From Oscillospiraceae bacterium (GTDB taxonomy: Bacteria; Bacillota; Clostridia; Oscillospirales; Ruminococcaceae), in contig JAAVZY010000065.1 of assembly GCA_022791945.1 (NCBI GenBank), positions 1-64,000 of the forward strand: 64,000 nt of DNA, in the 5' to 3' direction. Below the pieces are notes generated by a model, which saw only the letters and a list, made by a program, of their open reading frames with translations, made no database searches and was not told the origin of the DNA. The position numbers and the translations under genes are program-made. Within the stretch, counting starts at the first letter, position 1, and each line of letters begins with the position of its first letter. Positions 1-64,000 of this stretch are shown one piece after another.

Positions 1-102
1 ACCTACGGAATAGTGGGGCTGGCTGTCGGAAACGGAGGAATCTATGTCAAGACAGACCACCCAGCAACTTATTACCGCCCTATATCCGAGATTATCCCAT
101 GA
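1..102 (+). CDS. 3' end of an unidentified upstream ORF (partial)
   Basis: Frame 1 is open from the window edge to a TGA at 100-102. It ends in residues reading GIYVKTDHPATYYRPISEII and overlaps the start of the recombinase gene by 59 nt in another frame. The overlap and the absence of stops suggest the tail of a small gene translationally coupled to the recombinase, as is common inside integrative elements. Only 33 residues are visible and I do not recognise the family. It could be a chance open frame. Confidence 0.35.
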   Translation, partial: TYGIVGLAVGNGGIYVKTDHPATYYRPISEIIP

Positions 103-1651
103 GGACGAGCTTTCCGGGGAATCCAATTCCATAAGCAACCAGAAAAGAATTCTTGAAGCCTACGCAAAACAGAACGGCTTTACCAACCTCAAATGGTACA
201 CGGACGACGGATTCTCCGGGGCGAATTTCCAAAGACCCGGCTTCCAGTCCATGCTTGCCGACATTGAAGCGGGGCTTGTGGGAACAGTCATTGTAAAGGA
301 TATGTCACGGTTAGGGCGAAACTATCTTCAAGTGGGAATGTATACGGAAATGATTTTCCCACAGAAAAACGTCCGTTTCATTGCTATCAATGACGGCGTT
401 GACAGCGCACAGGGCGAGAATGACTTTGCACCTTTGCGTAATATTTTTAATGATTATCACCTGCGGGATTTAAGCGGTAAAATGAAGTCCGTTCTCTACG
501 CCAAGAAGAAAAACGGGCAGTATCTCTCCTATAAGGCTCCTTACGGGTATCTCAAGGATCCAAAGGAGCCCCACAGGCTGATTGTGGATGAATATGCCGC
601 AGGGATTGTCCGGAGGATCTTTGAGCTGCGGCGGACGGGAAGTTCCATGAACAAGATAACGTCTATGCTCAACAAGGAGGCCGTCCTGCCTCCGATGGCC
701 TATTGGCGCAGGCAGAGGGGGGAGGAAGCGGCCCATTCCGTATGGACATTGCCGGTTGTGAGCGGGATTCTGCGCAATGAGGTCTATCTGGGGAATCTGG
801 TTATGAACCGGACGGGGACACGCTCCTACAAAGACGGAAGACGTGTCAGCAAGCCCTCCTCCCAGTGGATCTGCTGTACCGGTACCCATGAGGCGATCAT
901 TTCGCAGGATGTCTGGAAGGCGGTGCAGAGCATTTGTCCGTCTCCTGTTCCTCCGAGAGGGGGAAGCCGTCAGGAGTATCTTTTTTCGGGGAAACTGAGA
1001 TGTGCCGGCTGTGGGAGCGCTTTGTCTCCTCATGTAAGATGGTGTCCTTCCAAGTCCGGGGAGAGCAGGGCATATGTGTTCTATCAATGCGGACGGCACA
1101 GGGCCTCCGGGCAAAGTGTGTGCTCCAATCACACCGTTTCTGAGCGGACGCTGATACGGCTTGTGACGGATGAAATCCGGAGTCGGGCGGCGGTACTGAA
1201 CGAGGCTGTAGCGGGAGAGAAGCTGAAAGAGAGAACAGGGAAGGATGCAAAACGCAAAGCAGAACTCATCCGACAGGAAACAGGCAGACTCCGCCGCCAG
1301 GTTCAGAAGCTGGAAGCGCAGATGGTGCAGCTTTATGAGGACAAGTACAGCGGAGGACTTACGGAGAGCGCTTTCACTTCGCTCATGCGGGAGAACGAGC
1401 GGGAACGGACATCCAAGACGGAGCGGCTGGCTCTGCTCCAGGAACAGCTGGAGCGGGCGGAAAAAGAGAGCGCTGCCCAGACAGACTGGACAGCGGTGCT
1501 CCGAAAGTATCTGAATCTGCAAGTGCTTGACCGGACTGCGGTGGATGAGCTCATCGACCATATCGAGGTCGGCGAGCGCACAGATGCAGGTGGCAATCAC
1601 GGAAAGAATGTAAAAGTATTCTACCGATTCGCTGATTCTACACAGCGGTAG
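44..1651 (+). CDS. Large serine recombinase (site-specific integrase/transposase)
   Basis: A 535-residue serine recombinase that would cut and rejoin DNA at att sites through a covalent phosphoserine. The N-terminal resolvase fold (about 10-160) has the catalytic motif YPRLS with Ser18 as nucleophile, and a VKDMSRLGRNY block. It is followed by a recombinase domain (about 165-275), a zinc ribbon (CAGC near 322, later CGRH and CSNH), a long Lys/Glu/Arg-rich coiled coil (about 385-470) and a short C-terminal DUF4368-like domain. This architecture is that of TnpX-type recombinases of clostridial conjugative or mobilisable elements. The start has GGAGG seven bases upstream. Its position at an edge next to the chromosomal gene luxS suggests it marks the right end of an integrated element lying mostly outside the window. 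Confidence 0.93.
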   Translation: MSRQTTQQLITALYPRLSHEDELSGESNSISNQKRILEAYAKQNGFTNLKWYTDDGFSGANFQRPGFQSMLADIEAGLVGTVIVKDMSRLGRNYLQVGMYTEMIFPQKNVRFIAINDGVDSAQGENDFAPLRNIFNDYHLRDLSGKMKSVLYAKKKNGQYLSYKAPYGYLKDPKEPHRLIVDEYAAGIVRRIFELRRTGSSMNKITSMLNKEAVLPPMAYWRRQRGEEAAHSVWTLPVVSGILRNEVYLGNLVMNRTGTRSYKDGRRVSKPSSQWICCTGTHEAIISQDVWKAVQSICPSPVPPRGGSRQEYLFSGKLRCAGCGSALSPHVRWCPSKSGESRAYVFYQCGRHRASGQSVCSNHTVSERTLIRLVTDEIRSRAAVLNEAVAGEKLKERTGKDAKRKAELIRQETGRLRRQVQKLEAQMVQLYEDKYSGGLTESAFTSLMRENERERTSKTERLALLQEQLERAEKESAAQTDWTAVLRKYLNLQVLDRTAVDELIDHIEVGERTDAGGNHGKNVKVFYRFADSTQR

Positions 1652-1687
1652 AATGGAAACAATCATTCTTCATGAGAAATGGGCGTT

Positions 1688-1720
1688 CTTCGAGGGCAGC
1701 GCCCTCGAGGTCTTCCCCTT
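1688..1720. repeat. Terminal-hairpin fragment of the palindromic repeat family
   Basis: This is one end module of the intergenic repeat family: the hairpin CGAGGGC-AGC-GCCCTCG followed by AGGTCTTCCCCTT. The companion hairpins found next to this module in other copies are missing on its left. The break falls near 1690, between the recombinase stop and luxS, so the repeat may have been truncated by integration of the recombinase-bearing element. Confidence 0.7.
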
Positions 1721-1736
1721 GAGCAGAGCTCTCCTG

Positions 1737-2195
1737 TTAAGTGCGGTACGCCAGCATCTCGGGCGTCCAGCCTTTCAGGACGTCCTGCATCTTGCGGGCC
1801 ATGGCATTCGCTCCGGGGAGGTCGTGATCCAGGTAGTTTCCGCACTCCCTGCGGGCTGCGCCGGGGATCTCGCCCTCATATCCGGCGATAAAATCCATGG
1901 TTTCCTGCACCAGGCGGATGCTGTCCTCCGGGGAGAGATTCCGCACCAGAAAATAAAACCCTGTCCGGCAGCCCATGGGCCCGGCGTAAATGATATGCTC
2001 CTTCTCCCTGCTGCTGCGCACATAAGTGGCAAACAGATGCTCAAAGGTGTGCAGGGGGGCGTTTTCCAGATATACGCCCCCGTTGGGCAGCACCATCCGG
2101 ATATCATAGGTGGTCACATCTCCGTCGATCCGGGAGGTGTACATCCCCTCGGTGAGCTTGTCGTGATCCACCTGAAAGCTGGCGATCTTCTCCAT
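1737..2195 (-). CDS. luxS: S-ribosylhomocysteine lyase LuxS
   Basis: LuxS cleaves S-ribosylhomocysteine to homocysteine and 4,5-dihydroxypentane-2,3-dione, the AI-2 precursor, within the activated methyl cycle. The metal-binding HTFEH motif, the GPMGCRTGFY segment with the active-site Cys and the RRECGNYLDH segment with the third metal ligand are all present. At 152 residues it has the family's usual length. The first ATG (2204) lies almost on the Shine-Dalgarno GAGAGG; the ATG three codons on (2195) has a spacing of 10 nt and is preferred. It starts 23 nt after the PHP gene on the same strand and may be the last gene of the sensory-hydrogenase operon, although luxS is normally a metabolic gene without that context. 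Confidence 0.95.
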   Translation of the reverse strand: MEKIASFQVDHDKLTEGMYTSRIDGDVTTYDIRMVLPNGGVYLENAPLHTFEHLFATYVRSSREKEHIIYAGPMGCRTGFYFLVRNLSPEDSIRLVQETMDFIAGYEGEIPGAARRECGNYLDHDLPGANAMARKMQDVLKGWTPEMLAYRT

Positions 2196-2218
2196 AAATA
2201 TCATTCCTCTCCAGGGCT

Positions 2219-2908
2219 TTATCGTCCCTTGATATAGTCCACCACAGCCCGCGGCGATTTCTCCGGCAGCTCCAGGAAGAATTCCGGCTCGTGGATCTGC
2301 TCCAGATAATGGGCGTCTGAATCCGAAATCCGTCTGCCCTGAAAAGCAAAGCGCTCATCCGGAGGATTCAGCTCGATGCAGGCAAAGCCGTAATCCGGCG
2401 GGATGAAGCCCAGGCTCGACATGATGGAGGTCGTTGACTTGTTGGCGTGGGCCGGAATGGCCTCCCCGCCGTATTCCCGCGCCAGAGGGAGCAGCCGGTC
2501 GATGCTCAGGGTCAGCGCGTTGATCAGCAGCAGGGGCTCCTCGTCCACCGGCTCGTCCTGCTCGTTCCGAACCATCTGCTCTCCGAAGATTTCCGGCTTG
2601 TTCCGGATGGGAGGCAGATATTTGTATATCTCCTCTCCAAAGCCCAGGGCCCCCTCCAGCGTCTCAAACAGGCAGAGCATATGCACCTCCTCGCTGGTGC
2701 AGGCCTCCACGCCGGGTACCACCGTCACCCCGCACGCCTCCGCCACCCGGCAGGCAGCAGGCAGGTTCCGGGCCGAATTGTGATCCGTGAGGGCAATCAG
2801 ATCCAGCCCCAGCAGAGCCGCCATATTCACCAGGTTGTTGGGCGTCATGTCCTCGCTGCCGCAGGGGGAGAGGCAGGAGTGCATATGCAGATCATAGGAG
2901 AGCCTCAT
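2219..2908 (-). CDS. PHP-domain metal-dependent phosphoesterase
   Basis: A 229-residue PHP-fold phosphoesterase. Metal-binding motifs are visible in order: DLHMHSCLSPCG near the N terminus, ALTDHNSARN near 40, a Glu in PGVEA, AHANK near 153 and SDSDAH near 198. PHP proteins hydrolyse phosphoesters with a di- or trinuclear metal site; the substrate here is unknown. The start overlaps the stop of the DRTGG gene by four bases (ATGA), so translation is coupled. PHP genes of this type occur next to [FeFe]-hydrogenase genes in Clostridia and Thermotogae, and a role in hydrogenase-linked signalling is inferred from that context only. Confidence 0.85.
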   Translation of the reverse strand: MRLSYDLHMHSCLSPCGSEDMTPNNLVNMAALLGLDLIALTDHNSARNLPAACRVAEACGVTVVPGVEACTSEEVHMLCLFETLEGALGFGEEIYKYLPPIRNKPEIFGEQMVRNEQDEPVDEEPLLLINALTLSIDRLLPLAREYGGEAIPAHANKSTTSIMSSLGFIPPDYGFACIELNPPDERFAFQGRRISDSDAHYLEQIHEPEFFLELPEKSPRAVVDYIKGR

Positions 2909-3249
2909 AGGCCGCCGGGCTCCATGGCGCGGGCAATGGCCTGGGCAGTCTCAAAAACCGGCAGCTCGCTGGCCAGGACGCAGACGCCCTGTCCTGCCGC
3001 TTTCTCCATCCCATCCTTGTCCATGGGAATGTTTTCCGCCAAGACAATACAGCTTACGTCGCTGAGCACCGCCACCGCCACTGAGTTCATATTCCCCATG
3101 ACTGTGATCCAGGCGTCGTCCGCCTTGGCCCGGCCCATGACAATGCTGAGCAGATCGCAGCAGTAGATCCCGCGGATCTCCCGCTCCGCCCCCTCCCCCG
3201 GGCTGACCACCCGCAGCCCGGTTTTTTCAGCCAATTCCAAAGGCGTCAT
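2905..3249 (-). CDS. DRTGG-domain protein (second copy)
   Basis: A 114-residue single-domain protein resembling the DRTGG domain, an alpha/beta fold found beside CBS domains and in phosphotransacetylase. Features are the GEGAEREIRGIYCCDLLS segment and an alternating hydrophobic core. It overlaps the sensory hydrogenase gene upstream and the PHP gene downstream by four bases each. A paralogous domain is encoded at 5113-5466 in the same operon. DRTGG domains are suspected ligand or partner binders; no catalytic residue is evident. The family call is from resemblance and is moderately sure. Confidence 0.75.
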   Translation of the reverse strand: MTPLELAEKTGLRVVSPGEGAEREIRGIYCCDLLSIVMGRAKADDAWITVMGNMNSVAVAVLSDVSCIVLAENIPMDKDGMEKAAGQGVCVLASELPVFETAQAIARAMEPGGL

Positions 3250-4613
3250 TCCTTGTCATCCTTTCTGTCCGTTTTTTCCGGCTGTGCCGGAACGCCCCGG
3301 CCCTTCAGATAATTGGGGATGAAGCTGTCCAGCTTCTGAATGTTGGAGATAAGGGAATTCATATTCTCCCGGAACCGGTAGATGCACTCGTCCGGGGAGG
3401 CGATCCCCCGGACCACGTCCTCCGCCAGGGCCCGGCAGGTGGGCGCGCCGCAGGCCCCGCAGTCCAGGCCGGGCAGGCTGGCCTCCAGCTCCTCCATCTG
3501 ATTCATTTTCCGCATGGCCGCGCCGAAATCCTGATCCAGCTTGAGCACCGGGGTGTATTCCAGCGGGGTGTCCCATTTCAGCTCGCTGCCCACATTTTCT
3601 GCGTGGTTCAGGGACACCGGCAGATATTTCCGCAGGCGCTTCAGCTTGGTGCGGGCTATGTAGGGGTTTTCCACTGTGAGCACGCCGCCGATGCAGCCCG
3701 CGTTGCAGGCGTTCAGCTCGATGAAATCCAGATGCTCGAACTTTTCGTCCTCCAGATCTTCAAGGACCCGGATCACGTTTTCGATCCCGTCCGCGGCCAG
3801 GTAGTTGTCGTTGAGCAGGGCGGAGGCCTCCCCGGAGCTGCTGGCCCAGGAGACGCCGATCTTCCCCGACTGGGACTGGATAGGGGAGGCCGCGTCCGCG
3901 TGCATATGCTTCAGGAGCTTTGGGTATACGTCGCTGATGGCCACCACGGCGGAAACCTGGCTTTTTTCCGTGCCCAGGGGCATTTTGGAGGCGGTCACCT
4001 TGGCGGGGCAGGGGGAGATGAAAATAGCGCCGATCTCCTCCAGGGGAAGGCCGGTTTTTTCGTGGGCCTCCTGCTTGGCAAGCCGGGCGGCCAGCTCCAC
4101 CGGCGCGTTCAGGGGGAGCACATGATCGATCAGGCCGGGAAACCGCACCCGGATCAGCCGGGTGACCGCCGGGCAGGCGGAGCTGATCACCGGCTTGGTA
4201 ATACCCGGCTGGCGCATATAGGCCCGGGTGGCGTCGGAGACGATCTCCGCCGCCCGCGCCACCTCAAAGACATGGTCGAAGCCCAGCTCCAGCAGGGCGC
4301 TGAGCACGATTTCCACATCCTCCAGGTGGTTGAACTGGGCGTAGAGGGCAGGCGCCGGGAGGGCGATGTTGTACTTGTAGTTCTGCAGCACGTCCAGGGG
4401 ATCATAGATGGCCTTCTTGGCGTGATGGGGGCAGACCCGGATGCATTCGCCGCAGTCAATGCAGCGCTCCGGCAGGATCGCGGCCTTCCCGTCCCGGACG
4501 CGGATGGCCTCGGTGGGGCAGCGTTTGATGCAGTTGATACAGCCCATGCACTTGTCCCGATCCAGCGTGACTGAATGGAAAAAGCTCGTTGCACTGTTCA
4601 TGTCCATGACCAT
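3246..4613 (-). CDS. Sensory-type [FeFe] hydrogenase (HydS-like, group C/D)
   Basis: A 455-residue iron-sulfur protein. Residues about 18-65 hold two [4Fe-4S] ferredoxin motifs (CMGCINCIKRCP and CIDCGECIRVCP). The H-cluster domain follows with degenerate loops: SSACPAV, SPCPAK and ELNACNAGCIGG. The four Cys expected to ligate the H-cluster cubane are kept. Ala occupies the place of the proton-relay Cys that precedes the first ligand in catalytic enzymes, which is the established signature of the putatively sensory HydS enzymes. A C-terminal Cys motif (CGACGAPTC, then C in DECIY) predicts one more [4Fe-4S] cluster of the Fes type; no PAS domain is present. GGAGG lies 8 nt before the start. Neighbours (HATPase, DRTGG, PHP) support signalling rather than bulk H2 turnover. 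Confidence 0.88.
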   Translation of the reverse strand: MVMDMNSATSFFHSVTLDRDKCMGCINCIKRCPTEAIRVRDGKAAILPERCIDCGECIRVCPHHAKKAIYDPLDVLQNYKYNIALPAPALYAQFNHLEDVEIVLSALLELGFDHVFEVARAAEIVSDATRAYMRQPGITKPVISSACPAVTRLIRVRFPGLIDHVLPLNAPVELAARLAKQEAHEKTGLPLEEIGAIFISPCPAKVTASKMPLGTEKSQVSAVVAISDVYPKLLKHMHADAASPIQSQSGKIGVSWASSSGEASALLNDNYLAADGIENVIRVLEDLEDEKFEHLDFIELNACNAGCIGGVLTVENPYIARTKLKRLRKYLPVSLNHAENVGSELKWDTPLEYTPVLKLDQDFGAAMRKMNQMEELEASLPGLDCGACGAPTCRALAEDVVRGIASPDECIYRFRENMNSLISNIQKLDSFIPNYLKGRGVPAQPEKTDRKDDKE

Positions 4614-4693
4614 CGCCCGCGCCTCCGCATTTTCCGGGAGGCCGGGCGTCCTTTCTTTGTTTTGCGGAAAAGGGCAGGAGCCGGCCGCCTCCG

Positions 4694-5116
4694 TCAGTCC
4701 ATATTGACCCGCATCGTGACGGTGGTGCCCACGCCCAGGGTGGTTTCAACCTTCATATCATCGGAATTTTTCTTCATGTTGGGCAGTCCCATCCCCGCTC
4801 CGAAGCCCAGGGAACGCACCTCGTCCGGAGCGGTGGACCAGCCCTCCTGCATGGCCTTCGCGATGTCGGGAATGCCGGGGCCCTGATCCGCCAGCACCAG
4901 CTCGACCCCCTCCGGGGAAATCTCTACGTCGATCACACCTCCGTGGGCGTGGATCACCATGTTGATCTCCCCCTCGTAAAGGGCGATGGCCACCTTGCGG
5001 ATCACGTTGGGGCTCACCCCCAGCTGGCGCAGGTGCTTCTTCACCGCCGCGGAGGCTTCCCCCGCCCGGGTAAAATCATCCCCATCTATATCATAGTGGA
5101 GCCTGATATTGCTCAT
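4694..5116 (-). CDS. Stand-alone HATPase (anti-sigma/RsbW-like ATP-binding protein)
   Basis: A 140-residue Bergerat-fold ATPase with no sensor or phospho-acceptor domain. The N-box reads EGEINMVIHAHGG, the G1 box DQGPGIPD and the G2 box GFGAGMGLPNMKK. Proteins of this size and pattern resemble serine kinases or anti-sigma factors such as RsbW/SpoIIAB, so it could phosphorylate or sequester a partner. Its start overlaps the stop of the upstream DRTGG gene (ATGA); about 80 nt separate it from the sensory hydrogenase gene. A role as output module for H2 or redox sensing is inferred from position. Confidence 0.85.
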   Translation of the reverse strand: MSNIRLHYDIDGDDFTRAGEASAAVKKHLRQLGVSPNVIRKVAIALYEGEINMVIHAHGGVIDVEISPEGVELVLADQGPGIPDIAKAMQEGWSTAPDEVRSLGFGAGMGLPNMKKNSDDMKVETTLGVGTTVTMRVNMD

Positions 5117-5466
5117 TTGACTTCACTTCCCCCTCGCAAGCCGTTTTCCCAGAGCAGCCCGCAGGCCGTGAACATCCGGTGGCTGGTGGTCATCAGGGCG
5201 ATTCCCCGGGCGTCCGCCAGCTTGATCATATCCTCGTCCGGCCGTTTGCTCCGGACAAAGACAATGCAGAGCATATCCATCATGTCCGCCGTGCGGATTA
5301 CCTGGGGGTTGACCAGCCCGGTCAGCAGCACGGCCTGCTCCTTTACATAGGCCAGCACGTCGCTCATCATGTCAGAGCCGCAGGCTGTGTGCACCTCCTG
5401 GGACAGATAGGGTTCGCCGGTGATGACCTCGCAGTCCAGAATTTGCTTGATATCATTGACTGTCAT
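5113..5466 (-). CDS. DRTGG-domain protein (first gene of sensory operon)
   Basis: A 117-residue protein, almost entirely one DRTGG-like domain, opening MTVNDIKQILDCEVITGE and ending with a short basic tail. It leads the leftward operon with AAGGAGGG about 10 nt before the ATG. It is paralogous in fold to the protein at 2905-3249. No catalytic residues are recognised; a regulatory ligand-binding role is the family expectation. The two DRTGG proteins and the HATPase form the part of the cassette that lacks redox cofactors. Confidence 0.8.
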   Translation of the reverse strand: MTVNDIKQILDCEVITGEPYLSQEVHTACGSDMMSDVLAYVKEQAVLLTGLVNPQVIRTADMMDMLCIVFVRSKRPDEDMIKLADARGIALMTTSHRMFTACGLLWENGLRGGSEVK

Positions 5467-5502
5467 TATGGATAGCCCTCCTTAATTATTTTGGTGACTT
5501 CT

Positions 5503-5532
5503 GCCTCCGGCCATATTCTTTTCTCCGGAGGC
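5503..5532 (-). promoter_or_regulatory. Leader hairpin of the sensory operon
   Basis: GCCTCCGG (5503-5510) pairs perfectly with CCGGAGGC (5525-5532) around a 14-nt loop. It lies in the 5' leader between the leftward promoter and the first DRTGG gene. No U-run follows in the leftward transcript, so it is not an obvious terminator; it may affect mRNA stability. Confidence 0.4.
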
Positions 5533-5581
5533 ATATCAATTTGGCAGGCAGGTACGGCGCGCCTTTCCGTTAGATGAAACC

Positions 5582-5611
5582 ATTATAGCACCTTTCGCCC
5601 TATCAGTGCAA
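5582..5611 (-). promoter_or_regulatory. Promoter for the leftward sensory-hydrogenase operon
   Basis: On the minus strand, TTGCAC (5606-5611) is separated by 18 nt from TATAAT (5582-5587), with a TGn extension just before the -10. The predicted start lies about 110 nt before the DRTGG gene. An imperfect inverted pair TTTTGT/ACAAAA (5635-5640 and 5650-5655) sits between the two divergent promoters and is a possible operator, but it does not match the usual Rex spacing exactly. Confidence 0.65.
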
Positions 5612-5705
5612 TATATGAAAAAATTACATTTGGATTTTGTATTTACTGCACAAAAAATTACCAGGCCTTTTGACAAACAAAGACCTAGCATTTTGCACGG
5701 GATCA

Positions 5706-5714
5706 TGCTATAAT
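5706..5714 (+). promoter_or_regulatory. Extended -10 promoter for the hydrogenase operon
   Basis: TGCTATAAT gives a perfect extended -10 box. The best -35 at correct spacing (TAGCAT, 5686-5691) is poor, and a TTGACA at 5670-5675 is too far away (33 nt), so the extension is probably important. The roughly 190-nt leader to hydC contains the hairpin CTGAGC (5782-5787)/GCTCAG (5799-5804) and no recognised riboswitch. Confidence 0.6.
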
Positions 5715-5907
5715 AGCTATTGTGTGTAAACTTTGCCGAATGGACTGGAAAGCTGTTTCCTGGTGCAGAATATCGGAGGCTCTGAGCGCGGCTGCCCGGC
5801 TCAGGCAGGAGGCCGCTTGCAAGAAACGACAGGGAGTTCCGGTTGCAGCGGGTTTACCAGAGTGCGCAATTCAGCCCAAGGGCTGAGACTTTCAAGGAGG
5901 TTTTTGC

Positions 5908-6402
5908 ATGGCTAATACTACGGGCTCCATTCCGTTCTCCGGCACCCCGGAGCAGGAGCAGCAGCTGACAAAGGTCATCGCGGAGCATCGGGATGACAAG
6001 GGAGCGCTGATGCCGGTTCTCCAGAAGGCCCAGGAGATCTACGGTTATCTGCCCATTGAGGTGCAGAAGATGATCGCGGCCGGGCTGAACGTTCCCCTGG
6101 AGGAGGTTTACGGCGTCGCCACCTTCTACAGCCAGTTCTCCCTTTATCCCAAGGGCAAGTACAAAATCAGCGTCTGCCTGGGCACTGCCTGCTACGTAAA
6201 GGGCTCCGGCGATGTGTTCGACCGGCTCTGCAAAAAGCTGGGCCTCCAGAGCGGCCAGTGCACCCCCGACGGCCGGTTTTCCCTGGATGCCTGCCGCTGC
6301 GTGGGCGCCTGCGGCCTGGCCCCGGTTTTGACCGTCAACGAGGACGTTTACGGCAAGGTCACTGTGGACGACGTGGAGACGATCCTGGCCAAATACCAGT
6401 AA
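5908..6402 (+). CDS. hydC: Hydrogenase subunit HydC / NuoE-like [2Fe-2S] protein
   Basis: A 164-residue thioredoxin-fold [2Fe-2S] protein of the NuoE/HndA/HydC family. Cluster Cys are seen in CLGTACYVKG (near 92-97) and CRCVGACG (near 132-136), the usual CX4C and CX3C pattern. It is the small subunit of electron-bifurcating or NAD(P)-linked [FeFe] hydrogenases and passes electrons between the NuoF-like subunit and the rest of the complex. AAGGAGG precedes the ATG by 7 nt. First gene of the rightward operon. Confidence 0.93.
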   Translation: MANTTGSIPFSGTPEQEQQLTKVIAEHRDDKGALMPVLQKAQEIYGYLPIEVQKMIAAGLNVPLEEVYGVATFYSQFSLYPKGKYKISVCLGTACYVKGSGDVFDRLCKKLGLQSGQCTPDGRFSLDACRCVGACGLAPVLTVNEDVYGKVTVDDVETILAKYQ

Positions 6403-6423
6403 TTTTCCAGGGAGGGATGCCCC

Positions 6424-7026
6424 ATGATGACGGAGCTGTCGCTGAATGTGCTGGACATCGCCCAGAATTCCATTAAGGCCAGGGCCTCCCTGGTGCGGAT
6501 CTCCGTTTCCCGGGATACGGCTGCCCGCCGGCTCTCCATCTCCGTGGAGGACAACGGCTGCGGCATGACCCCTGAGCAGGTGGAGCACGTGATCGATCCC
6601 TTTTTCACCACCCGCACCACCCGGAAGGTGGGGCTGGGAGTCCCCTTCTTCAAGCTCTCGGCAGAGCTGACCGGCGGAAGCTTCCGAATCCAGAGCCGGG
6701 AAGGGGAGGGCACCTCCCTGAGGGCGGAATACTGCTACGACCACATTGATATGCTTCCCCTGGGGGACATGGCTTCCACCATGACCACCCTGATCAGCGT
6801 GAACCCGGATATTGACTTCGTCTATGCCTTTGACTGCGACGGCTGCTCCTTTGAGATGGACACCCGGGCCATCCGGGAGCTGATGGGGGAGGTTCCCATC
6901 AACGCGGCCGAGGTGCTGGCCTTTATCCGGGACTTTATCACCGGGAACCAGGCGGAGGCCGACCATCCGGAAACCGGCGGCCCGGTCCCCGGAACCCCCT
7001 TATCAGAAAGGAATGACATGGTATGA
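6424..7026 (+). CDS. HATPase-domain protein in hydrogenase operon
   Basis: A 200-residue protein whose first 110 residues form a Bergerat ATPase fold: N-box DIAQNSIKARA, G1 box VEDNGCGMTPE, then FFTTRTTRKVGLGVPFF as the G2 region. The rest is a separate alpha/beta part with DCDGC near 139-143 and an acidic tail. There is no histidine kinase dimerisation domain. Such genes are commonly embedded in bifurcating hydrogenase operons of Clostridia, but their function is not established. It ends overlapping the HndB-like gene by four bases (ATGGTATGA context), suggesting stoichiometric translation. Confidence 0.85.
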   Translation: MMTELSLNVLDIAQNSIKARASLVRISVSRDTAARRLSISVEDNGCGMTPEQVEHVIDPFFTTRTTRKVGLGVPFFKLSAELTGGSFRIQSREGEGTSLRAEYCYDHIDMLPLGDMASTMTTLISVNPDIDFVYAFDCDGCSFEMDTRAIRELMGEVPINAAEVLAFIRDFITGNQAEADHPETGGPVPGTPLSERNDMV

Positions 7027-7394
7027 AGAGCTTGGCAGAACTGCAAGCAATCCGTGATAAAATGAAAAACCAGATGAACGTCCGCGACGAAAGCGACGAC
7101 AAGATCCGCGTGGTTGTGGGCATGGCCACCTGCGGCATCGCCGCCGGCGCCCGCCCTGTCCTCAACGCCTTCACCGAAGAGGTGGCCAAGCGGAGCCTGG
7201 GCAATGTGTCCGTGGCCCAGACCGGCTGCATCGGCATCTGCCAGTATGAGCCTGTGGTGGAGGTCTTTACCCCGGATGGGCAGAAGACCACCTATGTAAA
7301 AATGACTGCTGAAAAGGCTGTCAAGGTGGTGGCCGATCATCTGGTGAACGGCTCCGTGGTCACCGAGTACACCATCGGCAGCGTTGCGAAATAA
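7023..7394 (+). CDS. (2Fe-2S) ferredoxin-like subunit, HndB-like
   Basis: A 123-residue thioredoxin-fold ferredoxin-like protein related to HndB of NADP-reducing hydrogenase. Cluster Cys are visible in MATCGIAAGA (Cys37) and TGCIGICQYEP. It lies between the HATPase gene (4-nt overlap) and the NuoF-like gene (14-nt gap). The role inferred from the family is an accessory electron carrier or assembly subunit of the hydrogenase complex. Confidence 0.88.
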   Translation: MKSLAELQAIRDKMKNQMNVRDESDDKIRVVVGMATCGIAAGARPVLNAFTEEVAKRSLGNVSVAQTGCIGICQYEPVVEVFTPDGQKTTYVKMTAEKAVKVVADHLVNGSVVTEYTIGSVAK

Positions 7395-7408
7395 GAGGAG
7401 GATAAAGA

Positions 7409-9196
7409 ATGTATCGTTCCCATGTATTAGTTTGCGGCGGTACCGGCTGTACCTCTTCCGGCAGCCAGCAGATTATCAGCACTCTGGAGCAGGAGATTGC
7501 CCGCAACGGCCTGGATAAGGAAGTCAAGGTCATCAAGACCGGCTGCTTTGGCCTGTGCGCCCTTGGCCCGATCATGGTTGTCTATCCCGAGGGCAGCTTC
7601 TACTCTGCGGTGAAACCCGAGGATATCCCGGAGATTGTCTCCGAGCACCTGCTGAAGGGCCGGATCGTCAAGCGGCTTCTCTACTCCGAGACTGTGGAGG
7701 AGGACACTGTCAAATCCCTGAACGAAACCCAGTTCTACAAGAAGCAGCACCGTGTCGCCCTGAAAAACTGCGGCGTGATCGATCCCGAGAACGTTGAGGA
7801 GTACATTGCCTATGAGGGCTACGCGGCCCTGGGCAAGGTGCTCACTGAAATGACCCCCCAGCAGGTCATTGACACTGTGCTGGAAAGCGGCCTCCGGGGC
7901 CGGGGCGGCGCCGGCTTCCCCACCGGGCGGAAATGGTCCATGGCCGCCGCCAACCAGGCGGATCAGAAGTATGTCTGCTGCAATGCCGACGAGGGCGACC
8001 CCGGCGCATTCATGGATCGCTCCATCCTGGAGGGCGATCCCCATGTGGTGCTGGAGGCCATGGCCATCGCTGGCTATGCCATCGGCGCGACCCAGGGCTA
8101 CATCTATGTCCGGGCTGAGTACCCCATTGCGGTGAAGCGGCTGGAGATTGCCATTGCCCAGGCCCATGAGTACGGCCTGCTGGGCGACCACATCTTCGGC
8201 ACGGACTTCAGCTTTGACATAGGCATCCGGCTGGGCGCCGGCGCGTTCGTCTGCGGCGAGGAAACCGCTCTGATGACCTCCATTGAGGGCAAGCGGGGCG
8301 AGCCTCATCCCCGTCCCCCCTTCCCGGCGCTGAAGGGCCTGTGGCAGAAGCCCACCATCCTCAACAACGTGGAAACCTGGGCCAACGTCCCCCAAATCAT
8401 CCTGAAGGGGCCGGATTGGTTCAAGAGCATGGGCACTGAAAAATCCTCCGGCACCAAGGTGTTCGCCCTGGGCGGCAAGATACATAACACCGGCCTGGTG
8501 GAGGTTCCCATGGGCACCACCCTCCGGGAGATCATTGAGGAAATCGGCGGCGGCATTCCCAACGGGAAGAAGTTCAAGGCCGCGCAGACCGGCGGCCCCT
8601 CCGGCGGCTGCATCCCGGCCTCCCTCATCGACACCCCTATCGACTACGACAGCCTGATGGCCATCGGCTCCATGATGGGCTCTGGCGGCCTGATTGTTAT
8701 GGACGAGGACACCTGTATGGTGGACATCGCCAAGTTCTTCCTGGAATTCACCGTGGATGAGTCCTGCGGCAAGTGCGCCCCCTGCCGGATTGGCACTAAG
8801 CGGATGTATGAGATGCTTTCCCAGATCTGCAAGGGCAATGCCACGCTGGAGGATATCGACAAGCTGGAGGAGCTCTGCTACCAGATCAAGGCCGGTTCTC
8901 TCTGCGCCCTGGGCCAGACCGCTCCCAACCCGGTGCTCTCCACCCTGAAGTACTTCCGGGACGAGTATGAGGCGCACGTGGTTGAGAAGAGATGCCCCGC
9001 CGGGGTCTGCAAGGATCTGCTTACCTACGAGATCGACGCCGAGAAGTGCAAGGGCTGCACCCTCTGTGCCCGTCAGTGCCCGGTGGGCGCGATTACCGGC
9101 GTAGTGAAGCAGCCACACGTCATCGACAAGTCCAAGTGCATCAAGTGCGGCGCCTGCATGGAGAAATGCCGGTTTGGTGCCATTTCGAAGAAGTAA
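7409..9196 (+). CDS. hydB: Hydrogenase flavoprotein subunit HydB / NuoF-like
   Basis: A 595-residue NuoF/HndC-type subunit that binds FMN and NAD(H) and is where electrons from NADH enter the complex. Domain order: N-terminal thioredoxin-like [2Fe-2S] region (CGGTGCTSSG and GCFGLCALGP), the FMN-binding GRGGAGFPTGRKW near 160, the NAD-binding GAGAFVCGEETALM near 280, the [4Fe-4S] site SCGKCAPCR near 455, and a C-terminal pair of ferredoxin motifs (CKGCTLCARQC and CIKCGACMEKC). This long form with extra ferredoxin clusters is typical of bifurcating HydABC. AGGAGG lies 9 nt before the start. Confidence 0.95.
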   Translation: MYRSHVLVCGGTGCTSSGSQQIISTLEQEIARNGLDKEVKVIKTGCFGLCALGPIMVVYPEGSFYSAVKPEDIPEIVSEHLLKGRIVKRLLYSETVEEDTVKSLNETQFYKKQHRVALKNCGVIDPENVEEYIAYEGYAALGKVLTEMTPQQVIDTVLESGLRGRGGAGFPTGRKWSMAAANQADQKYVCCNADEGDPGAFMDRSILEGDPHVVLEAMAIAGYAIGATQGYIYVRAEYPIAVKRLEIAIAQAHEYGLLGDHIFGTDFSFDIGIRLGAGAFVCGEETALMTSIEGKRGEPHPRPPFPALKGLWQKPTILNNVETWANVPQIILKGPDWFKSMGTEKSSGTKVFALGGKIHNTGLVEVPMGTTLREIIEEIGGGIPNGKKFKAAQTGGPSGGCIPASLIDTPIDYDSLMAIGSMMGSGGLIVMDEDTCMVDIAKFFLEFTVDESCGKCAPCRIGTKRMYEMLSQICKGNATLEDIDKLEELCYQIKAGSLCALGQTAPNPVLSTLKYFRDEYEAHVVEKRCPAGVCKDLLTYEIDAEKCKGCTLCARQCPVGAITGVVKQPHVIDKSKCIKCGACMEKCRFGAISKK

Positions 9197-9211
9197 GGAG
9201 ACTGCCGGATT

Positions 9212-10957
9212 ATGGAAACTGTAACTCTGAAAATCAATAACATTCCAGTAACCGTACCGCGGGACACCACGATCATCGAAGCGGCCCGGCAGGCTGGGAT
9301 CAGCATCCCCACCCTCTGCTATCTGAAGGGCATCAATGAGATTGGCGCCTGCCGGATGTGTCTGGTTGAGGTCAAGGGCGCCCGGAGCTTTGCGGCCGCC
9401 TGCGTTCAGCCGGTTGGCGAGGGGATGGAGGTATTCACCAATACCCCCGAGCTGATCAAAAACCGGAAGAACACCCTGGAGCTGGTGCTCTCCACCCACG
9501 ACAAAAAGTGCCTGTCCTGCTCCCGGAGCGGCGACTGTGAGCTTCAGCGTCTTTCCCGTGAGTACGGCATTGAGGATGAAAACAAGTTCGAGGGCGAGAA
9601 GAACCACTACGAGCTGGACGCCTCCGCCGCCCACATGGTGCGGGACAACAACAAGTGCATCCTCTGCCGCCGGTGCGTGGCGGCCTGCGCCAACGTTCAG
9701 GGCATCGGCGTGATCGGTCCCAATCAGCGCGGCTTCAAGGCCCACATTGCCAGCGCCTTTGAGATGGATCTGGCGGATACCTCCTGTGTATCCTGCGGCC
9801 AGTGCATTACCGCTTGCCCGGTGGGCGCGCTGTACGAAAAGGACGTTACCGACGAGGTCTTTGCGGCCATCAACGATCCAAAGAAGATCGTAATTGTTCA
9901 GACCGCTCCGGCCGTCCGCACCGCTCTGGGCGAGCCCTTCGGCCTGCCCATCGGCACCAACGTGAAGGGCCGGATGGCTGCCGCTATCCGCCGCCTGGGC
10001 GTTGACAAGGTATTTGACACGGATTTCTCCGCTGACCTGACCATTATGGAAGAGGCCAACGAGTTCATTGAGCGGGTGAAGAACGGCGGCGTGCTGCCCA
10101 TGATCACCTCCTGCTCTCCTGGCTGGGTCAAGTTCTGCGAGCACTATTATCCGGACATGATCGAGAACCTGTCCACCTGCAAATCTCCCCAGCAGATGTT
10201 CGGCGCGATTGTGAAGACCTACTACGCCGAGAAGAACAACATCGATCCAAAGGACATCTATCTGGTTTCCGTCATGCCCTGCACCGCCAAGAAGTTCGAG
10301 CGGGGCCGTGACGATCAGGCCGCAGCCGGCGTGCCGGACATTGACGCGGTTCTCACCACCCGTGAGCTGGCGAAGATGATCAAGAAGGCGGGCCTGATGT
10401 TCGCCGAGCTGCCGGATGAAGAGTTCGATCTGCCCCTGGGCATCGGCTCCGGCGCGGGTGCGATCTTCGGCGCCACCGGCGGCGTTATGGAGGCTGCCCT
10501 CCGCACCGCGGTGGAGACTCTGACGGACACCAAGCTGGAAGGGGAGGCGCTGGACTTCAAGGAGGTCCGGGGCATTGAGGGCATCAAGGAGGCTGCTTAT
10601 AAGGTAGGCGATCTGGAGGTCAAGGTAGCGGTTGCCTCCGGCCTGGCCAACGCCCGGAAGCTGCTGGACGCTGTGAAGGCGGGAGAAGCCAAGTACGACT
10701 TTATTGAGATTATGGCCTGCCCCGGCGGCTGCGTCAACGGCGGCGGTCAGCCCATCGTGCAGGCGCCTGTCCGGAACGCCAAGGACATCCGCACCCTCCG
10801 TGCGAAGGTTCTGTATGATGAGGATCTGAATCTGCCTTACCGGAAGTCCCACGACAACCCGGTGATCAAGGAGCTGTATGAGACTTATCTGGAGAAGCCC
10901 GGCAGCCACAAGGCCCACGAGATCCTCCACACCTCCTATGTAAAACGCGGTCTGTAA
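9212..10957 (+). CDS. hydA: Catalytic [FeFe] hydrogenase subunit HydA / HndD
   Basis: A 581-residue group A hydrogenase that reduces protons to H2. The N-terminal [2Fe-2S] domain shows GACRMCLVEV; a His-ligated cluster motif HDKKCLSCSRSGDC follows near 95; two [4Fe-4S] motifs (CILCRRCVAAC and CVSCGQCITAC) lie near 147-210. The H-cluster loops are TSCSPGW near 303, MPCTAKKFE near 356 and EIMACPGGCVNGGG near 505. The first loop reads CS where many enzymes have CC. C-terminal small-subunit residues end in AHEILHTSYV. It closes the operon, and a strong terminator follows at 11036. With HydB and HydC it should couple NADH and ferredoxin oxidation to H2 formation. Confidence 0.96.
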   Translation: METVTLKINNIPVTVPRDTTIIEAARQAGISIPTLCYLKGINEIGACRMCLVEVKGARSFAAACVQPVGEGMEVFTNTPELIKNRKNTLELVLSTHDKKCLSCSRSGDCELQRLSREYGIEDENKFEGEKNHYELDASAAHMVRDNNKCILCRRCVAACANVQGIGVIGPNQRGFKAHIASAFEMDLADTSCVSCGQCITACPVGALYEKDVTDEVFAAINDPKKIVIVQTAPAVRTALGEPFGLPIGTNVKGRMAAAIRRLGVDKVFDTDFSADLTIMEEANEFIERVKNGGVLPMITSCSPGWVKFCEHYYPDMIENLSTCKSPQQMFGAIVKTYYAEKNNIDPKDIYLVSVMPCTAKKFERGRDDQAAAGVPDIDAVLTTRELAKMIKKAGLMFAELPDEEFDLPLGIGSGAGAIFGATGGVMEAALRTAVETLTDTKLEGEALDFKEVRGIEGIKEAAYKVGDLEVKVAVASGLANARKLLDAVKAGEAKYDFIEIMACPGGCVNGGGQPIVQAPVRNAKDIRTLRAKVLYDEDLNLPYRKSHDNPVIKELYETYLEKPGSHKAHEILHTSYVKRGL

Positions 10958-10964
10958 GGGCAGG

Positions 10965-11021
10965 ACCTTGGGGGCGGAGCCCCCAAACCTCCGCCAAAGG
11001 GACTCGTCCCTTTGGAATCCC
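10965..11021. repeat. Half-element of the palindromic repeat family (CTTGGGG-type end)
   Basis: Two hairpins directly after hydA: CTTGGGGGC-GGA-GCCCCCAA and CCAAAGGGACTCGTCCCTTTGG, followed by AATCCCA. The same modules start the copy at 55853. The internal and far-end parts are absent, so this is a solo end. Confidence 0.7.
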
Positions 11022-11035
11022 ACGATACGTTTAGA

Positions 11036-11070
11036 GGGAGAGGGTTCTTTAGGAACCCTCTCCCTTTGTT
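11036..11070 (+). terminator. Intrinsic terminator of the hydrogenase operon
   Basis: GGGAGAGGGTTC (11036-11047) pairs with GAACCCTCTCCC (11053-11064) over a 5-nt loop, followed by TTTGTT. A 12-bp perfect stem placed 80 nt after hydA ends the operon. Confidence 0.8.
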
Positions 11071-11080
11071 GCCTAGTGCA

Positions 11081-11232
11081 TCGAAGGGCAAGGCCGCGAG
11101 ACAGAGTCTCGCGTCCCCGCTGCGCCGCTAGCGGCGCAGCTCAGAATTCGGCGAAGCCGAATTCCTAAGTGCGTTGTGAAACAACGCACTGCGGTGACTC
11201 GAGGGCAGCGCCCTCGAGGTCTTGCCCTTCGA
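11081..11232. repeat. Compact palindromic repeat element (type copy, five hairpins)
   Basis: The clearest compact copy. The 12-bp terminal inverted repeat is TCGAAGGGCAAG at 11081 and CTTGCCCTTCGA at 11221. Between them are five consecutive perfect hairpins: GCGAGAC-AGA-GTCTCGC, TGCGCCGC-TA-GCGGCGCA, GAATTCGGC-GAA-GCCGAATTC, GTGCGTTGT-GAA-ACAACGCAC and CTCGAGGGC-AGC-GCCCTCGAG. It is non-coding; the reading frame that passes through it upstream of the DegV gene is incidental. Confidence 0.9.
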
Positions 11233-11282
11233 CGCACCCAGAGATTTTGAGCAGGCACGAAAGGAAATGGAGAGAAGCAGCC

Positions 11283-12128
11283 ATGGCTGGAATGAGAATC
11301 AGCGGGGACAGCACAATTGATCTGTCGCCGGAGCTGAGATCCGCCTATCAGGTGGAGCTGACACCCCTATACATCAACATGGACGGCCAGTCCCGCAGGG
11401 ACGGAGTTGAAATTCAGCCGGAGGACATCTACGCCTATGTGGAGCGCACCGGCACTCTGCCCAAGACCTCCGCCCCCTCGGTAGAGGACTATCTGCGGTT
11501 TTTCCGCAGCCAGCGGGAGCAGTTCGACGCCGTCATTCACTTCAACATCAGCGCGGAGTTTTCCAGCGCGCACCAGAACGCCCGGATCGCCGCCCAGGAG
11601 GTGGACGGGGTTTATCCCCTGGACAGCCGGAACCTTTCCACAGGCACCGGCCTTCTGGTGCTGGAGGCCTGCGAGCTGGCCCGGCAGGGCTGCGCCCCCC
11701 AGGAGATTCTGGAGGAGATCCACCGTCTGATTCCCCGGGTGGAGGCCAGCTTCATCATCAACCGGCTGGACTATCTGGCCAAGGGCGGCCGCTGCTCCAG
11801 CCTGCTGGCCCTGGGGGCCAATGTTCTCCAGCTCCGGCCGATGATACTGGTCAAGGATGGAAAAATGGAGGTCGGAAAGAAGTTCCGGGGCTCCTACAAC
11901 GATTGTATGTGCCGGTACATTGAATCCAAGCTCCGGGATCGGACGGATCTGCGGCGCAAACGGATCTTCATCACCCACACCCGCTGCCCGGAAGAAACGC
12001 TGGAGGCTGCCCGCAGGACGGTGGATGACTGCCAGCAGTTCGACCAGGTGCTGGAAACGACCGCAGGCTGCACCATCACCAATCACTGCGGGGAGAACAC
12101 CCTGGGCGTGCTTTTCATCCGGGAATAA
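11283..12128 (+). CDS. DegV family fatty-acid-binding protein
   Basis: A 281-residue DegV-family protein. These bind a long-chain fatty acid; in Firmicutes some (FakB) present fatty acids to the kinase FakA. Visible family features are the N-terminal DSTIDL segment, VTLTPLYINMDG-like strand, the TSAPSVEDYL segment (TSQPS-equivalent) and the central DSRNLSTGTGLLVL helix. The ATG at 11283 is chosen over upstream in-frame ATGs because those read through the repeat element. No fakA neighbour is seen, so the partner is unknown. Confidence 0.9.
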   Translation: MAGMRISGDSTIDLSPELRSAYQVELTPLYINMDGQSRRDGVEIQPEDIYAYVERTGTLPKTSAPSVEDYLRFFRSQREQFDAVIHFNISAEFSSAHQNARIAAQEVDGVYPLDSRNLSTGTGLLVLEACELARQGCAPQEILEEIHRLIPRVEASFIINRLDYLAKGGRCSSLLALGANVLQLRPMILVKDGKMEVGKKFRGSYNDCMCRYIESKLRDRTDLRRKRIFITHTRCPEETLEAARRTVDDCQQFDQVLETTAGCTITNHCGENTLGVLFIRE

Positions 12129-12152
12129 TCAATTCCCATCGGAGGATTTTTC

Positions 12153-13427
12153 ATGCAGCCGAACTACCGTCTGACCCGCCTGGGGTGCTACACCGGCATC
12201 TTTACCCAGGCGATCATCTGCAACATCACGCCGCTCCTGTTCATCCCGATTATGGAGCTCTACGGGCTCACCTACACCCAGCTGGGAATCCTGGTGGGCG
12301 TCAACTTTGTCACTCAGGTCACGGTGGATATCCTCTTCTCAGGCGCCATTGACCGGTACGGCTACCGCCGGATTGCCCTGCCGGCCATCCTCTGCGCAGT
12401 GGCGGGACTGCTGCTCTTCTCAGCGGCGCCGCTGCTCTTTCCGGATGTGTACCTGGGGCTTCTGCTGGCAACGATGATCTTCGCGGCCTCCAGCGGCCTG
12501 CTGGAGGTGATGGTGTCCCCCATTGTGGACGCTCTGCCCAGCCGGAACAAGGGGGCTTCCATGAGCCTGACGCACTCCTTTTACGCCTGGGGCTCCGTGG
12601 TGGTCATTGTGCTGACCACCCTGTTTGTCTACGCCTTCGGGGCGGCGCGCTGGCAGACGGTGATCCTGCTTTGGACGCTGGTTCCCGCGGCGAACTTTGT
12701 GATCTTTTTCAAGTCGCCGTTCCCGCCCACCACCCCGGAGGAAAAGCGGGAAAAGCCCCGAAAGCTGCTGTTTCAGCCCTTTTTCCTGGTGGGCCTGCTG
12801 GCGATCATGCTGGGCGCTTCTACGGAGCTGATCATGTCTCAGTGGTCCAGCGCCTATATGGAGAAGGGGCTGGCGCTGCCCAAGGTGCTGGGAGATCTCC
12901 TGGGGATGTGCGGCTTTGCCTTCTTCATGGGGATCGGGCGCACCTACTACGGCATCCGGGGCGGACGGATGAACATGAACCGCGCCATTGTGCTCTGCGC
13001 CTCCGGGGCGGCGGTATGCTACGTGATTGTGGCGATTTCCCCCTGGAACTGGCTGAATATCCTGGCCTGCGCCCTGTGCGGCATTGGGGCCAGCATTCTC
13101 TGGCCGGGCACGCTGGTGACCTGCTCGGAGCGCTACCCCATGGGGGGCGCCTGGATGTTCGCCATCCTGGCCGCTGCCGGGGACATCGGAAATTCCATCG
13201 GCCCCTGGCTGATGGGCCTGATCACGGACCACGCGCAGAATACCTCCCTGGCCCTGTGGTTCCGGGACTGGCTTTCCCTCTCCGGCGAGCAGGCCGCTAT
13301 GCGGGCAGGCGTGCTGATCTGCGCCGTCTTCCCGCTGGGAGCCGCCCTCTGTCATGCCGCGCTGGGCCGGATGCTCCGCCGGCACGGTCAGAAGCAGGCA
13401 GCCCCGGAGGCGGGCCCAATGGGCTGA
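12153..13427 (+). CDS. MFS transporter
   Basis: A 424-residue major facilitator superfamily permease with about 12 hydrophobic segments, a cytoplasmic loop KSPFPPTTPEEKREKPRK near 190-207 between the two halves, and the loop DRYGYRR after TM2 that matches the MFS D-R-G-RR pattern. GGAGG lies 7 nt before the ATG. It follows the DegV gene by 24 nt, so the two are probably cotranscribed. Substrate unknown; the shape recalls sugar/FucP-like members. Confidence 0.88.
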   Translation: MQPNYRLTRLGCYTGIFTQAIICNITPLLFIPIMELYGLTYTQLGILVGVNFVTQVTVDILFSGAIDRYGYRRIALPAILCAVAGLLLFSAAPLLFPDVYLGLLLATMIFAASSGLLEVMVSPIVDALPSRNKGASMSLTHSFYAWGSVVVIVLTTLFVYAFGAARWQTVILLWTLVPAANFVIFFKSPFPPTTPEEKREKPRKLLFQPFFLVGLLAIMLGASTELIMSQWSSAYMEKGLALPKVLGDLLGMCGFAFFMGIGRTYYGIRGGRMNMNRAIVLCASGAAVCYVIVAISPWNWLNILACALCGIGASILWPGTLVTCSERYPMGGAWMFAILAAAGDIGNSIGPWLMGLITDHAQNTSLALWFRDWLSLSGEQAAMRAGVLICAVFPLGAALCHAALGRMLRRHGQKQAAPEAGPMG

Positions 13428-13453
13428 CTGCCCGGATTCCATTGGATTTTTCA

Positions 13454-13482
13454 TTGATTTCCTGGGCGAAAGCTGTTACAAT
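13454..13482 (+). promoter_or_regulatory. Promoter upstream of the zinc-ribbon gene
   Basis: TTGATT (13454-13459), 17 nt, TACAAT (13477-13482). It lies 65 nt before the zinc-ribbon protein start in an AT-rich patch. Confidence 0.6.
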
Positions 13483-13546
13483 ATAAGAAAATAGGACTTT
13501 TCCACAAAATAAATCCATCAGCTGCTTTGAGAAAGGACAGAACACC

Positions 13547-14038
13547 ATGAAAACCTGTACGCGATGCGGAGTACAAAGCCCCGATAATGCCACCTTCTGT
13601 ACGGTCTGCGGCACTCAGCTGCCCGACGCGCCGGCCCCCGCCTCTCCCCAGCCTACCCCTGACGGTCAGGCCTATCAGTCCGGCGCCTACCCGCAGGGCG
13701 GGAACGTACCTCCTGCCTATCCCCAGAACGGCGCGCCCGGCTATCAGCCCTACCAGCAGGCTCCAGGCTATCCGCCGCAGCAGCCTTACCAGACACCCCA
13801 GCAGCCCGCCCCCAGCAAGGCGCCCCTGGTGCTGGGAATTATCGGCGCTGTCTTCGCCCTGCTGCTGCCGATTGTGACCTATGCCTGTTCCATCCCCGGC
13901 CTGATCCTCGCGGGACGGAACGCCAAAGCCGGCTATCCCGCCACAGGCGTCAAGGTGCTGAACATTATAGCGCTGGTAGTCGCGGTGATCAACTCCATCG
14001 CAGGCGTTGTCATTAACCTGTCCGCTCTGGGCTTCTGA
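13547..14038 (+). CDS. Zinc-ribbon, Pro/Gln/Tyr-rich membrane protein (DUF4190-like)
   Basis: A 163-residue protein with an N-terminal zinc ribbon (CTRCG and CTVCG, residues 4-24), a low-complexity linker rich in Pro, Gln, Tyr and Gly (about 28-95, repeats such as YPQG/YPQN/YQPYQQ), and two predicted transmembrane helices (about 98-125 and 138-160) separated by AGRNAKAGYPATG. The helix pair resembles DUF4190. Function is unknown; such proteins are widespread in Clostridia. A promoter is visible 65 nt upstream. Confidence 0.85.
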   Translation: MKTCTRCGVQSPDNATFCTVCGTQLPDAPAPASPQPTPDGQAYQSGAYPQGGNVPPAYPQNGAPGYQPYQQAPGYPPQQPYQTPQQPAPSKAPLVLGIIGAVFALLLPIVTYACSIPGLILAGRNAKAGYPATGVKVLNIIALVVAVINSIAGVVINLSALGF

Positions 14039-14094
14039 TCCGCGCCCGGAGCTGGCGGAGCGCGGACAAAACCGAACGCAAGGAGGCAATTTCC

Positions 14095-15591
14095 ATGCTG
14101 AACGAATTCCCGCTGAAAAATCCCATGACCAAGGAAGAATATAAGGATGTGGCCCAGGAGCTGAAAACCGAGCTCTCTGTCCTTCAGCATCAGATTCAGG
14201 ACGCAAAGCTTCCTGTGATCATCCTCTTTGAGGGCTGGGGCGCAGCCGGAAAGGGCACGCTGATTTCCGACATGCTCCAGAACCTGGATCCCCGCAGCTT
14301 CAAGGTCCATTCCACCCTTCCGCCCACTGACGAGGACAAACGCCGTCCCTGGCTGTACCGCCACTGGTGCGGCATTCCGGAAAAGGGCCGGATCTCCATC
14401 CTGGATCGGAGCTGGTATCCGGAGGCCTCCCTGGCCAGGCTGGAGGACGGCCTCTCTGAGGAAGTATCCGCCGAACGGCTCCGGGAGATCAACGCCTTTG
14501 AGCATCAGCTCACCGACGACGGGTATCTGATCATCAAGTTCTTCCTGCACATCTCTCAGAAAAAGCAGAGAAAGCGCCTGGAAAAGCTGGCGGACAACCC
14601 GGATACCGCCTGGCGGGCCACCAAGCTGGACTGGTCCCGGAACAAAAAGTACGATCGCTACTGCGCGGTCTTCGACGCCATGCTGGAGGCCACCCATACT
14701 CCTGCCGCCCCTTGGCACATCCTCTCCGGTCAGGAGCATTACACCGCGCGCTACGAAATGTACCGGATTCTCACCGACAGCATCCGCAGCGCGCTGGCGG
14801 TCAAGGCTTCCGCCAAGGTGCGGAAGTCCCGGAAGCCCGCCGCTCCCAGGGAGATGCCCGGCTTCCAGCTGGTGTCCATGCCCAAGCTGGCTGAGGTTAC
14901 CCTGGACAAGGCCCTTGCCCAGGAGGAGTACAAGGAGCTTTTGAAGGATCGCCAGCGGCAGATCCGGGAGCTTCATAACCGGCTGTACAAGGAGAAGGTG
15001 CCGGTCATTGCTGTATATGAGGGCTGGGACGCGGCCGGCAAGGGCGGCAACATCAAGCGCCTGACCGCGGCTCTGGATCCCCGGGGCTATGAGGTGATCC
15101 CGATTGCCTCCCCTTCCTCCACGGAGCTTGCCCATCACTACCTCTGGCGGTTTTGGCGCGCCCTGCCCAAGGATGGGCATGTGACCATTTTTGATCGCAC
15201 CTGGTACGGCCGGGTGATGGTGGAACGGATCGAGGGCTTTGCCTCCGAGACCGAGTGGAAGCGCGCTTATCGGGAGATCAACGAGTTTGAGGAATCCCTT
15301 CACAACTGGGGCGCGGTTCTGCTGAAATTCTGGCTTCATATCGATCCGGACGAGCAGCTCCGCCGGTTCCAGGAGCGGGAAGCCATCCCGGAAAAGAACT
15401 GGAAAATCACCGCCGAGGACTGGCGCAACCGGGATAAATGGGAACAGTATGAAATCGCGGTCAACGATATGATCCGCCTCACCAGCACCGACTTCGCCCC
15501 CTGGACCATCATCGAATCCCAAGACAAGCGCTATGGCCGCATCAAAGCCATGGACGCGTTTATCCGCGCCGTGGAAGAGAAGCTGGACTGA
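14095..15591 (+). CDS. pap: Polyphosphate:AMP phosphotransferase (two-domain PPK2)
   Basis: A 498-residue tandem PPK2 protein that uses polyphosphate to phosphorylate AMP to ADP. Domain 1 (about 15-235) has the Walker A variant FEGWGAAGKG and DRSWY; domain 2 (about 270-495) has YEGWDAAGKGG and DRTWYGRVMVERIEG. In known two-domain (class II) enzymes the C-terminal half is catalytic, and domain 2 here keeps the most canonical motifs. AAGGAGG lies 8 nt before the ATG. It is followed by a large repeat element rather than another gene. Confidence 0.92.
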   Translation: MLNEFPLKNPMTKEEYKDVAQELKTELSVLQHQIQDAKLPVIILFEGWGAAGKGTLISDMLQNLDPRSFKVHSTLPPTDEDKRRPWLYRHWCGIPEKGRISILDRSWYPEASLARLEDGLSEEVSAERLREINAFEHQLTDDGYLIIKFFLHISQKKQRKRLEKLADNPDTAWRATKLDWSRNKKYDRYCAVFDAMLEATHTPAAPWHILSGQEHYTARYEMYRILTDSIRSALAVKASAKVRKSRKPAAPREMPGFQLVSMPKLAEVTLDKALAQEEYKELLKDRQRQIRELHNRLYKEKVPVIAVYEGWDAAGKGGNIKRLTAALDPRGYEVIPIASPSSTELAHHYLWRFWRALPKDGHVTIFDRTWYGRVMVERIEGFASETEWKRAYREINEFEESLHNWGAVLLKFWLHIDPDEQLRRFQEREAIPEKNWKITAEDWRNRDKWEQYEIAVNDMIRLTSTDFAPWTIIESQDKRYGRIKAMDAFIRAVEEKLD

Positions 15592-15600
15592 GTATTCACA

Positions 15601-16367
15601 GAAGGGAAGGCCGCGAGAGCTCTGCTCTCGCGCTCTCGCCAAGGAGAGCCAGCTCCCCTTGGATTCCCGTCTTTTTAAGGGCGAAGGGGGTGGGGGTTCA
15701 AGTCTGTACAGACTTGTTACTTCCTGCCTCGCTGACACTTCCTGCGTGGTCGATCGCCCGCCTACCCATTTTTTCGTAAAGAAAAAATTCATCCCCATAG
15801 GCGGCGCAAACGGTGCGACGCAGAAAGTCCCGAGCGTGTTCTGTTACGCTCGGAACTTTCTGCAAGAAAGGGCTTTGTGCGACGTTCGGAATCCCCCAGT
15901 CAGGGCTACCGCCTGACGGCGGCATCCCTGCCATGCCCCATACGTTCCAAAGGAACGTATGGGAGAGGGGACCGCCGCCGGACAAGAGGGACGGTGGTGG
16001 AGGAAGGATTCCGATCGTGGCACAAAATCCCTCCCCGCAGAGCCTGTGAGCGTGGTAGTATTACGCTCATACCCTCTGCGCCGCAAGGAAGTACCCCCGC
16101 ACGCTGGAGGGAGCTTTTTTCTTTACGAAAAAAGCGTCCTGCGGGAATCAAACTCTCTGCGTGGCAGGAAGCCGGAAGTCTGTACAGACTCAACCACCCC
16201 TTTTCCGCCCTTAAAAATCCCTTAAAAATAATGGGAATCCAATGGGAATCCCTTCCCGATGCGCCGCCAGCGGCGCATCTCAGAATTCGGCGAAGCCGAA
16301 TTCCTAAGTGCGTTGTGAAACAACGCACTGCGGAGACTCGAGGGCAGAGCCCTCGAGGTCTTCCCGC
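15601..16367. repeat. Extended palindromic repeat element (about 770 bp)
   Basis: Full extended copy beginning GAAGGGAAGGCCGCGAG and ending CCTCGAGGTCTTCCC. The interior is roughly symmetric. The palindrome CAAGTCTGTACAGACTTG (15699-15716) recurs as AAGTCTGTACAGACT at 16176-16190. TTTTTCGTAAAGAAAAA near 15768-15790 recurs inverted at 16115-16133. The right end has the same hairpins as the compact copy (GCCGCCAGCGGC, GAATTCGGC-GAA-GCCGAATTC, GTGCGTTGT-GAA-ACAACGCAC, CTCGAGGGC-AGA-GCCCTCGAG). It fills the whole gap between the pap and HD genes; short open frames inside are not credible genes. Confidence 0.88.
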
Positions 16368-16394
16368 TGTAATATGTTCTCTATCATGCGTTTC

Positions 16395-16428
16395 ACTGCC
16401 CCCCTGCGGACGCAGGGGGCAGTTTTTT
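16395..16428 (+). terminator. Intrinsic terminator immediately before the HD gene
   Basis: CTGCCCCCCTGCG pairs with CGCAGGGGGCAG over a short loop and is followed by TTTTTT ending at 16428. The Shine-Dalgarno of the HD gene begins three bases later, so this hairpin would stop transcripts before that gene unless they read through. Confidence 0.75.
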
Positions 16429-16444
16429 ACAGGAGGATATGGAT

Positions 16445-17032
16445 ATGGATGAACGGCTGAGACGGCAGCTGGATTTTGCCCTGGAGATTGACAAGGAGAA
16501 AAACATCCTCCGTCAAACCCATCTCTCCGGGCAGGGCCGGCGGGAGAACGACGCGGAGCACGCCTGGCACATGGCGGTGATGGCCTACCTCCTGCGGGAA
16601 TACGCCAATGAAGAGGTAGACATTTCCAGGGTAATGCTCATGTGCCTGATCCACGATATTGTGGAGATTTACGCCGGAGACACCTACGCCTACGATACGG
16701 AGGCCCTCCAGAACCAGAAGGCCCGGGAGGACGCCGCCAAGGAACAGATCTACTCCCTCCTTCCCCAGGATCAGAAAGAGGAGCTCATCGCCCTCTTTGA
16801 CGAGTTCGAGGAATGCCGGACCGCCGAGGCGAAATTTGCCTGCGCAATGGATAACCTTCAGCCCCTGCTCCTCAACAACAGCAACGATGGGGGCGACTGG
16901 CGAGCCCATCAGGTTTCCGCAGAACAGGTTCGCAGACGCCAGTCCAGGACCAGGCTCGGCTCCGAAGTCCTCTATCAGGTCACGGAGAACATCATCCGGG
17001 AGAATATCCAAAAGGGCAGCCTGACGGACTGA
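16445..17032 (+). CDS. HD-domain phosphohydrolase (YfbR/HDDC2-like)
   Basis: A 195-residue HD-superfamily protein. Metal ligands are seen in ENDAEHAWHMAVM (His) and LIHDIVEIYAGDT (His-Asp), matching the 5'-deoxynucleotidase YfbR/HDDC2 group, which dephosphorylates deoxynucleoside monophosphates. Substrate is inferred from family. The first ATG (16439) is only 2 nt after AGGAGG, so the in-frame ATG at 16445 with 8-nt spacing is preferred. Confidence 0.85.
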   Translation: MDERLRRQLDFALEIDKEKNILRQTHLSGQGRRENDAEHAWHMAVMAYLLREYANEEVDISRVMLMCLIHDIVEIYAGDTYAYDTEALQNQKAREDAAKEQIYSLLPQDQKEELIALFDEFEECRTAEAKFACAMDNLQPLLLNNSNDGGDWRAHQVSAEQVRRRQSRTRLGSEVLYQVTENIIRENIQKGSLTD

Positions 17033-17049
17033 ACGCACATCCGGGGCTT

Positions 17050-19296
17050 TTACGGGAGGGGCAGGATCTCATATTCCCCGGAGGCCAGAGGCTTCACGGA
17101 AACACCGTCCCTGAACACAAAGCCCGCCTCCAGCGAAATCCGCCCGGACAGCGTCTCCGGAGCCTGGACGGACAGCCGGAGCCGCTCCCCTTCACGCTCC
17201 CAGCGGACGGAGATCCGTCCCTCCGGGGCCGTGTGCCAGCCTTCGGCAAAGGTCAGCTTCTCCGCAAAGCAGGGACGGATGTCCAGCTCTCCGCCCTTCC
17301 CACGGGGATTGTACCAGATGCCGGACAGATGCCGGAGGAACCAATGGCTGATGTCTCCCCAGAAATGGTGGTTCTGAGAGGCGACCTTTACATCATCTGT
17401 CTGGAAGTCCTCCCATAGAGTGGTTGCGCCCCGGGCCAGCCAGTTTCCGTAGGAGGGGAAGCTCTCCTGGGTGATCAGCTTCAGGGCCAGATCCGTATAG
17501 CCGAAGTCCGACAGCACATGGAACAGCACCCGTCCCCCCAGAACGCCCATGTCAAAGTGCTGATCCGCATCCTCGATCAGCTCCAACAGCCGCCGGAACG
17601 CCTCCGGCTTCTCCGCCGGGGTGAACAGCTCCCAGGCAATGGCCATGGCCTGGGAGGTCTGGCAGCTCCCCAGGGCGGTCATGGTGTTGGTATCTATCAG
17701 GCGCTCCCGGGCCGCCTGATACAGCCGCCGGAAGAGGGCCTCCGCAAATTCCTTCTGGGACTGCCTGCCCAGCTCGCCGAAGATGTACGCGGCCTTCCGG
17801 CAGATGTCCATGGCGCACATGGTGTCTGTGAACTCCAGGGGGGCTTTGTAGTGATCCGCGCCCCGCCCTGTGGGGCACCAGTCCCCCAGACCCCAGCAGA
17901 CCAGCCCGTCCGGACGGATCCGGGTGGAGAGATAGTCCAGATACCGCAGGATGGCATGGGCGTTTTCCTCCAGAATCTCCCGATCCCCCCGGTAGAGGTA
18001 CACATAATAGGGAATCCAGGTGAGCACGCTGTCCCAGGCCGGGCCGCAGCCCCATTCAAAGCCCCAGCCCCCGGTGGGCACAATCCCCGGGAGAGCGCCT
18101 TCGGGGCTCTGCGCCTTCCGGATCGCCCGGAGCCATTCCTTGTAGTTGTGCTCCGCCTCCAGGTTCAGCAGGACGTGCTCCGCGGAAAGGGCGGCGTCCG
18201 CAGTCCAGCCGTTTTTCTCCCGTTGGGGACAGTCGGTGGGGAAGTGCATGAAGTTGGAAAGATCAGAGCGGCGGGTCAGCTCCTGGAGCTTGTTGACCGT
18301 CTCGTCAGAGCAGCGGAAGCCGCCCCGCTCCGGCAAATCCGTGTGAAGCACCCGGTAGGTGAGGGCGGAGGGAACCGCCTGCTCCGGCTTCAGCCCCTGG
18401 ACCAGCACATACCGGAAGCCGTAATAGGTGAAGGAGGGGGTATAGGACTCCCGGCCGCCTTTGCAGATGTAAACCGCTTTCTGATTCTCCCCGTTCTTCT
18501 GATCGCAAAGGATGTTCAGCCGATCCAGCCTGCCGTCGATAAGGTGTTCCCCATGGCGGAGGGTGATCTCCTGCCCGGGCTCCCCCTGGAGCTCCAGGCG
18601 GCAGACGCCGGTCTGATTCAGGCCGAAGTCGTAGAGATAGCCGCCCTCGCTGGGAGTGATGGAGACTGGGGCCAGCTCCTCCCAGGCGCGGATGGGGTTG
18701 GCCTGGCAGATCCGGGCCTCTCCTCTGGGTATGGGAGCGGGTACGGCCTGCTTCCAGCCGCTGTCATCGTAGCCCGGAAGATTCCAGCCCTCCAGCTCCG
18801 CCCGGGCGTCGTAAATCTCGCCCACCCGGTAATCGTCAAAGCGGATGGGGGAGGGGGCGGTGCGGAAGTCACAGCCGCTTTCCAGCAAAATGCCGCTCCC
18901 GTCCGGCGCGGTCAGCTCCAGCCGGAGGGCCAGCGCGGGAGCGCCCCGCCAGCGGGCCTTCTCAAAGTCCCAGGTATAGCCGCCGGGGTTGTTCTGAAGC
19001 CCGTTCCCCAGGCAGATCCCGATCACGTTCTCCCCCTGGCGGAGGGCTTCCGTCAGCTGATAGCGGTCGTAGTAAATCAGGTCGTCCGGGTTGCTGATGT
19101 AGGGGGAGAGACAGCCTCTGGTCAGCTTTTGGCCGTTGATCCAGAGCTCATAAAAGCCCAGCCCGCAGATCAGCAGCTCCGCCTTGACGGGCAGGGCCTC
19201 CAGGGTAAAGCTGCGGCGGAAATAGGGGGCGGGGATGTGCCGCTCCAGGCTGGAATAGTCCGTGCCAGCGGAGATAAATCCCATGGGAAATTCCAT
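17050..19296 (-). CDS. Alpha-L-rhamnosidase (GH78)
   Basis: A 748-residue GH78 enzyme releasing terminal alpha-L-rhamnose from plant glycosides or polysaccharides. It begins with beta-sandwich domains (YFRRSF, GLGFYELWINGQKL, the family's N-terminal carbohydrate-binding pattern), then an (alpha/alpha)6 catalytic barrel from about 330 with FPTDCPQREKNGWTADA, which holds the general acid Glu, and a C-terminal beta domain. There is no signal peptide, so it probably acts inside the cell on imported oligosaccharides. The chosen ATG has AAGGAAGG 8 nt upstream. It converges with the HD gene 17 nt away. Confidence 0.94.
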   Translation of the reverse strand: MEFPMGFISAGTDYSSLERHIPAPYFRRSFTLEALPVKAELLICGLGFYELWINGQKLTRGCLSPYISNPDDLIYYDRYQLTEALRQGENVIGICLGNGLQNNPGGYTWDFEKARWRGAPALALRLELTAPDGSGILLESGCDFRTAPSPIRFDDYRVGEIYDARAELEGWNLPGYDDSGWKQAVPAPIPRGEARICQANPIRAWEELAPVSITPSEGGYLYDFGLNQTGVCRLELQGEPGQEITLRHGEHLIDGRLDRLNILCDQKNGENQKAVYICKGGRESYTPSFTYYGFRYVLVQGLKPEQAVPSALTYRVLHTDLPERGGFRCSDETVNKLQELTRRSDLSNFMHFPTDCPQREKNGWTADAALSAEHVLLNLEAEHNYKEWLRAIRKAQSPEGALPGIVPTGGWGFEWGCGPAWDSVLTWIPYYVYLYRGDREILEENAHAILRYLDYLSTRIRPDGLVCWGLGDWCPTGRGADHYKAPLEFTDTMCAMDICRKAAYIFGELGRQSQKEFAEALFRRLYQAARERLIDTNTMTALGSCQTSQAMAIAWELFTPAEKPEAFRRLLELIEDADQHFDMGVLGGRVLFHVLSDFGYTDLALKLITQESFPSYGNWLARGATTLWEDFQTDDVKVASQNHHFWGDISHWFLRHLSGIWYNPRGKGGELDIRPCFAEKLTFAEGWHTAPEGRISVRWEREGERLRLSVQAPETLSGRISLEAGFVFRDGVSVKPLASGEYEILPLP

Positions 19297-19490
19297 TTGC
19301 AGATCCTTCCTTTCATGATAAAGTCCCGCATTCGGGGCGGGAGGGTACACGCATGGTTCCGCTTCCGCAGGAAATTACCTGGAGTATACCACACCGGCTT
19401 GGCATATGCAAGCAGTTTCCAAAGAGCGCAGGACTTGATCCCAGCCCCTCAACGTGATATCCTTATAACCTGAGCAGGGAGCGCTGGTCG

Positions 19491-20385
19491 GGAGAAGGCC
19501 GCGAGAGCTCTGCTCTCGCGCTCTCGCCAAGGGGATTTAATCCCCGTGGAACCCGTAATTTTTTGGGGTTATTGGGGGCAAGTCTGTACAGACCTGGTAC
19601 TCCCTGCCTCGCTGATACTCCCCGCAGAGACGATCGCCCGCCTACCCATTTTTTCGTAAAGAAAAAATTCAGCTCCATAGGCGGCGCAGACACTGCGACG
19701 CAGAATGTTTCGAGCGTGTTCTGCTGCGCTCATACTCTCTGCGGAGAGGGGGCTTTGTGCGACGTTCGGAATCCCCCAGTCAGGGCTACCGCCTGTCGGC
19801 GGCATCCCTGCCATGCCCCGGACGTTCCTTCGGAACGTCTAACAAGGGGGCCGAGCCAACACTCTGCGTTGATAGACGCTCTGTACGTAGTTAAGGGGCA
19901 CTCATCCTCTTAAATTCGCAGAAAGCGTCTTTATAACGCAGAAAGTTGGCTTGCCTCCCTTTAACAAGGGAGGGGGACCGCCGTCGGGCCAAAGGGACGT
20001 CGGCGGTGGAAGGATTCCCATGGGAGCACAAAGTCCCCCCGCCCGCACATAATACCAATCGGAAGCACTATCCCAGTCTGTGCAGGAACTCCTGTGCGGC
20101 GCAGGAAGTATCCCGCAGGCAGGGTGGAGCTTTTTTCTTTACGAAAAAAGCGTACTGCGTGAATCAGACCATCTGCGTGGCAAAGGGAAGGAAGTCTGTA
20201 CAGACTCAACCACCCCTTTTTCCGCCCCTAAAAAAGCCCTTAAAAAATAATGGGAATCCAAGGGGAATCCCTTCCCGATGCGCCGCCAGCGGCGCATCTC
20301 AGAATTCGGCGAAGCCGAATTCCTAAGTGCGTTGTGAAACAACGCACTGCGGAGCTCGAGGCAGAGCCTCGAGGTCTTGCCCTTC
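19491..20385. repeat. Extended palindromic repeat element (about 895 bp, with nested insert)
   Basis: Longest copy in the window. Its left end has the AGAGCTCTGCTCTCG hairpin and CCAAGGGGATTTAATCCCC. The interior contains both the TTTTTCGTAAAGAAAAA block and its inverted partner, and the right end has the five-hairpin set closing with CTTGCCCTTC. It is about 120 bp longer than the copy at 15601, which is accounted for by the insertion at 19849-19961. Confidence 0.88.
19849..19961. mobile_element. Small inverted-repeat insertion (MITE-like) with 9-bp target duplication
   Basis: A 113-bp insert inside the extended repeat. It is flanked by direct repeats TAACAAGGG (19840-19848 and 19962-19970). 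Its ends form an inverted repeat: AGCCAAC-AC-TCTGCGTT (19854-19870) against AACGCAGA-AA-GTTGGCT (19935-19951). The sibling repeat at 15601 and the one at 32291 lack this block at the equivalent place. It encodes no protein and would need a transposase supplied from elsewhere. Confidence 0.7.
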
Positions 20386-20417
20386 ACACAGACACCAAAC
20401 AATCAAGGAGTGAGCGT

Positions 20418-21116
20418 ATGCTGGAGGAACTGAAACAAAAGGTCTGGGAGGCCAATCTGGAGCTGCCCCGCCGGGGGCTGGTTACCTACACCTGGGGGAA
20501 CGTCTCAGGAATCGATCGGGAGCGGGGGCTGATGGTGATCAAGCCCTCCGGCGTGGAATATGAGGCGCTTCGGCCGGAGCAGCTGGTCGTGCTGGATCTG
20601 GATGGAAAGCAGGTGGAGGGGAGCCTGAATCCCTCCTCCGATACCAAGACCCATCTGGAGCTCTACCGGGCCTTTCCGGAGATCGGCGGGATCGTCCACA
20701 CCCACAGCACCTATGCGGTGGCGTGGGCGCAGGCGGGGCAGGATATCCCCTGCTACGGTACCACCCATGCGGACTATTTCCACGGCCCGGTGCCCTGCGC
20801 CCGGCACCTGACGCCGGAGGAGATCGATGAAGACTACGAGGGGAATACAGGCCGGGTCATCCTGGAAACCTTCCGGGAACGGGGACTGGAGCCTGCCCAT
20901 ATTCCGGCGGTGATCTGCCGGAGCCACGGCCCCTTCGCCTGGGGAAAGGATCCGGCTCAGGCGGTCTATCACGGGGCGGTGCTGGAGGAGGTGGCCCGCA
21001 TGGCCCTCCTGACCAGGCAGGTGGATCCCCTGGCGGCGCCCGCCCCGGCCTGCATCCTGGAGAAGCACTTCCTCCGGAAGCACGGCCCCGGCGCCTACTA
21101 CGGGCAGAAGGCCTGA
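20418..21116 (+). CDS. araD: L-ribulose-5-phosphate 4-epimerase family protein (AraD-like)
   Basis: A 232-residue class II aldolase/adducin-fold enzyme close to AraD, which converts L-ribulose 5-phosphate to D-xylulose 5-phosphate. Seen are the N-terminal TWGNVSGID segment, KPSG, the zinc-binding [12 protein letters not shown], and a third His in RSHGPFAWG. Length matches AraD (about 230). AAGGAG lies 7 nt before the ATG; upstream in-frame ATGs lie in the repeat. No araA or araB is in view, so a related role (for example L-xylulose phosphate epimerase) is possible. Confidence 0.9.
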
Positions 21117-21121
21117 GCCCC

Positions 21122-22456
21122 ATGCCTGTTCATCCAAAGGACGCTTCCCGGAGGAAACGCCTCCGCCATTTGGCGCTGGGAACGGTGAGCCTGGGGCTGG
21201 GCGTCCTGCTGCTGTGGAAGCAGACGGGATTCTTCCTTCCGGCTGTGTCCGTGCTGGCCCTGCTGATCCTGCTGGGAGGCATTGCCCGGCTCTGGAACTG
21301 GGCCGCCCAAAAGCCCCGAAAGCCTCAGGAGCTGTTTCTGGGGCTGATCTGCCTGCTCCTGGGCGGGGTGATGGCGCGGTTTCCCTCAGTGACCCTCTAT
21401 GCCGCGCCCTTCCTGTTCTCCGCCTATCTGATGCTCAACGGGATCGTGAAGCTGGTGGACACGGCGCTCAGCATGAAGGAGCGGTCGGAGGAGCTGATTT
21501 TCTGCCTGATTCCGGCGGCGTTTTATCTGACCTTTGCGGGGATCCTGCTGTTTCTTCCCCAGGCCCATGTCCGGGCGGTGCTGATCTGCGCGGGAATCTA
21601 CTGCCTGCTGCTGGGGGGCACCTACATATTGGACTATGTCCACAGCCGGATTCCTGCCGCCCGGCGGGGGCTCCGGAGAAGGCTGCGGATTGGCCTGCCC
21701 GCCCTCTTTTCCGCCCTGATTCCCCACTCGGTGCTGCTCCGGCTCAACGGGTTTCTTTCCCAGGGGCGGGAGCCGGAGGAGTTTGAGGATCTGGTGGGCG
21801 GAAAATCCGGGGAAAAGCCGGATCTGGAGCTGTTTATCCACGTCTCCGCCACCCATCCCTTTATGGCGATCGGCCATTGCGACATCTGGTTCGACGGGGA
21901 GCTGATCGCCTACGGGAACTACGACGAGGCCGCCCAGCGCCCCCTTGGAATGGGACCCGGCGTTCTGCTGATCTCCAATAAATACGATTATATTCCCTTC
22001 TGCCTGGAATTCAATCAGACCACCATTTTTTCCTTTGGACTGCGGCTGAATCCGGCGCAGAAGTCCGCTGTCCGGGCCCGGATTCGGGAGATCAAGGAGC
22101 AGCTGCTGCCCTGGGATCCGGAGGAGCTCCCCGCCAACCGGAAGAGATTCGCCGCCCGGCTCCAGCGGGAACAGGGGGCACGGTTCTACAAATTTCGGAG
22201 CGGGCGGTTCGGGACCTATTTTGTCATGAGCGCCAACTGCGCCCTGATGGCCGATTGGATTCTCTCTGCGGCGGGAACGGATATCCTCAAGCTCAACGGC
22301 ATTCTCTCTCCGGGCGCCATCTATGACTACCTGGAGGCGGAATTTCTGAAAAAAGGCAGCATGGTTGTCAGCCGGAATGTCTACCGGCTCCCGCTGACGG
22401 CCCGGCAGCTGCGGGAACAGGACAGGGCTCTCCGGCCCGGAAAGGATTTGCGTTAA
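21122..22456 (+). CDS. Membrane protein of unknown function, DUF308-like N-terminal half
   Basis: A 444-residue protein in two parts. Residues about 15-185 hold six hydrophobic segments in short hairpins, like DUF308/HdeD proteins. Residues about 220-430 are soluble and contain SATHPFMAIGHCDIWFDGE, an Asn-Tyr rich strand and SANCALMADWIL. The His/Cys arrangement recalls papain-like or DUF4105-type domains, but I cannot assign it. It starts 6 nt after araD and overlaps the MATE gene start (TAATG), so all three are probably one transcript. Confidence 0.7.
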   Translation: MPVHPKDASRRKRLRHLALGTVSLGLGVLLLWKQTGFFLPAVSVLALLILLGGIARLWNWAAQKPRKPQELFLGLICLLLGGVMARFPSVTLYAAPFLFSAYLMLNGIVKLVDTALSMKERSEELIFCLIPAAFYLTFAGILLFLPQAHVRAVLICAGIYCLLLGGTYILDYVHSRIPAARRGLRRRLRIGLPALFSALIPHSVLLRLNGFLSQGREPEEFEDLVGGKSGEKPDLELFIHVSATHPFMAIGHCDIWFDGELIAYGNYDEAAQRPLGMGPGVLLISNKYDYIPFCLEFNQTTIFSFGLRLNPAQKSAVRARIREIKEQLLPWDPEELPANRKRFAARLQREQGARFYKFRSGRFGTYFVMSANCALMADWILSAAGTDILKLNGILSPGAIYDYLEAEFLKKGSMVVSRNVYRLPLTARQLREQDRALRPGKDLR

Positions 22457-23811
22457 TGGGAAGCATACGGCAGGATCCTGCCTTTTTCAAGAGCTTTTTC
22501 TCCCTGACACTGACCATCGCCCTGCAAAATCTGATTGTGTTCGGGGTAGGGCTGGCGGATAACCTGATGCTGGGGGGCTACAGTGAAGCGGCGCTCTCCG
22601 GGGTGGCGCTGGCGAATCAGATCCAGTTCCTTCTCCATATGATGGTCATGGGCATCGGGGAGGGGATTGTGGTGCTCTCCTCCCAATACTGGGGACGGAG
22701 GGAGATGGAGCCTGTCCGGCGGGTGATCACCATCGGCCTCCGGCTGGGGCTGGGGGTGGCCCTGCTGCTGTGGGCGGTGATGTTCTGCTTCCCGGCCCAG
22801 GTGCTGGGCCTGCTGGCGGATGACGCCGCAGCCATTGGGGAGGGCGTGAAGTACCTCCGGATCATCTGCTTCACCTATTTTTTCTTCGCTGTAACCAACA
22901 TTCTGCTGGCGGCGCTCCGGAGCGTGGAAACAGTGCGGATTGCCTTTCTGGTGTCCCTGTCCACGCTGGTGATCGACGTCTGCCTGAATTATATGCTGAT
23001 CTACGGGCGTTTCGGCGCTCCCAGGATGGGAACGCAGGGAGCGGCTGTCGCGACCCTGATCGCCCGTGTCACAGAGTTCCTGATCGTCACCCTTTACCTC
23101 TTCCTGGGAGACAAACGGATCCGTTACCGTCCAAGGGATCTGCTCCATGGGGATTGCGCGCTTTTCGGGACGTTCCTCCGGGTGGGGCTGCCGGTGCTGC
23201 TGTCCAATACCATCTGGGGAATTGCCCAGGCGGTGCAGACCTCCATTCTGGGACATCTGGGCGGGCCGTCCATTGCCGCCAACAGCATTGCCTCCACCGT
23301 ATTCCAGATTGTGACGGTCATCTGCTACGGAGCCGGCAGCGCCTCCGGGGTTCTGACAGGAAAGACCATTGGGGAAGGGGCGCCGGAGAAGATCCGCCGG
23401 TACGCCAAGCCTCTCCAGGGGATTTATCTGGTAATCGGGCTGTGCACGGGGCTGACCCTGCTCCTCTGCCGGGACGGGATTCTGGGGCTGTACGCCATCT
23501 CGGGGGAAACGAAGGAGCTGGCGCGGCAGTTCATGGCGGTGCTGTCGGTGACGGTGGTGGGCACCTCCTATCAGGTTCCGGTGTTGACCGGTCTGGTGCG
23601 GGGCGGGGGCGACACCCGGTTCGTGCTGTACAACGATTCGATTTTTATGTGGGGGATAGTGATTCCATCCGCGCTGACTGCGGCCTATGTGCTGGGACTG
23701 CCGCCGGCGGCAGTGTTCGCCTGCCTGAAATGCGACCAGATTCTCAAGTGCTTCGTGGCCCTGGTGAAGGTGAACAAGGGGCATTGGATCCGTACACTGA
23801 CGCAGACGTGA
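22456..23811 (+). CDS. MATE family efflux transporter
   Basis: A 451-residue multidrug and toxic compound extrusion (MATE) antiporter with 12 predicted membrane segments in two homologous halves. The first has FGVGLADNLMLGGYSEAALSG and the second SILGHLGGPSIAANSIAST, the expected DinF/NorM-type repeats. The ATG overlaps the upstream stop by one base. The substrate is not predictable from sequence. Confidence 0.92.
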   Translation: MGSIRQDPAFFKSFFSLTLTIALQNLIVFGVGLADNLMLGGYSEAALSGVALANQIQFLLHMMVMGIGEGIVVLSSQYWGRREMEPVRRVITIGLRLGLGVALLLWAVMFCFPAQVLGLLADDAAAIGEGVKYLRIICFTYFFFAVTNILLAALRSVETVRIAFLVSLSTLVIDVCLNYMLIYGRFGAPRMGTQGAAVATLIARVTEFLIVTLYLFLGDKRIRYRPRDLLHGDCALFGTFLRVGLPVLLSNTIWGIAQAVQTSILGHLGGPSIAANSIASTVFQIVTVICYGAGSASGVLTGKTIGEGAPEKIRRYAKPLQGIYLVIGLCTGLTLLLCRDGILGLYAISGETKELARQFMAVLSVTVVGTSYQVPVLTGLVRGGGDTRFVLYNDSIFMWGIVIPSALTAAYVLGLPPAAVFACLKCDQILKCFVALVKVNKGHWIRTLTQT

Positions 23812-24401
23812 GGGGAAGACCTCGAGGGCGCTGCCCTCGAGCTCCTGCCAAGGGGAGCTGGCTCCCCTTGGATTCCCGTCTTTTTAAGGGCGAAGGGGGT
23901 GGGGGGCAAGTCTGTACAGACTTTTTACTCCCTGCCTCGCTGATCGTTCCTTCGTGGTCGATCGCCCGCCTACCCATTTTTTCGTAAAGAAAAAATTCAT
24001 CCCCATAGGCGGCGCAGAGACTGCGACGCAGAAAGTCCCGGGCGTGTTCTGTTACGCTCGGGACTTTCTATGTGGGATGAAACGCTGTGCTGCGCTCAAA
24101 ATCCCTGTGCGGCGCAGGAAAGTATCCCGCACGCAGGAGGGAGCTTTTTTCTTTACGAAAAAAGCGTACTGCGGGAATTAGACTCTCTGCGTGGCAGGGA
24201 GCAGCAAGTCTGTACAGATTTAATCCCACCCCTTTTCCGCTCTTAAAAAGCCCTTAAAAATAATGGGAATCCAAGGGGAATCCCTCCCCGATGCGCCGCT
24301 GGCGGCGCATCTCAGAATTCGGCGAAGCCGAATTCCTAGGTGCGTCGTTTCACGACGCACCGCAGAGACGCGAGGACAGAGCCCTCACGGCCTTGCCCTT
24401 C
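23812..24401. repeat. Extended palindromic repeat element (about 590 bp)
   Basis: Left end GGGGAAGACCTCGAGGGC-GCT-GCCCTCGAG then CCAAGGGGAGCTGGCTCCCCTTGG; right end closes with CTTGCCCTTC. The right-hand hairpin reads GTGCGTCGT-TTC-ACGACGCAC, with a C-G pair in place of the T-A pair of the copies at 11081 and 15601. Much of the centre is shorter than in the 15601 copy. Confidence 0.85.
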
Positions 24402-24435
24402 GGCAGCGCAGAGATTCCAGACGGCGCACAGCGCA

Positions 24436-25440
24436 CTATCGATTCATCTCACTGGCGGAGCCTTCGCCGTGATGGGCGGCAAGGATTCCCTGGATCTCTT
24501 CCAGGGAGGTAGAAGGCAGATCCCCGGGAACGGTGTTTTTCACTGCCGCCATGGCGTTTCCGTACCAGACTGCCTGCCGGACACTCTCGCAAGCCAGCAG
24601 ACCGTAGAGAGCGCCAGCAACATAGGCATCGCCGGAGCCGATCCGATCGATGGCCTCAATTCGCTGGTAAGCGTCCTCGCTGAACCAGGCGTCCTCTCTG
24701 CTGTCGTAGGCCAGAGAGGTGAAGCAGTGCTCTCTGGGGGACAGGGCGGTTCGCCGGGTGGTGAATACCTGCCGGATGCCGTACTCCTGGGCGAATCCCT
24801 TCTGAATCTCTTCCAGGGGGCCGGTGCGCCCGAACATCCGGCGGCAGCTCTCCTCGGAGATGAACAGCACATCCACCAGCGGGAGCAGCTCTTCAATCAC
24901 AGGGCGGGCTTCCTGCTCGCTCCACATCCGGGCCCGGTAATTCACGTCGAAGGAGATCAGCGCCTTCCCATGGAAACGGCGGATCAGCTCCAGGGCGGTC
25001 CGCCGGGCGTCCGGGCTGACCGCAAGAGAGATGCCGCTGGTATGGAACAGCCTGGGAACCGGCAGTTCCGCAGGCAGCTCTTCCGGGCGGAATCCAGCGG
25101 CACTGGTATTCCCCCGATCGTAGATAACAGAGGGCTTCCGCGGGGAAGCCCCCGGCTCGTAGTAGTAAATCCCCAGCCGGGCCTGCGGACTGCTGTCCTC
25201 CACCAGCCAGCTGTCCGCCACACCGGAGGCCCGAAGCCGCCTTCTCACAGCGCCTGCCAGCCCGTTTTGCGGAATCCGCGCAGTCATGGCTGTGGACAGC
25301 CCCAGCTGCGCAGCGCCGCAGGCCACGTTCAGCTCCGCGCCCCCCACATTCAGCGCCAGCGTCCCTGTGTCAGTCAGCCTCTCCTGCCCCGCAGGCGAAA
25401 GCCTCAGCAGAATTTCTCCATATGTCAGAATGTCTGTCAT
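24436..25440 (-). CDS. kdgK: 2-keto-3-deoxygluconate kinase (PfkB family)
   Basis: A 334-residue PfkB-type sugar kinase that most resembles KDG kinase, which makes KDPG in uronate degradation. It begins TDILTYGEILLRLSP, has the GGAELNVACGAAQLG motif near 35 and the anion-hole/catalytic-base motif DRIGSGDAYVAGALYG near 280. GGAGG lies 9 nt before the chosen ATG. The in-frame upstream extension reads into repeat sequence and was dropped. No KDPG aldolase neighbour is visible, so the exact substrate is inferred. Confidence 0.85.
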   Translation of the reverse strand: MTDILTYGEILLRLSPAGQERLTDTGTLALNVGGAELNVACGAAQLGLSTAMTARIPQNGLAGAVRRRLRASGVADSWLVEDSSPQARLGIYYYEPGASPRKPSVIYDRGNTSAAGFRPEELPAELPVPRLFHTSGISLAVSPDARRTALELIRRFHGKALISFDVNYRARMWSEQEARPVIEELLPLVDVLFISEESCRRMFGRTGPLEEIQKGFAQEYGIRQVFTTRRTALSPREHCFTSLAYDSREDAWFSEDAYQRIEAIDRIGSGDAYVAGALYGLLACESVRQAVWYGNAMAAVKNTVPGDLPSTSLEEIQGILAAHHGEGSASEMNR

Positions 25441-25472
25441 TGTACGATACCTCCAGGATTGCGCTTGCTCGT

Positions 25473-25627
25473 TAAGACCTCGAGGACGCTGTCCTCGAGC
25501 ACCTGCCAAGGGGAGCTGGCTCCCCTTGGATTCCCGTCTTTTCCGCCCTTCAAAAATTACGGGTTCCAAGGGGATTTAATCCCCTTGGCGAGAGCGCGAG
25601 AGCAGAGCTCTCGTGGCCTTGCCCTTC
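25473..25627. repeat. Compact palindromic repeat element, variant modules
   Basis: About 155 bp between kdgK and the carboxypeptidase gene: AAGACCTCGAGGAC-GCT-GTCCTCGAG, CCAAGGGGAGCTGGCTCCCCTTGG, a short spacer with CCGCCCTT, CCAAGGGGATTTAATCCCCTTGG, CGAGAGC-AGA-GCTCTCG, then CTTGCCCTTC. It looks like two outer arms of an extended element joined without the interior. Confidence 0.85.
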
Positions 25628-25641
25628 CGAACACGCGGAGG

Positions 25642-26982
25642 CTACCTGCCGGCCTTCCTCTGACGCTCCCGCTGCTGGCGGCGGAAGCGCTTGTACCGGG
25701 CGAGGAACACTGCGTACAGCAGGATGCACAGCGCAAGCGCCGCCAGCATCAGCTGCACGGCAGGCCTGGAAAGAAACCGCCCGGTTACATCCAGCGCATA
25801 CAGCCAGGGACTTCGCTCCACATTGTTCATGGCCGCCAGATCCACTACGGCAATCACGTCTCCTGCCAGCCGCAGCTCCACCTTTCCCAGGATGTCCCCC
25901 TTCCTGACCGGCGCCTTCACGTTCCGCCGGAGGGTGATGGTCTGCTGTATTGCAGAGGCGTCCGTCTCTGCCGGAAGCAGGGCCGTTACATCCTCCATGG
26001 CCACCAGGGCCACATAATCCTGTTCCCCGCTGAGGGCTACGTGGATTTCATCAATCACATCGTTCTCCCGCATCACCGTCTGAAAGGCGAAGCTGTCAAA
26101 CACCCAGTCATACAGATTGAGCGCGTCCAGAAAGGAAAGGTTTGTGCCGGAATCGTCGGGATTCACATAAGGCGCTCCCATGGTCACCAGCATATAGTGA
26201 TACCCGCCCTTGGAGGCAGTAGAAATCAGATTCCGCCCGGATTCCAGGGTGGAGCCCGTTTTGATGCCTGCGGCAGGCTCGTAGTAATAATTGGTGTTCT
26301 TGCGCAGGAGCATGTTGGTGTGGTAAATATACCAGTCGTCATTGGGATGCCGGGACGTTACCGGCATCTTGTAAGAGGCGGTGTTGGTGATCTTTTCAAA
26401 GATGGGATACTGCATCGCGTACTGGGTGATCAGATACATATCCTTCGCGGTGGTGACCTGCTCCGGCTCGTAAAGGCCGTGGGCATTGACAAAATGGGTG
26501 TCCACGGCCCCGATCTCCATGGCCTTCCGGTTCATTTCGTCCACAAAGGCGTCAATGCTCCCGTTTCCCACATAATCCGCTATGATGTTGGCCGCCTCGC
26601 AGGCAGAGGGCAGCAGCAGGGCGTACAGGAGATCCTCCATGGAAAGCGTCTCCCCCTGGCGGATGTCCGCGGTGGAGGCCCCTTTCATATACAGCTCGTC
26701 ATACACATAGGAGGGCGCGGTCACCATGGTGCCCGCCAGATCCGAAACGGATTCGATGGCCAGAATGGCGGTCATAATCTTGGTCAGGGAGGCGGGGTAA
26801 AGCACCTTGTCCGCGTTCTGCTCATAGATAACCGTGCCGGTATCGGTGTTTACCAGGTAGACCGCCTGGCTTGCCAGCTCAAAGGGTACTTTATAAGAAA
26901 CTGCCTCTGTCCGCAGGGGCGCTCCCAGGAACACCAGAACCAGGACCAGAGCCAGACAGAGCAGATTTTTTGCTTTTTTCAT
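25642..26982 (-). CDS. D-alanyl-D-alanine carboxypeptidase (penicillin-binding protein, DacA/DacF type)
   Basis: A 446-residue serine D,D-carboxypeptidase that trims the terminal D-Ala of peptidoglycan stem peptides. A signal peptide (KKAKNLLCLALVLVLVFLG, cleavage near TEA) is followed by the catalytic SLTK tetrad motif, a PSACEAAN segment equivalent to the SXN motif, and IKTGSTLESG as the KTG motif. A C-terminal beta domain and a final membrane anchor (near 405-430) with a basic tail match DacA/DacF architecture. Start chosen at MKK because it begins the signal peptide. Confidence 0.93.
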   Translation of the reverse strand: MKKAKNLLCLALVLVLVFLGAPLRTEAVSYKVPFELASQAVYLVNTDTGTVIYEQNADKVLYPASLTKIMTAILAIESVSDLAGTMVTAPSYVYDELYMKGASTADIRQGETLSMEDLLYALLLPSACEAANIIADYVGNGSIDAFVDEMNRKAMEIGAVDTHFVNAHGLYEPEQVTTAKDMYLITQYAMQYPIFEKITNTASYKMPVTSRHPNDDWYIYHTNMLLRKNTNYYYEPAAGIKTGSTLESGRNLISTASKGGYHYMLVTMGAPYVNPDDSGTNLSFLDALNLYDWVFDSFAFQTVMRENDVIDEIHVALSGEQDYVALVAMEDVTALLPAETDASAIQQTITLRRNVKAPVRKGDILGKVELRLAGDVIAVVDLAAMNNVERSPWLYALDVTGRFLSRPAVQLMLAALALCILLYAVFLARYKRFRRQQRERQRKAGR

Positions 26983-27182
26983 ATAGACGAAACCCCACTC
27001 GATCATGTATAATAAGTGCCAAAAGCGCTGACTGCGGCCTGTGCCGCGCCTTGCGGACAAGCCTGCGTTTCTATTTAGTATATCAGAAATCAGCCGGATT
27101 TGAAAGTGGAAAGACTGAAAGTTATCTGAATTTTTCGCCGGGGTTTCAGGCTCCCGGGGAAATGCCGGAAGGGGAGGGTTCG

Positions 27183-27857
27183 ATGCTTTACATCACAGGG
27201 GATATGCACGGAGATCGGGAGCGCTTCCAGGCCGTGGGACGGGCCGGGCTGCGGAAGGGGGACACCCTCCTGGTCTGCGGGGACTTCGGCTTTGTCTGGG
27301 ACGGAAGCCTCCGGGAGGAACGGCTCCTGAAATGGATCGGGAGCCGAAAATATCAGGTTTTGTTTGTGGACGGCGCCCACGACAACCATCTGCTGCTGAC
27401 CAAATACCCTGTGGAGGAGGCCTTCGGCGGCCGGGTGCGCCGGATCTCCGGAAATCTGTGCATGCTTCTCCGGGGAGAGGTCTATACCATTGAGGATAAG
27501 AAGATCTTCGCCTTTGGGGGCGGGGATTCCCTGGAGCGGTACGCCCGTGAGGCCGGGGACGATCTGCGGATGCCGACGCCGGAGGAGCTGGACAATGCCC
27601 GCCGGAATCTGGAAAAGGCCGGAAACCAGGTAGATCTGGTGATCACCCATGACGCTCCCGCCAAGCTCCGGCAGTTCATCCAGATCGATAGCCTGGACGA
27701 GCTGACCAGCCTCCAGGCTTTCCTGGAGGAGATCAGCCGCACCCTGTCCTTCCGCCAGTGGTACATTGGGAAATATCATGCCAACAAGCGGATCCCGCCC
27801 CGGTTCAGCCTGATGTTTACAGCCATCCAGAAATACGAGGATCCGCCTGTTGGATAA
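27183..27857 (+). CDS. Metallophosphoesterase (calcineurin-like)
   Basis: A 224-residue calcineurin-fold phosphoesterase. The metal motifs are ITGDMHGD (D-x-H), VCGDFGFVWD (GD), DGAHDN (GNHD-equivalent), ITHDAP and a final GKYHAN (GHxH-equivalent). The substrate is unknown. GGGGAGGG lies just before the ATG at 27183. It heads a three-gene cluster with the SipW-like and sirtuin genes (13-nt and 4-nt gaps). Confidence 0.85.
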   Translation: MLYITGDMHGDRERFQAVGRAGLRKGDTLLVCGDFGFVWDGSLREERLLKWIGSRKYQVLFVDGAHDNHLLLTKYPVEEAFGGRVRRISGNLCMLLRGEVYTIEDKKIFAFGGGDSLERYAREAGDDLRMPTPEELDNARRNLEKAGNQVDLVITHDAPAKLRQFIQIDSLDELTSLQAFLEEISRTLSFRQWYIGKYHANKRIPPRFSLMFTAIQKYEDPPVG

Positions 27858-27870
27858 AGGAGGCCTGGTT

Positions 27871-29052
27871 ATGAGCCCGCGCTCCAAACGAAACCCCTAT
27901 GATCCGCCCCGCCGGGCAGGGCGGATCCTTCTCTGTACCGCCGCCTCTCTGCTGGCGGTGCTGCTGGCGGCTGTGCTGATCAGCGTCCTGCTCTCCCGCA
28001 GCCGGGGGGAGCCGCCCTCTGTGTTCGGCTACAGCGTCTATATTGTCACCGGCGATTCCATGGAGGCGACCATGTCCGCAGGGGACGCCCTCCTTGTGCG
28101 CTGGACGGATCCGGCGGAGCTGCAGGCGGGAGATGTGATCACCTTCTCCCTGGGGAAGGACGCCCAGGGCCGGGAGCTGGTGGACACCCGCCGGATTGTG
28201 GAGGTCTGCCCCGGGGAGACGGCGCTCTCCTTCCGCACCCAGGGGGATAACCTGCCGGAGCCCGATCCGGAGCTCTGTCCGGCGGATCAGGTGCTGGGCA
28301 GGGGGATTTCCTCCATGCCGGGGCTGGGAAAGTTCTTTGCCTTTGTAAAGACCCCTCTGGGGCTGGTGTGCTGCATCGCCCTTCCCCTGGGAATCCTGCT
28401 GGTCTTTGAGGTAATCAGCCTGCTCCGGGTTTCCCGGCGGGACCGGGAGCAGGAGGAGGAAGCCGAGGAGGTCAGCCCCCTGGCCATGGCGGTGAAGCTC
28501 CGGCAGCAGTCCAGGCAGGCCGCCGCCCGGCCACTGGAGTACGCGTTCCCCGAGGCCGCTCAGCCGGAGATCAATCAGACGGAAACAGAGCGGATCCCCA
28601 TCGAGCCCCTTCACATCCCTTTGGAGCGGCCGGAGCCGCCCCGGGCGCCAGAGCCGCTCCCCTTTGAAAAGCCGGAGCCGGCTCCGGAGCCGAAAATCCG
28701 TTCCACCCTGGAGTTTGCCCCTCCGCAGACAGTCCCTCCGCCCCCGGCCGTGCCGGCCCCTTCGCCTCCAGACCCTCCGGCTGTCCCGGAGCCGGCTGCT
28801 CCCTTCCGGGCCAGCGTAGGCGGCGGGAAGGATCGGTTCCGGATCGAGGGGATTGACGTGTGCGTCAAGCCGGATTCCCTCAGCCTGGCCCTGGAAGAGG
28901 GAAGCCGGGAGATATCCATCACGGTGACCCAGGATCGCACCAGTGTGTCCGTGGGGCCGGAGGGCCGGGCGGTCTGCTTCTCCATGCTTCGGGAGGGGGA
29001 GGAGCAGAAGGTGGTTATCCGGAGGCAGGGCGCACAGCCGGAGAAGAGGTAA
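27871..29052 (+). CDS. SipW-like (S26B) signal peptidase homologue, probably catalytically altered
   Basis: A 393-residue protein with a transmembrane helix near 22-42, an S26B signal peptidase core with the GDSMEAT motif (nucleophile Ser), TQGDN and VLGR strands, and a second helix near 165-185. ER-type/SipW enzymes use His in a T-H-R motif; here the aligned segment reads DTRRIVE, so Arg replaces the His. After the second helix comes an acidic stretch, a Pro/Glu-rich tail (about 235-325) and a small C-terminal beta region. This long tail is not part of ordinary signal peptidases. AAGGAGG lies 7 nt before the ATG. Activity is doubtful; a regulatory or scaffold role is possible. Confidence 0.75.
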   Translation: MSPRSKRNPYDPPRRAGRILLCTAASLLAVLLAAVLISVLLSRSRGEPPSVFGYSVYIVTGDSMEATMSAGDALLVRWTDPAELQAGDVITFSLGKDAQGRELVDTRRIVEVCPGETALSFRTQGDNLPEPDPELCPADQVLGRGISSMPGLGKFFAFVKTPLGLVCCIALPLGILLVFEVISLLRVSRRDREQEEEAEEVSPLAMAVKLRQQSRQAAARPLEYAFPEAAQPEINQTETERIPIEPLHIPLERPEPPRAPEPLPFEKPEPAPEPKIRSTLEFAPPQTVPPPPAVPAPSPPDPPAVPEPAAPFRASVGGGKDRFRIEGIDVCVKPDSLSLALEEGSREISITVTQDRTSVSVGPEGRAVCFSMLREGEEQKVVIRRQGAQPEKR

Positions 29053-29056
29053 GCAT

Positions 29057-29785
29057 ATGGATATGGAACAAGCAGCCCGGATCAGACAGCTGAGAGAGAT
29101 GATAGACTCCGCCGGGAGGGTGGTTTTCTTTGGCGGCGCGGGGGTGTCCACCGAGAGCGGGATCCCGGATTTCCGGAGCGCGGACGGCCTTTACCGGCAG
29201 AACTATCCCTATCCGCCGGAAACCATCCTGAGCAGGAGCTTTTATGAGCGCCATCCGGACATCTTCTTCCGGTTTTACCGGGAGAAGATGCTGTTTCCCA
29301 AGGCGGAGCCCAACAGCGCCCATCTGTCCCTGGCGGAGCTGGAGCGCCGCGGAAAGCTGACGGCGGTGATCACCCAGAATATTGACGGACTGCATCAGAA
29401 GGCGGGAAGCCGGCGGGTGCTGGAGCTGCACGGTTCGGTCCTGCGGAACCACTGCCAGCAGTGCGGCCGGTTCTACGGCCTGGAGGCGGTTCTGGAGAGC
29501 GAAGGGATCCCCCGGTGCGCCTGCGGGGGCCGGATCAAGCCGGATGTGGTGCTTTATGAGGAGGGCCTGGACGAGGAGACGGTCCGGCAGTCTGTCCAGG
29601 CGGTATCCCAGGCGGATCTGCTGATTGTAGGCGGCACGTCCCTGGCGGTCTATCCGGCGGCGGGGCTGATCGACTACTGTCGGGGCCGGCTGGCGGTGCT
29701 CAACAAATCCGCCACCCCCGCTGACGAACAGGCCGATCTGGTCATCCGCGCCGGTATCGGTCAGGTACTCTCACAGGTAATATAG
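29057..29785 (+). CDS. cobB: NAD-dependent protein deacylase (sirtuin, CobB/SIR2)
   Basis: A 242-residue sirtuin that removes acyl groups from lysines with NAD consumption. Motifs in order: GAGVSTESGIPDFRS, TQNIDGLHQKAGS, the catalytic His in LHGSV, the zinc ribbon CQQC and CAC, then GGTSLAVYPAAG. Length fits bacterial CobB. It begins 4 nt after the SipW-like gene, with AGAGG upstream. Confidence 0.94.
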   Translation: MDMEQAARIRQLREMIDSAGRVVFFGGAGVSTESGIPDFRSADGLYRQNYPYPPETILSRSFYERHPDIFFRFYREKMLFPKAEPNSAHLSLAELERRGKLTAVITQNIDGLHQKAGSRRVLELHGSVLRNHCQQCGRFYGLEAVLESEGIPRCACGGRIKPDVVLYEEGLDEETVRQSVQAVSQADLLIVGGTSLAVYPAAGLIDYCRGRLAVLNKSATPADEQADLVIRAGIGQVLSQVI

Positions 29786-29791
29786 ACAGTC

Positions 29792-30309
29792 GGGGAGGGC
29801 AAGACCTCGAAGGGCTCTGCCCTCCGAGCCTCCCGCCAAGGGGGTTAAATCCCCTTGGAACCCGTAATTTTTGGGGTATAGGGTGTTGGATTTCGGCCCC
29901 TGCCTCGCTGTTGCTTCCCGCAGAGACGATCGCCCGCCTACCCATTTTTTCGTAAAGAAAAAATTCAGCCCCACGTGCGGGGCAGAGACTGCGACGCAGA
30001 AAGGCTCAAGCGTGTTCTGCGTAGGAAGCCTGGCGCGGCGCAGGAAGTCCCCCGCACACAGGAAGGAGCTTTTTTCTTTACGAAAAAAGCGTACTGCGGG
30101 AATCAGGCTCTCTGCGTGGCAGAGAGAAGGAAGTCTCTACAGACTTGACCTCCAACCCCTTTTTCGCCCTTTTAAATAACGGGAATCCAAGGGGAATCCC
30201 TTCCCGATGCGCCGCCAGCGGCGCATCTCAGAATTCGGCGAAGCCGAATTCCTAAGTGCGTTGTGAAACAACGCACTGCGGAGACTCGAGGCAGAGCCTC
30301 GAGGTCTTG
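29792..30309. repeat. Extended palindromic repeat element (about 515 bp)
   Basis: Starts GGAGGGCAAGACCTCGAAGGGC-TCT-GCCCTCCGAG, followed by CCAAGGGGGTTAAATCCCCTTGG, both inverted CGTAAAG blocks (near 29950 and 30075), then the hairpins GCCGCCAGCGGC, GAATTCGGC-GAA-GCCGAATTC, GTGCGTTGT-GAA-ACAACGCAC and CTCGAGGC-AGA-GCCTCGAG. It ends GGTCTTGAGATCC, so the last terminal bases are degraded. Confidence 0.85.
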
Positions 30310-30341
30310 AGATCCTAAACAGGCTCTAAGGAGGAATCACT

Positions 30342-30863
30342 ATGCTGCATATTTACTGCGGGGACGGGAAAGGGAAGACGTCTGCCGCCGCAGGGCTGGC
30401 GGTGCGGGCCCTGGGAAGCGGCTGGCGCGTTTGTCTGGCCCAGTTCCTCAAAGGGAGAGAGAGCGGGGAGATTGAGCTGCTGCGGACGCTCCCCGGCATG
30501 ACCGTTCTGCGGGAACACAACCTTGACAAATTCACCTTCCAGATGGATCAGGCCGAACGGGCGGCTGCCCTGAAGGCCCACAACGAAACCCTTTCTCAGG
30601 CCCTGGAGCTGCTGGAGCAGGGACGGGTGGAGCTGGTGGTGCTGGATGAAATTCTCGGCGCGCTTTCCACAGAGCTGGCAGATCCGGTGCTTGTAAAGCG
30701 CTTTGCCGCTCTGTCGGCGGGACGGCGGGCGCCGGAGGTGGCGCTCACAGGCCGGAACCCGCCGGATTTCCTGCTGGAGGCGGCGGATTACATCACAGAA
30801 ATGAATTGCAGGCGGCATCCCTACCAGAAGGGCATTGTCGCTCGGAAGGGCGTGGAATTCTAA
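30342..30863 (+). CDS. cobO: Cob(I)yrinic acid a,c-diamide adenosyltransferase (CobO/BtuR)
   Basis: A 173-residue corrinoid adenosyltransferase that transfers the 5'-deoxyadenosyl group of ATP to cob(I)alamin precursors. The P-loop GDGKGKTSAAAG is near the N terminus, and VVLDEILGAL plus LTGRNPP match the BtuR/CobO family. AAGGAGG precedes the ATG by 7-8 nt. The stop overlaps the start of the HemA-SirC gene (TAATG), linking it to tetrapyrrole synthesis. Confidence 0.93.
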   Translation: MLHIYCGDGKGKTSAAAGLAVRALGSGWRVCLAQFLKGRESGEIELLRTLPGMTVLREHNLDKFTFQMDQAERAAALKAHNETLSQALELLEQGRVELVVLDEILGALSTELADPVLVKRFAALSAGRRAPEVALTGRNPPDFLLEAADYITEMNCRRHPYQKGIVARKGVEF

Positions 30864-32275
30864 TGGAGGGCGTGTGGGAGCATTCGATTTTCGCCGTAGG
30901 CCTGGACTGGGAAACCGCTTCCCTGGAGCAGCGGGAAGCCTGCCTCCGAACCATGGATACCAGCCGCCTGGCGGGGGTCCATGGCCTGCGGGGGTGGGTG
31001 CTCCTGCAAACCTGCAGCCGGCTTGAGCTCTATTTTGAGGGGGACTCCGCCCTTCCGGCAGAGCTATTCGGGGAGGGGGCGGGGCTTTTCCAGCTGGAGG
31101 GAGAGCCCGCCTGCCGCCGGCTGCTGGAGATTGCCTGCGGCCTCCGTTCCCAGATTCTGGGGGAGGAGCAGATCCTCACCCAGGTGCGCTCCGCGGCGGA
31201 TCAGGCCCGGGAGGCCGGCACCATGACGCCGGAGCTGGAGACTCTGTTCCGCCTGGCGGTTACGGCCGGGAAGGCGGTGCGCACACAGGTGCGGTTCCGC
31301 CCGGTGTCTTCCTCTGCCGCCCACAAGGCGGTGACGCTGGCGGGGGATTTTCTGGGCGGTCTGGCCGAGAAGCGGGCCTTGGTGATCGGCAGCGGCGAGA
31401 TGGGCAGGCTGGCCGCCGGACTGCTGGTGCGGGCGGGCTGCCGGGTGCGGATCACCCTCCGCAGCTGCCGCCGGGGGGAGAGCGTTGTTCCGGCGGGGTG
31501 CGAGCCAGTGCCCTACGCTCGACGGCAGGAGGCCATGGAGGGATGCGATCTGCTGATCAGCGCAACCCGAAGCCCTCATTTTACCGTTACCGCCTCCATG
31601 CTGAAAGCGCTGGAGGCTCCCCCGGCGGTCATTGCGGATATGGCCCTTCCCCGGGACGTGGAGCCTGCCTGCCGGGAGCTGCCGGGGGTGCGGCTGTGGG
31701 ATTTGGACGATCTCCGGGAATCCTCCCAGGATGTGCAGGCGCTTCAGGCTGCGGAGAGGGTGGTTGAGGAGCAGCTGGCGGAGCTGGAGCGCTGGCGGCG
31801 GGGCCGGGAGGGGCGTCCCGCGCCCGCACGGTTCCCCCTGTTCATTTCCCTGGAGGGCCGGCCCTGCCTGGTGGTGGGCGGCGGGCCGGTGGGCCTCCGC
31901 CGGTGCCGGGCGCTGGCGGAGTTTGGGGCGCGGGTGACCCTGATCGATCCGGTGCCCAAGGCCCTCCTCCAGGGCGTGCGGCAGCTGGAGCGACGCTACC
32001 GCTCTGGGGACGCGGCAGGCATGACCCTTGCGGTTGCCGCGTCCAACGATCCGGAGGTCAACCGGCAGGTGGGAGAGGAATGCCGGGCGCTGGGCATTCC
32101 GGTGAGCGTTGCCGACAGCCCGGAGGCCTGCACCTTCTTTTTTCCGGCGATCTGCCGTTCGGAGCACCTGAGCGCCGGGGTAGTCTCCCAAGGGGATCGG
32201 CATACCCTGACCGTGCAGGCGGCCAAGGCCGTCCGAAAGGCGCTTTCCGCCCTGGATGGGGAGGTATCCCCGTAA
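30863..32275 (+). CDS. hemA: HemA-SirC fusion: glutamyl-tRNA reductase joined to precorrin-2 dehydrogenase
   Basis: A 470-residue fusion. Residues 1 to about 335 are glutamyl-tRNA reductase: catalytic Cys in LLQTCSRLELY, CGLRSQILGEEQIL, and the NADPH-binding ALVIGSGEMGRLAAG. From about 345 a second Rossmann domain (CLVVGGGPVGLRRCRAL, then AASNDPEVN and ADSPEACTFFFPA) is the CysG-N/SirC type that oxidises precorrin-2 to sirohydrochlorin. The reductase's usual C-terminal dimerisation domain appears to be missing, with SirC in its place. Both steps feed the sirohaem/cobalamin branch, which matches the adjacent cobO. Confidence 0.92.
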   Translation: MEGVWEHSIFAVGLDWETASLEQREACLRTMDTSRLAGVHGLRGWVLLQTCSRLELYFEGDSALPAELFGEGAGLFQLEGEPACRRLLEIACGLRSQILGEEQILTQVRSAADQAREAGTMTPELETLFRLAVTAGKAVRTQVRFRPVSSSAAHKAVTLAGDFLGGLAEKRALVIGSGEMGRLAAGLLVRAGCRVRITLRSCRRGESVVPAGCEPVPYARRQEAMEGCDLLISATRSPHFTVTASMLKALEAPPAVIADMALPRDVEPACRELPGVRLWDLDDLRESSQDVQALQAAERVVEEQLAELERWRRGREGRPAPARFPLFISLEGRPCLVVGGGPVGLRRCRALAEFGARVTLIDPVPKALLQGVRQLERRYRSGDAAGMTLAVAASNDPEVNRQVGEECRALGIPVSVADSPEACTFFFPAICRSEHLSAGVVSQGDRHTLTVQAAKAVRKALSALDGEVSP

Positions 32276-32290
32276 GAGCCTCCGGGCGCG

Positions 32291-32768
32291 TCGAAGGGCA
32301 AGGCCGCAAGACGCTGTCTCGCGTCTCTGCGGTGCGTCGTGAAACGACGCATCGGGGAGGGATTCCCCTTGGATTCCCATTATTTTCAAGGGCTTTTTAA
32401 GGGCGGAAAGGGGTGGGGTCAAGTCTGCACAGACTTTCGGTTTTCTGCCACGCAGAGGGTCTGATTCCCGCAGTATGCTTTTTTCGTAAAGAAAAAAGCT
32501 CCCTCCTGCGTGCGGGGTACTTCCCGCGCCGCACAGGGGTTTCTGTGCAGATTGGGATAGTGGTTCCGATCAGTTTGTGCAGGCGGGGCATTCTGTGCGC
32601 CTGAGGGAATCCTTCCGCCACCGCCGCTCCTTCGGAGCAACGGCGGTTCCCTCTCCCATACGTTCCGAAGGAACGCCTGGGGGATTCCGTGCGTAGCACT
32701 GTGCTCCCCCTCCGGAGAAAGTATGAGCGTAACAGAACCTGCCCGAAACTTTCTGCGTCGCCCGACTG
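32291..32768. repeat. Partial extended palindromic repeat element, inverted orientation
   Basis: Begins TCGAAGGGCAAGGCCGCAAGAC-GCT-GTCTCGCG, then GTGCGTCGT-GAA-ACGACGCA, GGGGAATCC, the CAAGTCTGCACAGACTT palindrome (near 32420), the TTTTTCGTAAAGAAAAA block (near 32482) and the central palindromes. The second outer arm is missing; it stops near the tyrS promoter at GACTTTCTGCGTCGCC-like sequence. Confidence 0.8.
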
Positions 32769-32818
32769 CCCATTTACATTATGGAACTTACCTATTCGGC
32801 GGAGAGTGTCAAACCGCC

Positions 32819-32847
32819 TTGACAGGAGCCCTTCCGCATGCTATAAT
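32819..32847 (+). promoter_or_regulatory. Promoter of the tyrS T-box transcript
   Basis: TTGACA (32819-32824), 17-nt spacer, TATAAT (32842-32847) with a TGn extension: a consensus sigma-A promoter. Transcription would start near 32854. Confidence 0.88.
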
Positions 32848-32852
32848 GTCCG

Positions 32853-33190
32853 CAATAGCTGTGAAAAGAGCAGATGGCGGTCGTCAGGCCCTTGCAGAGA
32901 GCGTCCGGCAGGTGGAAGGACGCGGGGAACGGCGCGGGATTTTCCCGGCGGAGTGTGCGGAGCGTTTGGAGCGTATTCTGCCGCCTTAAAATTACCTCTT
33001 GGAGCTGTGGGGAGGAACAGGGCCTCGGCCTTCAGTAAGCCCCATCGGGTACGCCCGTTACAGCGTCGAGCGTCTGTCGGCCCTGCCGGCCAGCAGACGG
33101 AGAGGCCGGCCTTGCGAGAGTGCCGGTAAATTGAGGTGGTAACGCGATATATTCGCCCTCTGTTCATTTTGTGAGCAGGGGGCTTTTTGC
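32853..33190 (+). ncRNA. T-box leader controlling tyrS
   Basis: A tRNA-sensing leader. The T-box core GAGGTGGTAACGCG lies at 33133-33146. The terminator stem GCCCTCTG (33155-33162) pairs with CAGGGGGC (33176-33183) before TTTTT. Stem I contains a GGTGGAAGGA terminal-loop-like segment near 32917 and a candidate Tyr specifier TAC at 32993-32995, followed by CTCTTGGAGC. Uncharged tRNA-Tyr would favour the antiterminator and allow tyrS expression. The specifier is assigned by eye from the parallel valS leader. Confidence 0.88.
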
Positions 33191-33234
33191 AGCTTCCTGC
33201 CGGAGCCGCGTCTGCGGAGAAAGGATGCATATTT

Positions 33235-34458
33235 ATGACAACCTTCCAGGAGCTGAAACGTCGGGGGCTCATTGCCCAGGCCACCCATGAGGACAAAATC
33301 GAGGATCTGATGAACCGGGAGCCGGTCACCTTCTACATTGGCTTTGACGCCACGGCGGACAGTCTTCACGTGGGCCACTTCCTTCAGCTGACCATCATGA
33401 AGCGGATGCAGATGGCCGGCCACCGGCCCATTGCCCTGCTGGGCACCGGCACCACCATGATCGGCGATCCCACCGGCAAAACAGATATGCGCAAGATGCT
33501 GACTGTAGAGGAGATCGACCACAACGCCGAGTGCTTCCGGCAGCAGATGTCCAAATTCGTGGACTTTTCCGATGATAAGGCCCTGGTGCTCCGGAACGGG
33601 GACTGGCTGAAAAATATGAACTATATTGAATTCCTGCGGGACATCGGCGTACACTTTTCCGTCAACAAGATGCTGACAGCGGAGTGCTTCAAATCCCGGC
33701 TGGAGCGGGGCCTTTCCTTCCTGGAATTCAACTACATGCTGATGCAGTCCTACGACTTCCTGCATCTGTACCAGACCCAGGGCTGCCGGATGGAGCTGGG
33801 CGGCGACGACCAATGGAGCAATATCCTGGGCGGCGTGGATCTGGTGCGCCGGGTAGAGAGCAAGGAGGTCTACGGCATGACCTTCACCCTGCTCACCACC
33901 CGGGAAGGGAAGAAGATGGGCAAAACAGAGAAGGGGGCGCTCTGGCTGGATCCGGACAAGACCTCTCCCTATGAGTTCTTCCAGTACTGGCGAAATGTGA
34001 ACGACGGGGATGTGATCAACTGTCTGAAGCTGATCACCTTTGTTCCCGTTGAAGAGATCGAGGAGATGGAGAAGCTCTCCGGCGAGGCCCTGAACCCGGT
34101 CAAGGAGCGTCTGGCCTTTGAGGTCACCAAGCAGGTTCACGGCGAGGAGGAGGCGGTCAAGGCCCGGAGCGCTGCCAAGGCGCTCTTTATCAGCGGCGCG
34201 GACAGCGCGGATATGCCCTCCACCCGGCTGACAGAGGCGGATCTCACCGATGGCTCCATCGGCCTGCTGACCCTGCTGGTCAGGACCGGGCTCTGCGCCT
34301 CCAACGGGGAGGCGCGGCGGCTGGTGAACGGCGGCGGCGTCGCTCTGGACGACGAGAAGGTGGAGGATTCCACCATTTCCCTCAGCCGGGAGCGGCTGGA
34401 AAAGGGGCTGGTGATCAAAAAGGGAAAGAAGGGCTTCCACAAGGTGACCCTGGGGTGA
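33235..34458 (+). CDS. tyrS: Tyrosyl-tRNA synthetase
   Basis: A 407-residue class I synthetase that attaches tyrosine to tRNA-Tyr. Motifs: [16 protein letters not shown] (HIGH-type signature in HVGH), the tyrosine-pocket region [15 protein letters not shown], and the KMSKS-type loop [14 protein letters not shown]-terminal S4 RNA-binding domain (about 340-400) contains [20 protein letters not shown]. The ATG follows GAGAAAGGA. Expression is controlled by the T-box leader. Confidence 0.96.
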
Positions 34459-34461
34459 GCT

Positions 34462-34490
34462 GGGGAGGGAAATTCCCTCTCCCTCTTCTG
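34462..34490 (+). terminator. Probable tyrS terminator
   Basis: A GGGGAGGGAA / TTCCCTCTCCC imperfect stem directly after tyrS, followed by a short pyrimidine run CTCTTCT. The loop is small and the U-run weak. Confidence 0.45.
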
Positions 34491-34515
34491 AAAACGCAAA
34501 ACCTGCGGCGCATAG

Positions 34516-34544
34516 TTGCATTTTCACAGAAAAACGGTTATAAT
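34516..34544 (+). promoter_or_regulatory. Promoter for the DUF1858 gene
   Basis: TTGCAT (34516-34521), 17 nt, TATAAT (34539-34544), 47 nt before the start codon. Confidence 0.75.
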
Positions 34545-34591
34545 ATAGGAAAACGGTAGGATTTTCTGCTGAAATAAAGGAGTGATTTTGA

Positions 34592-34789
34592 ATGACGGTT
34601 GAAAAAACCACAATCATCGGCGATATATTGGATGCGGACGAGTCCACGGCGAAGTATTTCCTGGAAATGGGGATGCACTGTCTGGGCTGTCCCTCCTCCA
34701 GAGGGGAATCCCTTGAGGATGCCTGCGCGGTTCACGGGGTTGACGCGGACGAGCTGGTTGCCAAGCTGAACGCCCACATGAACGGCTGA
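34592..34789 (+). CDS. DUF1858 / hybrid-cluster-associated redox disulfide protein
   Basis: A 65-residue protein of the DUF1858 family, small helical proteins with a conserved CXXC that occur in anaerobes near redox enzymes. Here the pair is CLGC (residues 30-33) after the typical MTVEKTTIIGDIL opening and before the helix DADELVAKLNAHM. AAAGGAG precedes the ATG. It is monocistronic, with its own promoter. Function is not established; a thiol redox role is the family guess. Confidence 0.88.
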   Translation: MTVEKTTIIGDILDADESTAKYFLEMGMHCLGCPSSRGESLEDACAVHGVDADELVAKLNAHMNG

Positions 34790-34807
34790 CAGGAACAAGC
34801 TGCTGTG

Positions 34808-34859
34808 AAAACCGCCGCCGGTCTGATGCAATTCGGCCTGCCTGTCGGAGGGCGGTTTT
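34808..34859 (+). terminator. Possible terminator after the DUF1858 gene
   Basis: AAAACCGCC (34808-34816) is complementary to GGCGGTTTT (34851-34859) with a long internal part, ending in a T-run. The position 20 nt after the stop suits termination. Confidence 0.5.
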
Positions 34860-34936
34860 GATAGCAAGGAACAGCCGGGATCGCGGATTGCTCCGCGGTT
34901 TCCCTTCCGGCTGCCGTGTGCGCGGCTGTGCATATC

Positions 34937-34970
34937 GGGCTGGCGGCGAAAGCCGCCAGCTTCTTTGTAT
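34937..34970 (+). terminator. GNRA-capped hairpin with U-run
   Basis: GCTGGCGGC-GAAA-GCCGCCAGC (34939-34960) followed by TTCTTTGTATTT. It is a good intrinsic terminator between the DUF1858 and RING-like genes; no gene ends just upstream of it, so it may end a short untranslated RNA or be a second terminator. The rest of 34860-35003 shows nothing recognisable. Confidence 0.6.
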
Positions 34971-35003
34971 TTCCGCGGGCCTTTCCGGAGGGCTTGCCCT
35001 TCG

Positions 35004-35032
35004 GAGAAAAGGGTGCTATAATGAGAGCATTG
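35004..35032 (+). promoter_or_regulatory. Promoter for the RING/zinc-ribbon gene
   Basis: TTGCCC (35004-35009), 17 nt, TATAAT (35027-35032) with a TGn extension; 86 nt upstream of the start codon. Confidence 0.75.
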
Positions 35033-35118
35033 TACAGCTTTATACAGGAAAACAACGCTTTAGGGCGATTTCTGCGAGCCCTGACAGCCTAGGGATACGG
35101 GAGGATTATTCCAAGCCT

Positions 35119-36024
35119 ATGAACCGATATGATTCCATCGACTGCCCAATCTGCGGGAAGCCTCTGAAGGATGGGGATGTGGTGGTCTGCCCGGAATGCG
35201 GAGCGCCCTATCATCGAAGCTGCTGGCAGGAGGAGGGCTGCTGCGTCTTCCCGGAGCTGCACCAGCAGGGCCGGGAGTGGGAGCCTCCTGTCCGGGAAGC
35301 GCCCCATCCCCCTGGGTTTGTCTGCTCCCGGTGCGGCACCGTAAATCCGCATCAGGGGCTTTTCTGTCAGACCTGCGGGAATCAGCTCAGGGAGGGCCCT
35401 GTGCCGTCCCCTTTCCCGGCCATGGGCGGAATCCCGCTGAATCCCTATACCACCCCCTTCGGCGGCCTTTCCCCCGAGGAGGAGATCGACGGCATCCCCG
35501 CCCAGGATCTGGCGGTATTCGTCAGCCAGAATTCCCACTACTTCCTGCCCCTGTTCAAGCGGCTCTCCACCATGCGGGCGCGGATGATCAACTGGGCCGC
35601 CTTTCTGTTCGGCGGCGGGTATTATCTCTACCGGAAGATGTATGGACTGGGGCTGGCGGCGCTGCTGATTCAGGGGCTGGTGTGGGCGCCTTACTTTCTG
35701 ATGTATATCCAGGCCCTGACCTCCGGGGCAGTGACCGAGACTGCCATGGTGGAGATCGGCGGCGTGTCTTATCTTTGTACATTTTTGGATCTGGTGGTGC
35801 GGCTTTTCTGTGGGATGAGCGCCAACGGCTTCTATTTCAGCCACTGCAAGCGGAAGATCTCCCGGATCAAGGCGCGGGATCAGGCGCCGGAGGATTACCG
35901 CGCGGAGCTGGCCAGAAGGGGCTCCACTGCAGCCAAGCTGATCAGCGTGATCCTGGTGGGATGCGGCCTGCTTCTGCTCGTCTCCTTCCTGCTTCTGCTG
36001 CCCTCCCTGCTGGGAGGCGGCTAG
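35119..36024 (+). CDS. RING-like/zinc-ribbon membrane protein (DUF2628-like)
   Basis: A 301-residue protein. Residues 10-40 form a RING-finger-like double zinc site (CPICGKPL, CPECGAPYHRSC), residues about 75-97 a zinc ribbon (CSRCG, CQTCG). After a linker, a DUF2628-like region begins with NSHYFLPLFKRL and MINWAAFLFGGGYYLYRKMYGLG, with hydrophobic helices near 170-225 and 275-300. It is a membrane protein with a cytoplasmic metal-binding head; function unknown. The GGGAGG Shine-Dalgarno is rather far (14 nt) from the ATG, but no better start exists. Confidence 0.8.
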   Translation: MNRYDSIDCPICGKPLKDGDVVVCPECGAPYHRSCWQEEGCCVFPELHQQGREWEPPVREAPHPPGFVCSRCGTVNPHQGLFCQTCGNQLREGPVPSPFPAMGGIPLNPYTTPFGGLSPEEEIDGIPAQDLAVFVSQNSHYFLPLFKRLSTMRARMINWAAFLFGGGYYLYRKMYGLGLAALLIQGLVWAPYFLMYIQALTSGAVTETAMVEIGGVSYLCTFLDLVVRLFCGMSANGFYFSHCKRKISRIKARDQAPEDYRAELARRGSTAAKLISVILVGCGLLLLVSFLLLLPSLLGGG

Positions 36025-36030
36025 AGGCGC

Positions 36031-36080
36031 ACCTCCTTTCGAGGCTTCGCATATACTATGAATGATCGGCAATGCCGATC
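36031..36080 (+). promoter_or_regulatory. SigK/SigE-like promoter and palindrome before the Cys-rich gene
   Basis: CATATACTA at 36050-36058 fits the sporulation sigma-K -10 pattern CATAnnnTA, with AC (36031-36032) 17 nt upstream as the short -35. A sigma-A style -35 is absent. Just downstream, GATCGGCA-A-TGCCGATC (36064-36080) is a perfect palindrome that could be an operator or an mRNA hairpin. The sigma factor assignment is a pattern match only. Confidence 0.4.
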
Positions 36081-36125
36081 TGACGCGATGCTCCCTTTGG
36101 AGCCTCTGAAAGGAAGGAACCCTCT

Positions 36126-36458
36126 ATGGAGCCCTCTTCTGTTTTTTGTTCCTGCTGCTCTCCCTGCTGTGATTTCCACGGCGTTCTCATCTGCCGGGTT
36201 GAAGATGAGCCGTCGGAGGTCCCGGATAACAGCTGCAACTGCGGCTGTGACTGCGACGATTCCGACTACCTTGATCCGGATTTCAGCTGGCCCCCGATAG
36301 GCGGCTGTGGCTGCGGCGGCTGTCAAAGCCGGCCCTGCTGCTGCCATTCCTGCTGCCATTGCTGTTGCTGCTGCCGCCAGCAGTCCTCCAATAATTCCGG
36401 AAGTGAAAATTCCAATGGCTGCTGCTTTAAAATCCGCATCAGCCCCTGTGATGATTAA
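36126..36458 (+). CDS. Cysteine-rich small protein of unknown function
   Basis: A 110-residue protein with 26 Cys (24%), clustered as FCSCCSPCC at the N terminus, CNCGCDC near 37-43, CGCGGC near 61-66 and a dense HSCCHCCCCC block near 74-83. The middle is acidic and the C terminus ends SPCDD. No known metallothionein or ferredoxin spacing is recognised. AAGGAAGGA lies 6-7 nt before the ATG, and a perfect terminator follows the stop by 7 nt, so it is a genuine transcription unit. Cys-rich proteins of this kind include exosporium proteins such as CdeC and metal-binding proteins; neither role is proven here. Confidence 0.7.
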   Translation: MEPSSVFCSCCSPCCDFHGVLICRVEDEPSEVPDNSCNCGCDCDDSDYLDPDFSWPPIGGCGCGGCQSRPCCCHSCCHCCCCCRQQSSNNSGSENSNGCCFKIRISPCDD

Positions 36459-36465
36459 CAGATGA

Positions 36466-36503
36466 AAATGCCCGGAGCATCCCACTGGATGCTCCGGGCA
36501 TTT
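36466..36503 (+). terminator. Perfect 17-bp terminator hairpin
   Basis: AAATGCCCGGAGCATCC-CACT-GGATGCTCCGGGCATTT. It ends the Cys-rich gene and may serve the convergent hslO gene too, since the A/T ends are symmetrical. Confidence 0.8.
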
Positions 36504-36519
36504 GTGCGTTTCTGCGCGG

Positions 36520-36547
36520 AGGGCAAGGCCTCGAGTCTTACCCTTGG
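36520..36547. repeat. Residual end of a palindromic repeat at the hslO stop codon
   Basis: GAGGGCAAGGCCTCGAGTCTTACCCTT carries both terminal motifs of the family with almost everything between them lost. The hslO stop codon lies within it. Confidence 0.5.
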
Positions 36548-37425
36548 GACTGCTTGCGGGCGATGATATGCTCCAGCTCTCCCTGGGTGAAAGTATACCT
36601 GGTTTCGCAGAAATGGCAGCACACCTCGCAGCCGTGATCTTCGTCGCGCATTTCCGCCAGCTCCTGGAGGTTTAAGCTGGAGAGGGTGCGTTCCACCCGG
36701 GAGCGGCTGCAGTCGCAGTGGTAAGCGGGGCTGGATTCGTCCAGGAGGTCCGGGTCGAGGCCGCGCAGAAGCAAACGGCAGATTTCCTCCGGAGTGGTTC
36801 CCTGATCAATCAGGGAGGACACCGGCGGCATTGTTTTCATATTCTCCTCAATGGCGGTAATGCAGGCGGGATCCGCAAAGGGAAGCAGCTGCACCAGGAA
36901 GCCGCCGGCAGCCCTGGGGGTCAGGTCACGGTCCACCAGAACACCCAGACCACAGACGGTGGGAATCTGTTCACTCAGGGCGTAATAGCTGGTGATATCC
37001 TCGGCAATCTCGCCGGAGACAATCGGCGTCTGCCCCACGTAGGGCTCCTTCAGCCCCAGATCCCGTATTACGCTCAGGGAGCCCTCAGTCCCCACCGCGC
37101 CCCGGACATCCAGCTTTCCCATGCTGTTCAGCGGCAGCTCCACAGCTGGATTGTCTACATAAGCTTTCACGCTTCCGTTGGAGCGGGCGACGGCAATCAG
37201 CGAGCCTGCCGGTCCGCCGCCCTTCATCCGGAGCGTGATCGTGTCCTTCTCCCCCTTGAGCAGGTAGCCCATGATGGAGGCTGCCGAGGCCAGCCGCCCC
37301 AGGGCGGCTGTGATCACGGGCATGGACTGATGAATCCGCTGAATCTCCCGAACAATGTCCGTGGAATTCAAAGCGCACGCAAACGCAGAACCGTCATTTG
37401 TAATACAGCGCACCAATTTGCCCAT
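36538..37425 (-). CDS. hslO: Redox-regulated chaperone Hsp33
   Basis: A 295-residue Hsp33, a holdase chaperone activated by disulfide formation and zinc release during oxidative stress. The core fold covers about 1-230; the zinc-binding redox switch is CDC near 238 and CEVCCHFC near 265, which contains the CXXC pair. The start MGKLVRC is preceded by AAAGGA; the longer in-frame extension lies in the repeat at 37463 and was rejected. It suits an anaerobe facing oxygen exposure. Confidence 0.94.
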   Translation of the reverse strand: MGKLVRCITNDGSAFACALNSTDIVREIQRIHQSMPVITAALGRLASAASIMGYLLKGEKDTITLRMKGGGPAGSLIAVARSNGSVKAYVDNPAVELPLNSMGKLDVRGAVGTEGSLSVIRDLGLKEPYVGQTPIVSGEIAEDITSYYALSEQIPTVCGLGVLVDRDLTPRAAGGFLVQLLPFADPACITAIEENMKTMPPVSSLIDQGTTPEEICRLLLRGLDPDLLDESSPAYHCDCSRSRVERTLSSLNLQELAEMRDEDHGCEVCCHFCETRYTFTQGELEHIIARKQSQG

Positions 37426-37462
37426 CGTATTGTCAATCCTTTCTGGGTGTTGTAGCAACAGC

Positions 37463-37607
37463 GGGGAAGACCTCGAGGACGCTGTCCTCGAGTCTCCGCA
37501 GTGCGTTGTTTCACAACGCACTTAGGAATTCGGCTTCGCCGAATTCTGAGATGCGCCGCTGGCGGCGCATTGCAGAGCGCGAGACAGAGTCTCGCGGCCT
37601 TGCCCTT
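37463..37607. repeat. Compact palindromic repeat element, inverted relative to 11081 copy
   Basis: The five hairpins of the 11081 copy in reverse order: CTCGAGGAC-GCT-GTCCTCGAG type end, GTGCGTTGT-TTC-ACAACGCAC, GAATTCGGC-TTC-GCCGAATTC, TGCGCCGC-TG-GCGGCGCA and GCGAGAC-AGA-GTCTCGC, closing with CTTGCCCTTA. It fills the gap between hslO and valS. Confidence 0.9.
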
Positions 37608-37644
37608 AGAGAATCCAGCGATCCTCCTGCCGGGGGACTTCTTC

Positions 37645-40263
37645 TCACCCCAAAGCGGCAATACTGTCAGTGAGCTTCTGGAGAAGCTCCTGGGCGCGGC
37701 GGAGCTTTTCCCGCTCGTTATTGACGACCGCCTCCGGCGCGCGGGAGACGAATTTCTCATTGGAAAGCTTGCCGCTGAGCAGAGCGATCTCCTTCTCGCA
37801 GCCCGCTTTTTCCCGGTTCAGACGCTCCAGCTCCTTCTGCTTGTCGATGAGCTCTTCCATAGGCAGGAAGATCCGGGCGCTCTGGGTCGCTACCTGCACG
37901 GCCCCCTCCACCGGCTCATGGGTCAGCCGCAGCTCCGAAGCGGACGCCAGCCGCTGGAAGAACGCCGCTGAGGCCCGGAAGATCTCCTCATACTGGGTAT
38001 CCACGTAGACCGCCGCCTTCCGGGAGGGAGGCACGTTCATCTCCGTGCGCACATTCCGGATGCCCCTGATGGCCTCCATCACCCGGGCAAACTCCCGCTC
38101 GTCCGCTGCAAAATCCAGCTCCGGCCGGTACGCCGGCCACTTGGCAATCATGATGCTTTCGCAGTCGTTGGGAAGGGCCTGCCAGATTTCCTCTGTAATA
38201 AAAGGCATGAAGGGATGCAGCAGCTTCAGGGTGTTGGTCATCACGTACACCAGCACCCGCCGGGCGTTTTCAGCGTCCTCCGGATTCTGGAGACGGGCCT
38301 TGGCAAGCTCAATATACCAGTCGCAGAACACATCCCACAGGAAATCATAGATCTTCTGCTCCGCGACGCCCAGCTCGAACTTATCCAGATTATCCGTGAC
38401 CTCCCGCACCAGCCGGTTGTACTGGGAAAGGAGCCACTTGTCCTCTGTGGTCAGCGCCTCCGGAAGGCCGGGAGCAGGCTCCTCCCCATCGGGCAGATTC
38501 ATCAGGATGAACCGGGCGGCGTTCCACAGCTTGTTGGCAAAGTTCCGGGCGGCCTTCACCTTATCGTCGGAGAAGCGCATATCGTTGCCGGGACTGTTGC
38601 CGGTGACCAGGGCCAGCCGCAGGGCGTCCGCGCCGTACTGCTCGATGATCTCCAGGGGATCGATGCCGTTCCCCAAGGACTTGGACATCTTCCGCCCCTG
38701 GGCGTCCCGCACCAGGCCGTGGAAGAGCACCGCCTTAAAGGGCGCTTCCCCGGTATGCTCCACGGCTGAGAAGATCATCCGGGCCACCCAGAAGAAAATA
38801 ATGTCATAACCGGTGACCAGCGTGTCCGTAGGATAGAAATACTTCAGATCCTCCGTCTGCTCCGGCCAGCCCAGGGTGGAGAAGGGCCACAGAGCGGAGG
38901 AGAACCAGGTATCCAGCGTATCCGGATCCTGCTCCAGCTGTCCGCTCCCGCACTTGGGGCAGAGCTTTGGGGCGTCCTTGGCCACGATCAGCTCTCCGCA
39001 GTCCTGGCAGTACCAGGCAGGAATCCGATGGCCCCACCAAAGCTGCCGGGAGATGCACCAGTCCTTGATGTTCTCCATCCAGTTATAATAGATTTTGTCG
39101 AACCGTTCGGGAATGAAGCGGGTCTGTCCCTCCCGCACAACCTTGACCGCCGGAGCGGCCAGAGGCTCCATCTTCACGAACCACTGCTTGGAAACCCGCG
39201 GCTCCACGGTGTCATGGCAGCGGTAACAGGTGCCCACATTGTGGGTGTGATCCTCCGCCCGCACCAGAAAGCCGCCCGCCTCCAAATCGGCCACAATGGC
39301 CTTCCGGGCCTCATAGCGATCCATGCCCTGATAGCTTCCGCCCTGTTCGTTGATACGGGCGTCGTCGGTCATCACGTTGATCACCGGCAGATTGTGCCGC
39401 AGGCCCACCTCAAAGTCGTTGGGATCGTGGGCGGGGGTGATCTTCACCACGCCGGTGCCGAACGCCATGTCCACATAGTCATCCGCCACCACCGGGATCT
39501 CCCGGCCCACCAGAGGCAGGATCAGGGTCTTGCCCACCGCGTTCCTGTAGCGCTCATCCCCGGGATTGACCGCCACGGCGGTATCTCCCAGGAGGGTTTC
39601 CGGACGGGTGGTCGCCAGCTCCAGGTATCCGCTCCCGTCAGCAAAGGGATATCGCAGATGCCAGAAGTGGCCGTGCTGTTCCTCATACTCCACCTCGGCG
39701 TCAGAGATGGAGGTGCCGCATTTGGGACACCAGTTGATGATCCGATCGCCCCGGTAGATGAGATCCTTTTCATAGAGGCGGCAGAACACCTCCCGTACCG
39801 CGCGGGAGCAGCCCTCGTCCAGGGTGAACCGCTCCCGGCTCCAATCGCAGGAGGAGCCCAGCTTTTTCAGCTGCTCCACAATCCGGCCGCCGTACTGGCG
39901 CTTCCAGGCCCAGGCGCGCTCTAAAAAGCCCTCCCGGCCCAGTTCTTCCTTGGTGACGCCCTCCTTCCGCATTGCTTCCACAATTTTTGCCTCTGTGGCA
40001 ATGGAAGCGTGGTCGGTGCCGGGCACCCACAGGGCCGCATAGCCCTGCATCCGCTTATAGCGAATCAGGATATCCTGGAGGGTTTCGTCCAGGGCGTGGC
40101 CCATGTGGAGCTGGCCTGTGATGTTGGGCGGGGGGATCACAATGGTATAGGGCTTCTTTTCCGGATCCCGCCTGGCGGTGAAATAGCCTCTGGACTGCCA
40201 CTGTCCATAGAGACGTTCCTCAAAGGAAGCGGGGTTATAGGTCTTTTCAAGCTGTTTTCCCAT
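37645..40263 (-). CDS. valS: Valyl-tRNA synthetase
   Basis: An 872-residue class I synthetase charging tRNA-Val, with an editing domain. Motifs: [20 protein letters not shown] (HMGH signature) near 43, the connective-peptide editing region (about 180-400), zinc-like Cys pairs CQDCGE and CPKCGS near 415-435, [11 protein letters not shown] as the KMSKS loop near 525, the anticodon-binding helical domain, and a C-terminal coiled coil (about 800-870). AAAGGA lies 7 nt before the chosen ATG. A T-box leader controls it. Confidence 0.96.
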
Positions 40264-40341
40264 GGTCGTATCCTTTCCTTTTGGTATGGCTTTATGCGGG
40301 GGCTTCTGTTTGAGCAAGGGAGAGCTGCTCCGGGCAGACGC

Positions 40342-40612
40342 AAAAACCGCCCTGAGCCAATCGGCTCAGGGCGGGAACTCCCGTGGTACCACCTGAATTC
40401 GGAGCGTAAGCTCCGCGCTTTGCGCACGCCGCCGTCAGGCAGCGCCTTCCCCTGTAACGGTGGGACTCCGTCGGGACCTACTAAGACTGCTCCGTTGGGC
40501 TCCGCGGCTCAAGGGCTACCTTCCATGCCAGCCTCCCGGAAGCTTCCACCAGCCGCTTCCTCTCTGAGGGTGAGGCAGAGCATGTACTCCTCCCTGTCAG
40601 CGCCTTTCGCTG
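40342..40612 (-). ncRNA. T-box leader controlling valS
   Basis: On the minus strand the T-box core AGGTGGTACCACGG (complement of about 40381-40394) precedes the terminator CCGCCCTGAGCC-GATT-GGCTCAGGGCGG (40347-40374) and a U-run. In stem I a candidate Val specifier GTA (complement of 40517-40519) is followed by GCCCTTGAGC, aligned with the equivalent part of the tyrS leader. The leader ends about 80 nt before the valS start. Confidence 0.9.
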
Positions 40613-40617
40613 GTTGT

Positions 40618-40646
40618 ATTATAACCGGAATTCCCGCGCCTGTCAA
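40618..40646 (-). promoter_or_regulatory. Promoter of the valS T-box transcript
   Basis: Minus strand TTGACA (40641-40646), 17-nt spacer, TATAAT (40618-40623): perfect sigma-A consensus. Confidence 0.9.
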
Positions 40647-40696
40647 GAGGGGGGATTTTTGAGAACCTGCCCTTGTGTCAAACCTGAAAAATGCCC

Positions 40697-40725
40697 TTTA
40701 CAAACAGAAGTCAATATGATATACT
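40697..40725 (+). promoter_or_regulatory. Promoter of rpsO
   Basis: TTTACA (40697-40702), 17 nt, TATACT (40720-40725) with a TGn extension. A leader of about 115 nt follows, with weak stem potential that could host S15 autoregulation. Confidence 0.8.
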
Positions 40726-40848
40726 ATTCAAAGCGCCCTGAATCATGGCTTCGGGAATAAGCCCACAGGACGGGAGGTTGTCTTCCGTCGGGAGATTTGC
40801 CTGCCCCCTGCTATGACTGCGGCGAATATAACAACGAGGTGAAGCCTT

Positions 40849-41115
40849 ATGCTGAGAAAAGAAGAAAAGACCGGCATCATTGAACAGAACCGCCTTCATG
40901 AGAAGGACACCGGTTCTCCCGAGGTGCAGGTAGCGATCCTGACCACCCGGATCAACGATCTGACCGAGCATCTGAAGATCCATCCCAAGGATCATCATTC
41001 CCGCCGGGGCCTGCTGAAAATGGTCGGCCATCGCCGCAACCTTCTGAACTACTTGAAGAAGGTGGACATTGAGCGTTACCGCGCCACCATCGCCAAGCTG
41101 GGCATCCGTAAATAA
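40849..41115 (+). CDS. rpsO: 30S ribosomal protein S15
   Basis: An 88-residue S15, which binds 16S rRNA in the central domain. It has the conserved [21 protein letters not shown] and [20 protein letters not shown] segments. The preceding ACGAGGTG serves as ribosome binding site. The gene order rpsO-pnp is conserved in many bacteria. Confidence 0.97.
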
Positions 41116-41126
41116 TTCGGCTTGTG

Positions 41127-41154
41127 AAGGCAGGCGGCTTGCGCCGCCTGCCTT
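41127..41154 (+). promoter_or_regulatory. rpsO-pnp intergenic hairpin
   Basis: AAGGCAGGCGGC-TTGC-GCCGCCTGCCTT, a perfect 12-bp stem. It lacks a clean U-run, so it may be a partial terminator or an RNase III processing site like that between rpsO and pnp in E. coli (inference). Confidence 0.55.
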
Positions 41155-41297
41155 GACATTATCATTATCATTCCGCCCGGGCCTTCCGCAAATGCAGGAA
41201 TTAGCATTAAATCGTACCGCCGCGCGGCCGGCGGCAGGATTGAGTGCTAACGTCCCGTCTTTGCAGGCTGGCCCGGAAATTTCAAGGAGGTTCTTTC

Positions 41298-43415
41298 ATG
41301 TTCGAAAACTACCGCGTATTTGAAACCACCTTTGCCGGCCGTCCCCTGAAGGTGGAAACCGGCAAAACCTGCTGTCTCTCCAACGGCTCCTGCTGGATCC
41401 GCTATGGCGAAACCACTGTCATGGTCAATGTCACCATGTCCGCCCGTCCCCGTGACGGCATCGACTTCTTCCCCCTCTCTGTAGACTATGAGGAGAAGCT
41501 CTACGCCGCCGGCAAAATCCCCGGCTCCTTCCTAAAGCGGGAGGGCCGTCCCACCGAAAACGCCATCCTCACCTCCCGGATGATTGACCGGCCTATGCGC
41601 CCCCTCTTCCCCGAGGGCCTGCGGAACGACGTTTCCATTGTAGCCACGGTTCTTTCCACAGATGTGGACAACTCCCCGGAGATCAGCGCCCTCATCGGCG
41701 CTTCCATTGCCGTATCCATTTCCGACATCCCCTTCAACGGCCCTATTGCCGGCGTCAGCGTGGGACTGGTGGACGGTCAGATCGTCTTGAACCCCAACAC
41801 TGCCCAGCGTGAGAAATCCGATTTGGATCTCACTGTGGCAGCTTCCGCTGACAAGATCGTCATGATCGAGGCAGGCGCCAACGAGGTTGATAACGAAACC
41901 ATGCTGGAGGCAATCCGGCAGGCCCATGAAGAAATCAAAAAGATGGTTGCCTTTATCAAATCCATGCAGGACGAGATCGGCAAGCCCAAGGCGGAGTTTG
42001 AGCACGTCTCCATCAACTACGATTTCCTGGCCGCTATTGAAGCTGCCTTCGGGGATCGGGTGAAGGAGGCTCTGGACACTGACGACAAGAATATCCGGGA
42101 CGCCCGGATGCAGCCCATCATCACGGAAATCGAGGAGCGGTTCGCTGAGGAATACGCTGACGATATGTCCACCCTGGATGAGGTGATGTACAAGCTCCAG
42201 AAGAAGATCGTCCGGGCCTGGCTGTTCGAGGGCAAGCGGGTGGATGGCCGTGGTATGGACGAGATTCGCCCCCTGGCCGCAGAGGCGGGGATGCTTCCCC
42301 GTGTCCACGGCTCCGGTATGTTCACCCGGGGTCAGACTCAGGTGCTGACCATCGCCACCCTGGGCGCGCTCCGGGACGCCCAGATTCTGGACAGCATTGA
42401 CGAGCGTGAAGAAAAACGGTATATGCACCAATACAATTTCCCCTCCTACTCCGTAGGCGAGACGAAGCCCAGCCGGGGCCCCGGCCGCCGGGAAATCGGT
42501 CACGGCGCTCTGGCCGAGCGGGCGCTGGTGCCGGTGCTCCCCTCTGTGGATGAGTTCCCCTACTCCATCCGGATGGTATCCGAGGTGCTGTCCTCCAACG
42601 GATCCACCTCTCAGGGCTCCATCTGCGGCTCCACTCTGGCGCTGATGGATGCGGGCGTTCCCATCCGCACCCCTGTTGCGGGCATCTCCTGCGGTCTGAT
42701 CACCCGGGACGATGGTTCCTACCAGACCATGGTGGACATTCAGGGCCTGGAGGACTTCTATGGGGATATGGATTTCAAGGTAGGCGGCACCCATAAGGGC
42801 ATCACTGCCATTCAGGTAGATATCAAGGTGGACGGCCTGACTATGGACATCATTGCCGAGGCCTTTGAAAAGACCCGGAAGGCCCGGCTGTATATCCTGG
42901 ACGAGGTGATGGCGAAGGCCATCAGCGAGCCCAGGACGGAGGTTTCCCAGTACGCGCCCAAGGTGCTCAAGACCTTTGTGAAGCCGGATAAGATCCGCGA
43001 GGTTATCGGCAGCGGCGGCAAGGTGATTCAGAAGATCTGCGCCGACTGCAATGTGCAGATTGATCTGGAGGACGACGGCAGCTGCGTGATTATGGGTGTG
43101 GATATCGGCAACGCCCGCCGCGCTCTTTCTATTGTAGAGAGCATTGCCAACGATCCGGAGATCGGCGCCATCTACAAGGGCGTTGTTACCCGGCTGATGA
43201 ACTTCGGCGCTTTTGTGGAAATCGCTCCCGGCAAGGAGGGGCTGGTTCACATCTCCAAGCTGGCCGAGAAGCGGGTTGAGAAGGTCGAGGACGTGGTTAA
43301 CGTGGGCGACACCATCTTTGTCAAGGTGACCGAGATTGATTCTCAGGGCCGGATCAACCTCTCCCGCAAGGACGCTATGGCTGACATCGCCGCCAAGCAG
43401 GATAAGAAGCACTAA
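41298..43415 (+). CDS. pnp: Polyribonucleotide nucleotidyltransferase (PNPase)
   Basis: A 705-residue phosphorolytic 3'-5' exoribonuclease of RNA turnover. Two RNase PH domains (about 10-225 and 315-535) flank a helical domain; the second has GRGMDEIRPL, GQTQVLT and GSTLALMDAGVP. The KH domain (near 560, IREVIGSGGKVIQKI) and the S1 domain (near 630-695, GVVTRLMNFGAFVEI) follow. AAGGAGG lies 7 nt before the ATG at 41298; the earlier in-frame ATG has no such signal. Confidence 0.97.
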   Translation: MFENYRVFETTFAGRPLKVETGKTCCLSNGSCWIRYGETTVMVNVTMSARPRDGIDFFPLSVDYEEKLYAAGKIPGSFLKREGRPTENAILTSRMIDRPMRPLFPEGLRNDVSIVATVLSTDVDNSPEISALIGASIAVSISDIPFNGPIAGVSVGLVDGQIVLNPNTAQREKSDLDLTVAASADKIVMIEAGANEVDNETMLEAIRQAHEEIKKMVAFIKSMQDEIGKPKAEFEHVSINYDFLAAIEAAFGDRVKEALDTDDKNIRDARMQPIITEIEERFAEEYADDMSTLDEVMYKLQKKIVRAWLFEGKRVDGRGMDEIRPLAAEAGMLPRVHGSGMFTRGQTQVLTIATLGALRDAQILDSIDEREEKRYMHQYNFPSYSVGETKPSRGPGRREIGHGALAERALVPVLPSVDEFPYSIRMVSEVLSSNGSTSQGSICGSTLALMDAGVPIRTPVAGISCGLITRDDGSYQTMVDIQGLEDFYGDMDFKVGGTHKGITAIQVDIKVDGLTMDIIAEAFEKTRKARLYILDEVMAKAISEPRTEVSQYAPKVLKTFVKPDKIREVIGSGGKVIQKICADCNVQIDLEDDGSCVIMGVDIGNARRALSIVESIANDPEIGAIYKGVVTRLMNFGAFVEIAPGKEGLVHISKLAEKRVEKVEDVVNVGDTIFVKVTEIDSQGRINLSRKDAMADIAAKQDKKH

Positions 43416-43700
43416 AAGGGAAGGCCGCGAGACTCTGTCTCGCGTCTCTGCGGTGCGTTGTTTCACAACGCACCTAGGAATTCGGCTTCGCCGAATTCTG
43501 AGATGCGCCGCCAGCGGCGCATCGGGGAGGGATTCCCCTTGGATTCCCATTGTTTGAAGGGTTTTGAAGGGCGGAAAAAGGGGTGGGGTCAAGTCTGCAC
43601 AGACTTTCTTCCTCCTGCCACGCAGACAGCCTGATTCCCGCAATACGCTTTTTTCATAAAGAAAAAAGCTCCCCGGTGCGGGATCCAAGTCTGTACACCC
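43416..43700. repeat. Truncated extended palindromic repeat, inverted orientation
   Basis: Begins AAGGGAAGGCCGCGAGAC-TCT-GTCTCGCG, then GTGCGTTGT-TTC-ACAACGCAC, GAATTCGGC-TTC-GCCGAATTC, TGCGCCGC-CA-GCGGCGCA, the CAAGTCTGCACAGACTT palindrome and a TTTTTCATAAAGAAAAA block with one change. It breaks off near 43700. From 43700 to 43880 only scattered fragments of the family are recognisable. Confidence 0.8.
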
Positions 43701-43880
43701 CCGCCGGGTGTCTGTCCTTGATCTTTGCAGCGGGCAGATGCGTTGCAGCGATTGTTCCGCACGCAGGAAATATCAGCGAGGCAAGGACTGCAATTCTGCC
43801 CCCATAACCTCAAAAGGCAGGACTCTAAGGGCCGTTTGAAGATCGGAAAAGCAGGCGGATATATCACAACCTGAAACTGA

Positions 43881-43914
43881 ATCCCCCCGGCACTATATGC
43901 CAGGGGGATTTTTG
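43881..43914 (+). terminator. Terminator downstream of pnp and the repeat
   Basis: ATCCCCCCGGCA pairs with TGCCAGGGGGAT around a short AT loop, followed by TTTTTGG. Rightward orientation suggests it ends transcription that runs out of pnp through the repeat. Confidence 0.7.
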
Positions 43915-44001
43915 GGAAATGATACGTTTCGTCCGATATACAGGAGCTGCTCCGCATAGCTGCAAAGATAGAGAGCGTTCCCAAAGGAGAATCTTCGCTT
44001 C

Positions 44002-44694
44002 TCAGCTGATGATCAGTCCGGCGGCGTGAGCGCGGTTGAGCCAATTTTGAATGATGGGGAACTGATACATATATTCTTCCAGAGATAAAGCGTGTTCATC
44101 CACTTCATAAAACACATTGCCGGACCACCAGGTTCCATCGTAGATTTCACCGATTCGGTAGCTCTCGGAACGTCCGTCGGGATAAGTGACGGAAAAACCG
44201 CCGGTGCTGACTGCGTTCAGATCCGTGTTATCCTCCGTGCGCACATAGGCAATGTCTACCAAAAGATAGAGATTCATGAATACATCGGTCTGCTCCGGGG
44301 TCAGTTCCTGTAATTGACCGTCGGCAAAAAGAACCACGCTTACACCAGGGAATTCCGGATCATAGGCAGGCGCTTCATCTTCTGAGGATATCTCCTCAGA
44401 AGATGCTTCCTCAGAGGATGCGGATACGGTTGAGGATGAGGGCTCCGACGGCTGTGAGGAGGGCGCGGGCTGAGAGGAAGCCGCAGGCGGCTCCGGTTGA
44501 GAGGGAACCTCTGGCTCCGACATAACGGAGGGCTGTGACACTGCCTGAGAGGGCACAGAGGGAGCAGGCGCTGTCCCGCCTCCGAACAGCCGCTCTCGAA
44601 CGGCAATCACTGCGCCAATCACGGTCAGAGCTGCCAGAGCCCCGAGAATAATGCTGATGATTAAATGAATCCGTCCCTCGTCCAGTTTTGCCAT
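44002..44694 (-). CDS. Membrane-anchored protein with Ser/Pro-rich linker, unknown function
   Basis: A 230-residue protein. Residues 8-33 form one transmembrane helix (IHLIISIILGALAALTVIGA), followed by a Ser/Pro/Gln/Glu-rich linker (about 40-110) and a C-terminal domain of about 115 residues that starts PEFPGVSVVLFADG and contains YPDGRSESYRIGEIYDGTWW. The topology suggests an anchored extracellular domain held away from the membrane. I do not recognise the domain. Its own promoter lies about 75 nt upstream; AAGGGA precedes the ATG. Confidence 0.75.
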   Translation of the reverse strand: MAKLDEGRIHLIISIILGALAALTVIGAVIAVRERLFGGGTAPAPSVPSQAVSQPSVMSEPEVPSQPEPPAASSQPAPSSQPSEPSSSTVSASSEEASSEEISSEDEAPAYDPEFPGVSVVLFADGQLQELTPEQTDVFMNLYLLVDIAYVRTEDNTDLNAVSTGGFSVTYPDGRSESYRIGEIYDGTWWSGNVFYEVDEHALSLEEYMYQFPIIQNWLNRAHAAGLIIS

Positions 44695-44770
44695 AATCTG
44701 CTTCCCTTCTGACTTCCGCCGGAGCCCGGCCCTGTGGATCCGTTCCATGCGGAAGTATAGTATAGGTCTT

Positions 44771-44799
44771 ATTTTAGTATAACCGCTTCCTCTTGTCAA
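44771..44799 (-). promoter_or_regulatory. Promoter of the anchored-protein gene
   Basis: Minus strand TTGACA (44794-44799), 17 nt, TAAAAT (44771-44776). Confidence 0.75.
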
Positions 44800-44807
44800 T
44801 TTCCAAA

Positions 44808-45062
44808 CGTGCGACGCGGTGAGCTCCGAGCAGGTTCTGCTACGCTCATACTCTCCGCGGGGTGAAACGCTGTGCCACACACGCAAGAGGGAGCTTTTTT
44901 CTTTACGAAAAAAGCGTACTGCGTGAATCAGACTATCTGCGTGGCAGAAAGTCGGAAGTTTGTACAGACTTACCCCCCTTTTCCGCCCTTAAAATAATGG
45001 GATTCCAAAGGGACGAGTCCCTTTGGCGGAGCTCGAGGCAGAGCCTCGAGGTCTTTCCCTTC
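44808..45062. repeat. Right half of an extended palindromic repeat
   Basis: Contains the CTTTACGAAAAAAGCG block (near 44900), the AAGTTTGTACAGACTT palindrome, CCGCCCTTAAAATAATGG, CCAAAGGGACGAGTCCCTTTGG, CTCGAGGC-AGA-GCCTCGAG and the end GGTCTTTCCCTTC. The left arm is missing. Confidence 0.8.
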
Positions 45063-45099
45063 GGCCACGCAGAGAGTCTGAATATCTGACGGCTTTCTC

Positions 45100-46101
45100 C
45101 TATAGGGAGCGGATGCTTTGCCGCTGGACCAGCGTGCAGGGCAGGAGCGGGCAGGCGGACACGGGCGCGCCTGCGGCCTGCTCCAGAAGCAGACGAACCG
45201 CCTGACGGCCCATCTCCTGAAAAGGCGGACGGATGCTGGAGAGCTGAGGATCGGAGAGGCGGGCCGGGATGGTATCATCAAAGCCGACAACGGACACGTC
45301 CTCCGGTATGGACAGCCCCTTCTCCCGAACTGCCCGGACCGCTCCCAGAGCCAGGTAGTCATTCTGGGCAAAGATACCGTCGATGGGGGAGCTTTCCAGC
45401 AGGCGGGCGGTCTGCTCGTAGCCGCTCTGGGAGTCCCAGTCCCCGATCCGCACCAGCTGGGGATCATAGAGAAGGCCCCGTTCCACCAGCGCCTGTTGGT
45501 AGCCGCTGGAGCGCAGATACATGCCAATAGAATTGATAGGGCCGCTGATCATGGCGATATTTCGGCACCCTCCGTCCAGCAGAGCATTTACCGCCAGATA
45601 GGCTCCCTGATGATCGTCGTAGTGAACAAAGCAGCCGCCATCCTCCCGGGTACAGTAGGTCGATACCGTAGGGATTAGGAGCCTGGTCAGAAGCCCGTCT
45701 ACCCGACGGGCATACTGAGAAATGTAAAGCACCCCCGAAACCTGAAAGGGGAGGGAAGCCAGGATTTCCTCTACCCGACGGTTCAGCGTTCCGATGTCCG
45801 GTTCCGGCACACTGGCTCCGGCATTGACCTGGAGAGAGCAGACCGGCAGAAGGAGCCCCTGCGCTGACGCTTCCTCCACCGCTCCAGAAAGCATGGCGGA
45901 GACGAAGGCGCTGTTCAGCTCCTCGGTGACGGCAACCAGGCGCAGGGCCGGGCGGCGATGCCGGCTCCGGTAACCCAGCTCCGCTGCTCTTGCCCGGATT
46001 GCCTCCCGCACCTCCGAACGCATCCGGCCCTTCCCGGCCAGAGCGTTCGAGACGGTGGCTACAGAAATGCCCATATCCTTTGCAATGTCCGAGATCCGCA
46101 T
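45100..46101 (-). CDS. LacI family transcriptional regulator
   Basis: A 333-residue LacI/GalR repressor: N-terminal helix-turn-helix and hinge helix (ISDIAKDMGISVATVSNALAGKGRMRSEVREAI), then a periplasmic-binding-protein-like effector domain ending with FDDTIPARLSDPQLSSIRPPFQEMGRQAV, the usual LacI signature. It probably senses a sugar. No operon is directly attached; the nearest carbohydrate genes start 3.8 kb downstream on the other strand. Target unknown. Confidence 0.92.
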   Translation of the reverse strand: MRISDIAKDMGISVATVSNALAGKGRMRSEVREAIRARAAELGYRSRHRRPALRLVAVTEELNSAFVSAMLSGAVEEASAQGLLLPVCSLQVNAGASVPEPDIGTLNRRVEEILASLPFQVSGVLYISQYARRVDGLLTRLLIPTVSTYCTREDGGCFVHYDDHQGAYLAVNALLDGGCRNIAMISGPINSIGMYLRSSGYQQALVERGLLYDPQLVRIGDWDSQSGYEQTARLLESSPIDGIFAQNDYLALGAVRAVREKGLSIPEDVSVVGFDDTIPARLSDPQLSSIRPPFQEMGRQAVRLLLEQAAGAPVSACPLLPCTLVQRQSIRSL

Positions 46102-46174
46102 GACATGAATCCTCCTTCGAAAACCAGCATTCTCCGAAAATATCTCTTCCGCAGCGCCCTCCGTTCAGCAAAGA

Positions 46175-46212
46175 AACTGCCCCCCTGCCCGTAGGCGGCA
46201 GGGGGGCAGTTG
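46175..46212 (-). terminator. Terminator between thiT and the LacI gene
   Basis: Minus strand AACTGCCCCCCTGCC pairs with GGCAGGGGGGCAGTT, then TTCTTTG. Leftward orientation suits the thiT transcript after it passes the repeat at 46345. The interval 46213-46344 shows no gene. Confidence 0.7.
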
Positions 46213-46344
46213 GAGAAGGTCAAACACTCTCCTGTCCGAAGCGCAAAGCCCTGGAAGCGCCGCCTCAACCCGCGCGGCCCATCGTAAAACGGCGGACAAT
46301 CCGCCGCCTGCCAAAGCAGACACCAGTTGGGACGTACAGACCTG

Positions 46345-46538
46345 CATTCCGCACAGGGGAGCTTTTTTCTTTACGAAAAAAGCGTTCTGCGTGAATCAGA
46401 CTCTCTGCGCGGCAGGAACAAGGAAGTCTCTACAGACTTGATCCACAACCCTTTTCGCCCTTAAAAAAGACGGGAATCCAAGGGGGCAAGTCCACTTGGC
46501 AGAGGTTTGGGGACAGCGTCCCCAAGGTCTTGCCCTTC
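46345..46538. repeat. Right half of an extended palindromic repeat (CTTGGGG-type end)
   Basis: Has the CTTTACGAAAAAAGCG block (near 46370), AAGTCTCTACAGACTT, CGCCCTTAAAAAAGACGG, a decayed CCAAGGGGGCAAGTCCACTTGG stem, TTGGGGAC-AGC-GTCCCCAA and the end CTTGCCCTTC. The left arm is missing. Confidence 0.8.
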
Positions 46539-46557
46539 GTCCACGCAGAGATAACTC

Positions 46558-47220
46558 TTAAAGAGCAGGGGCAGGAGACTTCTGTGGAGTGTCTGCCATT
46601 TTACGGCTGATAACAGGGATTCGGGCGAGAATCAGCAGAGCCACAACGGAGACTGCCATTTCCCCAAGCATCAGGGAGCCGTTGACAATTCCCGAATAGA
46701 CGACTGCCAATCCAAAGCCGTGGAAGGTGCTGAGCACAGCCCCCCCAATAGAAGCGCCTGCATCCTCCGTGAAAAACCATTCTGCATAGCTGCCCCAGAT
46801 GGTTGCGCCTGCCACAAAATGGATGAAATAACGGGCGAAAATAGCGACAAGCCCGCCCAGAGTAAGGGCGGCAGAAGGGCTTTTAAACCGGTCGCGGAAG
46901 AGTCCGCCCAGCCCCAGCAGGGTATAAGCCAGGACATATTCCAAAAGAACGTCCACAATCACCATCCAAAGCTCAAAGCCAAAGCTGTGCTTCGCTACGC
47001 CAATCAGCAGCTGGATGACGCCGAACACAAAGGAACTGAACAGGCCCCACCTGGTCCCCCAGCGATAGGCCAGCAGGATCATGGGCACCATGGCGCAAAC
47101 GGTGATTCCGCCTCCAAAAGGAATGTGAATTACCTTGATCTCCGATAAGATGGTCGCGAGGGCAAGCAAAATTGCGCTCTCACAAAGACACCGGGTACTG
47201 ATACGGGTGGTTTTGGACAT
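46558..47220 (-). CDS. thiT: Energy-coupled thiamine transporter ThiT
   Basis: A 220-residue ECF-type S component binding thiamine, with six predicted membrane helices. Family residues are seen in LSEIKVIHIPFGGGITV and in ARYFIHFVAGATIWGSYAEW, the thiamine-binding signature. It needs a shared ECF ATPase/T module encoded elsewhere. The TPP riboswitch upstream independently supports the assignment. Confidence 0.95.
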   Translation of the reverse strand: MSKTTRISTRCLCESAILLALATILSEIKVIHIPFGGGITVCAMVPMILLAYRWGTRWGLFSSFVFGVIQLLIGVAKHSFGFELWMVIVDVLLEYVLAYTLLGLGGLFRDRFKSPSAALTLGGLVAIFARYFIHFVAGATIWGSYAEWFFTEDAGASIGGAVLSTFHGFGLAVVYSGIVNGSLMLGEMAVSVVALLILARIPVISRKMADTPQKSPAPAL

Positions 47221-47293
47221 GGTTCTGCTTCTTCCTTTCCATTTGGATTAGGCCTGTTCTCAAACAAGGCCTGTCATTCCTGACACTGGACAG

Positions 47294-47328
47294 CGGAAAA
47301 AGCGCGAAGGCTCTTTTCCGCCTTCGCG
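47294..47328 (-). terminator. Riboswitch expression-platform terminator
   Basis: Minus strand CGCGAAGGC pairs with GCCTTCGCG, followed by a CTTTTT run (complement of 47294-47302). It lies between the TPP aptamer and thiT and would be formed when TPP is bound. Confidence 0.82.
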
Positions 47329-47389
47329 TTCCTCATTCACCCGGTCATACATGCATACATGCACAGGGGCTCTCCCCGGATCGGCAAAC

Positions 47390-47485
47390 GATTCTCCCTA
47401 CGATGGCATTATCCATATCAGGTCAAAGGGACTCGGGCAGTTCCATGCCCTGTTCTCAGCCGCGTGGAGCTCCCGGACTTCTGTC
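47390..47485 (-). promoter_or_regulatory. TPP riboswitch aptamer upstream of thiT
   Basis: On the minus strand the conserved THI-box elements are present: CGGGAGCTC, GCTGAGA, CCTTTGACCTGATATGGATAATGCC, here read as TTTGACCTGAT then GGATAATGCC, and CGTAGGGA at the 3' side. It should repress thiT when thiamine pyrophosphate is abundant. Confidence 0.95.
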
Positions 47486-47517
47486 CGGAGCAGTCGCAGC
47501 GCCCCTGATCGTTTCCC

Positions 47518-47547
47518 ATCATAGCATATCTTCAGCGCGTTTGTCAA
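47518..47547 (-). promoter_or_regulatory. Promoter of the thiT riboswitch transcript
   Basis: Minus strand TTGACA (47542-47547), 18 nt, TATGAT (47518-47523), with a TGn extension. Confidence 0.78.
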
Positions 47548-47656
47548 CCGGCAATTCTGCCGCTCCTAATTGTTTCCCCCCTGCCAGTCTCAAAATATGC
47601 AAAAGCAGATGCTGTGCGCTCCAGGGTCCGCTCGATTGGTACAGCGTCACTCTCTA

Positions 47657-47685
47657 TTGCACTTTTGGGCGTATCGATGTAAAAT
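47657..47685 (+). promoter_or_regulatory. Promoter of ridA
   Basis: TTGCAC (47657-47662), 17 nt, TAAAAT (47680-47685); 57 nt before the start codon. Confidence 0.7.
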
Positions 47686-47741
47686 AATCCTGTATGGCCC
47701 AATCATCGGAATTTCATAATCGCAAAAAAGGAGAACGCGCC

Positions 47742-48116
47742 ATGATTCAAACGATAACCACCGATAAAGCGCCCGCCGCCATTGGTCCCTACTCCCAGGC
47801 GAAGCTGGTAAACGGAGTCCTCTACGCCTCCGGCCAGATTCCGCTGATCCCCGCCACCGGAGAGCTCCGGGAGGGCGGCATCATTCCTCAGACAGAACAG
47901 GTCATGGCCAATATTGCCGCTGTTCTGGAGGCGGCGGGAACCGACTTTGAGCACGTGGTAAAAACCACCTGCTTCCTGCGGAGCATGGACGATTTTGCAG
48001 AGTTTAACCAGGTTTATGCCCAATATTTCACCGGGAAACCGGCGCGCTCCTGTGTGGCGGCCGCCGCCCTTCCCAAGGGCGCACTGGTGGAAGTGGAGGT
48101 GCTGGCCGTCCTGTAA
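47742..48116 (+). CDS. ridA: RidA family enamine/imine deaminase
   Basis: A 124-residue RidA/YjgF protein that hydrolyses reactive enamine/imine intermediates from PLP enzymes. Seen are [22 protein letters not shown], the catalytic Arg in the [16 protein letters not shown] signature, and the C-terminal VEVEVLAVL. It has its own promoter and a terminator and is a single-gene unit. Confidence 0.95.
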
Positions 48117-48186
48117 GAACAGGCCCAGGTGCGCGCCAAACGGTCAATAAAAAATCCGGGGATGTTCAGAGCACGCCAGAAGCATA

Positions 48187-48235
48187 CAGGGGATCCGCAA
48201 GGCTTTCGCCGCGCGGATCCCCTGCCGCCTTTTTC
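48187..48235 (+). terminator. ridA terminator
   Basis: CAGGGGATCCGC (48187-48198) pairs with GCGGATCCCCTG (48213-48224), followed by CCGCCTTTTT. Confidence 0.8.
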
Positions 48236-48272
48236 ATGAGGCCCCTTCTGATTCTCCCAGCAAACTTCGGGC

Positions 48273-48301
48273 TTGCGGTTTTGAAAAAGAAATGATATGA
48301 T
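48273..48301 (+). promoter_or_regulatory. Promoter of the GntR-type regulator gene
   Basis: TTGCGG (48273-48278), 17 nt, TATGAT (48296-48301) with a TGn extension; 56 nt before the GTG start. Confidence 0.6.
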
Positions 48302-48357
48302 ATTAATAGATATAACAAAGGATCTATTCCAGGGTCTGGAAAGGAACGATCACGTCA

Positions 48358-49467
48358 GTGAAGCAGGAATATGCCCCCAAACGCCCGTTTTATCTTCAGA
48401 TCTACCAGGAACTGCTGGCGCAGATCAATCAGGGTACATACCCTCCGGGCAGCAAGCTGCCTTCCGAAAAGGAATTGGCTGAAGCCTACAATGTCAGCCG
48501 CATTACCAGCAAAAAAGCAATGGATACCCTTGCCGCAGACGGCGTCATTTCCCGCACTCCCGGCCGGGGGACCTTCGTACTGGAAAGGCCCGAGGCGCCC
48601 CAGACGCCTCCGTCCGTCCCCGGAAACAGGCTGATTGGCGTGATTATGGAGAAATTCTCCTCCAGCTTCGGCGGCGGACTGATCCTGGGCATTGAACAGG
48701 AGTGCGCCCGCAGAGGCTATGTGATGGCCCTCCGCTGCACCTATCACAGCAAGAAGGCCGAGGTGACTGCCATCTCCCAGCTTCTTCAGCTGGGAGCGGC
48801 CGGGCTGATCATCATGTGCGTGTATGACGAGACTTATAATCCCTCCATTCTCAAGCTCTCGCTGGATAACTTTCCGGTGGTTCTGGTGGATCGGGAAATG
48901 AGCGGCATTCCATTGCCCTGCGTCACTACGGACAATCACAATGCCGCCCGGCGGCTGACGGATTTCCTTTTTGATCAGGGCCATCAGAGGCTGACCTTTG
49001 TCACAGCCGGACACTCTTTCAACACCTCCACCATCAAGGAACGGGCCCAGGGCTTCGCCGAGAGCTGCCTGGAGCACGGCTTCCTGACGGATCGAGGGGA
49101 CTGGATCACCAATCTGAGCAATGTGGACCGCATTCCCGCCCCCAAGGAGGCCCAGCAGAAGGCCCAGGCCGATCGGGAAGCCCTGAAGCGGTACATGGAG
49201 AAGCACCCCCAAATCACCGGCTATCTGGCGGCCTCCTATGACGTAGGCTATCTGGTACAATGGGCCGCCAGACAGTGCGCCGACGGAATCAGCCGTCAGG
49301 TGGTCTGCTTTGACGCGCCAGAGGATATTTTCTGGCCGGAGCCCTTGGTGCATATCCGGCAGAATCAGGAGGAGATCGGACGGACCGCTGTGGATCAGCT
49401 CCTGGAGCGCATCCAGGGAAAGGCTCTGTCCGGCATGACCTATATTGACTATCAATTTATCAAGTAA
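48358..49467 (+). CDS. GntR-HTH/LacI-type sugar-responsive regulator (AraR-like)
   Basis: A 369-residue regulator with an N-terminal GntR winged helix (YLQIYQELLAQINQGTYPPGSKLPSEKELAEAYNVSR in part) and a LacI/GalR effector-binding domain (about 90-365), the AraR arrangement. The start is GTG with AAAGGA 12 nt upstream. It is directly upstream of the ABC-mannosidase operon and is its likely local regulator, sensing an imported glycan or its product. Operator candidates are the inverted repeats around 49761 and 49887. Confidence 0.9.
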   Translation: MKQEYAPKRPFYLQIYQELLAQINQGTYPPGSKLPSEKELAEAYNVSRITSKKAMDTLAADGVISRTPGRGTFVLERPEAPQTPPSVPGNRLIGVIMEKFSSSFGGGLILGIEQECARRGYVMALRCTYHSKKAEVTAISQLLQLGAAGLIIMCVYDETYNPSILKLSLDNFPVVLVDREMSGIPLPCVTTDNHNAARRLTDFLFDQGHQRLTFVTAGHSFNTSTIKERAQGFAESCLEHGFLTDRGDWITNLSNVDRIPAPKEAQQKAQADREALKRYMEKHPQITGYLAASYDVGYLVQWAARQCADGISRQVVCFDAPEDIFWPEPLVHIRQNQEEIGRTAVDQLLERIQGKALSGMTYIDYQFIK

Positions 49468-49498
49468 ATTGAATATGGCATTTCGCCGGAGTGCCGGC

Positions 49499-49537
49499 AG
49501 GAGGGGCCCTAAATGATATATCATTTAGGGCCCCTCC
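49499..49537. terminator. Large palindromic bidirectional terminator after the regulator gene
   Basis: GGAGGGGCCCTAAATGA-TA-TCATTTAGGGCCCCTCC, a perfect inverted repeat, followed rightward by TGCATTTTT. It separates the regulator from the ABC operon. Confidence 0.8.
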
Positions 49538-49675
49538 TGCATTTTTAAATCGATCTTTCGTTTTATTTACTAGTTTTCCGTAAAATAAATTGTTTAAATT
49601 AACTTTAAAGCAAATATAGTATAGAAAATATGACTGATAATCGACTGAAATATGAATATTTTTTTGAAATACCAC

Positions 49676-49704
49676 TTGACAATCCTGGATTTGGTATGTA
49701 GAAT
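49676..49704 (+). promoter_or_regulatory. Promoter of the ABC-mannosidase operon
   Basis: TTGACA (49676-49681), 17 nt, TAGAAT (49699-49704) within an unusually AT-rich 300-bp region. The leader to the first gene is about 210 nt. Confidence 0.75.
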
Positions 49705-49760
49705 ATAATCAACATGGCGGAGGAACTCAGGATCCCATATATATGCCGCCATATAAAAAC

Positions 49761-49902
49761 TATACTTTTAGGCAAACAGGAGCGTTTCCAGATACAACAG
49801 GATTGCTTGTGAAATTTAAACAATTTCAGCGGACTATGTAAGAATTCCCTTGTGGAGATTCAGCTTGATTGCTGGATCTCTTTTCATTTGTCTAAAAGTA
49901 TA
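49761..49902. promoter_or_regulatory. Long-range inverted repeat in the operon leader (operator pair or RNA stem)
   Basis: TATACTTTTAGGCAAA (49761-49776) and TTTGTCTAAAAGTATA (49887-49902) are inverted complements at 15 of 16 positions, 110 nt apart and both downstream of the promoter. They could be two repressor sites allowing DNA looping, or the closing stem of a leader RNA. The second arm ends just before the permease ribosome binding site. Confidence 0.6.
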
Positions 49903-49921
49903 CCTTTTGGGAGGGAACTGT

Positions 49922-50866
49922 ATGAAAAATGCTGCTTCTGCGGTTCGGACAGCCCGCGGAAAATCTGCCCTGCCGTTCTGGAAGCGGGATGGCTTTATCG
50001 GTTATCTGTTTATCCTGCCTTCCCTGATCGGTTTTGCGGCCTTCGTAGCGTACCCCATGATCATGGCCATCGGTTATTCCTTTACGGAGTGGGACGGGCT
50101 TTCCCCGGCAAGGTTCATCGGCGTGGAGAACTACACCTATATGTTCACCACAGACCCCTCCTTCCCCAAAGCCATCAAGGCAACCTTCCTGTACGTGCTG
50201 ATGACCGTGCCTCTGACGCTGGTGTTCGGCCTGCTGCTGGCAGTGATGCTCAACAAGAATATGTTCAGCGTCAAGGTGCTGCGGACCCTCTTCTATCTGC
50301 CGGTGGTGCTCCCCTCCGTCGCGGCCCTGGTGCTCTGGAAGTTCGTCTACGACCCGGACTACGGCCTGATCAATCAGCTTCTCGCTGTCTTTGGGATCCA
50401 GGGGCCCAAGTGGCTCCAAAGCGAGGATACCGCCCTTGTGTCCATGTCCATCGTGGCCATCTGGGGAGTGGGCAGTATGATGATCATCTTCCTTAGCGGC
50501 CTCCAGTCCATCTCTGCGGAAATCTATGAGGCGGCGGACGTGGACGGCGCCAACGGGATCCAGAAGTTCTTTAAGATCACCATCCCCATGATGTCGCCGG
50601 TGCTGTTCCTCCAGCTGATTACCGGATTGATCGGCGCCTTCCAGGCGTTCAACCCGCCCCAGCTGCTCACCAACTATTCCGGCGCGGGCGGCGGCCCCAA
50701 CTACGCCACCTATCTGCTGGCCTACTCCATCTATGACAAGGCCTTCAACGGCTTCAAGTACGGCTATGCCATGGCGCAGGTCATGGTGCTGTTCGTCATC
50801 ATCCTGGCGTTCACCATTGTAGTCTTCAAATCCTCCGACGCCTACGTCTATTACGAGAATAACTGA
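49922..50866 (+). CDS. Sugar ABC transporter permease (MalF/UgpA-type)
   Basis: A 314-residue permease of the carbohydrate uptake CUT1 family, with six predicted membrane helices and the ATPase-contact EAA loop EIYEAADVDGANGIQKFFKITIP in part near 210. The short N-terminal tail is basic. GGGAGGG lies 7-8 nt before the ATG. It pairs with the next permease. No ATP-binding subunit gene follows. Confidence 0.93.
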   Translation: MKNAASAVRTARGKSALPFWKRDGFIGYLFILPSLIGFAAFVAYPMIMAIGYSFTEWDGLSPARFIGVENYTYMFTTDPSFPKAIKATFLYVLMTVPLTLVFGLLLAVMLNKNMFSVKVLRTLFYLPVVLPSVAALVLWKFVYDPDYGLINQLLAVFGIQGPKWLQSEDTALVSMSIVAIWGVGSMMIIFLSGLQSISAEIYEAADVDGANGIQKFFKITIPMMSPVLFLQLITGLIGAFQAFNPPQLLTNYSGAGGGPNYATYLLAYSIYDKAFNGFKYGYAMAQVMVLFVIILAFTIVVFKSSDAYVYYENN

Positions 50867-50883
50867 TAAAGGGGGAACAGGAA

Positions 50884-51738
50884 ATGGCACTGATTGAGTC
50901 AAAAAAACAGCGTACCCTTGTGGGCAATCTGATCCGGGGCGTCATCCTGTGGATCCTCTCCCTGGCGATGATCCTGCCGCTGCTGTGGATGATCACGGCC
51001 GCGCTGAAAAGCAACTCCTCCATTATGTCCATCCCGCCCCAGTGGATTCCCAGGGAGTTTCATTGGGAGAACTTCCCCGAGGGCCTCGCGGCGGTGAAAT
51101 TCTGGCCCCGCTTTGCCAATACCATCTTCATCACCATCATGTGTGTTATCGGGCAGGTCATCAGCTGCTCCCTGGTTGGCTACGGCCTGGCGCGGATCAA
51201 GTTCCCCGGGCGGAAAATCTGGTTTTACCTGTTCGTCAGCAGCATGATGCTGCCCGCTATGGTGGGCCTGATCCCGGTCTACCGCCTGTGGACAGGGCTG
51301 GGTCTGCTGAATACATACTGGCCGCTGATCATACCGGCCTTCCTGGGCAGTCCCTTCTACACCTTCCTGATCCGCCAGTTCCTGATGGGCGTCCCCAAAG
51401 CCTTTGACGAGGCTGCAAAAATCGACGGCGCGGGGCATCTGCGGATTCTCTTCCAAATCATCCTTCCCATCATCAAGCCCGCCATCATCACTATTGTCAT
51501 CATGCAGTTCCAGGCCTCCTGGAACGAGTATCTGAGCCCCCTGATCTACCTGATCGACGGGGAAAAGTGGACGCTTTCTTTGGCAGTGGCCTCCTACTCC
51601 ACCCTCTACGCGGTGGAATGGAACAAATTTATGGCGACGGATCTGATTTATATGCTCCCCTCCCTTCTCCTGTTCTTCTGTGCCCAGAAATACTTCATGC
51701 AGGGCCTGGGCTCCCTGACCACCGCAGGCATTAAGTAA
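50884..51738 (+). CDS. Sugar ABC transporter permease (MalG/UgpE-type)
   Basis: A 284-residue CUT1 permease with six predicted helices and the EAA loop PKAFDEAAKIDGAGHLRILF. It starts 17 nt after its partner with GGGGGAACAGGAA upstream. Together the two form the membrane channel for a probable oligosaccharide importer. Confidence 0.94.
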   Translation: MALIESKKQRTLVGNLIRGVILWILSLAMILPLLWMITAALKSNSSIMSIPPQWIPREFHWENFPEGLAAVKFWPRFANTIFITIMCVIGQVISCSLVGYGLARIKFPGRKIWFYLFVSSMMLPAMVGLIPVYRLWTGLGLLNTYWPLIIPAFLGSPFYTFLIRQFLMGVPKAFDEAAKIDGAGHLRILFQIILPIIKPAIITIVIMQFQASWNEYLSPLIYLIDGEKWTLSLAVASYSTLYAVEWNKFMATDLIYMLPSLLLFFCAQKYFMQGLGSLTTAGIK

Positions 51739-51754
51739 CGCCCTCATGGGCTTC

Positions 51755-51774
51755 CAGGGAGACACGTCTCCCTG
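51755..51774 (+). promoter_or_regulatory. Hairpin between permease and binding-protein genes
   Basis: CAGGGAGAC-AC-GTCTCCCTG, a perfect 9-bp stem 17 nt after the permease stop with no U-run. It may mark an mRNA processing point that raises expression of the binding-protein part. Confidence 0.5.
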
Positions 51775-51863
51775 ATGAATCCGCGATTTCATCCCTCAGT
51801 TGTTTCTCCGGCTTCAGCCGGCTGAAATAGATGCAGAATTTCATGAAAAAAGGAGAATAACAC

Positions 51864-53186
51864 ATGACTAAGCGTGTAAAGGTATTGTCTCTCCTGTGCG
51901 CGGCCGCACTCGCCGCCGGCGCACTGGCAGGCTGCAGCAGCGGCGGAAGCACTGCCGGCGGCTCCTCCTCCAAGGGCACTGAGATCAGCTTCATGACCTG
52001 GGAATCCGAGGCAATGAACGAAAAGATTCTGGCTTCCTTCCAGGCCTTTGAAGGCAGTCATGAGGGAGTTACGGTCAAACTGACTCCCTCTCCCCTGAAC
52101 GACTACGGCACCAAGATTAAGTCCATGATCTCCTCCCGGACTGCTCCGGATGTGTTCATGGTAGGCAACGACTGGGTTATCCAGTACGGCTCCAGCGGCA
52201 ACCTCTACGACTGGACCGCCAAGGCCGAGGCCGACGGGATTGAGAGCCTGTACTACCCCGGCGTGGTGGACAACTGGAAGGTGGACGGAAAGCTCTATGG
52301 CTTCCCCGGCCTGCTGAACACCTACGGCGTGTTCTACAGCAAGAAAGCCCTGGACGACGCCGGTCTGGAGTACCCCAAGGACGGCTGGTCCCTGGAGCAG
52401 TGCCTGGAGTATGCCGAAAAGCTCACCAAGGACGAGGGCGGCAACCATACCTACGGCCTCTACGCCAACTCCAAGTTTGATCCCTTCTTCGTATCCATCT
52501 ATGCCGCTTCCGCAGGCGATACCCCCTACGCCTCCCCCATCAAGGACGTGCAGGGCGTCACCGCCAGCCCGGCCTTCAAGAAGGCTGTGGGCATGATCGG
52601 CGAAGCTATCCAGAAGAAATACGTCACCGACAATGAGTGGAACGTGACCAACGCCTCCACCATGTTCATGGAGGGCCAGTGCCCCATGTTCACCGCCGGC
52701 CAGTGGTTTGCCGACGAGTTTATCCGGAACGCGCCCGCTGATTTCGAGTGGGGCTTCGTCTCCTGGCCCATCGCCGAGGGCGGCTCCTCCGCAGCCATTT
52801 ATGACTGTACCGGCTGGGCAAGCTCCAAGGATATCTCGAATCCGGATCTGATTTATGATATGATTAAGTTTATCCACACCGATATGTACTCCGAGGTACT
52901 GCCCCAGACCCCTGTTGCTCCTCCCGCAGCTGTTGATTACGGTAAGGCCTATTACGACAAGCTGACCGAGAGCGGCCATCAGGATCTGGTGGACGGCATG
53001 ACCTATATGCTGGAATCCCCCACCAAGCTGCCTGTCCGCTTCCTGGATCCCTTCGCCTCCGACGCGGGCGCCTTCCAGACGGACGCATGGGGCCCCATCA
53101 TCAACGGCGCCGGCTCTGAGGCCGACCTGGACAAGATGGTGGAGAACACCAACAATGCCATCACCAGATACTGGAGCAGCCACTAA
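51864..53186 (+). CDS. Sugar ABC transporter substrate-binding lipoprotein
   Basis: A 440-residue extracellular solute-binding protein of the MalE/UgpB cluster. A lipoprotein signal (VKVLSLLCAAALAAGALAGC) has its lipobox at LAGC; a Ser/Gly spacer follows. The mature part has TWESEAMNEK, PDVFMVGNDW and LYGFPGLLNTYGVFYSKKAL, as expected for CUT1 receptors. AAAGGAG precedes the ATG. It delivers the sugar to the two permeases; with GH38 next, mannosides are the likely ligands. Confidence 0.94.
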   Translation: MTKRVKVLSLLCAAALAAGALAGCSSGGSTAGGSSSKGTEISFMTWESEAMNEKILASFQAFEGSHEGVTVKLTPSPLNDYGTKIKSMISSRTAPDVFMVGNDWVIQYGSSGNLYDWTAKAEADGIESLYYPGVVDNWKVDGKLYGFPGLLNTYGVFYSKKALDDAGLEYPKDGWSLEQCLEYAEKLTKDEGGNHTYGLYANSKFDPFFVSIYAASAGDTPYASPIKDVQGVTASPAFKKAVGMIGEAIQKKYVTDNEWNVTNASTMFMEGQCPMFTAGQWFADEFIRNAPADFEWGFVSWPIAEGGSSAAIYDCTGWASSKDISNPDLIYDMIKFIHTDMYSEVLPQTPVAPPAAVDYGKAYYDKLTESGHQDLVDGMTYMLESPTKLPVRFLDPFASDAGAFQTDAWGPIINGAGSEADLDKMVENTNNAITRYWSSH

Positions 53187-53226
53187 CACCTGACATGCAA
53201 TTATAAGCACCCATAGGGCTTGCACG

Positions 53227-53281
53227 CCGCATAAGGGGCGGGAGGAATCATAGGAGTGGATTCTTCCCGCCCTTTATGCGG
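53227..53281 (+). promoter_or_regulatory. Stable stem-loop between binding-protein and mannosidase genes
   Basis: CCGCATAAGGGGCGGGAGGAATC (53227-53249) pairs over 23 bp, with only G-U exceptions, with 53259-53281. No U-run follows. It ends about 30 nt before the GH38 start and could act as a 3' stabiliser of the binding-protein mRNA, lowering expression of the enzyme gene. Confidence 0.6.
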
Positions 53282-53311
53282 GAAAAAGGATATCAGGAAA
53301 GGAATGAGCAC

Positions 53312-55795
53312 ATGAAAAACGTCTATCTGGTGGCCAATGCCCACCTGGATCCGGTCTGGCTCTGGCGCTGGGAGGAGGGCTGCGCGGAAGCGCTCTCCAC
53401 CTTCCGTACCGCCGCTGAGCTGACGGAGGAATTTCCCGGCTTTGTTTTCAACCACAACGAGAGCGTCCTTTACCAGTGGGTCAAGGAAAACGATCCCGCC
53501 CTGTTTGAAACCATCCGCCGGCAGGTGCAGGAGGGGAAATGGCATATCATGGGCGGCTGGTATATCCAGCCAGACTGCAATATGCCCGCCGGGGAATCCA
53601 TCGTCCGGAACATTCTGACCGGGCGGCGGTTCTTCTCCCAGGAGTTCGGCCAGCGGCCCTCCACTGCCATCAACTTTGATTCCTTCGGCCATTCCCAGGG
53701 TCTGGTGCAGATCCTCCGGCAGGCGGGCTATGACTCCTATCTGGTCTGCCGCCCCCATAAGGACGGCTTTGATTTCCCGGAGCAGGATTTCCTCTGGAAG
53801 GGCTTCCACGGGACGGAGATTCCCGTCCACCGCTCCGACGAGAACTATAACTCCGTCTGGGGCCACGCCGCGCAGGAGCTGAAGGACTTTCTGAAGGAAA
53901 AGGCCTCTGAGGAAGCCACCCTGGTGCTCTGGGGCGTGGGCGATCACGGCGGCGGCCCCTCCCGGAAGGATCTCCAGGATCTGGCAGAGGTAATCCGCTC
54001 GGATACGGCGCATGCCATCCGCCATTCCTCGCCGGAGCCTTACTTTGCCGAATGCCGGGAGAAGGGCGTCTCCCTGCCCCTGGTGGAGCGCGGGCTGAAT
54101 CCGGTGGCGGACGGGTGCTATACCTCCCAGATCCGGGTCAAGCAGAAGCACCGCGCCCTGGAAAACGAGCTCTACAGCGGGGAGAAGATGGCCGCCGCCG
54201 CGGAGCTTCTGGCCGGCCTGCCCTATCCCGTCCAGGCTTTCCGGGAGGCGGAACGGGATCTGCTCTTCAGCGAGTTCCACGACGCCCTGCCCGGCTCCGG
54301 CACCCATCTGGTGGAGGAGGACACCCTCCGTCTGCTGGATCACGGTCTGGAGATTCTCAGCCGGGAAAAGATGCGGGCCTTCATCGCCCTCACTGCCGGA
54401 GAGCCCCGGGTCAGGGAGGGAACCTCCCCCATCCTGTTCTACAATCCCCATCCCTTTGACCTGACCGGCGTATTCTCCTGTGAGTGCGGGCTGCCCAAGC
54501 AGAACTGGACCACGGACTTCCTGTATCCCGTGGTCACCATGGGAGACGCCTCCGACGCCCCCGGCGCAGCGGTTCCCGCTCAGGCGGAGAAGGAGTACAG
54601 CAATTTCAGCCTGGACTGGCGGAAAAAGGTCACCGTGCAGGCCACCCTCAAGGCCGGCTCCGTCACCCGGATGGACGTGGCATGGAAGCCTCTCCCCGCC
54701 CGCCCCAGGCATGAGCCCATCATCAACGACCCTGCTTATATCTTTGACAACGGGGAGCTCCGGGCGGTGGTGAATACCTCTACCGGCCTGATGGACAGCC
54801 TCCGGATCAACGGGCGGGAGTTCCTCCGGCCGGGCAGCTTCCAGCTGGAAACCCTGGACGACAGCAACAGCCCCTGGGGGCTCCATTCCAAGTATTCCCA
54901 TGCCCGCCGGGCCTTCCAGCTTCTTACCCCTTATGAGGGGACGGAATTCTCCGGCATTGAGGATCGGGTGATCCCCTCTGTCCGGATCATTGAGGACGGG
55001 GATGTGCGGACCGTAGTGGAAGCAGTATTCGGCCTCCACAACTCCAAGGCGGTGGTGCGCTACCTGCTGCCCAAAAAGGGGAGCAGCTTCGACCTGGAGG
55101 CAGGGATTTTCTTCGGAGAGCAGCAGCAGACCCTCAAGCTCCTGGTAAACACCGCCCTGCCGGAGGACAGCCGTTTTGTGGGCCAGGTGATGTTTGGCCG
55201 GGAAGCCCTTGCCGGGGACGGTCAGGAAACCGTCTCCCAAAAATGGCTGGCTCTGGAGAGCGGGGAAGCCGCCCTGGCTGTGTTCAACGGCGGCACCTAC
55301 GGCGCGAGCCGGAGAGGCTCCCGGCTGGAGCTGACCCTGCTCCGCTCTGCGGGCTATACCTCTTCTGATTTTGTCATGGGCAAGGCATTCAGCGAGGATC
55401 GCTGGGCGCCCCGGATGGAGCAGGGAATGCGCTGCTTCCGGTTCCGGATTCAGCCCGGCTCTGCCGGACTGCTGGACACAGCAGACAATCAGGCCCTTGC
55501 CTTCAACGAAGAGCCCTACGCCCTGGCCTTCTGTCCCTCCGGCCAGGGAGAGAAGCCCGGCTCGTTCTATACCCTGGACAACAGCCGCATTGTGGTTTCC
55601 GCGCTGAAAAAGGCGGAGGACGGAAACGGCTATATCCTCCGGCTCTACGAGACGACCGGCGCGCCCCAGACCGGCTGTCTGCGAATCCCCTCCCTGGGGA
55701 TCGAGGCCGCAGTCTCCCTGGAGGGCCAGGAACTCCGTACCTGCCGCCTGACCCAGGGCTCCCTCCGGGAGGAAGAACTGCTGGAAGGCTTCTGA
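53312..55795 (+). CDS. Alpha-mannosidase (GH38)
   Basis: An 827-residue retaining alpha-mannosidase. The zinc-binding NAHLDPVWLWRW opens the catalytic domain; NFDSFGHSQGL near 122 contains the nucleophile Asp, and WGVGDHGGG near 209 a further metal His. A middle helical domain (about 270-360) and C-terminal beta-sandwiches follow the GH38 plan. No signal peptide, so it acts in the cytoplasm on imported mannosides such as N-glycan fragments. AAAGGAATGAGCAC precedes the ATG. Confidence 0.95.
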   Translation: MKNVYLVANAHLDPVWLWRWEEGCAEALSTFRTAAELTEEFPGFVFNHNESVLYQWVKENDPALFETIRRQVQEGKWHIMGGWYIQPDCNMPAGESIVRNILTGRRFFSQEFGQRPSTAINFDSFGHSQGLVQILRQAGYDSYLVCRPHKDGFDFPEQDFLWKGFHGTEIPVHRSDENYNSVWGHAAQELKDFLKEKASEEATLVLWGVGDHGGGPSRKDLQDLAEVIRSDTAHAIRHSSPEPYFAECREKGVSLPLVERGLNPVADGCYTSQIRVKQKHRALENELYSGEKMAAAAELLAGLPYPVQAFREAERDLLFSEFHDALPGSGTHLVEEDTLRLLDHGLEILSREKMRAFIALTAGEPRVREGTSPILFYNPHPFDLTGVFSCECGLPKQNWTTDFLYPVVTMGDASDAPGAAVPAQAEKEYSNFSLDWRKKVTVQATLKAGSVTRMDVAWKPLPARPRHEPIINDPAYIFDNGELRAVVNTSTGLMDSLRINGREFLRPGSFQLETLDDSNSPWGLHSKYSHARRAFQLLTPYEGTEFSGIEDRVIPSVRIIEDGDVRTVVEAVFGLHNSKAVVRYLLPKKGSSFDLEAGIFFGEQQQTLKLLVNTALPEDSRFVGQVMFGREALAGDGQETVSQKWLALESGEAALAVFNGGTYGASRRGSRLELTLLRSAGYTSSDFVMGKAFSEDRWAPRMEQGMRCFRFRIQPGSAGLLDTADNQALAFNEEPYALAFCPSGQGEKPGSFYTLDNSRIVVSALKKAEDGNGYILRLYETTGAPQTGCLRIPSLGIEAAVSLEGQELRTCRLTQGSLREEELLEGF

Positions 55796-55852
55796 TCACC
55801 CCCTCCGCCCGTTCCCCCGGGACGGGCGGAGGCCAGGAAATCTCTGCGCGCT

Positions 55853-56360
55853 GGAAGGGGGAAAGACCTTGGGGACGCTGTCCCCAAACCTCTGCCAAAG
55901 GGACGCGTCCCTTTGGAATCCCATCTTTTTTAAGGGCGGAGATGGGGGTGGGTCAAGTCTGTGCAGACTTCCTCCTTCCTGCCACGCAGAAAGTCTGATT
56001 CCCGCAGTACGCTTTTTTCGTAAAGAAAAAAGCTCCTTCCTGTGTGCGGGGTAGTTCCTGCGGCGCACAGAGGTTTCTGCGCAGACTCAGCGTGGCACAG
56101 CGTTTCACCCCGCAGAGAGTATGCGCGTAGCAGAACACGCTCGGGACTTTCTGCGTCGTACGGTCTGCGCCGCCTATGGAGCTGAATTTTTTCTTTACGA
56201 AAAAATGGGTAGGCGGGCGATCGACCACGTAAGGAGTATCAGCGAGGCAGGGGGACGGGCGCTTGCGCCCGTCCCCACCCCCCACCCCCAAAAAGAAGGG
56301 AATCCAAGGGGATTTAATCCCCTTGGCCGAGCTCGAGGCAGAGCCTCGAGGTCTTCCCCT
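55853..56360. repeat. Extended palindromic repeat element (about 510 bp)
   Basis: Left end of the CTTGGGGAC-GCT-GTCCCCAA type with CCAAAGGGACGCGTCCCTTTGG; inside are the CAAGTCTGTGCAGACTT palindrome, TTTTTCGTAAAGAAAAA (near 56018) and the inverted CTTTACGAAAAA (near 56193); right end CCAAGGGGATTTAATCCCCTTGG, CTCGAGGC-AGA-GCCTCGAG, GGTCTTCCCC. The two ends belong to different hairpin types. It splits the GH38 gene from manA. Confidence 0.87.
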
Positions 56361-56410
56361 GGAACCCCCGAAACAGGCGCTGGCCTCTTTCGATTTGCAA
56401 GGAGAGATTG

Positions 56411-57517
56411 ATGATGAACCTCTATGAAATACCCTGGAGGCTGGTTCCCAATAAAATTGTCCGCTATCCGGGCGGCAGGGAGATCGACCGGTTCCGGGGC
56501 GTGGAACCGCCTTTGGACGACGGACGCCCGGAAGCATGGGTAGGCTCCGACACCCGCACTGTCAACGCGGAGGAAAAAGGAGATCCCAACGATGGCTGCG
56601 CCCGCTGCATCCTGCCGGACGGGCGGGAGTGCTATCTGTTCGAAGCCGTTGCCGAAAACCCCTCAGCGGCTCTGGGAGCGCGGCACATCGCCCTCAATGG
56701 GGAGCGGCTGGGCCTGCTGGTAAAGCTGCTGGACTCCCAGAATCAGCTTGGACTCCAGACCCATCCCACCCGGCCCTACGCCAAGGAGCACTTCGGAAGC
56801 GACTACGGCAAGGAGGAAAGCTGGTATGTTATCGGCCTCCGGGAGGATACCGAGGAGCCCCCCTACGTGCTCATGGGCTTCCGGGAGGACGCCAGCCGGG
56901 AGCGGTTTGAGGCAGGCTACGATGCCGGGGACATCCGGGCCATGGAAGCCTGCTGCCACAAGGTTCCGGTGCAGACAGGGGATCTGTTCTTCATTGCGGC
57001 AGGCGTGCCCCATGCCATCGGGCCCGGCTGCTTTGTGGTGGAGGTGCAGGAGCCCTCGGATATCACCGTAGGCGCCGGGAAGCCCCGGAGTCCCCTTCCG
57101 CCGGAGGAGGCGGAGGCCTACAAGCAGCGGCTGCTGGGCTGCTACCTGTACAACGGCTGCGGCTATGAGGAAAATCTCCGCCGCTATCGGATTCCGCCCC
57201 GGGTCATCCGCTCCGGGGAGTGGGGGCGGGAGTCCCTGCTCATTGGGCCGGAGCAGACCAGCTATTTCTCCTTTACCCGGCTGGACGCCTCCGGAGAGGT
57301 GGAGCTGCTGCGCACCGGCTTCCTGCAGGTGGCCGTGGTGCTGGAGGGCAGCGGACGCCTGGAGGGCGCTCATACCTCCCTGGAGCTGAAAAAGGCGGAC
57401 GAGCTGTTCATCCCCGCCTCCGCAGAGCCGCTGCGGCTCTTCCCCGGAAACCATGGGATTTCGCTGGTCCTGTGCAATCCCGGCAGTGTGGACGTGCGGC
57501 GCGCTGTCCATCCGTGA
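56411..57517 (+). CDS. manA: Type I mannose-6-phosphate isomerase-like protein
   Basis: A 368-residue cupin-fold isomerase interconverting mannose 6-phosphate and fructose 6-phosphate. The zinc-site motifs are LGLQTHPTRPYAK near 112, KEESWYVI, and FIAAGVPHAIGPGCFVVEVQEPSD near 200. Several in-frame starts (TTG 56408, ATG 56411 and 56414) follow GGAGAG; 56411 is taken. The N-terminal part is shorter and more divergent than E. coli ManA, so it may be specific for another phospho-sugar. Mannose released by the GH38 enzyme is a natural supply once phosphorylated. Confidence 0.88.
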   Translation: MMNLYEIPWRLVPNKIVRYPGGREIDRFRGVEPPLDDGRPEAWVGSDTRTVNAEEKGDPNDGCARCILPDGRECYLFEAVAENPSAALGARHIALNGERLGLLVKLLDSQNQLGLQTHPTRPYAKEHFGSDYGKEESWYVIGLREDTEEPPYVLMGFREDASRERFEAGYDAGDIRAMEACCHKVPVQTGDLFFIAAGVPHAIGPGCFVVEVQEPSDITVGAGKPRSPLPPEEAEAYKQRLLGCYLYNGCGYEENLRRYRIPPRVIRSGEWGRESLLIGPEQTSYFSFTRLDASGEVELLRTGFLQVAVVLEGSGRLEGAHTSLELKKADELFIPASAEPLRLFPGNHGISLVLCNPGSVDVRRAVHP

Positions 57518-58719
57518 GGCGGGCGGCGCTCCCCTCCCGGGATACCCGGGAAAAGGGCTCCTTTGTGCTCTATTACGCCTTGATCTGGATGAGCTCCTCC
57601 ATTGTGGGTCCCTATCTGGGGGCTTATTATGTGGACATGGGCTTCCCGGTGTTTCAGATCGGGCTGCTTTCCTCAGTGGGCGCGGTGGTTTGCCTGCTGA
57701 TCCAGCCCTTGTGGGGGATCGCCAGCGATCGGAGCCGGCATCCCCTGCGGCTCCTGCGGGCAGTGTTCCTGCTGGTGGGCGGGCTGGTGCTGCTGTTCCT
57801 GCTGGGGCGGCAGTACTGGCACTTTATCCTGATTTCAGTGATCTATTCCACCTGCAGCTCAGCGGTGATGCCTCTGAGCGACGCCTATACCCTTCGGTTT
57901 CTCAGCAGCCGGGGGCTGAAATTCGCCCATATTCGGCTGGCGGGCACCTTAGGCTATGCCTTTTCGGTGTTCGTGCTGGGGCGGATTCTGGGCGGGCAGG
58001 AGCTGACGATTATCTTCCTCATTGGCGGAGGGATGAACGTGCTCTGCGCGGCGTCCACCTGGCTGCTGCCCCGGCTGGAGCCGGCGCAGCCCCAAAAGGC
58101 CGGGAAACCTGCCGGGAGGCCGGGCTCTGGGCTGAGAAGCGTGCTGGATCGGGAGCTGGTGCTGGTGCTGTTCTTCGCGCTGGTGATGCAGACTGCCCTG
58201 GGATTCCACGGTACCTTTCTCAGCGTGTACGTGAAGGAGCTGGGATGCGAAAATTCCGTAATCGGGGTGCTCCAGTGCGCCTCCGCCCTGAGCGAGGTGC
58301 CGGTGCTCCTGCTCATCGACCGGATCCTGCGGAAATGGAATGTGTTTCGCATCCTGTCCACAGCGGGCGGAGTCATGGTGCTGCGGATGCTGCTGGACTC
58401 CCTGGCGGGCGTGGGCGGACTTCCGGTGCTGATGGCTTCCCAGCTGCTCCAGGGCGTCACCTATATGTCATTGTCCTACTGTACCATTTTGTATATGAGC
58501 CGGAAAATGCCGCCCCATATGAAAACCACCGGACAGTCCCTGCTTCAGGGCGTGCAGGGAGGCCTGGGAAGCATCCTTGCCAACACCGGCGGCGGCGCGC
58601 TGGGCAGCCTCCTCGGGATTCAGCGGGCGTACCTGGCGGTTGCGGCGCTCCTTTTCTGCGCCACCGCAGTGTTCCTGTTCGGCACCCGACAGAAGCTGAA
58701 GGCCTCCGGCGAGGCGTGA
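57514..58719 (+). CDS. MFS transporter (MFS_1-like sugar permease type)
   Basis: A 401-residue permease with 12 predicted helices, opening near VLYYALIWMSSSIVGPYLGAYY, with IASDRSRHPLRLL as the TM2-3 loop, and a second half from RELVLVLFFALVM. It belongs to the MFS_1-like/LacY-type branch. The start is GTG overlapping the manA stop by four bases (GTGA), so the two are translationally coupled. It might export or import a sugar of the pathway; substrate unknown. Confidence 0.87.
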   Translation: MRRAALPSRDTREKGSFVLYYALIWMSSSIVGPYLGAYYVDMGFPVFQIGLLSSVGAVVCLLIQPLWGIASDRSRHPLRLLRAVFLLVGGLVLLFLLGRQYWHFILISVIYSTCSSAVMPLSDAYTLRFLSSRGLKFAHIRLAGTLGYAFSVFVLGRILGGQELTIIFLIGGGMNVLCAASTWLLPRLEPAQPQKAGKPAGRPGSGLRSVLDRELVLVLFFALVMQTALGFHGTFLSVYVKELGCENSVIGVLQCASALSEVPVLLLIDRILRKWNVFRILSTAGGVMVLRMLLDSLAGVGGLPVLMASQLLQGVTYMSLSYCTILYMSRKMPPHMKTTGQSLLQGVQGGLGSILANTGGGALGSLLGIQRAYLAVAALLFCATAVFLFGTRQKLKASGEA

Positions 58720-58723
58720 TCGG

Positions 58724-58768
58724 AGGGGAAGACCTCGAGGCAGAGCCTCAAGGTCTTATCCCTTCCCC
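58724..58768. repeat. Minimal palindromic repeat (single hairpin with both ends)
   Basis: GGGGAAGACCTCGAGGC-AGA-GCCTCAAGGTCTTATCCC, i.e. the two terminal motifs and one stem only, placed directly after the MFS stop. Confidence 0.75.
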
Positions 58769-58811
58769 AACACGCAGAAACCACCGAAACACACGAAAGG
58801 AAGTGCGGCAA

Positions 58812-59765
58812 ATGGAGATAAAGCAGCTGGGAAATACGGGAGTAAAGCTCTCGGAGGTGATTCTGGGATGCTGGCAGATGGGCGGGAGCTACTTTGGCGG
58901 GGAGGATGACGCCGCCTCGGCGGAGTGCATCCGCGCCGCCCTGGAGTGCGGCATCACCACCTTTGACACTGCCTACTGCTACGGCAGCGGCCACTCCGAG
59001 GAGGTTCTCGGCAAAGCCCTGGAGGGCCGCCGGCAGGACTGCACCATCATCACAAAGCTCTGGACCACCTTCATGGCCGGAAAAGACGTGATTCCGGAGT
59101 GCGAGCGGGCGCTGAAGCGGCTCCGCACAGAGGTGATCGACGTGTACTTTATCCACTATCCCAGCGAGTCGGTTCCCATTGGGGAAACCATGGAGCAGCT
59201 GAACAAGCTTCGGGAGCAGGGAAAGATCCGGGCCCTGGGTTTGTCCAACTTCAGCCTCAAGCAGATGAAGGAAGCCATGCGCTATGGGCAGATCGACGTG
59301 ATCCAGCCCTGCTACAGCCTGCTCTGGCGGTACATTGATCGGGACATCCTGCCCTTCTGCATCCAGGAGGGAATCGGGGTGCTGCCCTACAGCCCGCTGG
59401 CGCAGGGCTTCCTGGCCGGGCGGGTTCAGGAGGATACGGTCTTTACCGACGGGCGCTCCCACGCGCCCCTCTTTGCGCCCCAGTGGCGGAAGGGAGCCCT
59501 GGAGGTGGCGGACGCGCTCCTCCCCATCGGGGAGAAGCATGGCCGTACCCAGGCGCAGGTTGCCCTCAACTGGGTGCTCCGCACCCCGGGCATCACAGGG
59601 GTGATCGCCGGGGCCACCAAGGCCCGGCATGTGCCGGACAATAAGGGCGCGGCTGATTTTGCCCTCTCTCCGGAGGAATATGCCGATCTGGACGGGCTCA
59701 GCAGGCGCTTTACCGACCAGCTTCCCAACTACAAGACCTTCTTTGACGCAACCATTGTGGAGTAA
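58812..59765 (+). CDS. Aldo/keto reductase
   Basis: A 317-residue NAD(P)-dependent oxidoreductase with an (alpha/beta)8 barrel. Catalytic residues are visible: Asp and Tyr in FDTAYCYGSGHSEE, Lys in ITKLWTTF, His in YFIHYPS. The C-terminal cofactor segment has GVIAGATKARHVPDN. AAAGGAAG precedes the ATG. In this cluster it may oxidise or reduce a released sugar or sugar phosphate. Confidence 0.93.
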   Translation: MEIKQLGNTGVKLSEVILGCWQMGGSYFGGEDDAASAECIRAALECGITTFDTAYCYGSGHSEEVLGKALEGRRQDCTIITKLWTTFMAGKDVIPECERALKRLRTEVIDVYFIHYPSESVPIGETMEQLNKLREQGKIRALGLSNFSLKQMKEAMRYGQIDVIQPCYSLLWRYIDRDILPFCIQEGIGVLPYSPLAQGFLAGRVQEDTVFTDGRSHAPLFAPQWRKGALEVADALLPIGEKHGRTQAQVALNWVLRTPGITGVIAGATKARHVPDNKGAADFALSPEEYADLDGLSRRFTDQLPNYKTFFDATIVE

Positions 59766-59803
59766 TTGTCAGTGGTCCCATTGATGAAAGGATGAATGCC
59801 GCC

Positions 59804-60682
59804 ATGCTTGAAAATGTACGCGCTCTTTTGACCGACGGCTGGAAGCGGGGCTACGGCCTCGCCGCCATCAACGTGTTCAACTACGAATCCATTGCCTGGG
59901 CTGTAAAGGCCGCCGAGCGGGAGCAGACCCCTATTCTGATCCAGTTCTACCCCGGATACATCCCCTTTGTCCCCATGAAAACCGTCGCAGATATGGCCAT
60001 GGACTGCATTGAAAAGGCCAGCGTGCCCATCGGCCTCCATCTGGACCACTCCGCTGCCTATGAGCTGGCCGTGGGCGGGCTGGGGGCTGGCTTCCCCTCC
60101 GTCATGATCGATAAATCCACAGACAGCTATGCGGTCAACGCCGCGGAGACTGCCGCCGTGGTTCGGGCGGCTCACGCCATGGGCGCCGTGGTGGAATCGG
60201 AGCTGGGCCATGTGGGATCCGCCGCCAACCTGGACGATTTTACCAATCCCAACCACTTCACTGATGTGGAGCAGGCAGCCCGGTTTGCCGCGGAAACCGG
60301 GGCGGATTCCCTGGCAGTTTCTGTCGGCAATGGCCACGGGGCCTATGTGCGCACGCCGGAGCTGGATTTTGACCGGATCCGGGCGTTGCGGGCCGCGCTG
60401 GACATTCCCCTGGTGCTCCACGGCTGCTCGGATATTCCCGTGGAGCAGCTGCAAAGGGCCGTGGAGCTGGGGATCAGCAAGTTCAACATTGCTACCGAGT
60501 ATGACCGGCAGTTCTACAATGCCCTTCACCGGCTTACCACCCAGGGAGAGAAGAAATATACCGCCCACTACCCCTGCCTCCTAGCCATTGAGGAGGAGAT
60601 GATCGCCTTCGTCCAGGAGAAAATCCGTATTCTCAACCCCAACCGGGTGAGCTGTCCGGGCTCTCTGAGCTCTCTCCGGTAG
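59804..60682 (+). CDS. Class II fructose/tagatose-bisphosphate aldolase family protein
   Basis: A 292-residue zinc-dependent aldolase. Metal and catalytic residues are in GLHLDHSAAYE, ELGHVGSA, SVGNGHGAY and VLHGCSDIP; the phosphate loop is KFNIATE near 225. Related enzymes cleave fructose- or tagatose-1,6-bisphosphate; some act on ketose 1-phosphates. The ATG at 59804 is chosen because the earlier ATG (59792) overlaps the Shine-Dalgarno. Its place before a PfkB kinase suggests kinase then aldol cleavage. Confidence 0.9.
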   Translation: MLENVRALLTDGWKRGYGLAAINVFNYESIAWAVKAAEREQTPILIQFYPGYIPFVPMKTVADMAMDCIEKASVPIGLHLDHSAAYELAVGGLGAGFPSVMIDKSTDSYAVNAAETAAVVRAAHAMGAVVESELGHVGSAANLDDFTNPNHFTDVEQAARFAAETGADSLAVSVGNGHGAYVRTPELDFDRIRALRAALDIPLVLHGCSDIPVEQLQRAVELGISKFNIATEYDRQFYNALHRLTTQGEKKYTAHYPCLLAIEEEMIAFVQEKIRILNPNRVSCPGSLSSLR

Positions 60683-60704
60683 TCCAGGGAAGGAGTTGTC
60701 TGCT

Positions 60705-61679
60705 TTGGAAAAGGTGTTTGAAGCAGTCGGGCTGGATTTTCCCTGCATGGACTGTCTGATCCGCCTGCCCCATATGCCCGGCTCCAACGAAAGTATGCGG
60801 GTGCTGGAAACCAGCTGGCAGAGCGGGGGAAAGACCGCTACTGCCGTGGCTGCGCTGGGGCGGCTGGGAGTTCGGACGGCGCTTCTCGGAAGCGTCTGCG
60901 GCGACGCTTGGGGGCGGTTCTGCAGGTCAGACCTGGCGTACAACGGGGTGGATGCTTCCCGGGTGCGTCTGGCGGGGGGAAGGACAGGGCTGAACCTTGT
61001 CCTGTCCGACCAGGCCTCCATGGGGCGGAGCATCCTATATTCCGGCAGCGAGCGGGAGCCCTACTGTCTGGAGGAGACGGATCGGGAATGGATCCGCCGG
61101 GCGCGGATTCTGCTGCTCTGCCACTGGGGAGACACTCAGCTGGAGGCGGCCAAAACCGCCAGGGAGGCCGGAACCCTGGTGCTCTATGACGGGGACGGCT
61201 ACGGGGAGCGGGTGCAGGAGCTTCTGCCCTATATAGACGTGTTTATCGGCTCGGAGTTTTTCTACCGGGAACGCTTCGGGCATCGTGGAAACGACCTGGA
61301 GGAAATCCGTTCGGCCTGCCAGGCCCTCCGTGAGGAGGGGCCCCGGATTGTGGGCTTCACCTTTGGCGGGGAGGGCTCCGCCGCTCTGGACGAAACGGGC
61401 TTTTATTCCGTCCGTCCCCCCAAGGTAGCAGTGATGGACACAGTAGGAGCGGGAGACGCTTATCACGGGGCGTTCGCCTATGGGCTGCTGCAGGGCTGGC
61501 CGCTTCCCGGAACGCTGGAATTTGCCGGGACGCTGGCCTCCATGAAATGCCGTTATATCGGCGGCAGGGCCGGACTGCCCACACTGGAGATGGTCCAGGA
61601 GTTTCTCGCCTCCGGGGAAAGCGGAGAAGGCGACATTCCCCAGCGGCTGGAGCACTACAGCCGCCTCTGGGAAGAATAG
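60705..61679 (+). CDS. PfkB family carbohydrate kinase
   Basis: A 324-residue ribokinase-type kinase. The N-terminal GLDFPCMDCLIRLPHMPG replaces the usual G-x-x-x-D start, QSGGKTATAVAALGRLG is the GG motif, and MDTVGAGDAYHGAFAYGL is the C-terminal signature with the catalytic Asp. The start is TTG at 60705, 9 nt after AGGAG; an upstream TTG touches the Shine-Dalgarno. It probably phosphorylates the ketose cleaved by the adjacent aldolase. Confidence 0.9.
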   Translation: MEKVFEAVGLDFPCMDCLIRLPHMPGSNESMRVLETSWQSGGKTATAVAALGRLGVRTALLGSVCGDAWGRFCRSDLAYNGVDASRVRLAGGRTGLNLVLSDQASMGRSILYSGSEREPYCLEETDREWIRRARILLLCHWGDTQLEAAKTAREAGTLVLYDGDGYGERVQELLPYIDVFIGSEFFYRERFGHRGNDLEEIRSACQALREEGPRIVGFTFGGEGSAALDETGFYSVRPPKVAVMDTVGAGDAYHGAFAYGLLQGWPLPGTLEFAGTLASMKCRYIGGRAGLPTLEMVQEFLASGESGEGDIPQRLEHYSRLWEE

Positions 61680-61692
61680 GAGAAAGCGATGA

Positions 61693-61728
61693 GAAAGCGC
61701 CCATCCCCAACCAGGGATGGGCGCTTTC
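61693..61728. terminator. Bidirectional terminator between convergent genes
   Basis: GAAAGCGCCCATCCC pairs with GGGATGGGCGCTTTC (15 bp, 6-nt loop) between the PfkB gene and the leftward Na/Pi cotransporter gene. Confidence 0.78.
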
Positions 61729-61763
61729 GCCCGGCCGCCGAATGGCGGGGCGGGAAATGAGGA

Positions 61764-63548
61764 TCATTCAATACGGGAAAGATACTCCCGCTGATAGCCT
61801 TCAAACATCCGGCGGTAGTCCTCCGCGCGGTCGCTGTGAATCTTTTTCAGATACTCATGGCGATTCAGCGCGTCCCGCTTCTGCTGGTAGCTGATCACAT
61901 ACACTGCTATATTAGAGCAGTGATCCGATATCCGCTCCAGATTGGTCAGCAGCTCCAGGAAGACAATTCCCCCATCCACCGTGCAGTCTCCGCCCTTGAG
62001 CCGTTCAATGTGCCGGGTTTTCAGAATGTCCTCCATAGTGTCGATGGTTTCCTCCAGGGGCTCTATCCGCCGGGCAATCTCCAGATCCTCCTGGGAGAAG
62101 GCGTCCACAGCCATGCTGATGATCTGTCCCGCCGCGTCGGCAATCGCAGACAGCTCGGAAAGGGCCTGCTCCGACAGCCGGGCCTGCTTCTCGTCCAGGC
62201 TCTCCGCCAGCTCCAGCAGATTCACCGCATAGTCCCCGATCCGCTCAAATTCCAGCACCAGCTTGAGCTGATAGGTGATGTCCCGGCTTTCCTGCTCGGT
62301 GAGCTCGTTGTTGGTCAGGGCAATGAGGTACTTGTTCAGCTTGTCCTCCATGGTATCAATGGCGGACTCGTACTCGCTGATAACCTCCTTGGTCTTGCTG
62401 TCAAATTTGGAAAAGAGAGGGACAGCCCGCTCGAAGTTCTTCTTCGCGTACACGCCCATGGTTTTCAGGGCGTCGTGACACTGGCTGAGCGCCAGGGTGG
62501 GCGTGCGGATCAGCCGCTCCTCCAGAATGACAATCTCCGGGGTTTCATCAGTGCCGTCGTTCCTGCTGCGGACAGTAATCAGAGCCAGCTTCTCCAGCAT
62601 CCGATGGAAGGGCAGGAATACCAGCGTGGTGCTCAGGTTAAAGATAATATGCACAGCGGAGATGCCGGACATGGTGATGGGATCGTCCCAGAAGGGGAAG
62701 CCGAGGAGATACTGAATCAGATAGGCGGCGCTGATAAACAGCACCGTGCCGATGATGTTGAAGTAAAGGTGGATCATAGCGGCCCGCTTGGCGTTTTTGT
62801 TCGCGCCCACGCTGGAAATCAGGGAGGTGACGCAGGTGCCGATGTTCTGGCCCATGATGATGGGAAGCGCTGCGGAAAACCGGATTGCCCCGGTGGAGGC
62901 CACCGCCTGGAGAATGCCCACAGAGGCGGAGGAGCTCTGGATGATGGCGGTTACCGCGGCCCCGGCCAGGACGCCCAGCACCGGGTTGGACAGGGTGGCA
63001 AAGAGGGTCTGAAAGGCCGGGGAATCCGCCAGCGGCTCCACGGCGTCCGTCATGATGAACATCCCATTGAACAGGATGCCGAAGCCCAGCAGAATCTCGC
63101 CCACAAGCTTGGTCTGGCTCTTTTTCCCGCTCATCAGGATCACAATGCCAATCAGCGCGATGACAGGCGTCAGGGTGGAGGGCTTCAGAATGGTCATAAC
63201 CGTTCCGGCGGTTCCGCTCCCGTCCAGATCGCCCAGGCTCAGAATCAAAGAGGTTACCGTGGTGCCGATATTCGCGCCCATAATCACGCCCACGGCATTG
63301 TGCAGCTTGAGAATCCCGGCGTTTACCAGTCCGACCACAATGACCGTGGTGGCCGAGGAGCTCTGAATGGCGGCGGTGACGACAATACCCAAAAGAAGGC
63401 TTTTGAACAGGTTGCTGGTCAGCCGTTCCAGGGCGACCTCCATCTTGCCGCCTGCCAGCTTTTCCAGCCGGGAGCCCAGGATGTTCATTCCGAACAGGAA
63501 GAAAGCCAGCCCGCCCAGCATGGCAGTGATGCTTAAGAAGTTCTCCAT
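61764..63548 (-). CDS. Na/Pi cotransporter family protein with PhoU-like domain
   Basis: A 594-residue phosphate transporter of the NptA/SLC34-like family. The two inverted membrane repeats each carry the QSSSA motif (VTAAIQSSSATTVIVVG near 60 and VTAIIQSSSASVGILQA near 215). Residues about 360-590 are a cytoplasmic helical PhoU-like domain with FERIGDYAVNLLELAE and LERISDHCSNIAVYV. GGAGG lies 4 nt before the chosen ATG, which opens the first helix. It brings in phosphate, which suits a strain with polyphosphate metabolism. Confidence 0.93.
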   Translation of the reverse strand: MENFLSITAMLGGLAFFLFGMNILGSRLEKLAGGKMEVALERLTSNLFKSLLLGIVVTAAIQSSSATTVIVVGLVNAGILKLHNAVGVIMGANIGTTVTSLILSLGDLDGSGTAGTVMTILKPSTLTPVIALIGIVILMSGKKSQTKLVGEILLGFGILFNGMFIMTDAVEPLADSPAFQTLFATLSNPVLGVLAGAAVTAIIQSSSASVGILQAVASTGAIRFSAALPIIMGQNIGTCVTSLISSVGANKNAKRAAMIHLYFNIIGTVLFISAAYLIQYLLGFPFWDDPITMSGISAVHIIFNLSTTLVFLPFHRMLEKLALITVRSRNDGTDETPEIVILEERLIRTPTLALSQCHDALKTMGVYAKKNFERAVPLFSKFDSKTKEVISEYESAIDTMEDKLNKYLIALTNNELTEQESRDITYQLKLVLEFERIGDYAVNLLELAESLDEKQARLSEQALSELSAIADAAGQIISMAVDAFSQEDLEIARRIEPLEETIDTMEDILKTRHIERLKGGDCTVDGGIVFLELLTNLERISDHCSNIAVYVISYQQKRDALNRHEYLKKIHSDRAEDYRRMFEGYQREYLSRIE

Positions 63549-63761
63549 AAATCCTCCAGTGTACGTCAATGGGAGCAGGGGCGTCCCCAGCAGGAGCGTC
63601 CCTTTGTCCAAGGTCTGGGAGACAATATCCCCCAGTCTCTAGCATAACACAGTCCCGAAAGGCTTGTCACCCTATTTTGCCCAAAATCTTCATAAATTCG
63701 GCATTCCGGCCAGCGCCTTTTGGAAAAGGCCCTCCCTCCTGTGAAAACCGCCGGAAGCGGG

Positions 63762-64000
63762 TCAGCCTACCATGATTTTCGCCTCGGGCATCACCGTGCT
63801 CTTGTTCTGAGGCTGCATCGCCAGGGAAAGGGCCATGGACACCGGCCCCACCCGTCCCAGGAACATGATCAGAATCAGCGCCATCCGGGAGGCCCGGTTT
63901 GCCGCGCCGGAGATCCCGCAGGTCAGCCCCGCGGTGCTGAAGGCGGAGACAGCTTCAAAAACGGCGTCAATTTCCGAAAAGGTGACGCCGCCGGAATGAG
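63762..64000 (-). CDS. TrkH/KtrB family potassium uptake protein, C-terminal part (partial)
   Basis: The last 79 codons of a leftward gene run off the window. The translation reads EIDAVFEAVSAFSTAGLTCG, then SRMALILIMFLGRVGPVSMA and ends KIMVG. STAGLT is the fourth-pore selectivity filter segment of Trk/Ktr K+ transport subunits, followed by the M2D helix. The 5' end is outside the window. It lies 213 nt before the Na/Pi gene on the same strand, and that gap holds no gene. Confidence 0.85.
   Translation of the reverse strand, partial: HSGGVTFSEIDAVFEAVSAFSTAGLTCGISGAANRASRMALILIMFLGRVGPVSMALSLAMQPQNKSTVMPEAKIMVG

Follow-up and report, generated by a model that had tools for sequence, protein, structure and literature searches.

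A cysteine-rich reading frame between a RING gene and hslO

The window, that is, the whole 64,000-nucleotide stretch of DNA that was analysed, carries on its plus strand a gene for a small, very cysteine-rich protein, here called P0001. Features assigned to this gene and its flanks are as follows.

36031–36058, plus strand: sigma-K-type promoter ACCTCCTTTCGAGGCTTCGCATATACTA, with an AC −35 element, a 17-nt spacer and a CATATACTA −10 element
36064–36080, plus strand: small hairpin GATCGGC-AAT-GCCGATC, 7 bp and perfect (fold z = −2.4), near the predicted transcript start
36110–36117, plus strand: Shine-Dalgarno sequence AAGGAAGG, read from the sequence, 8 nt 5' of the P0001 ATG
36126–36458, plus strand: P0001 gene, 110 aa with 26 Cys, from translation, Cys count and codon score
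36466–36503, no strand assigned: 17-bp perfect hairpin, from folding, a probable terminator common to P0001 (plus) and hslO (minus)

Translation of 36126–36458 gives 110 residues, 26 of them cysteine (23.6%) and five of these in a single CCCCC run, in agreement with the original prediction of 24% cysteine and a run of five. The protein also contains seven non-overlapping CC pairs, CxC as well as CC motifs, and three histidines. Read from stop to stop, the P0001 frame has 21% cysteine and the next richest 10.9% among the 514 frames in the window that reach 60 aa or more, and the binomial probability of the P0001 content is ~3e-21 against the 1.9% cysteine of window genes. Its Cys codons are mixed (19 TGC and 7 TGT) and interrupted by non-repetitive stretches. 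In synonymous codon score the frame reaches 0.16, compared with a gene mean of 0.14 and with −0.03 (sd 0.14) for spurious ORFs, which is compatible with coding without proving it, the separation between genes and spurious ORFs not being sharp; a 154-aa Ala-rich ORF antisense to P0001 scores −0.06. P0001 combines the traits of Cys-rich self-assembling spore-surface proteins, namely clustered high cysteine content and, as judged by eye, no evident signal peptide. The AlphaFold model (mean pLDDT 41) was uninformative and was set aside.

The good Shine-Dalgarno sequence claimed earlier is in place before the ATG, whereas the claim of a perfect terminator is an overstatement. The arms of the hairpin 3' of P0001 (36466–36482 and 36487–36503, 17 nt each) are indeed 100% complementary, with a fold z of −5.5, but the plus-strand tail is only TTTGTGCG, a weak U-tract, which is why it is missing from the output of the terminator scan, and the hairpin lies between the convergent P0001 and hslO and probably serves both genes. 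At the other end, the transcript is predicted to start at about 36065, and the hairpin at 36064–36080 is possibly an mRNA-stabilising 5' structure. A scan for sigma-A promoters gave no site directly 5' of the P0001 ORF, and Rfam gave nothing above gathering scores. The profiled neighbours are a RING-DUF2628 gene, hslO and a DUF1858 gene, with tyrS and valS named from their translations, and neither these profiles nor the translations read revealed an adjoining modifying enzyme or exporter of the kind that would mark a RiPP precursor. The gene at 35080–36024 encodes a prokaryotic RING finger (PF14446), a zinc ribbon and DUF2628; every one of the eight genus genomes has it, with varying neighbours.

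The upstream promoter motif in the genome and the genus

A sigma-K-type promoter, overlooked in the original prediction, sits in the gap that separates P0001 from the stop codon of the RING gene, with its −35 AC at 36031–36032 and its −10 CATATACTA at 36050–36058. It is the sole match to AC-N17-CATANNNTA in the 64-kb window, in which 0.24 matches are expected, and shuffling gives P = 0.0015 for the motif in P0001's own 130-nt upstream stretch; the motif was first seen at P0001 and afterwards tested on other genes. Across the 2.75-Mb genome AC-N17-CATANNNTR matches 41 times, which corresponds to a chance of ~6e-4 per 80-nt upstream stretch, and this list was compiled regardless of downstream gene function. 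In Clostridioides difficile, sigma-K and sigma-E have a common −10 element and differ in the −35, AC versus ATA (PMC3789822), and the Bacillus subtilis sigma-K motif consists of blocks of 5 and 10 nt that are 14–16 nt apart (PMC517825). The element at P0001 has what defines the sigma-K promoter class here: the AC −35, the CATAnnnTR −10 and the spacing of dpaA in the genus.

A minority of the 41 genomic matches lie 5' of known spore genes, and many fall inside genes, where they are presumably due to chance. Genes that start behind the motif with a Shine-Dalgarno sequence include P0001, dpaA (NF006162, 5.9e-86), cotJA (PF11007, 5e-18), an Amidase_6 gene, a DUF4397 gene and the 64-aa, 18-Cys gene described below. 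All eight genus genomes contain dpaA and cotJA as well as spoIVA. At dpaA the motif is present with a spacer of exactly 17 nt in 8 of 8 genomes, beginning 83–119 nt 5' of the profile match, and control loci of the genus give an expectation of ~0.003 motif matches per 120 nt. The support from cotJA is weaker than that from dpaA because the motif holds in only three of the eight genomes, one of them with a 16-nt spacer. dpaA is sigma-K-dependent in both C. difficile and B. subtilis, as are bclA1-3 in C. difficile (PMC3789822).

The same genome contains a second Cys-rich gene, which encodes 64 aa with 18 Cys (G000, contig C23, ~7380–7443, minus strand; loci L139/L175) and lies behind the same sigma-K-type motif as P0001. 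Its product, MCGNNCGGFGGNCSWILIIILLLVCCGGCG..., has a hydrophobic stretch and is unmatched in Pfam and NCBIfam.

Searches for homologues and cysteine-rich loci in relatives

By sequence comparison, P0001 is an orphan among the collections searched. Pfam, NCBIfam, PHROGs and PDB returned no match, which bears out the earlier remark that no known family was recognised. Specifically, it matched no metallothionein family profile in Pfam or NCBIfam, and neither these databases nor PDB, through which the comparison was made, placed it in the CdeC/CdeM, CotY/CotZ/ExsY or CsxA families. No homologue was found in 100 relatives, in 398 genomes of the family (where weak matches translate to unrelated frames), or in 84,980 species (GTDB220) plus viral contigs searched with exact 8-mer seeds, which detect close relatives only. 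Positional orthologues were also absent: other genes follow the RING-DUF2628 gene in the sister species, and in the sister genomes hslO sits elsewhere with no Cys-rich ORF adjoining. For the neighbouring gene, the closest relatives that carry a name are Oscillospiraceae/Clostridia MAGs. The frame is thus conserved in none of the genomes searched, an outcome that the original prediction had counted against the gene; it is weak counter-evidence, since limitation to one lineage is common among Cys-rich exosporium proteins.

BclA-like collagen genes that encode a Cys-rich head and have the motif upstream occur in five genomes of the genus, namely the sister species G007, G001 and G002 as well as G003 and G006. 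In the first three the locus is a candidate exosporium locus.

L095 (G007), 2402–3409: BclA-like collagen gene and Cys-rich gene, adjoining pyrB
L096 (G001), ~2461–3445: BclA-like collagen gene and Cys-rich gene, adjoining pyrB
L067 (G002), 3942–5100: BclA-like collagen gene and Cys-rich frame, adjoining pyrB

The Cys-rich gene lies directly 3' of the bclA-like gene in G007 (~3161–3409) and G001 (~3239–3445) and is preceded by AC-N17-CATACAATG; its G007 product has 19 Cys in 83 aa. The corresponding frame in G002 has an interruption close to its start and seems to have decayed. The genome from which the window comes also contains a bclA-like gene (L125), which lacks an exact match to the motif, and no such gene was noticed within the 64-kb window around P0001. 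In spore formers, collagen-repeat and Cys-rich genes are often ≤20 kb apart, and unrelated Cys-rich proteins build similar disulfide-linked spore arrays (PMC7333573).

The Cys-rich genes that follow bclA in G007 and G001 resemble P0001 in genus, promoter motif and spacing, and differ in genomic place; their products carry C-terminal CCGCCC runs. Another pair, from a different genus of the family, encodes proteins of P0001 size (107–110 aa, 26–28 Cys, CC repeats) and, unlike P0001, lacks the AC-N17-CATA motif. These genes (L046, 1255–1587, minus strand, in G403; L047, 1252–1575, minus strand, in G434) are orphans whose product has CC repeats at the N-terminus and is conserved in the two species, and the L047 protein is unmatched in Pfam and NCBIfam. 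Matches to a CCxCCCC DNA pattern in the 398 genomes were mostly out-of-frame (TGC)n and were discarded, yet they led to L046/L047 and to L067. Homology of P0001 to the other Cys-rich proteins found was set aside, as alignments against shuffled P0001 show no clear signal beyond composition: 19 of 300 shuffles aligned as well to the G007 protein and 171 of 300 to the G001 protein, and with 8–10 of 300 the L046/L047 proteins are not demonstrably homologous either.

Among named systems, CdeM and CdeC of the C. difficile exosporium are, like P0001, small or medium-sized and Cys-rich, with CC-type repeats and no conserved domain. CdeM occurs in C. difficile alone and has the repeat CNCCNCCRK (PMC6101409), and CdeC self-assembles redox-dependently in E. 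coli (PMC7677010). However, CdeM has 8.7% cysteine against 23.6% in P0001, the CdeC/CdeM repeats NPC, CCRQGKGK and CNCCNCCRK are not seen in P0001, and there is no family match. CotY/CotZ of B. subtilis, ExsY/CotY of the B. cereus group and CsxA of C. sporogenes are, like P0001, unrelated Cys-rich proteins. They self-assemble into disulfide-linked spore layers (PMC7333573), whereas P0001 is without a Pfam or NCBIfam match to them and its assembly is putative.

A probable spore-envelope protein and the alternatives

P0001 is probably a late mother-cell spore-envelope protein that is cross-linked into the coat or exosporium. Directly observed are the ORF and its lack of homologues, the promoter motif, and the tie of this motif to sporulation genes both in the genome and in the genus; the position of P0001 behind the sigma-K-type promoter of the genus makes it most likely a disulfide-cross-linked building block of the outer spore shell. 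Late in sporulation, RNA polymerase with sigma-K would transcribe the gene in the mother cell, using the promoter at 36031–36058. The protein would be made in the mother-cell cytoplasm without a signal sequence and deposited on the forespore, where its clustered cysteines (CC, CCC and CCCCC) may cross-link it densely through disulfides, both to further copies of itself and to other Cys-rich proteins of the coat, the exosporium or the BclA head, so that the outer spore layer becomes tough. On this reading P0001 would act like CdeM, CotY/ExsY or CsxA while lying outside their families by the tests made.

The original prediction offered three roles, of which the spore-surface layer gains support and metal sequestration and redox buffering gain none. 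The surface role is favored by the occurrence of the motif at dpaA, bclA-like, cotJA and other Cys-rich genes, by the presence of sporulation genes in the genome, and by the Cys-rich genes that adjoin bclA-like genes in sister species. Against the other two stand the empty metallothionein searches, the fact that no metal or redox regulator was seen adjoining P0001, and a promoter that is apparently developmental.

Metallothionein-like sequestration or storage of thiophilic metals by P0001, perhaps in or on the spore, is unlikely. The high cysteine content with CxC and CC motifs, the three histidines, the small size and the predicted cytoplasmic location would all suit such a function, and bacterial metallothioneins of the SmtA/BmtA type are likewise small and Cys-rich. 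However, P0001 matches no metallothionein family in Pfam or NCBIfam, no metal-responsive regulator or transporter was seen beside it, and its promoter is of a developmental type common to spore genes. Metal binding and cross-linking could be compatible in one protein, and a spore location alone would not rule out metal binding.

It is very improbable that P0001 is not a protein at all, its frame being either low-complexity (TGC)n or a shadow of the 154-aa Ala-rich ORF on the other strand. The absence of a homologue from all genomes searched and the existence of that antisense frame speak for such an artifact. Nonetheless, promoter, Shine-Dalgarno sequence, ATG and hairpin are properly spaced on the plus strand, codon preference is gene-like in the plus frame and not in the antisense frame, and the mixture of TGC and TGT codons with non-repetitive stretches between them argues against a simple repeat. 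We give least credence to P0001 as a sporulation-controlled thiol redox buffer or oxidant sink without a structural part: it has many thiols and adjoins hslO, encoding a redox-regulated chaperone, near a gene for a DUF1858 redox-disulfide protein, but hslO is convergent and in sister genomes occupies other places, where no Cys-rich ORF adjoins it, the DUF1858 gene is >1.3 kb upstream, and the cysteine runs look like those of spore-surface proteins, unlike known redox proteins.

As a spore-envelope protein, P0001 adds a new, lineage-restricted protein to an established functional group that does not form one sequence family. It supports the proposal that different spore formers use unrelated Cys-rich proteins for the same job (PMC7333573). 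Calibrated on dpaA, the promoter motif singles out two Cys-rich proteins in this genome, the orphan P0001 with its 26 Cys and a second one, and the approach suggests a homology-free way of listing spore-surface proteins in such genomes. To our knowledge, hardly anything is known about the spore surface in uncultured gut bacteria of the Oscillospiraceae type, the proteins of which have diverged too far for homology detection. It is conceivable, although rather doubtful, that P0001 founds a class of sequence-unrelated, species-restricted and very Cys-rich spore proteins of such gut bacteria, with fast emergence and turnover under a conserved sigma-K promoter and possibly combining cross-linking with metal loading.

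As a separate observation, the window contains many dispersed repeats of ~65–190 nt in both orientations, mostly intergenic and with an abundance of small inverted repeats.

10958–11226, 15601–16365, 19489–20384, 23810–24398, 29897–30313 and 32294–32551, both orientations: dispersed repeats, first part
37464–37577, 43415–43721, 44870–45060, 46329–46535 and 55859–56360, both orientations: dispersed repeats, second part

These are possibly a MITE/REP-like family, and a stretch that resembles them in translation also occurs on contig C63 of the same genome (L146).
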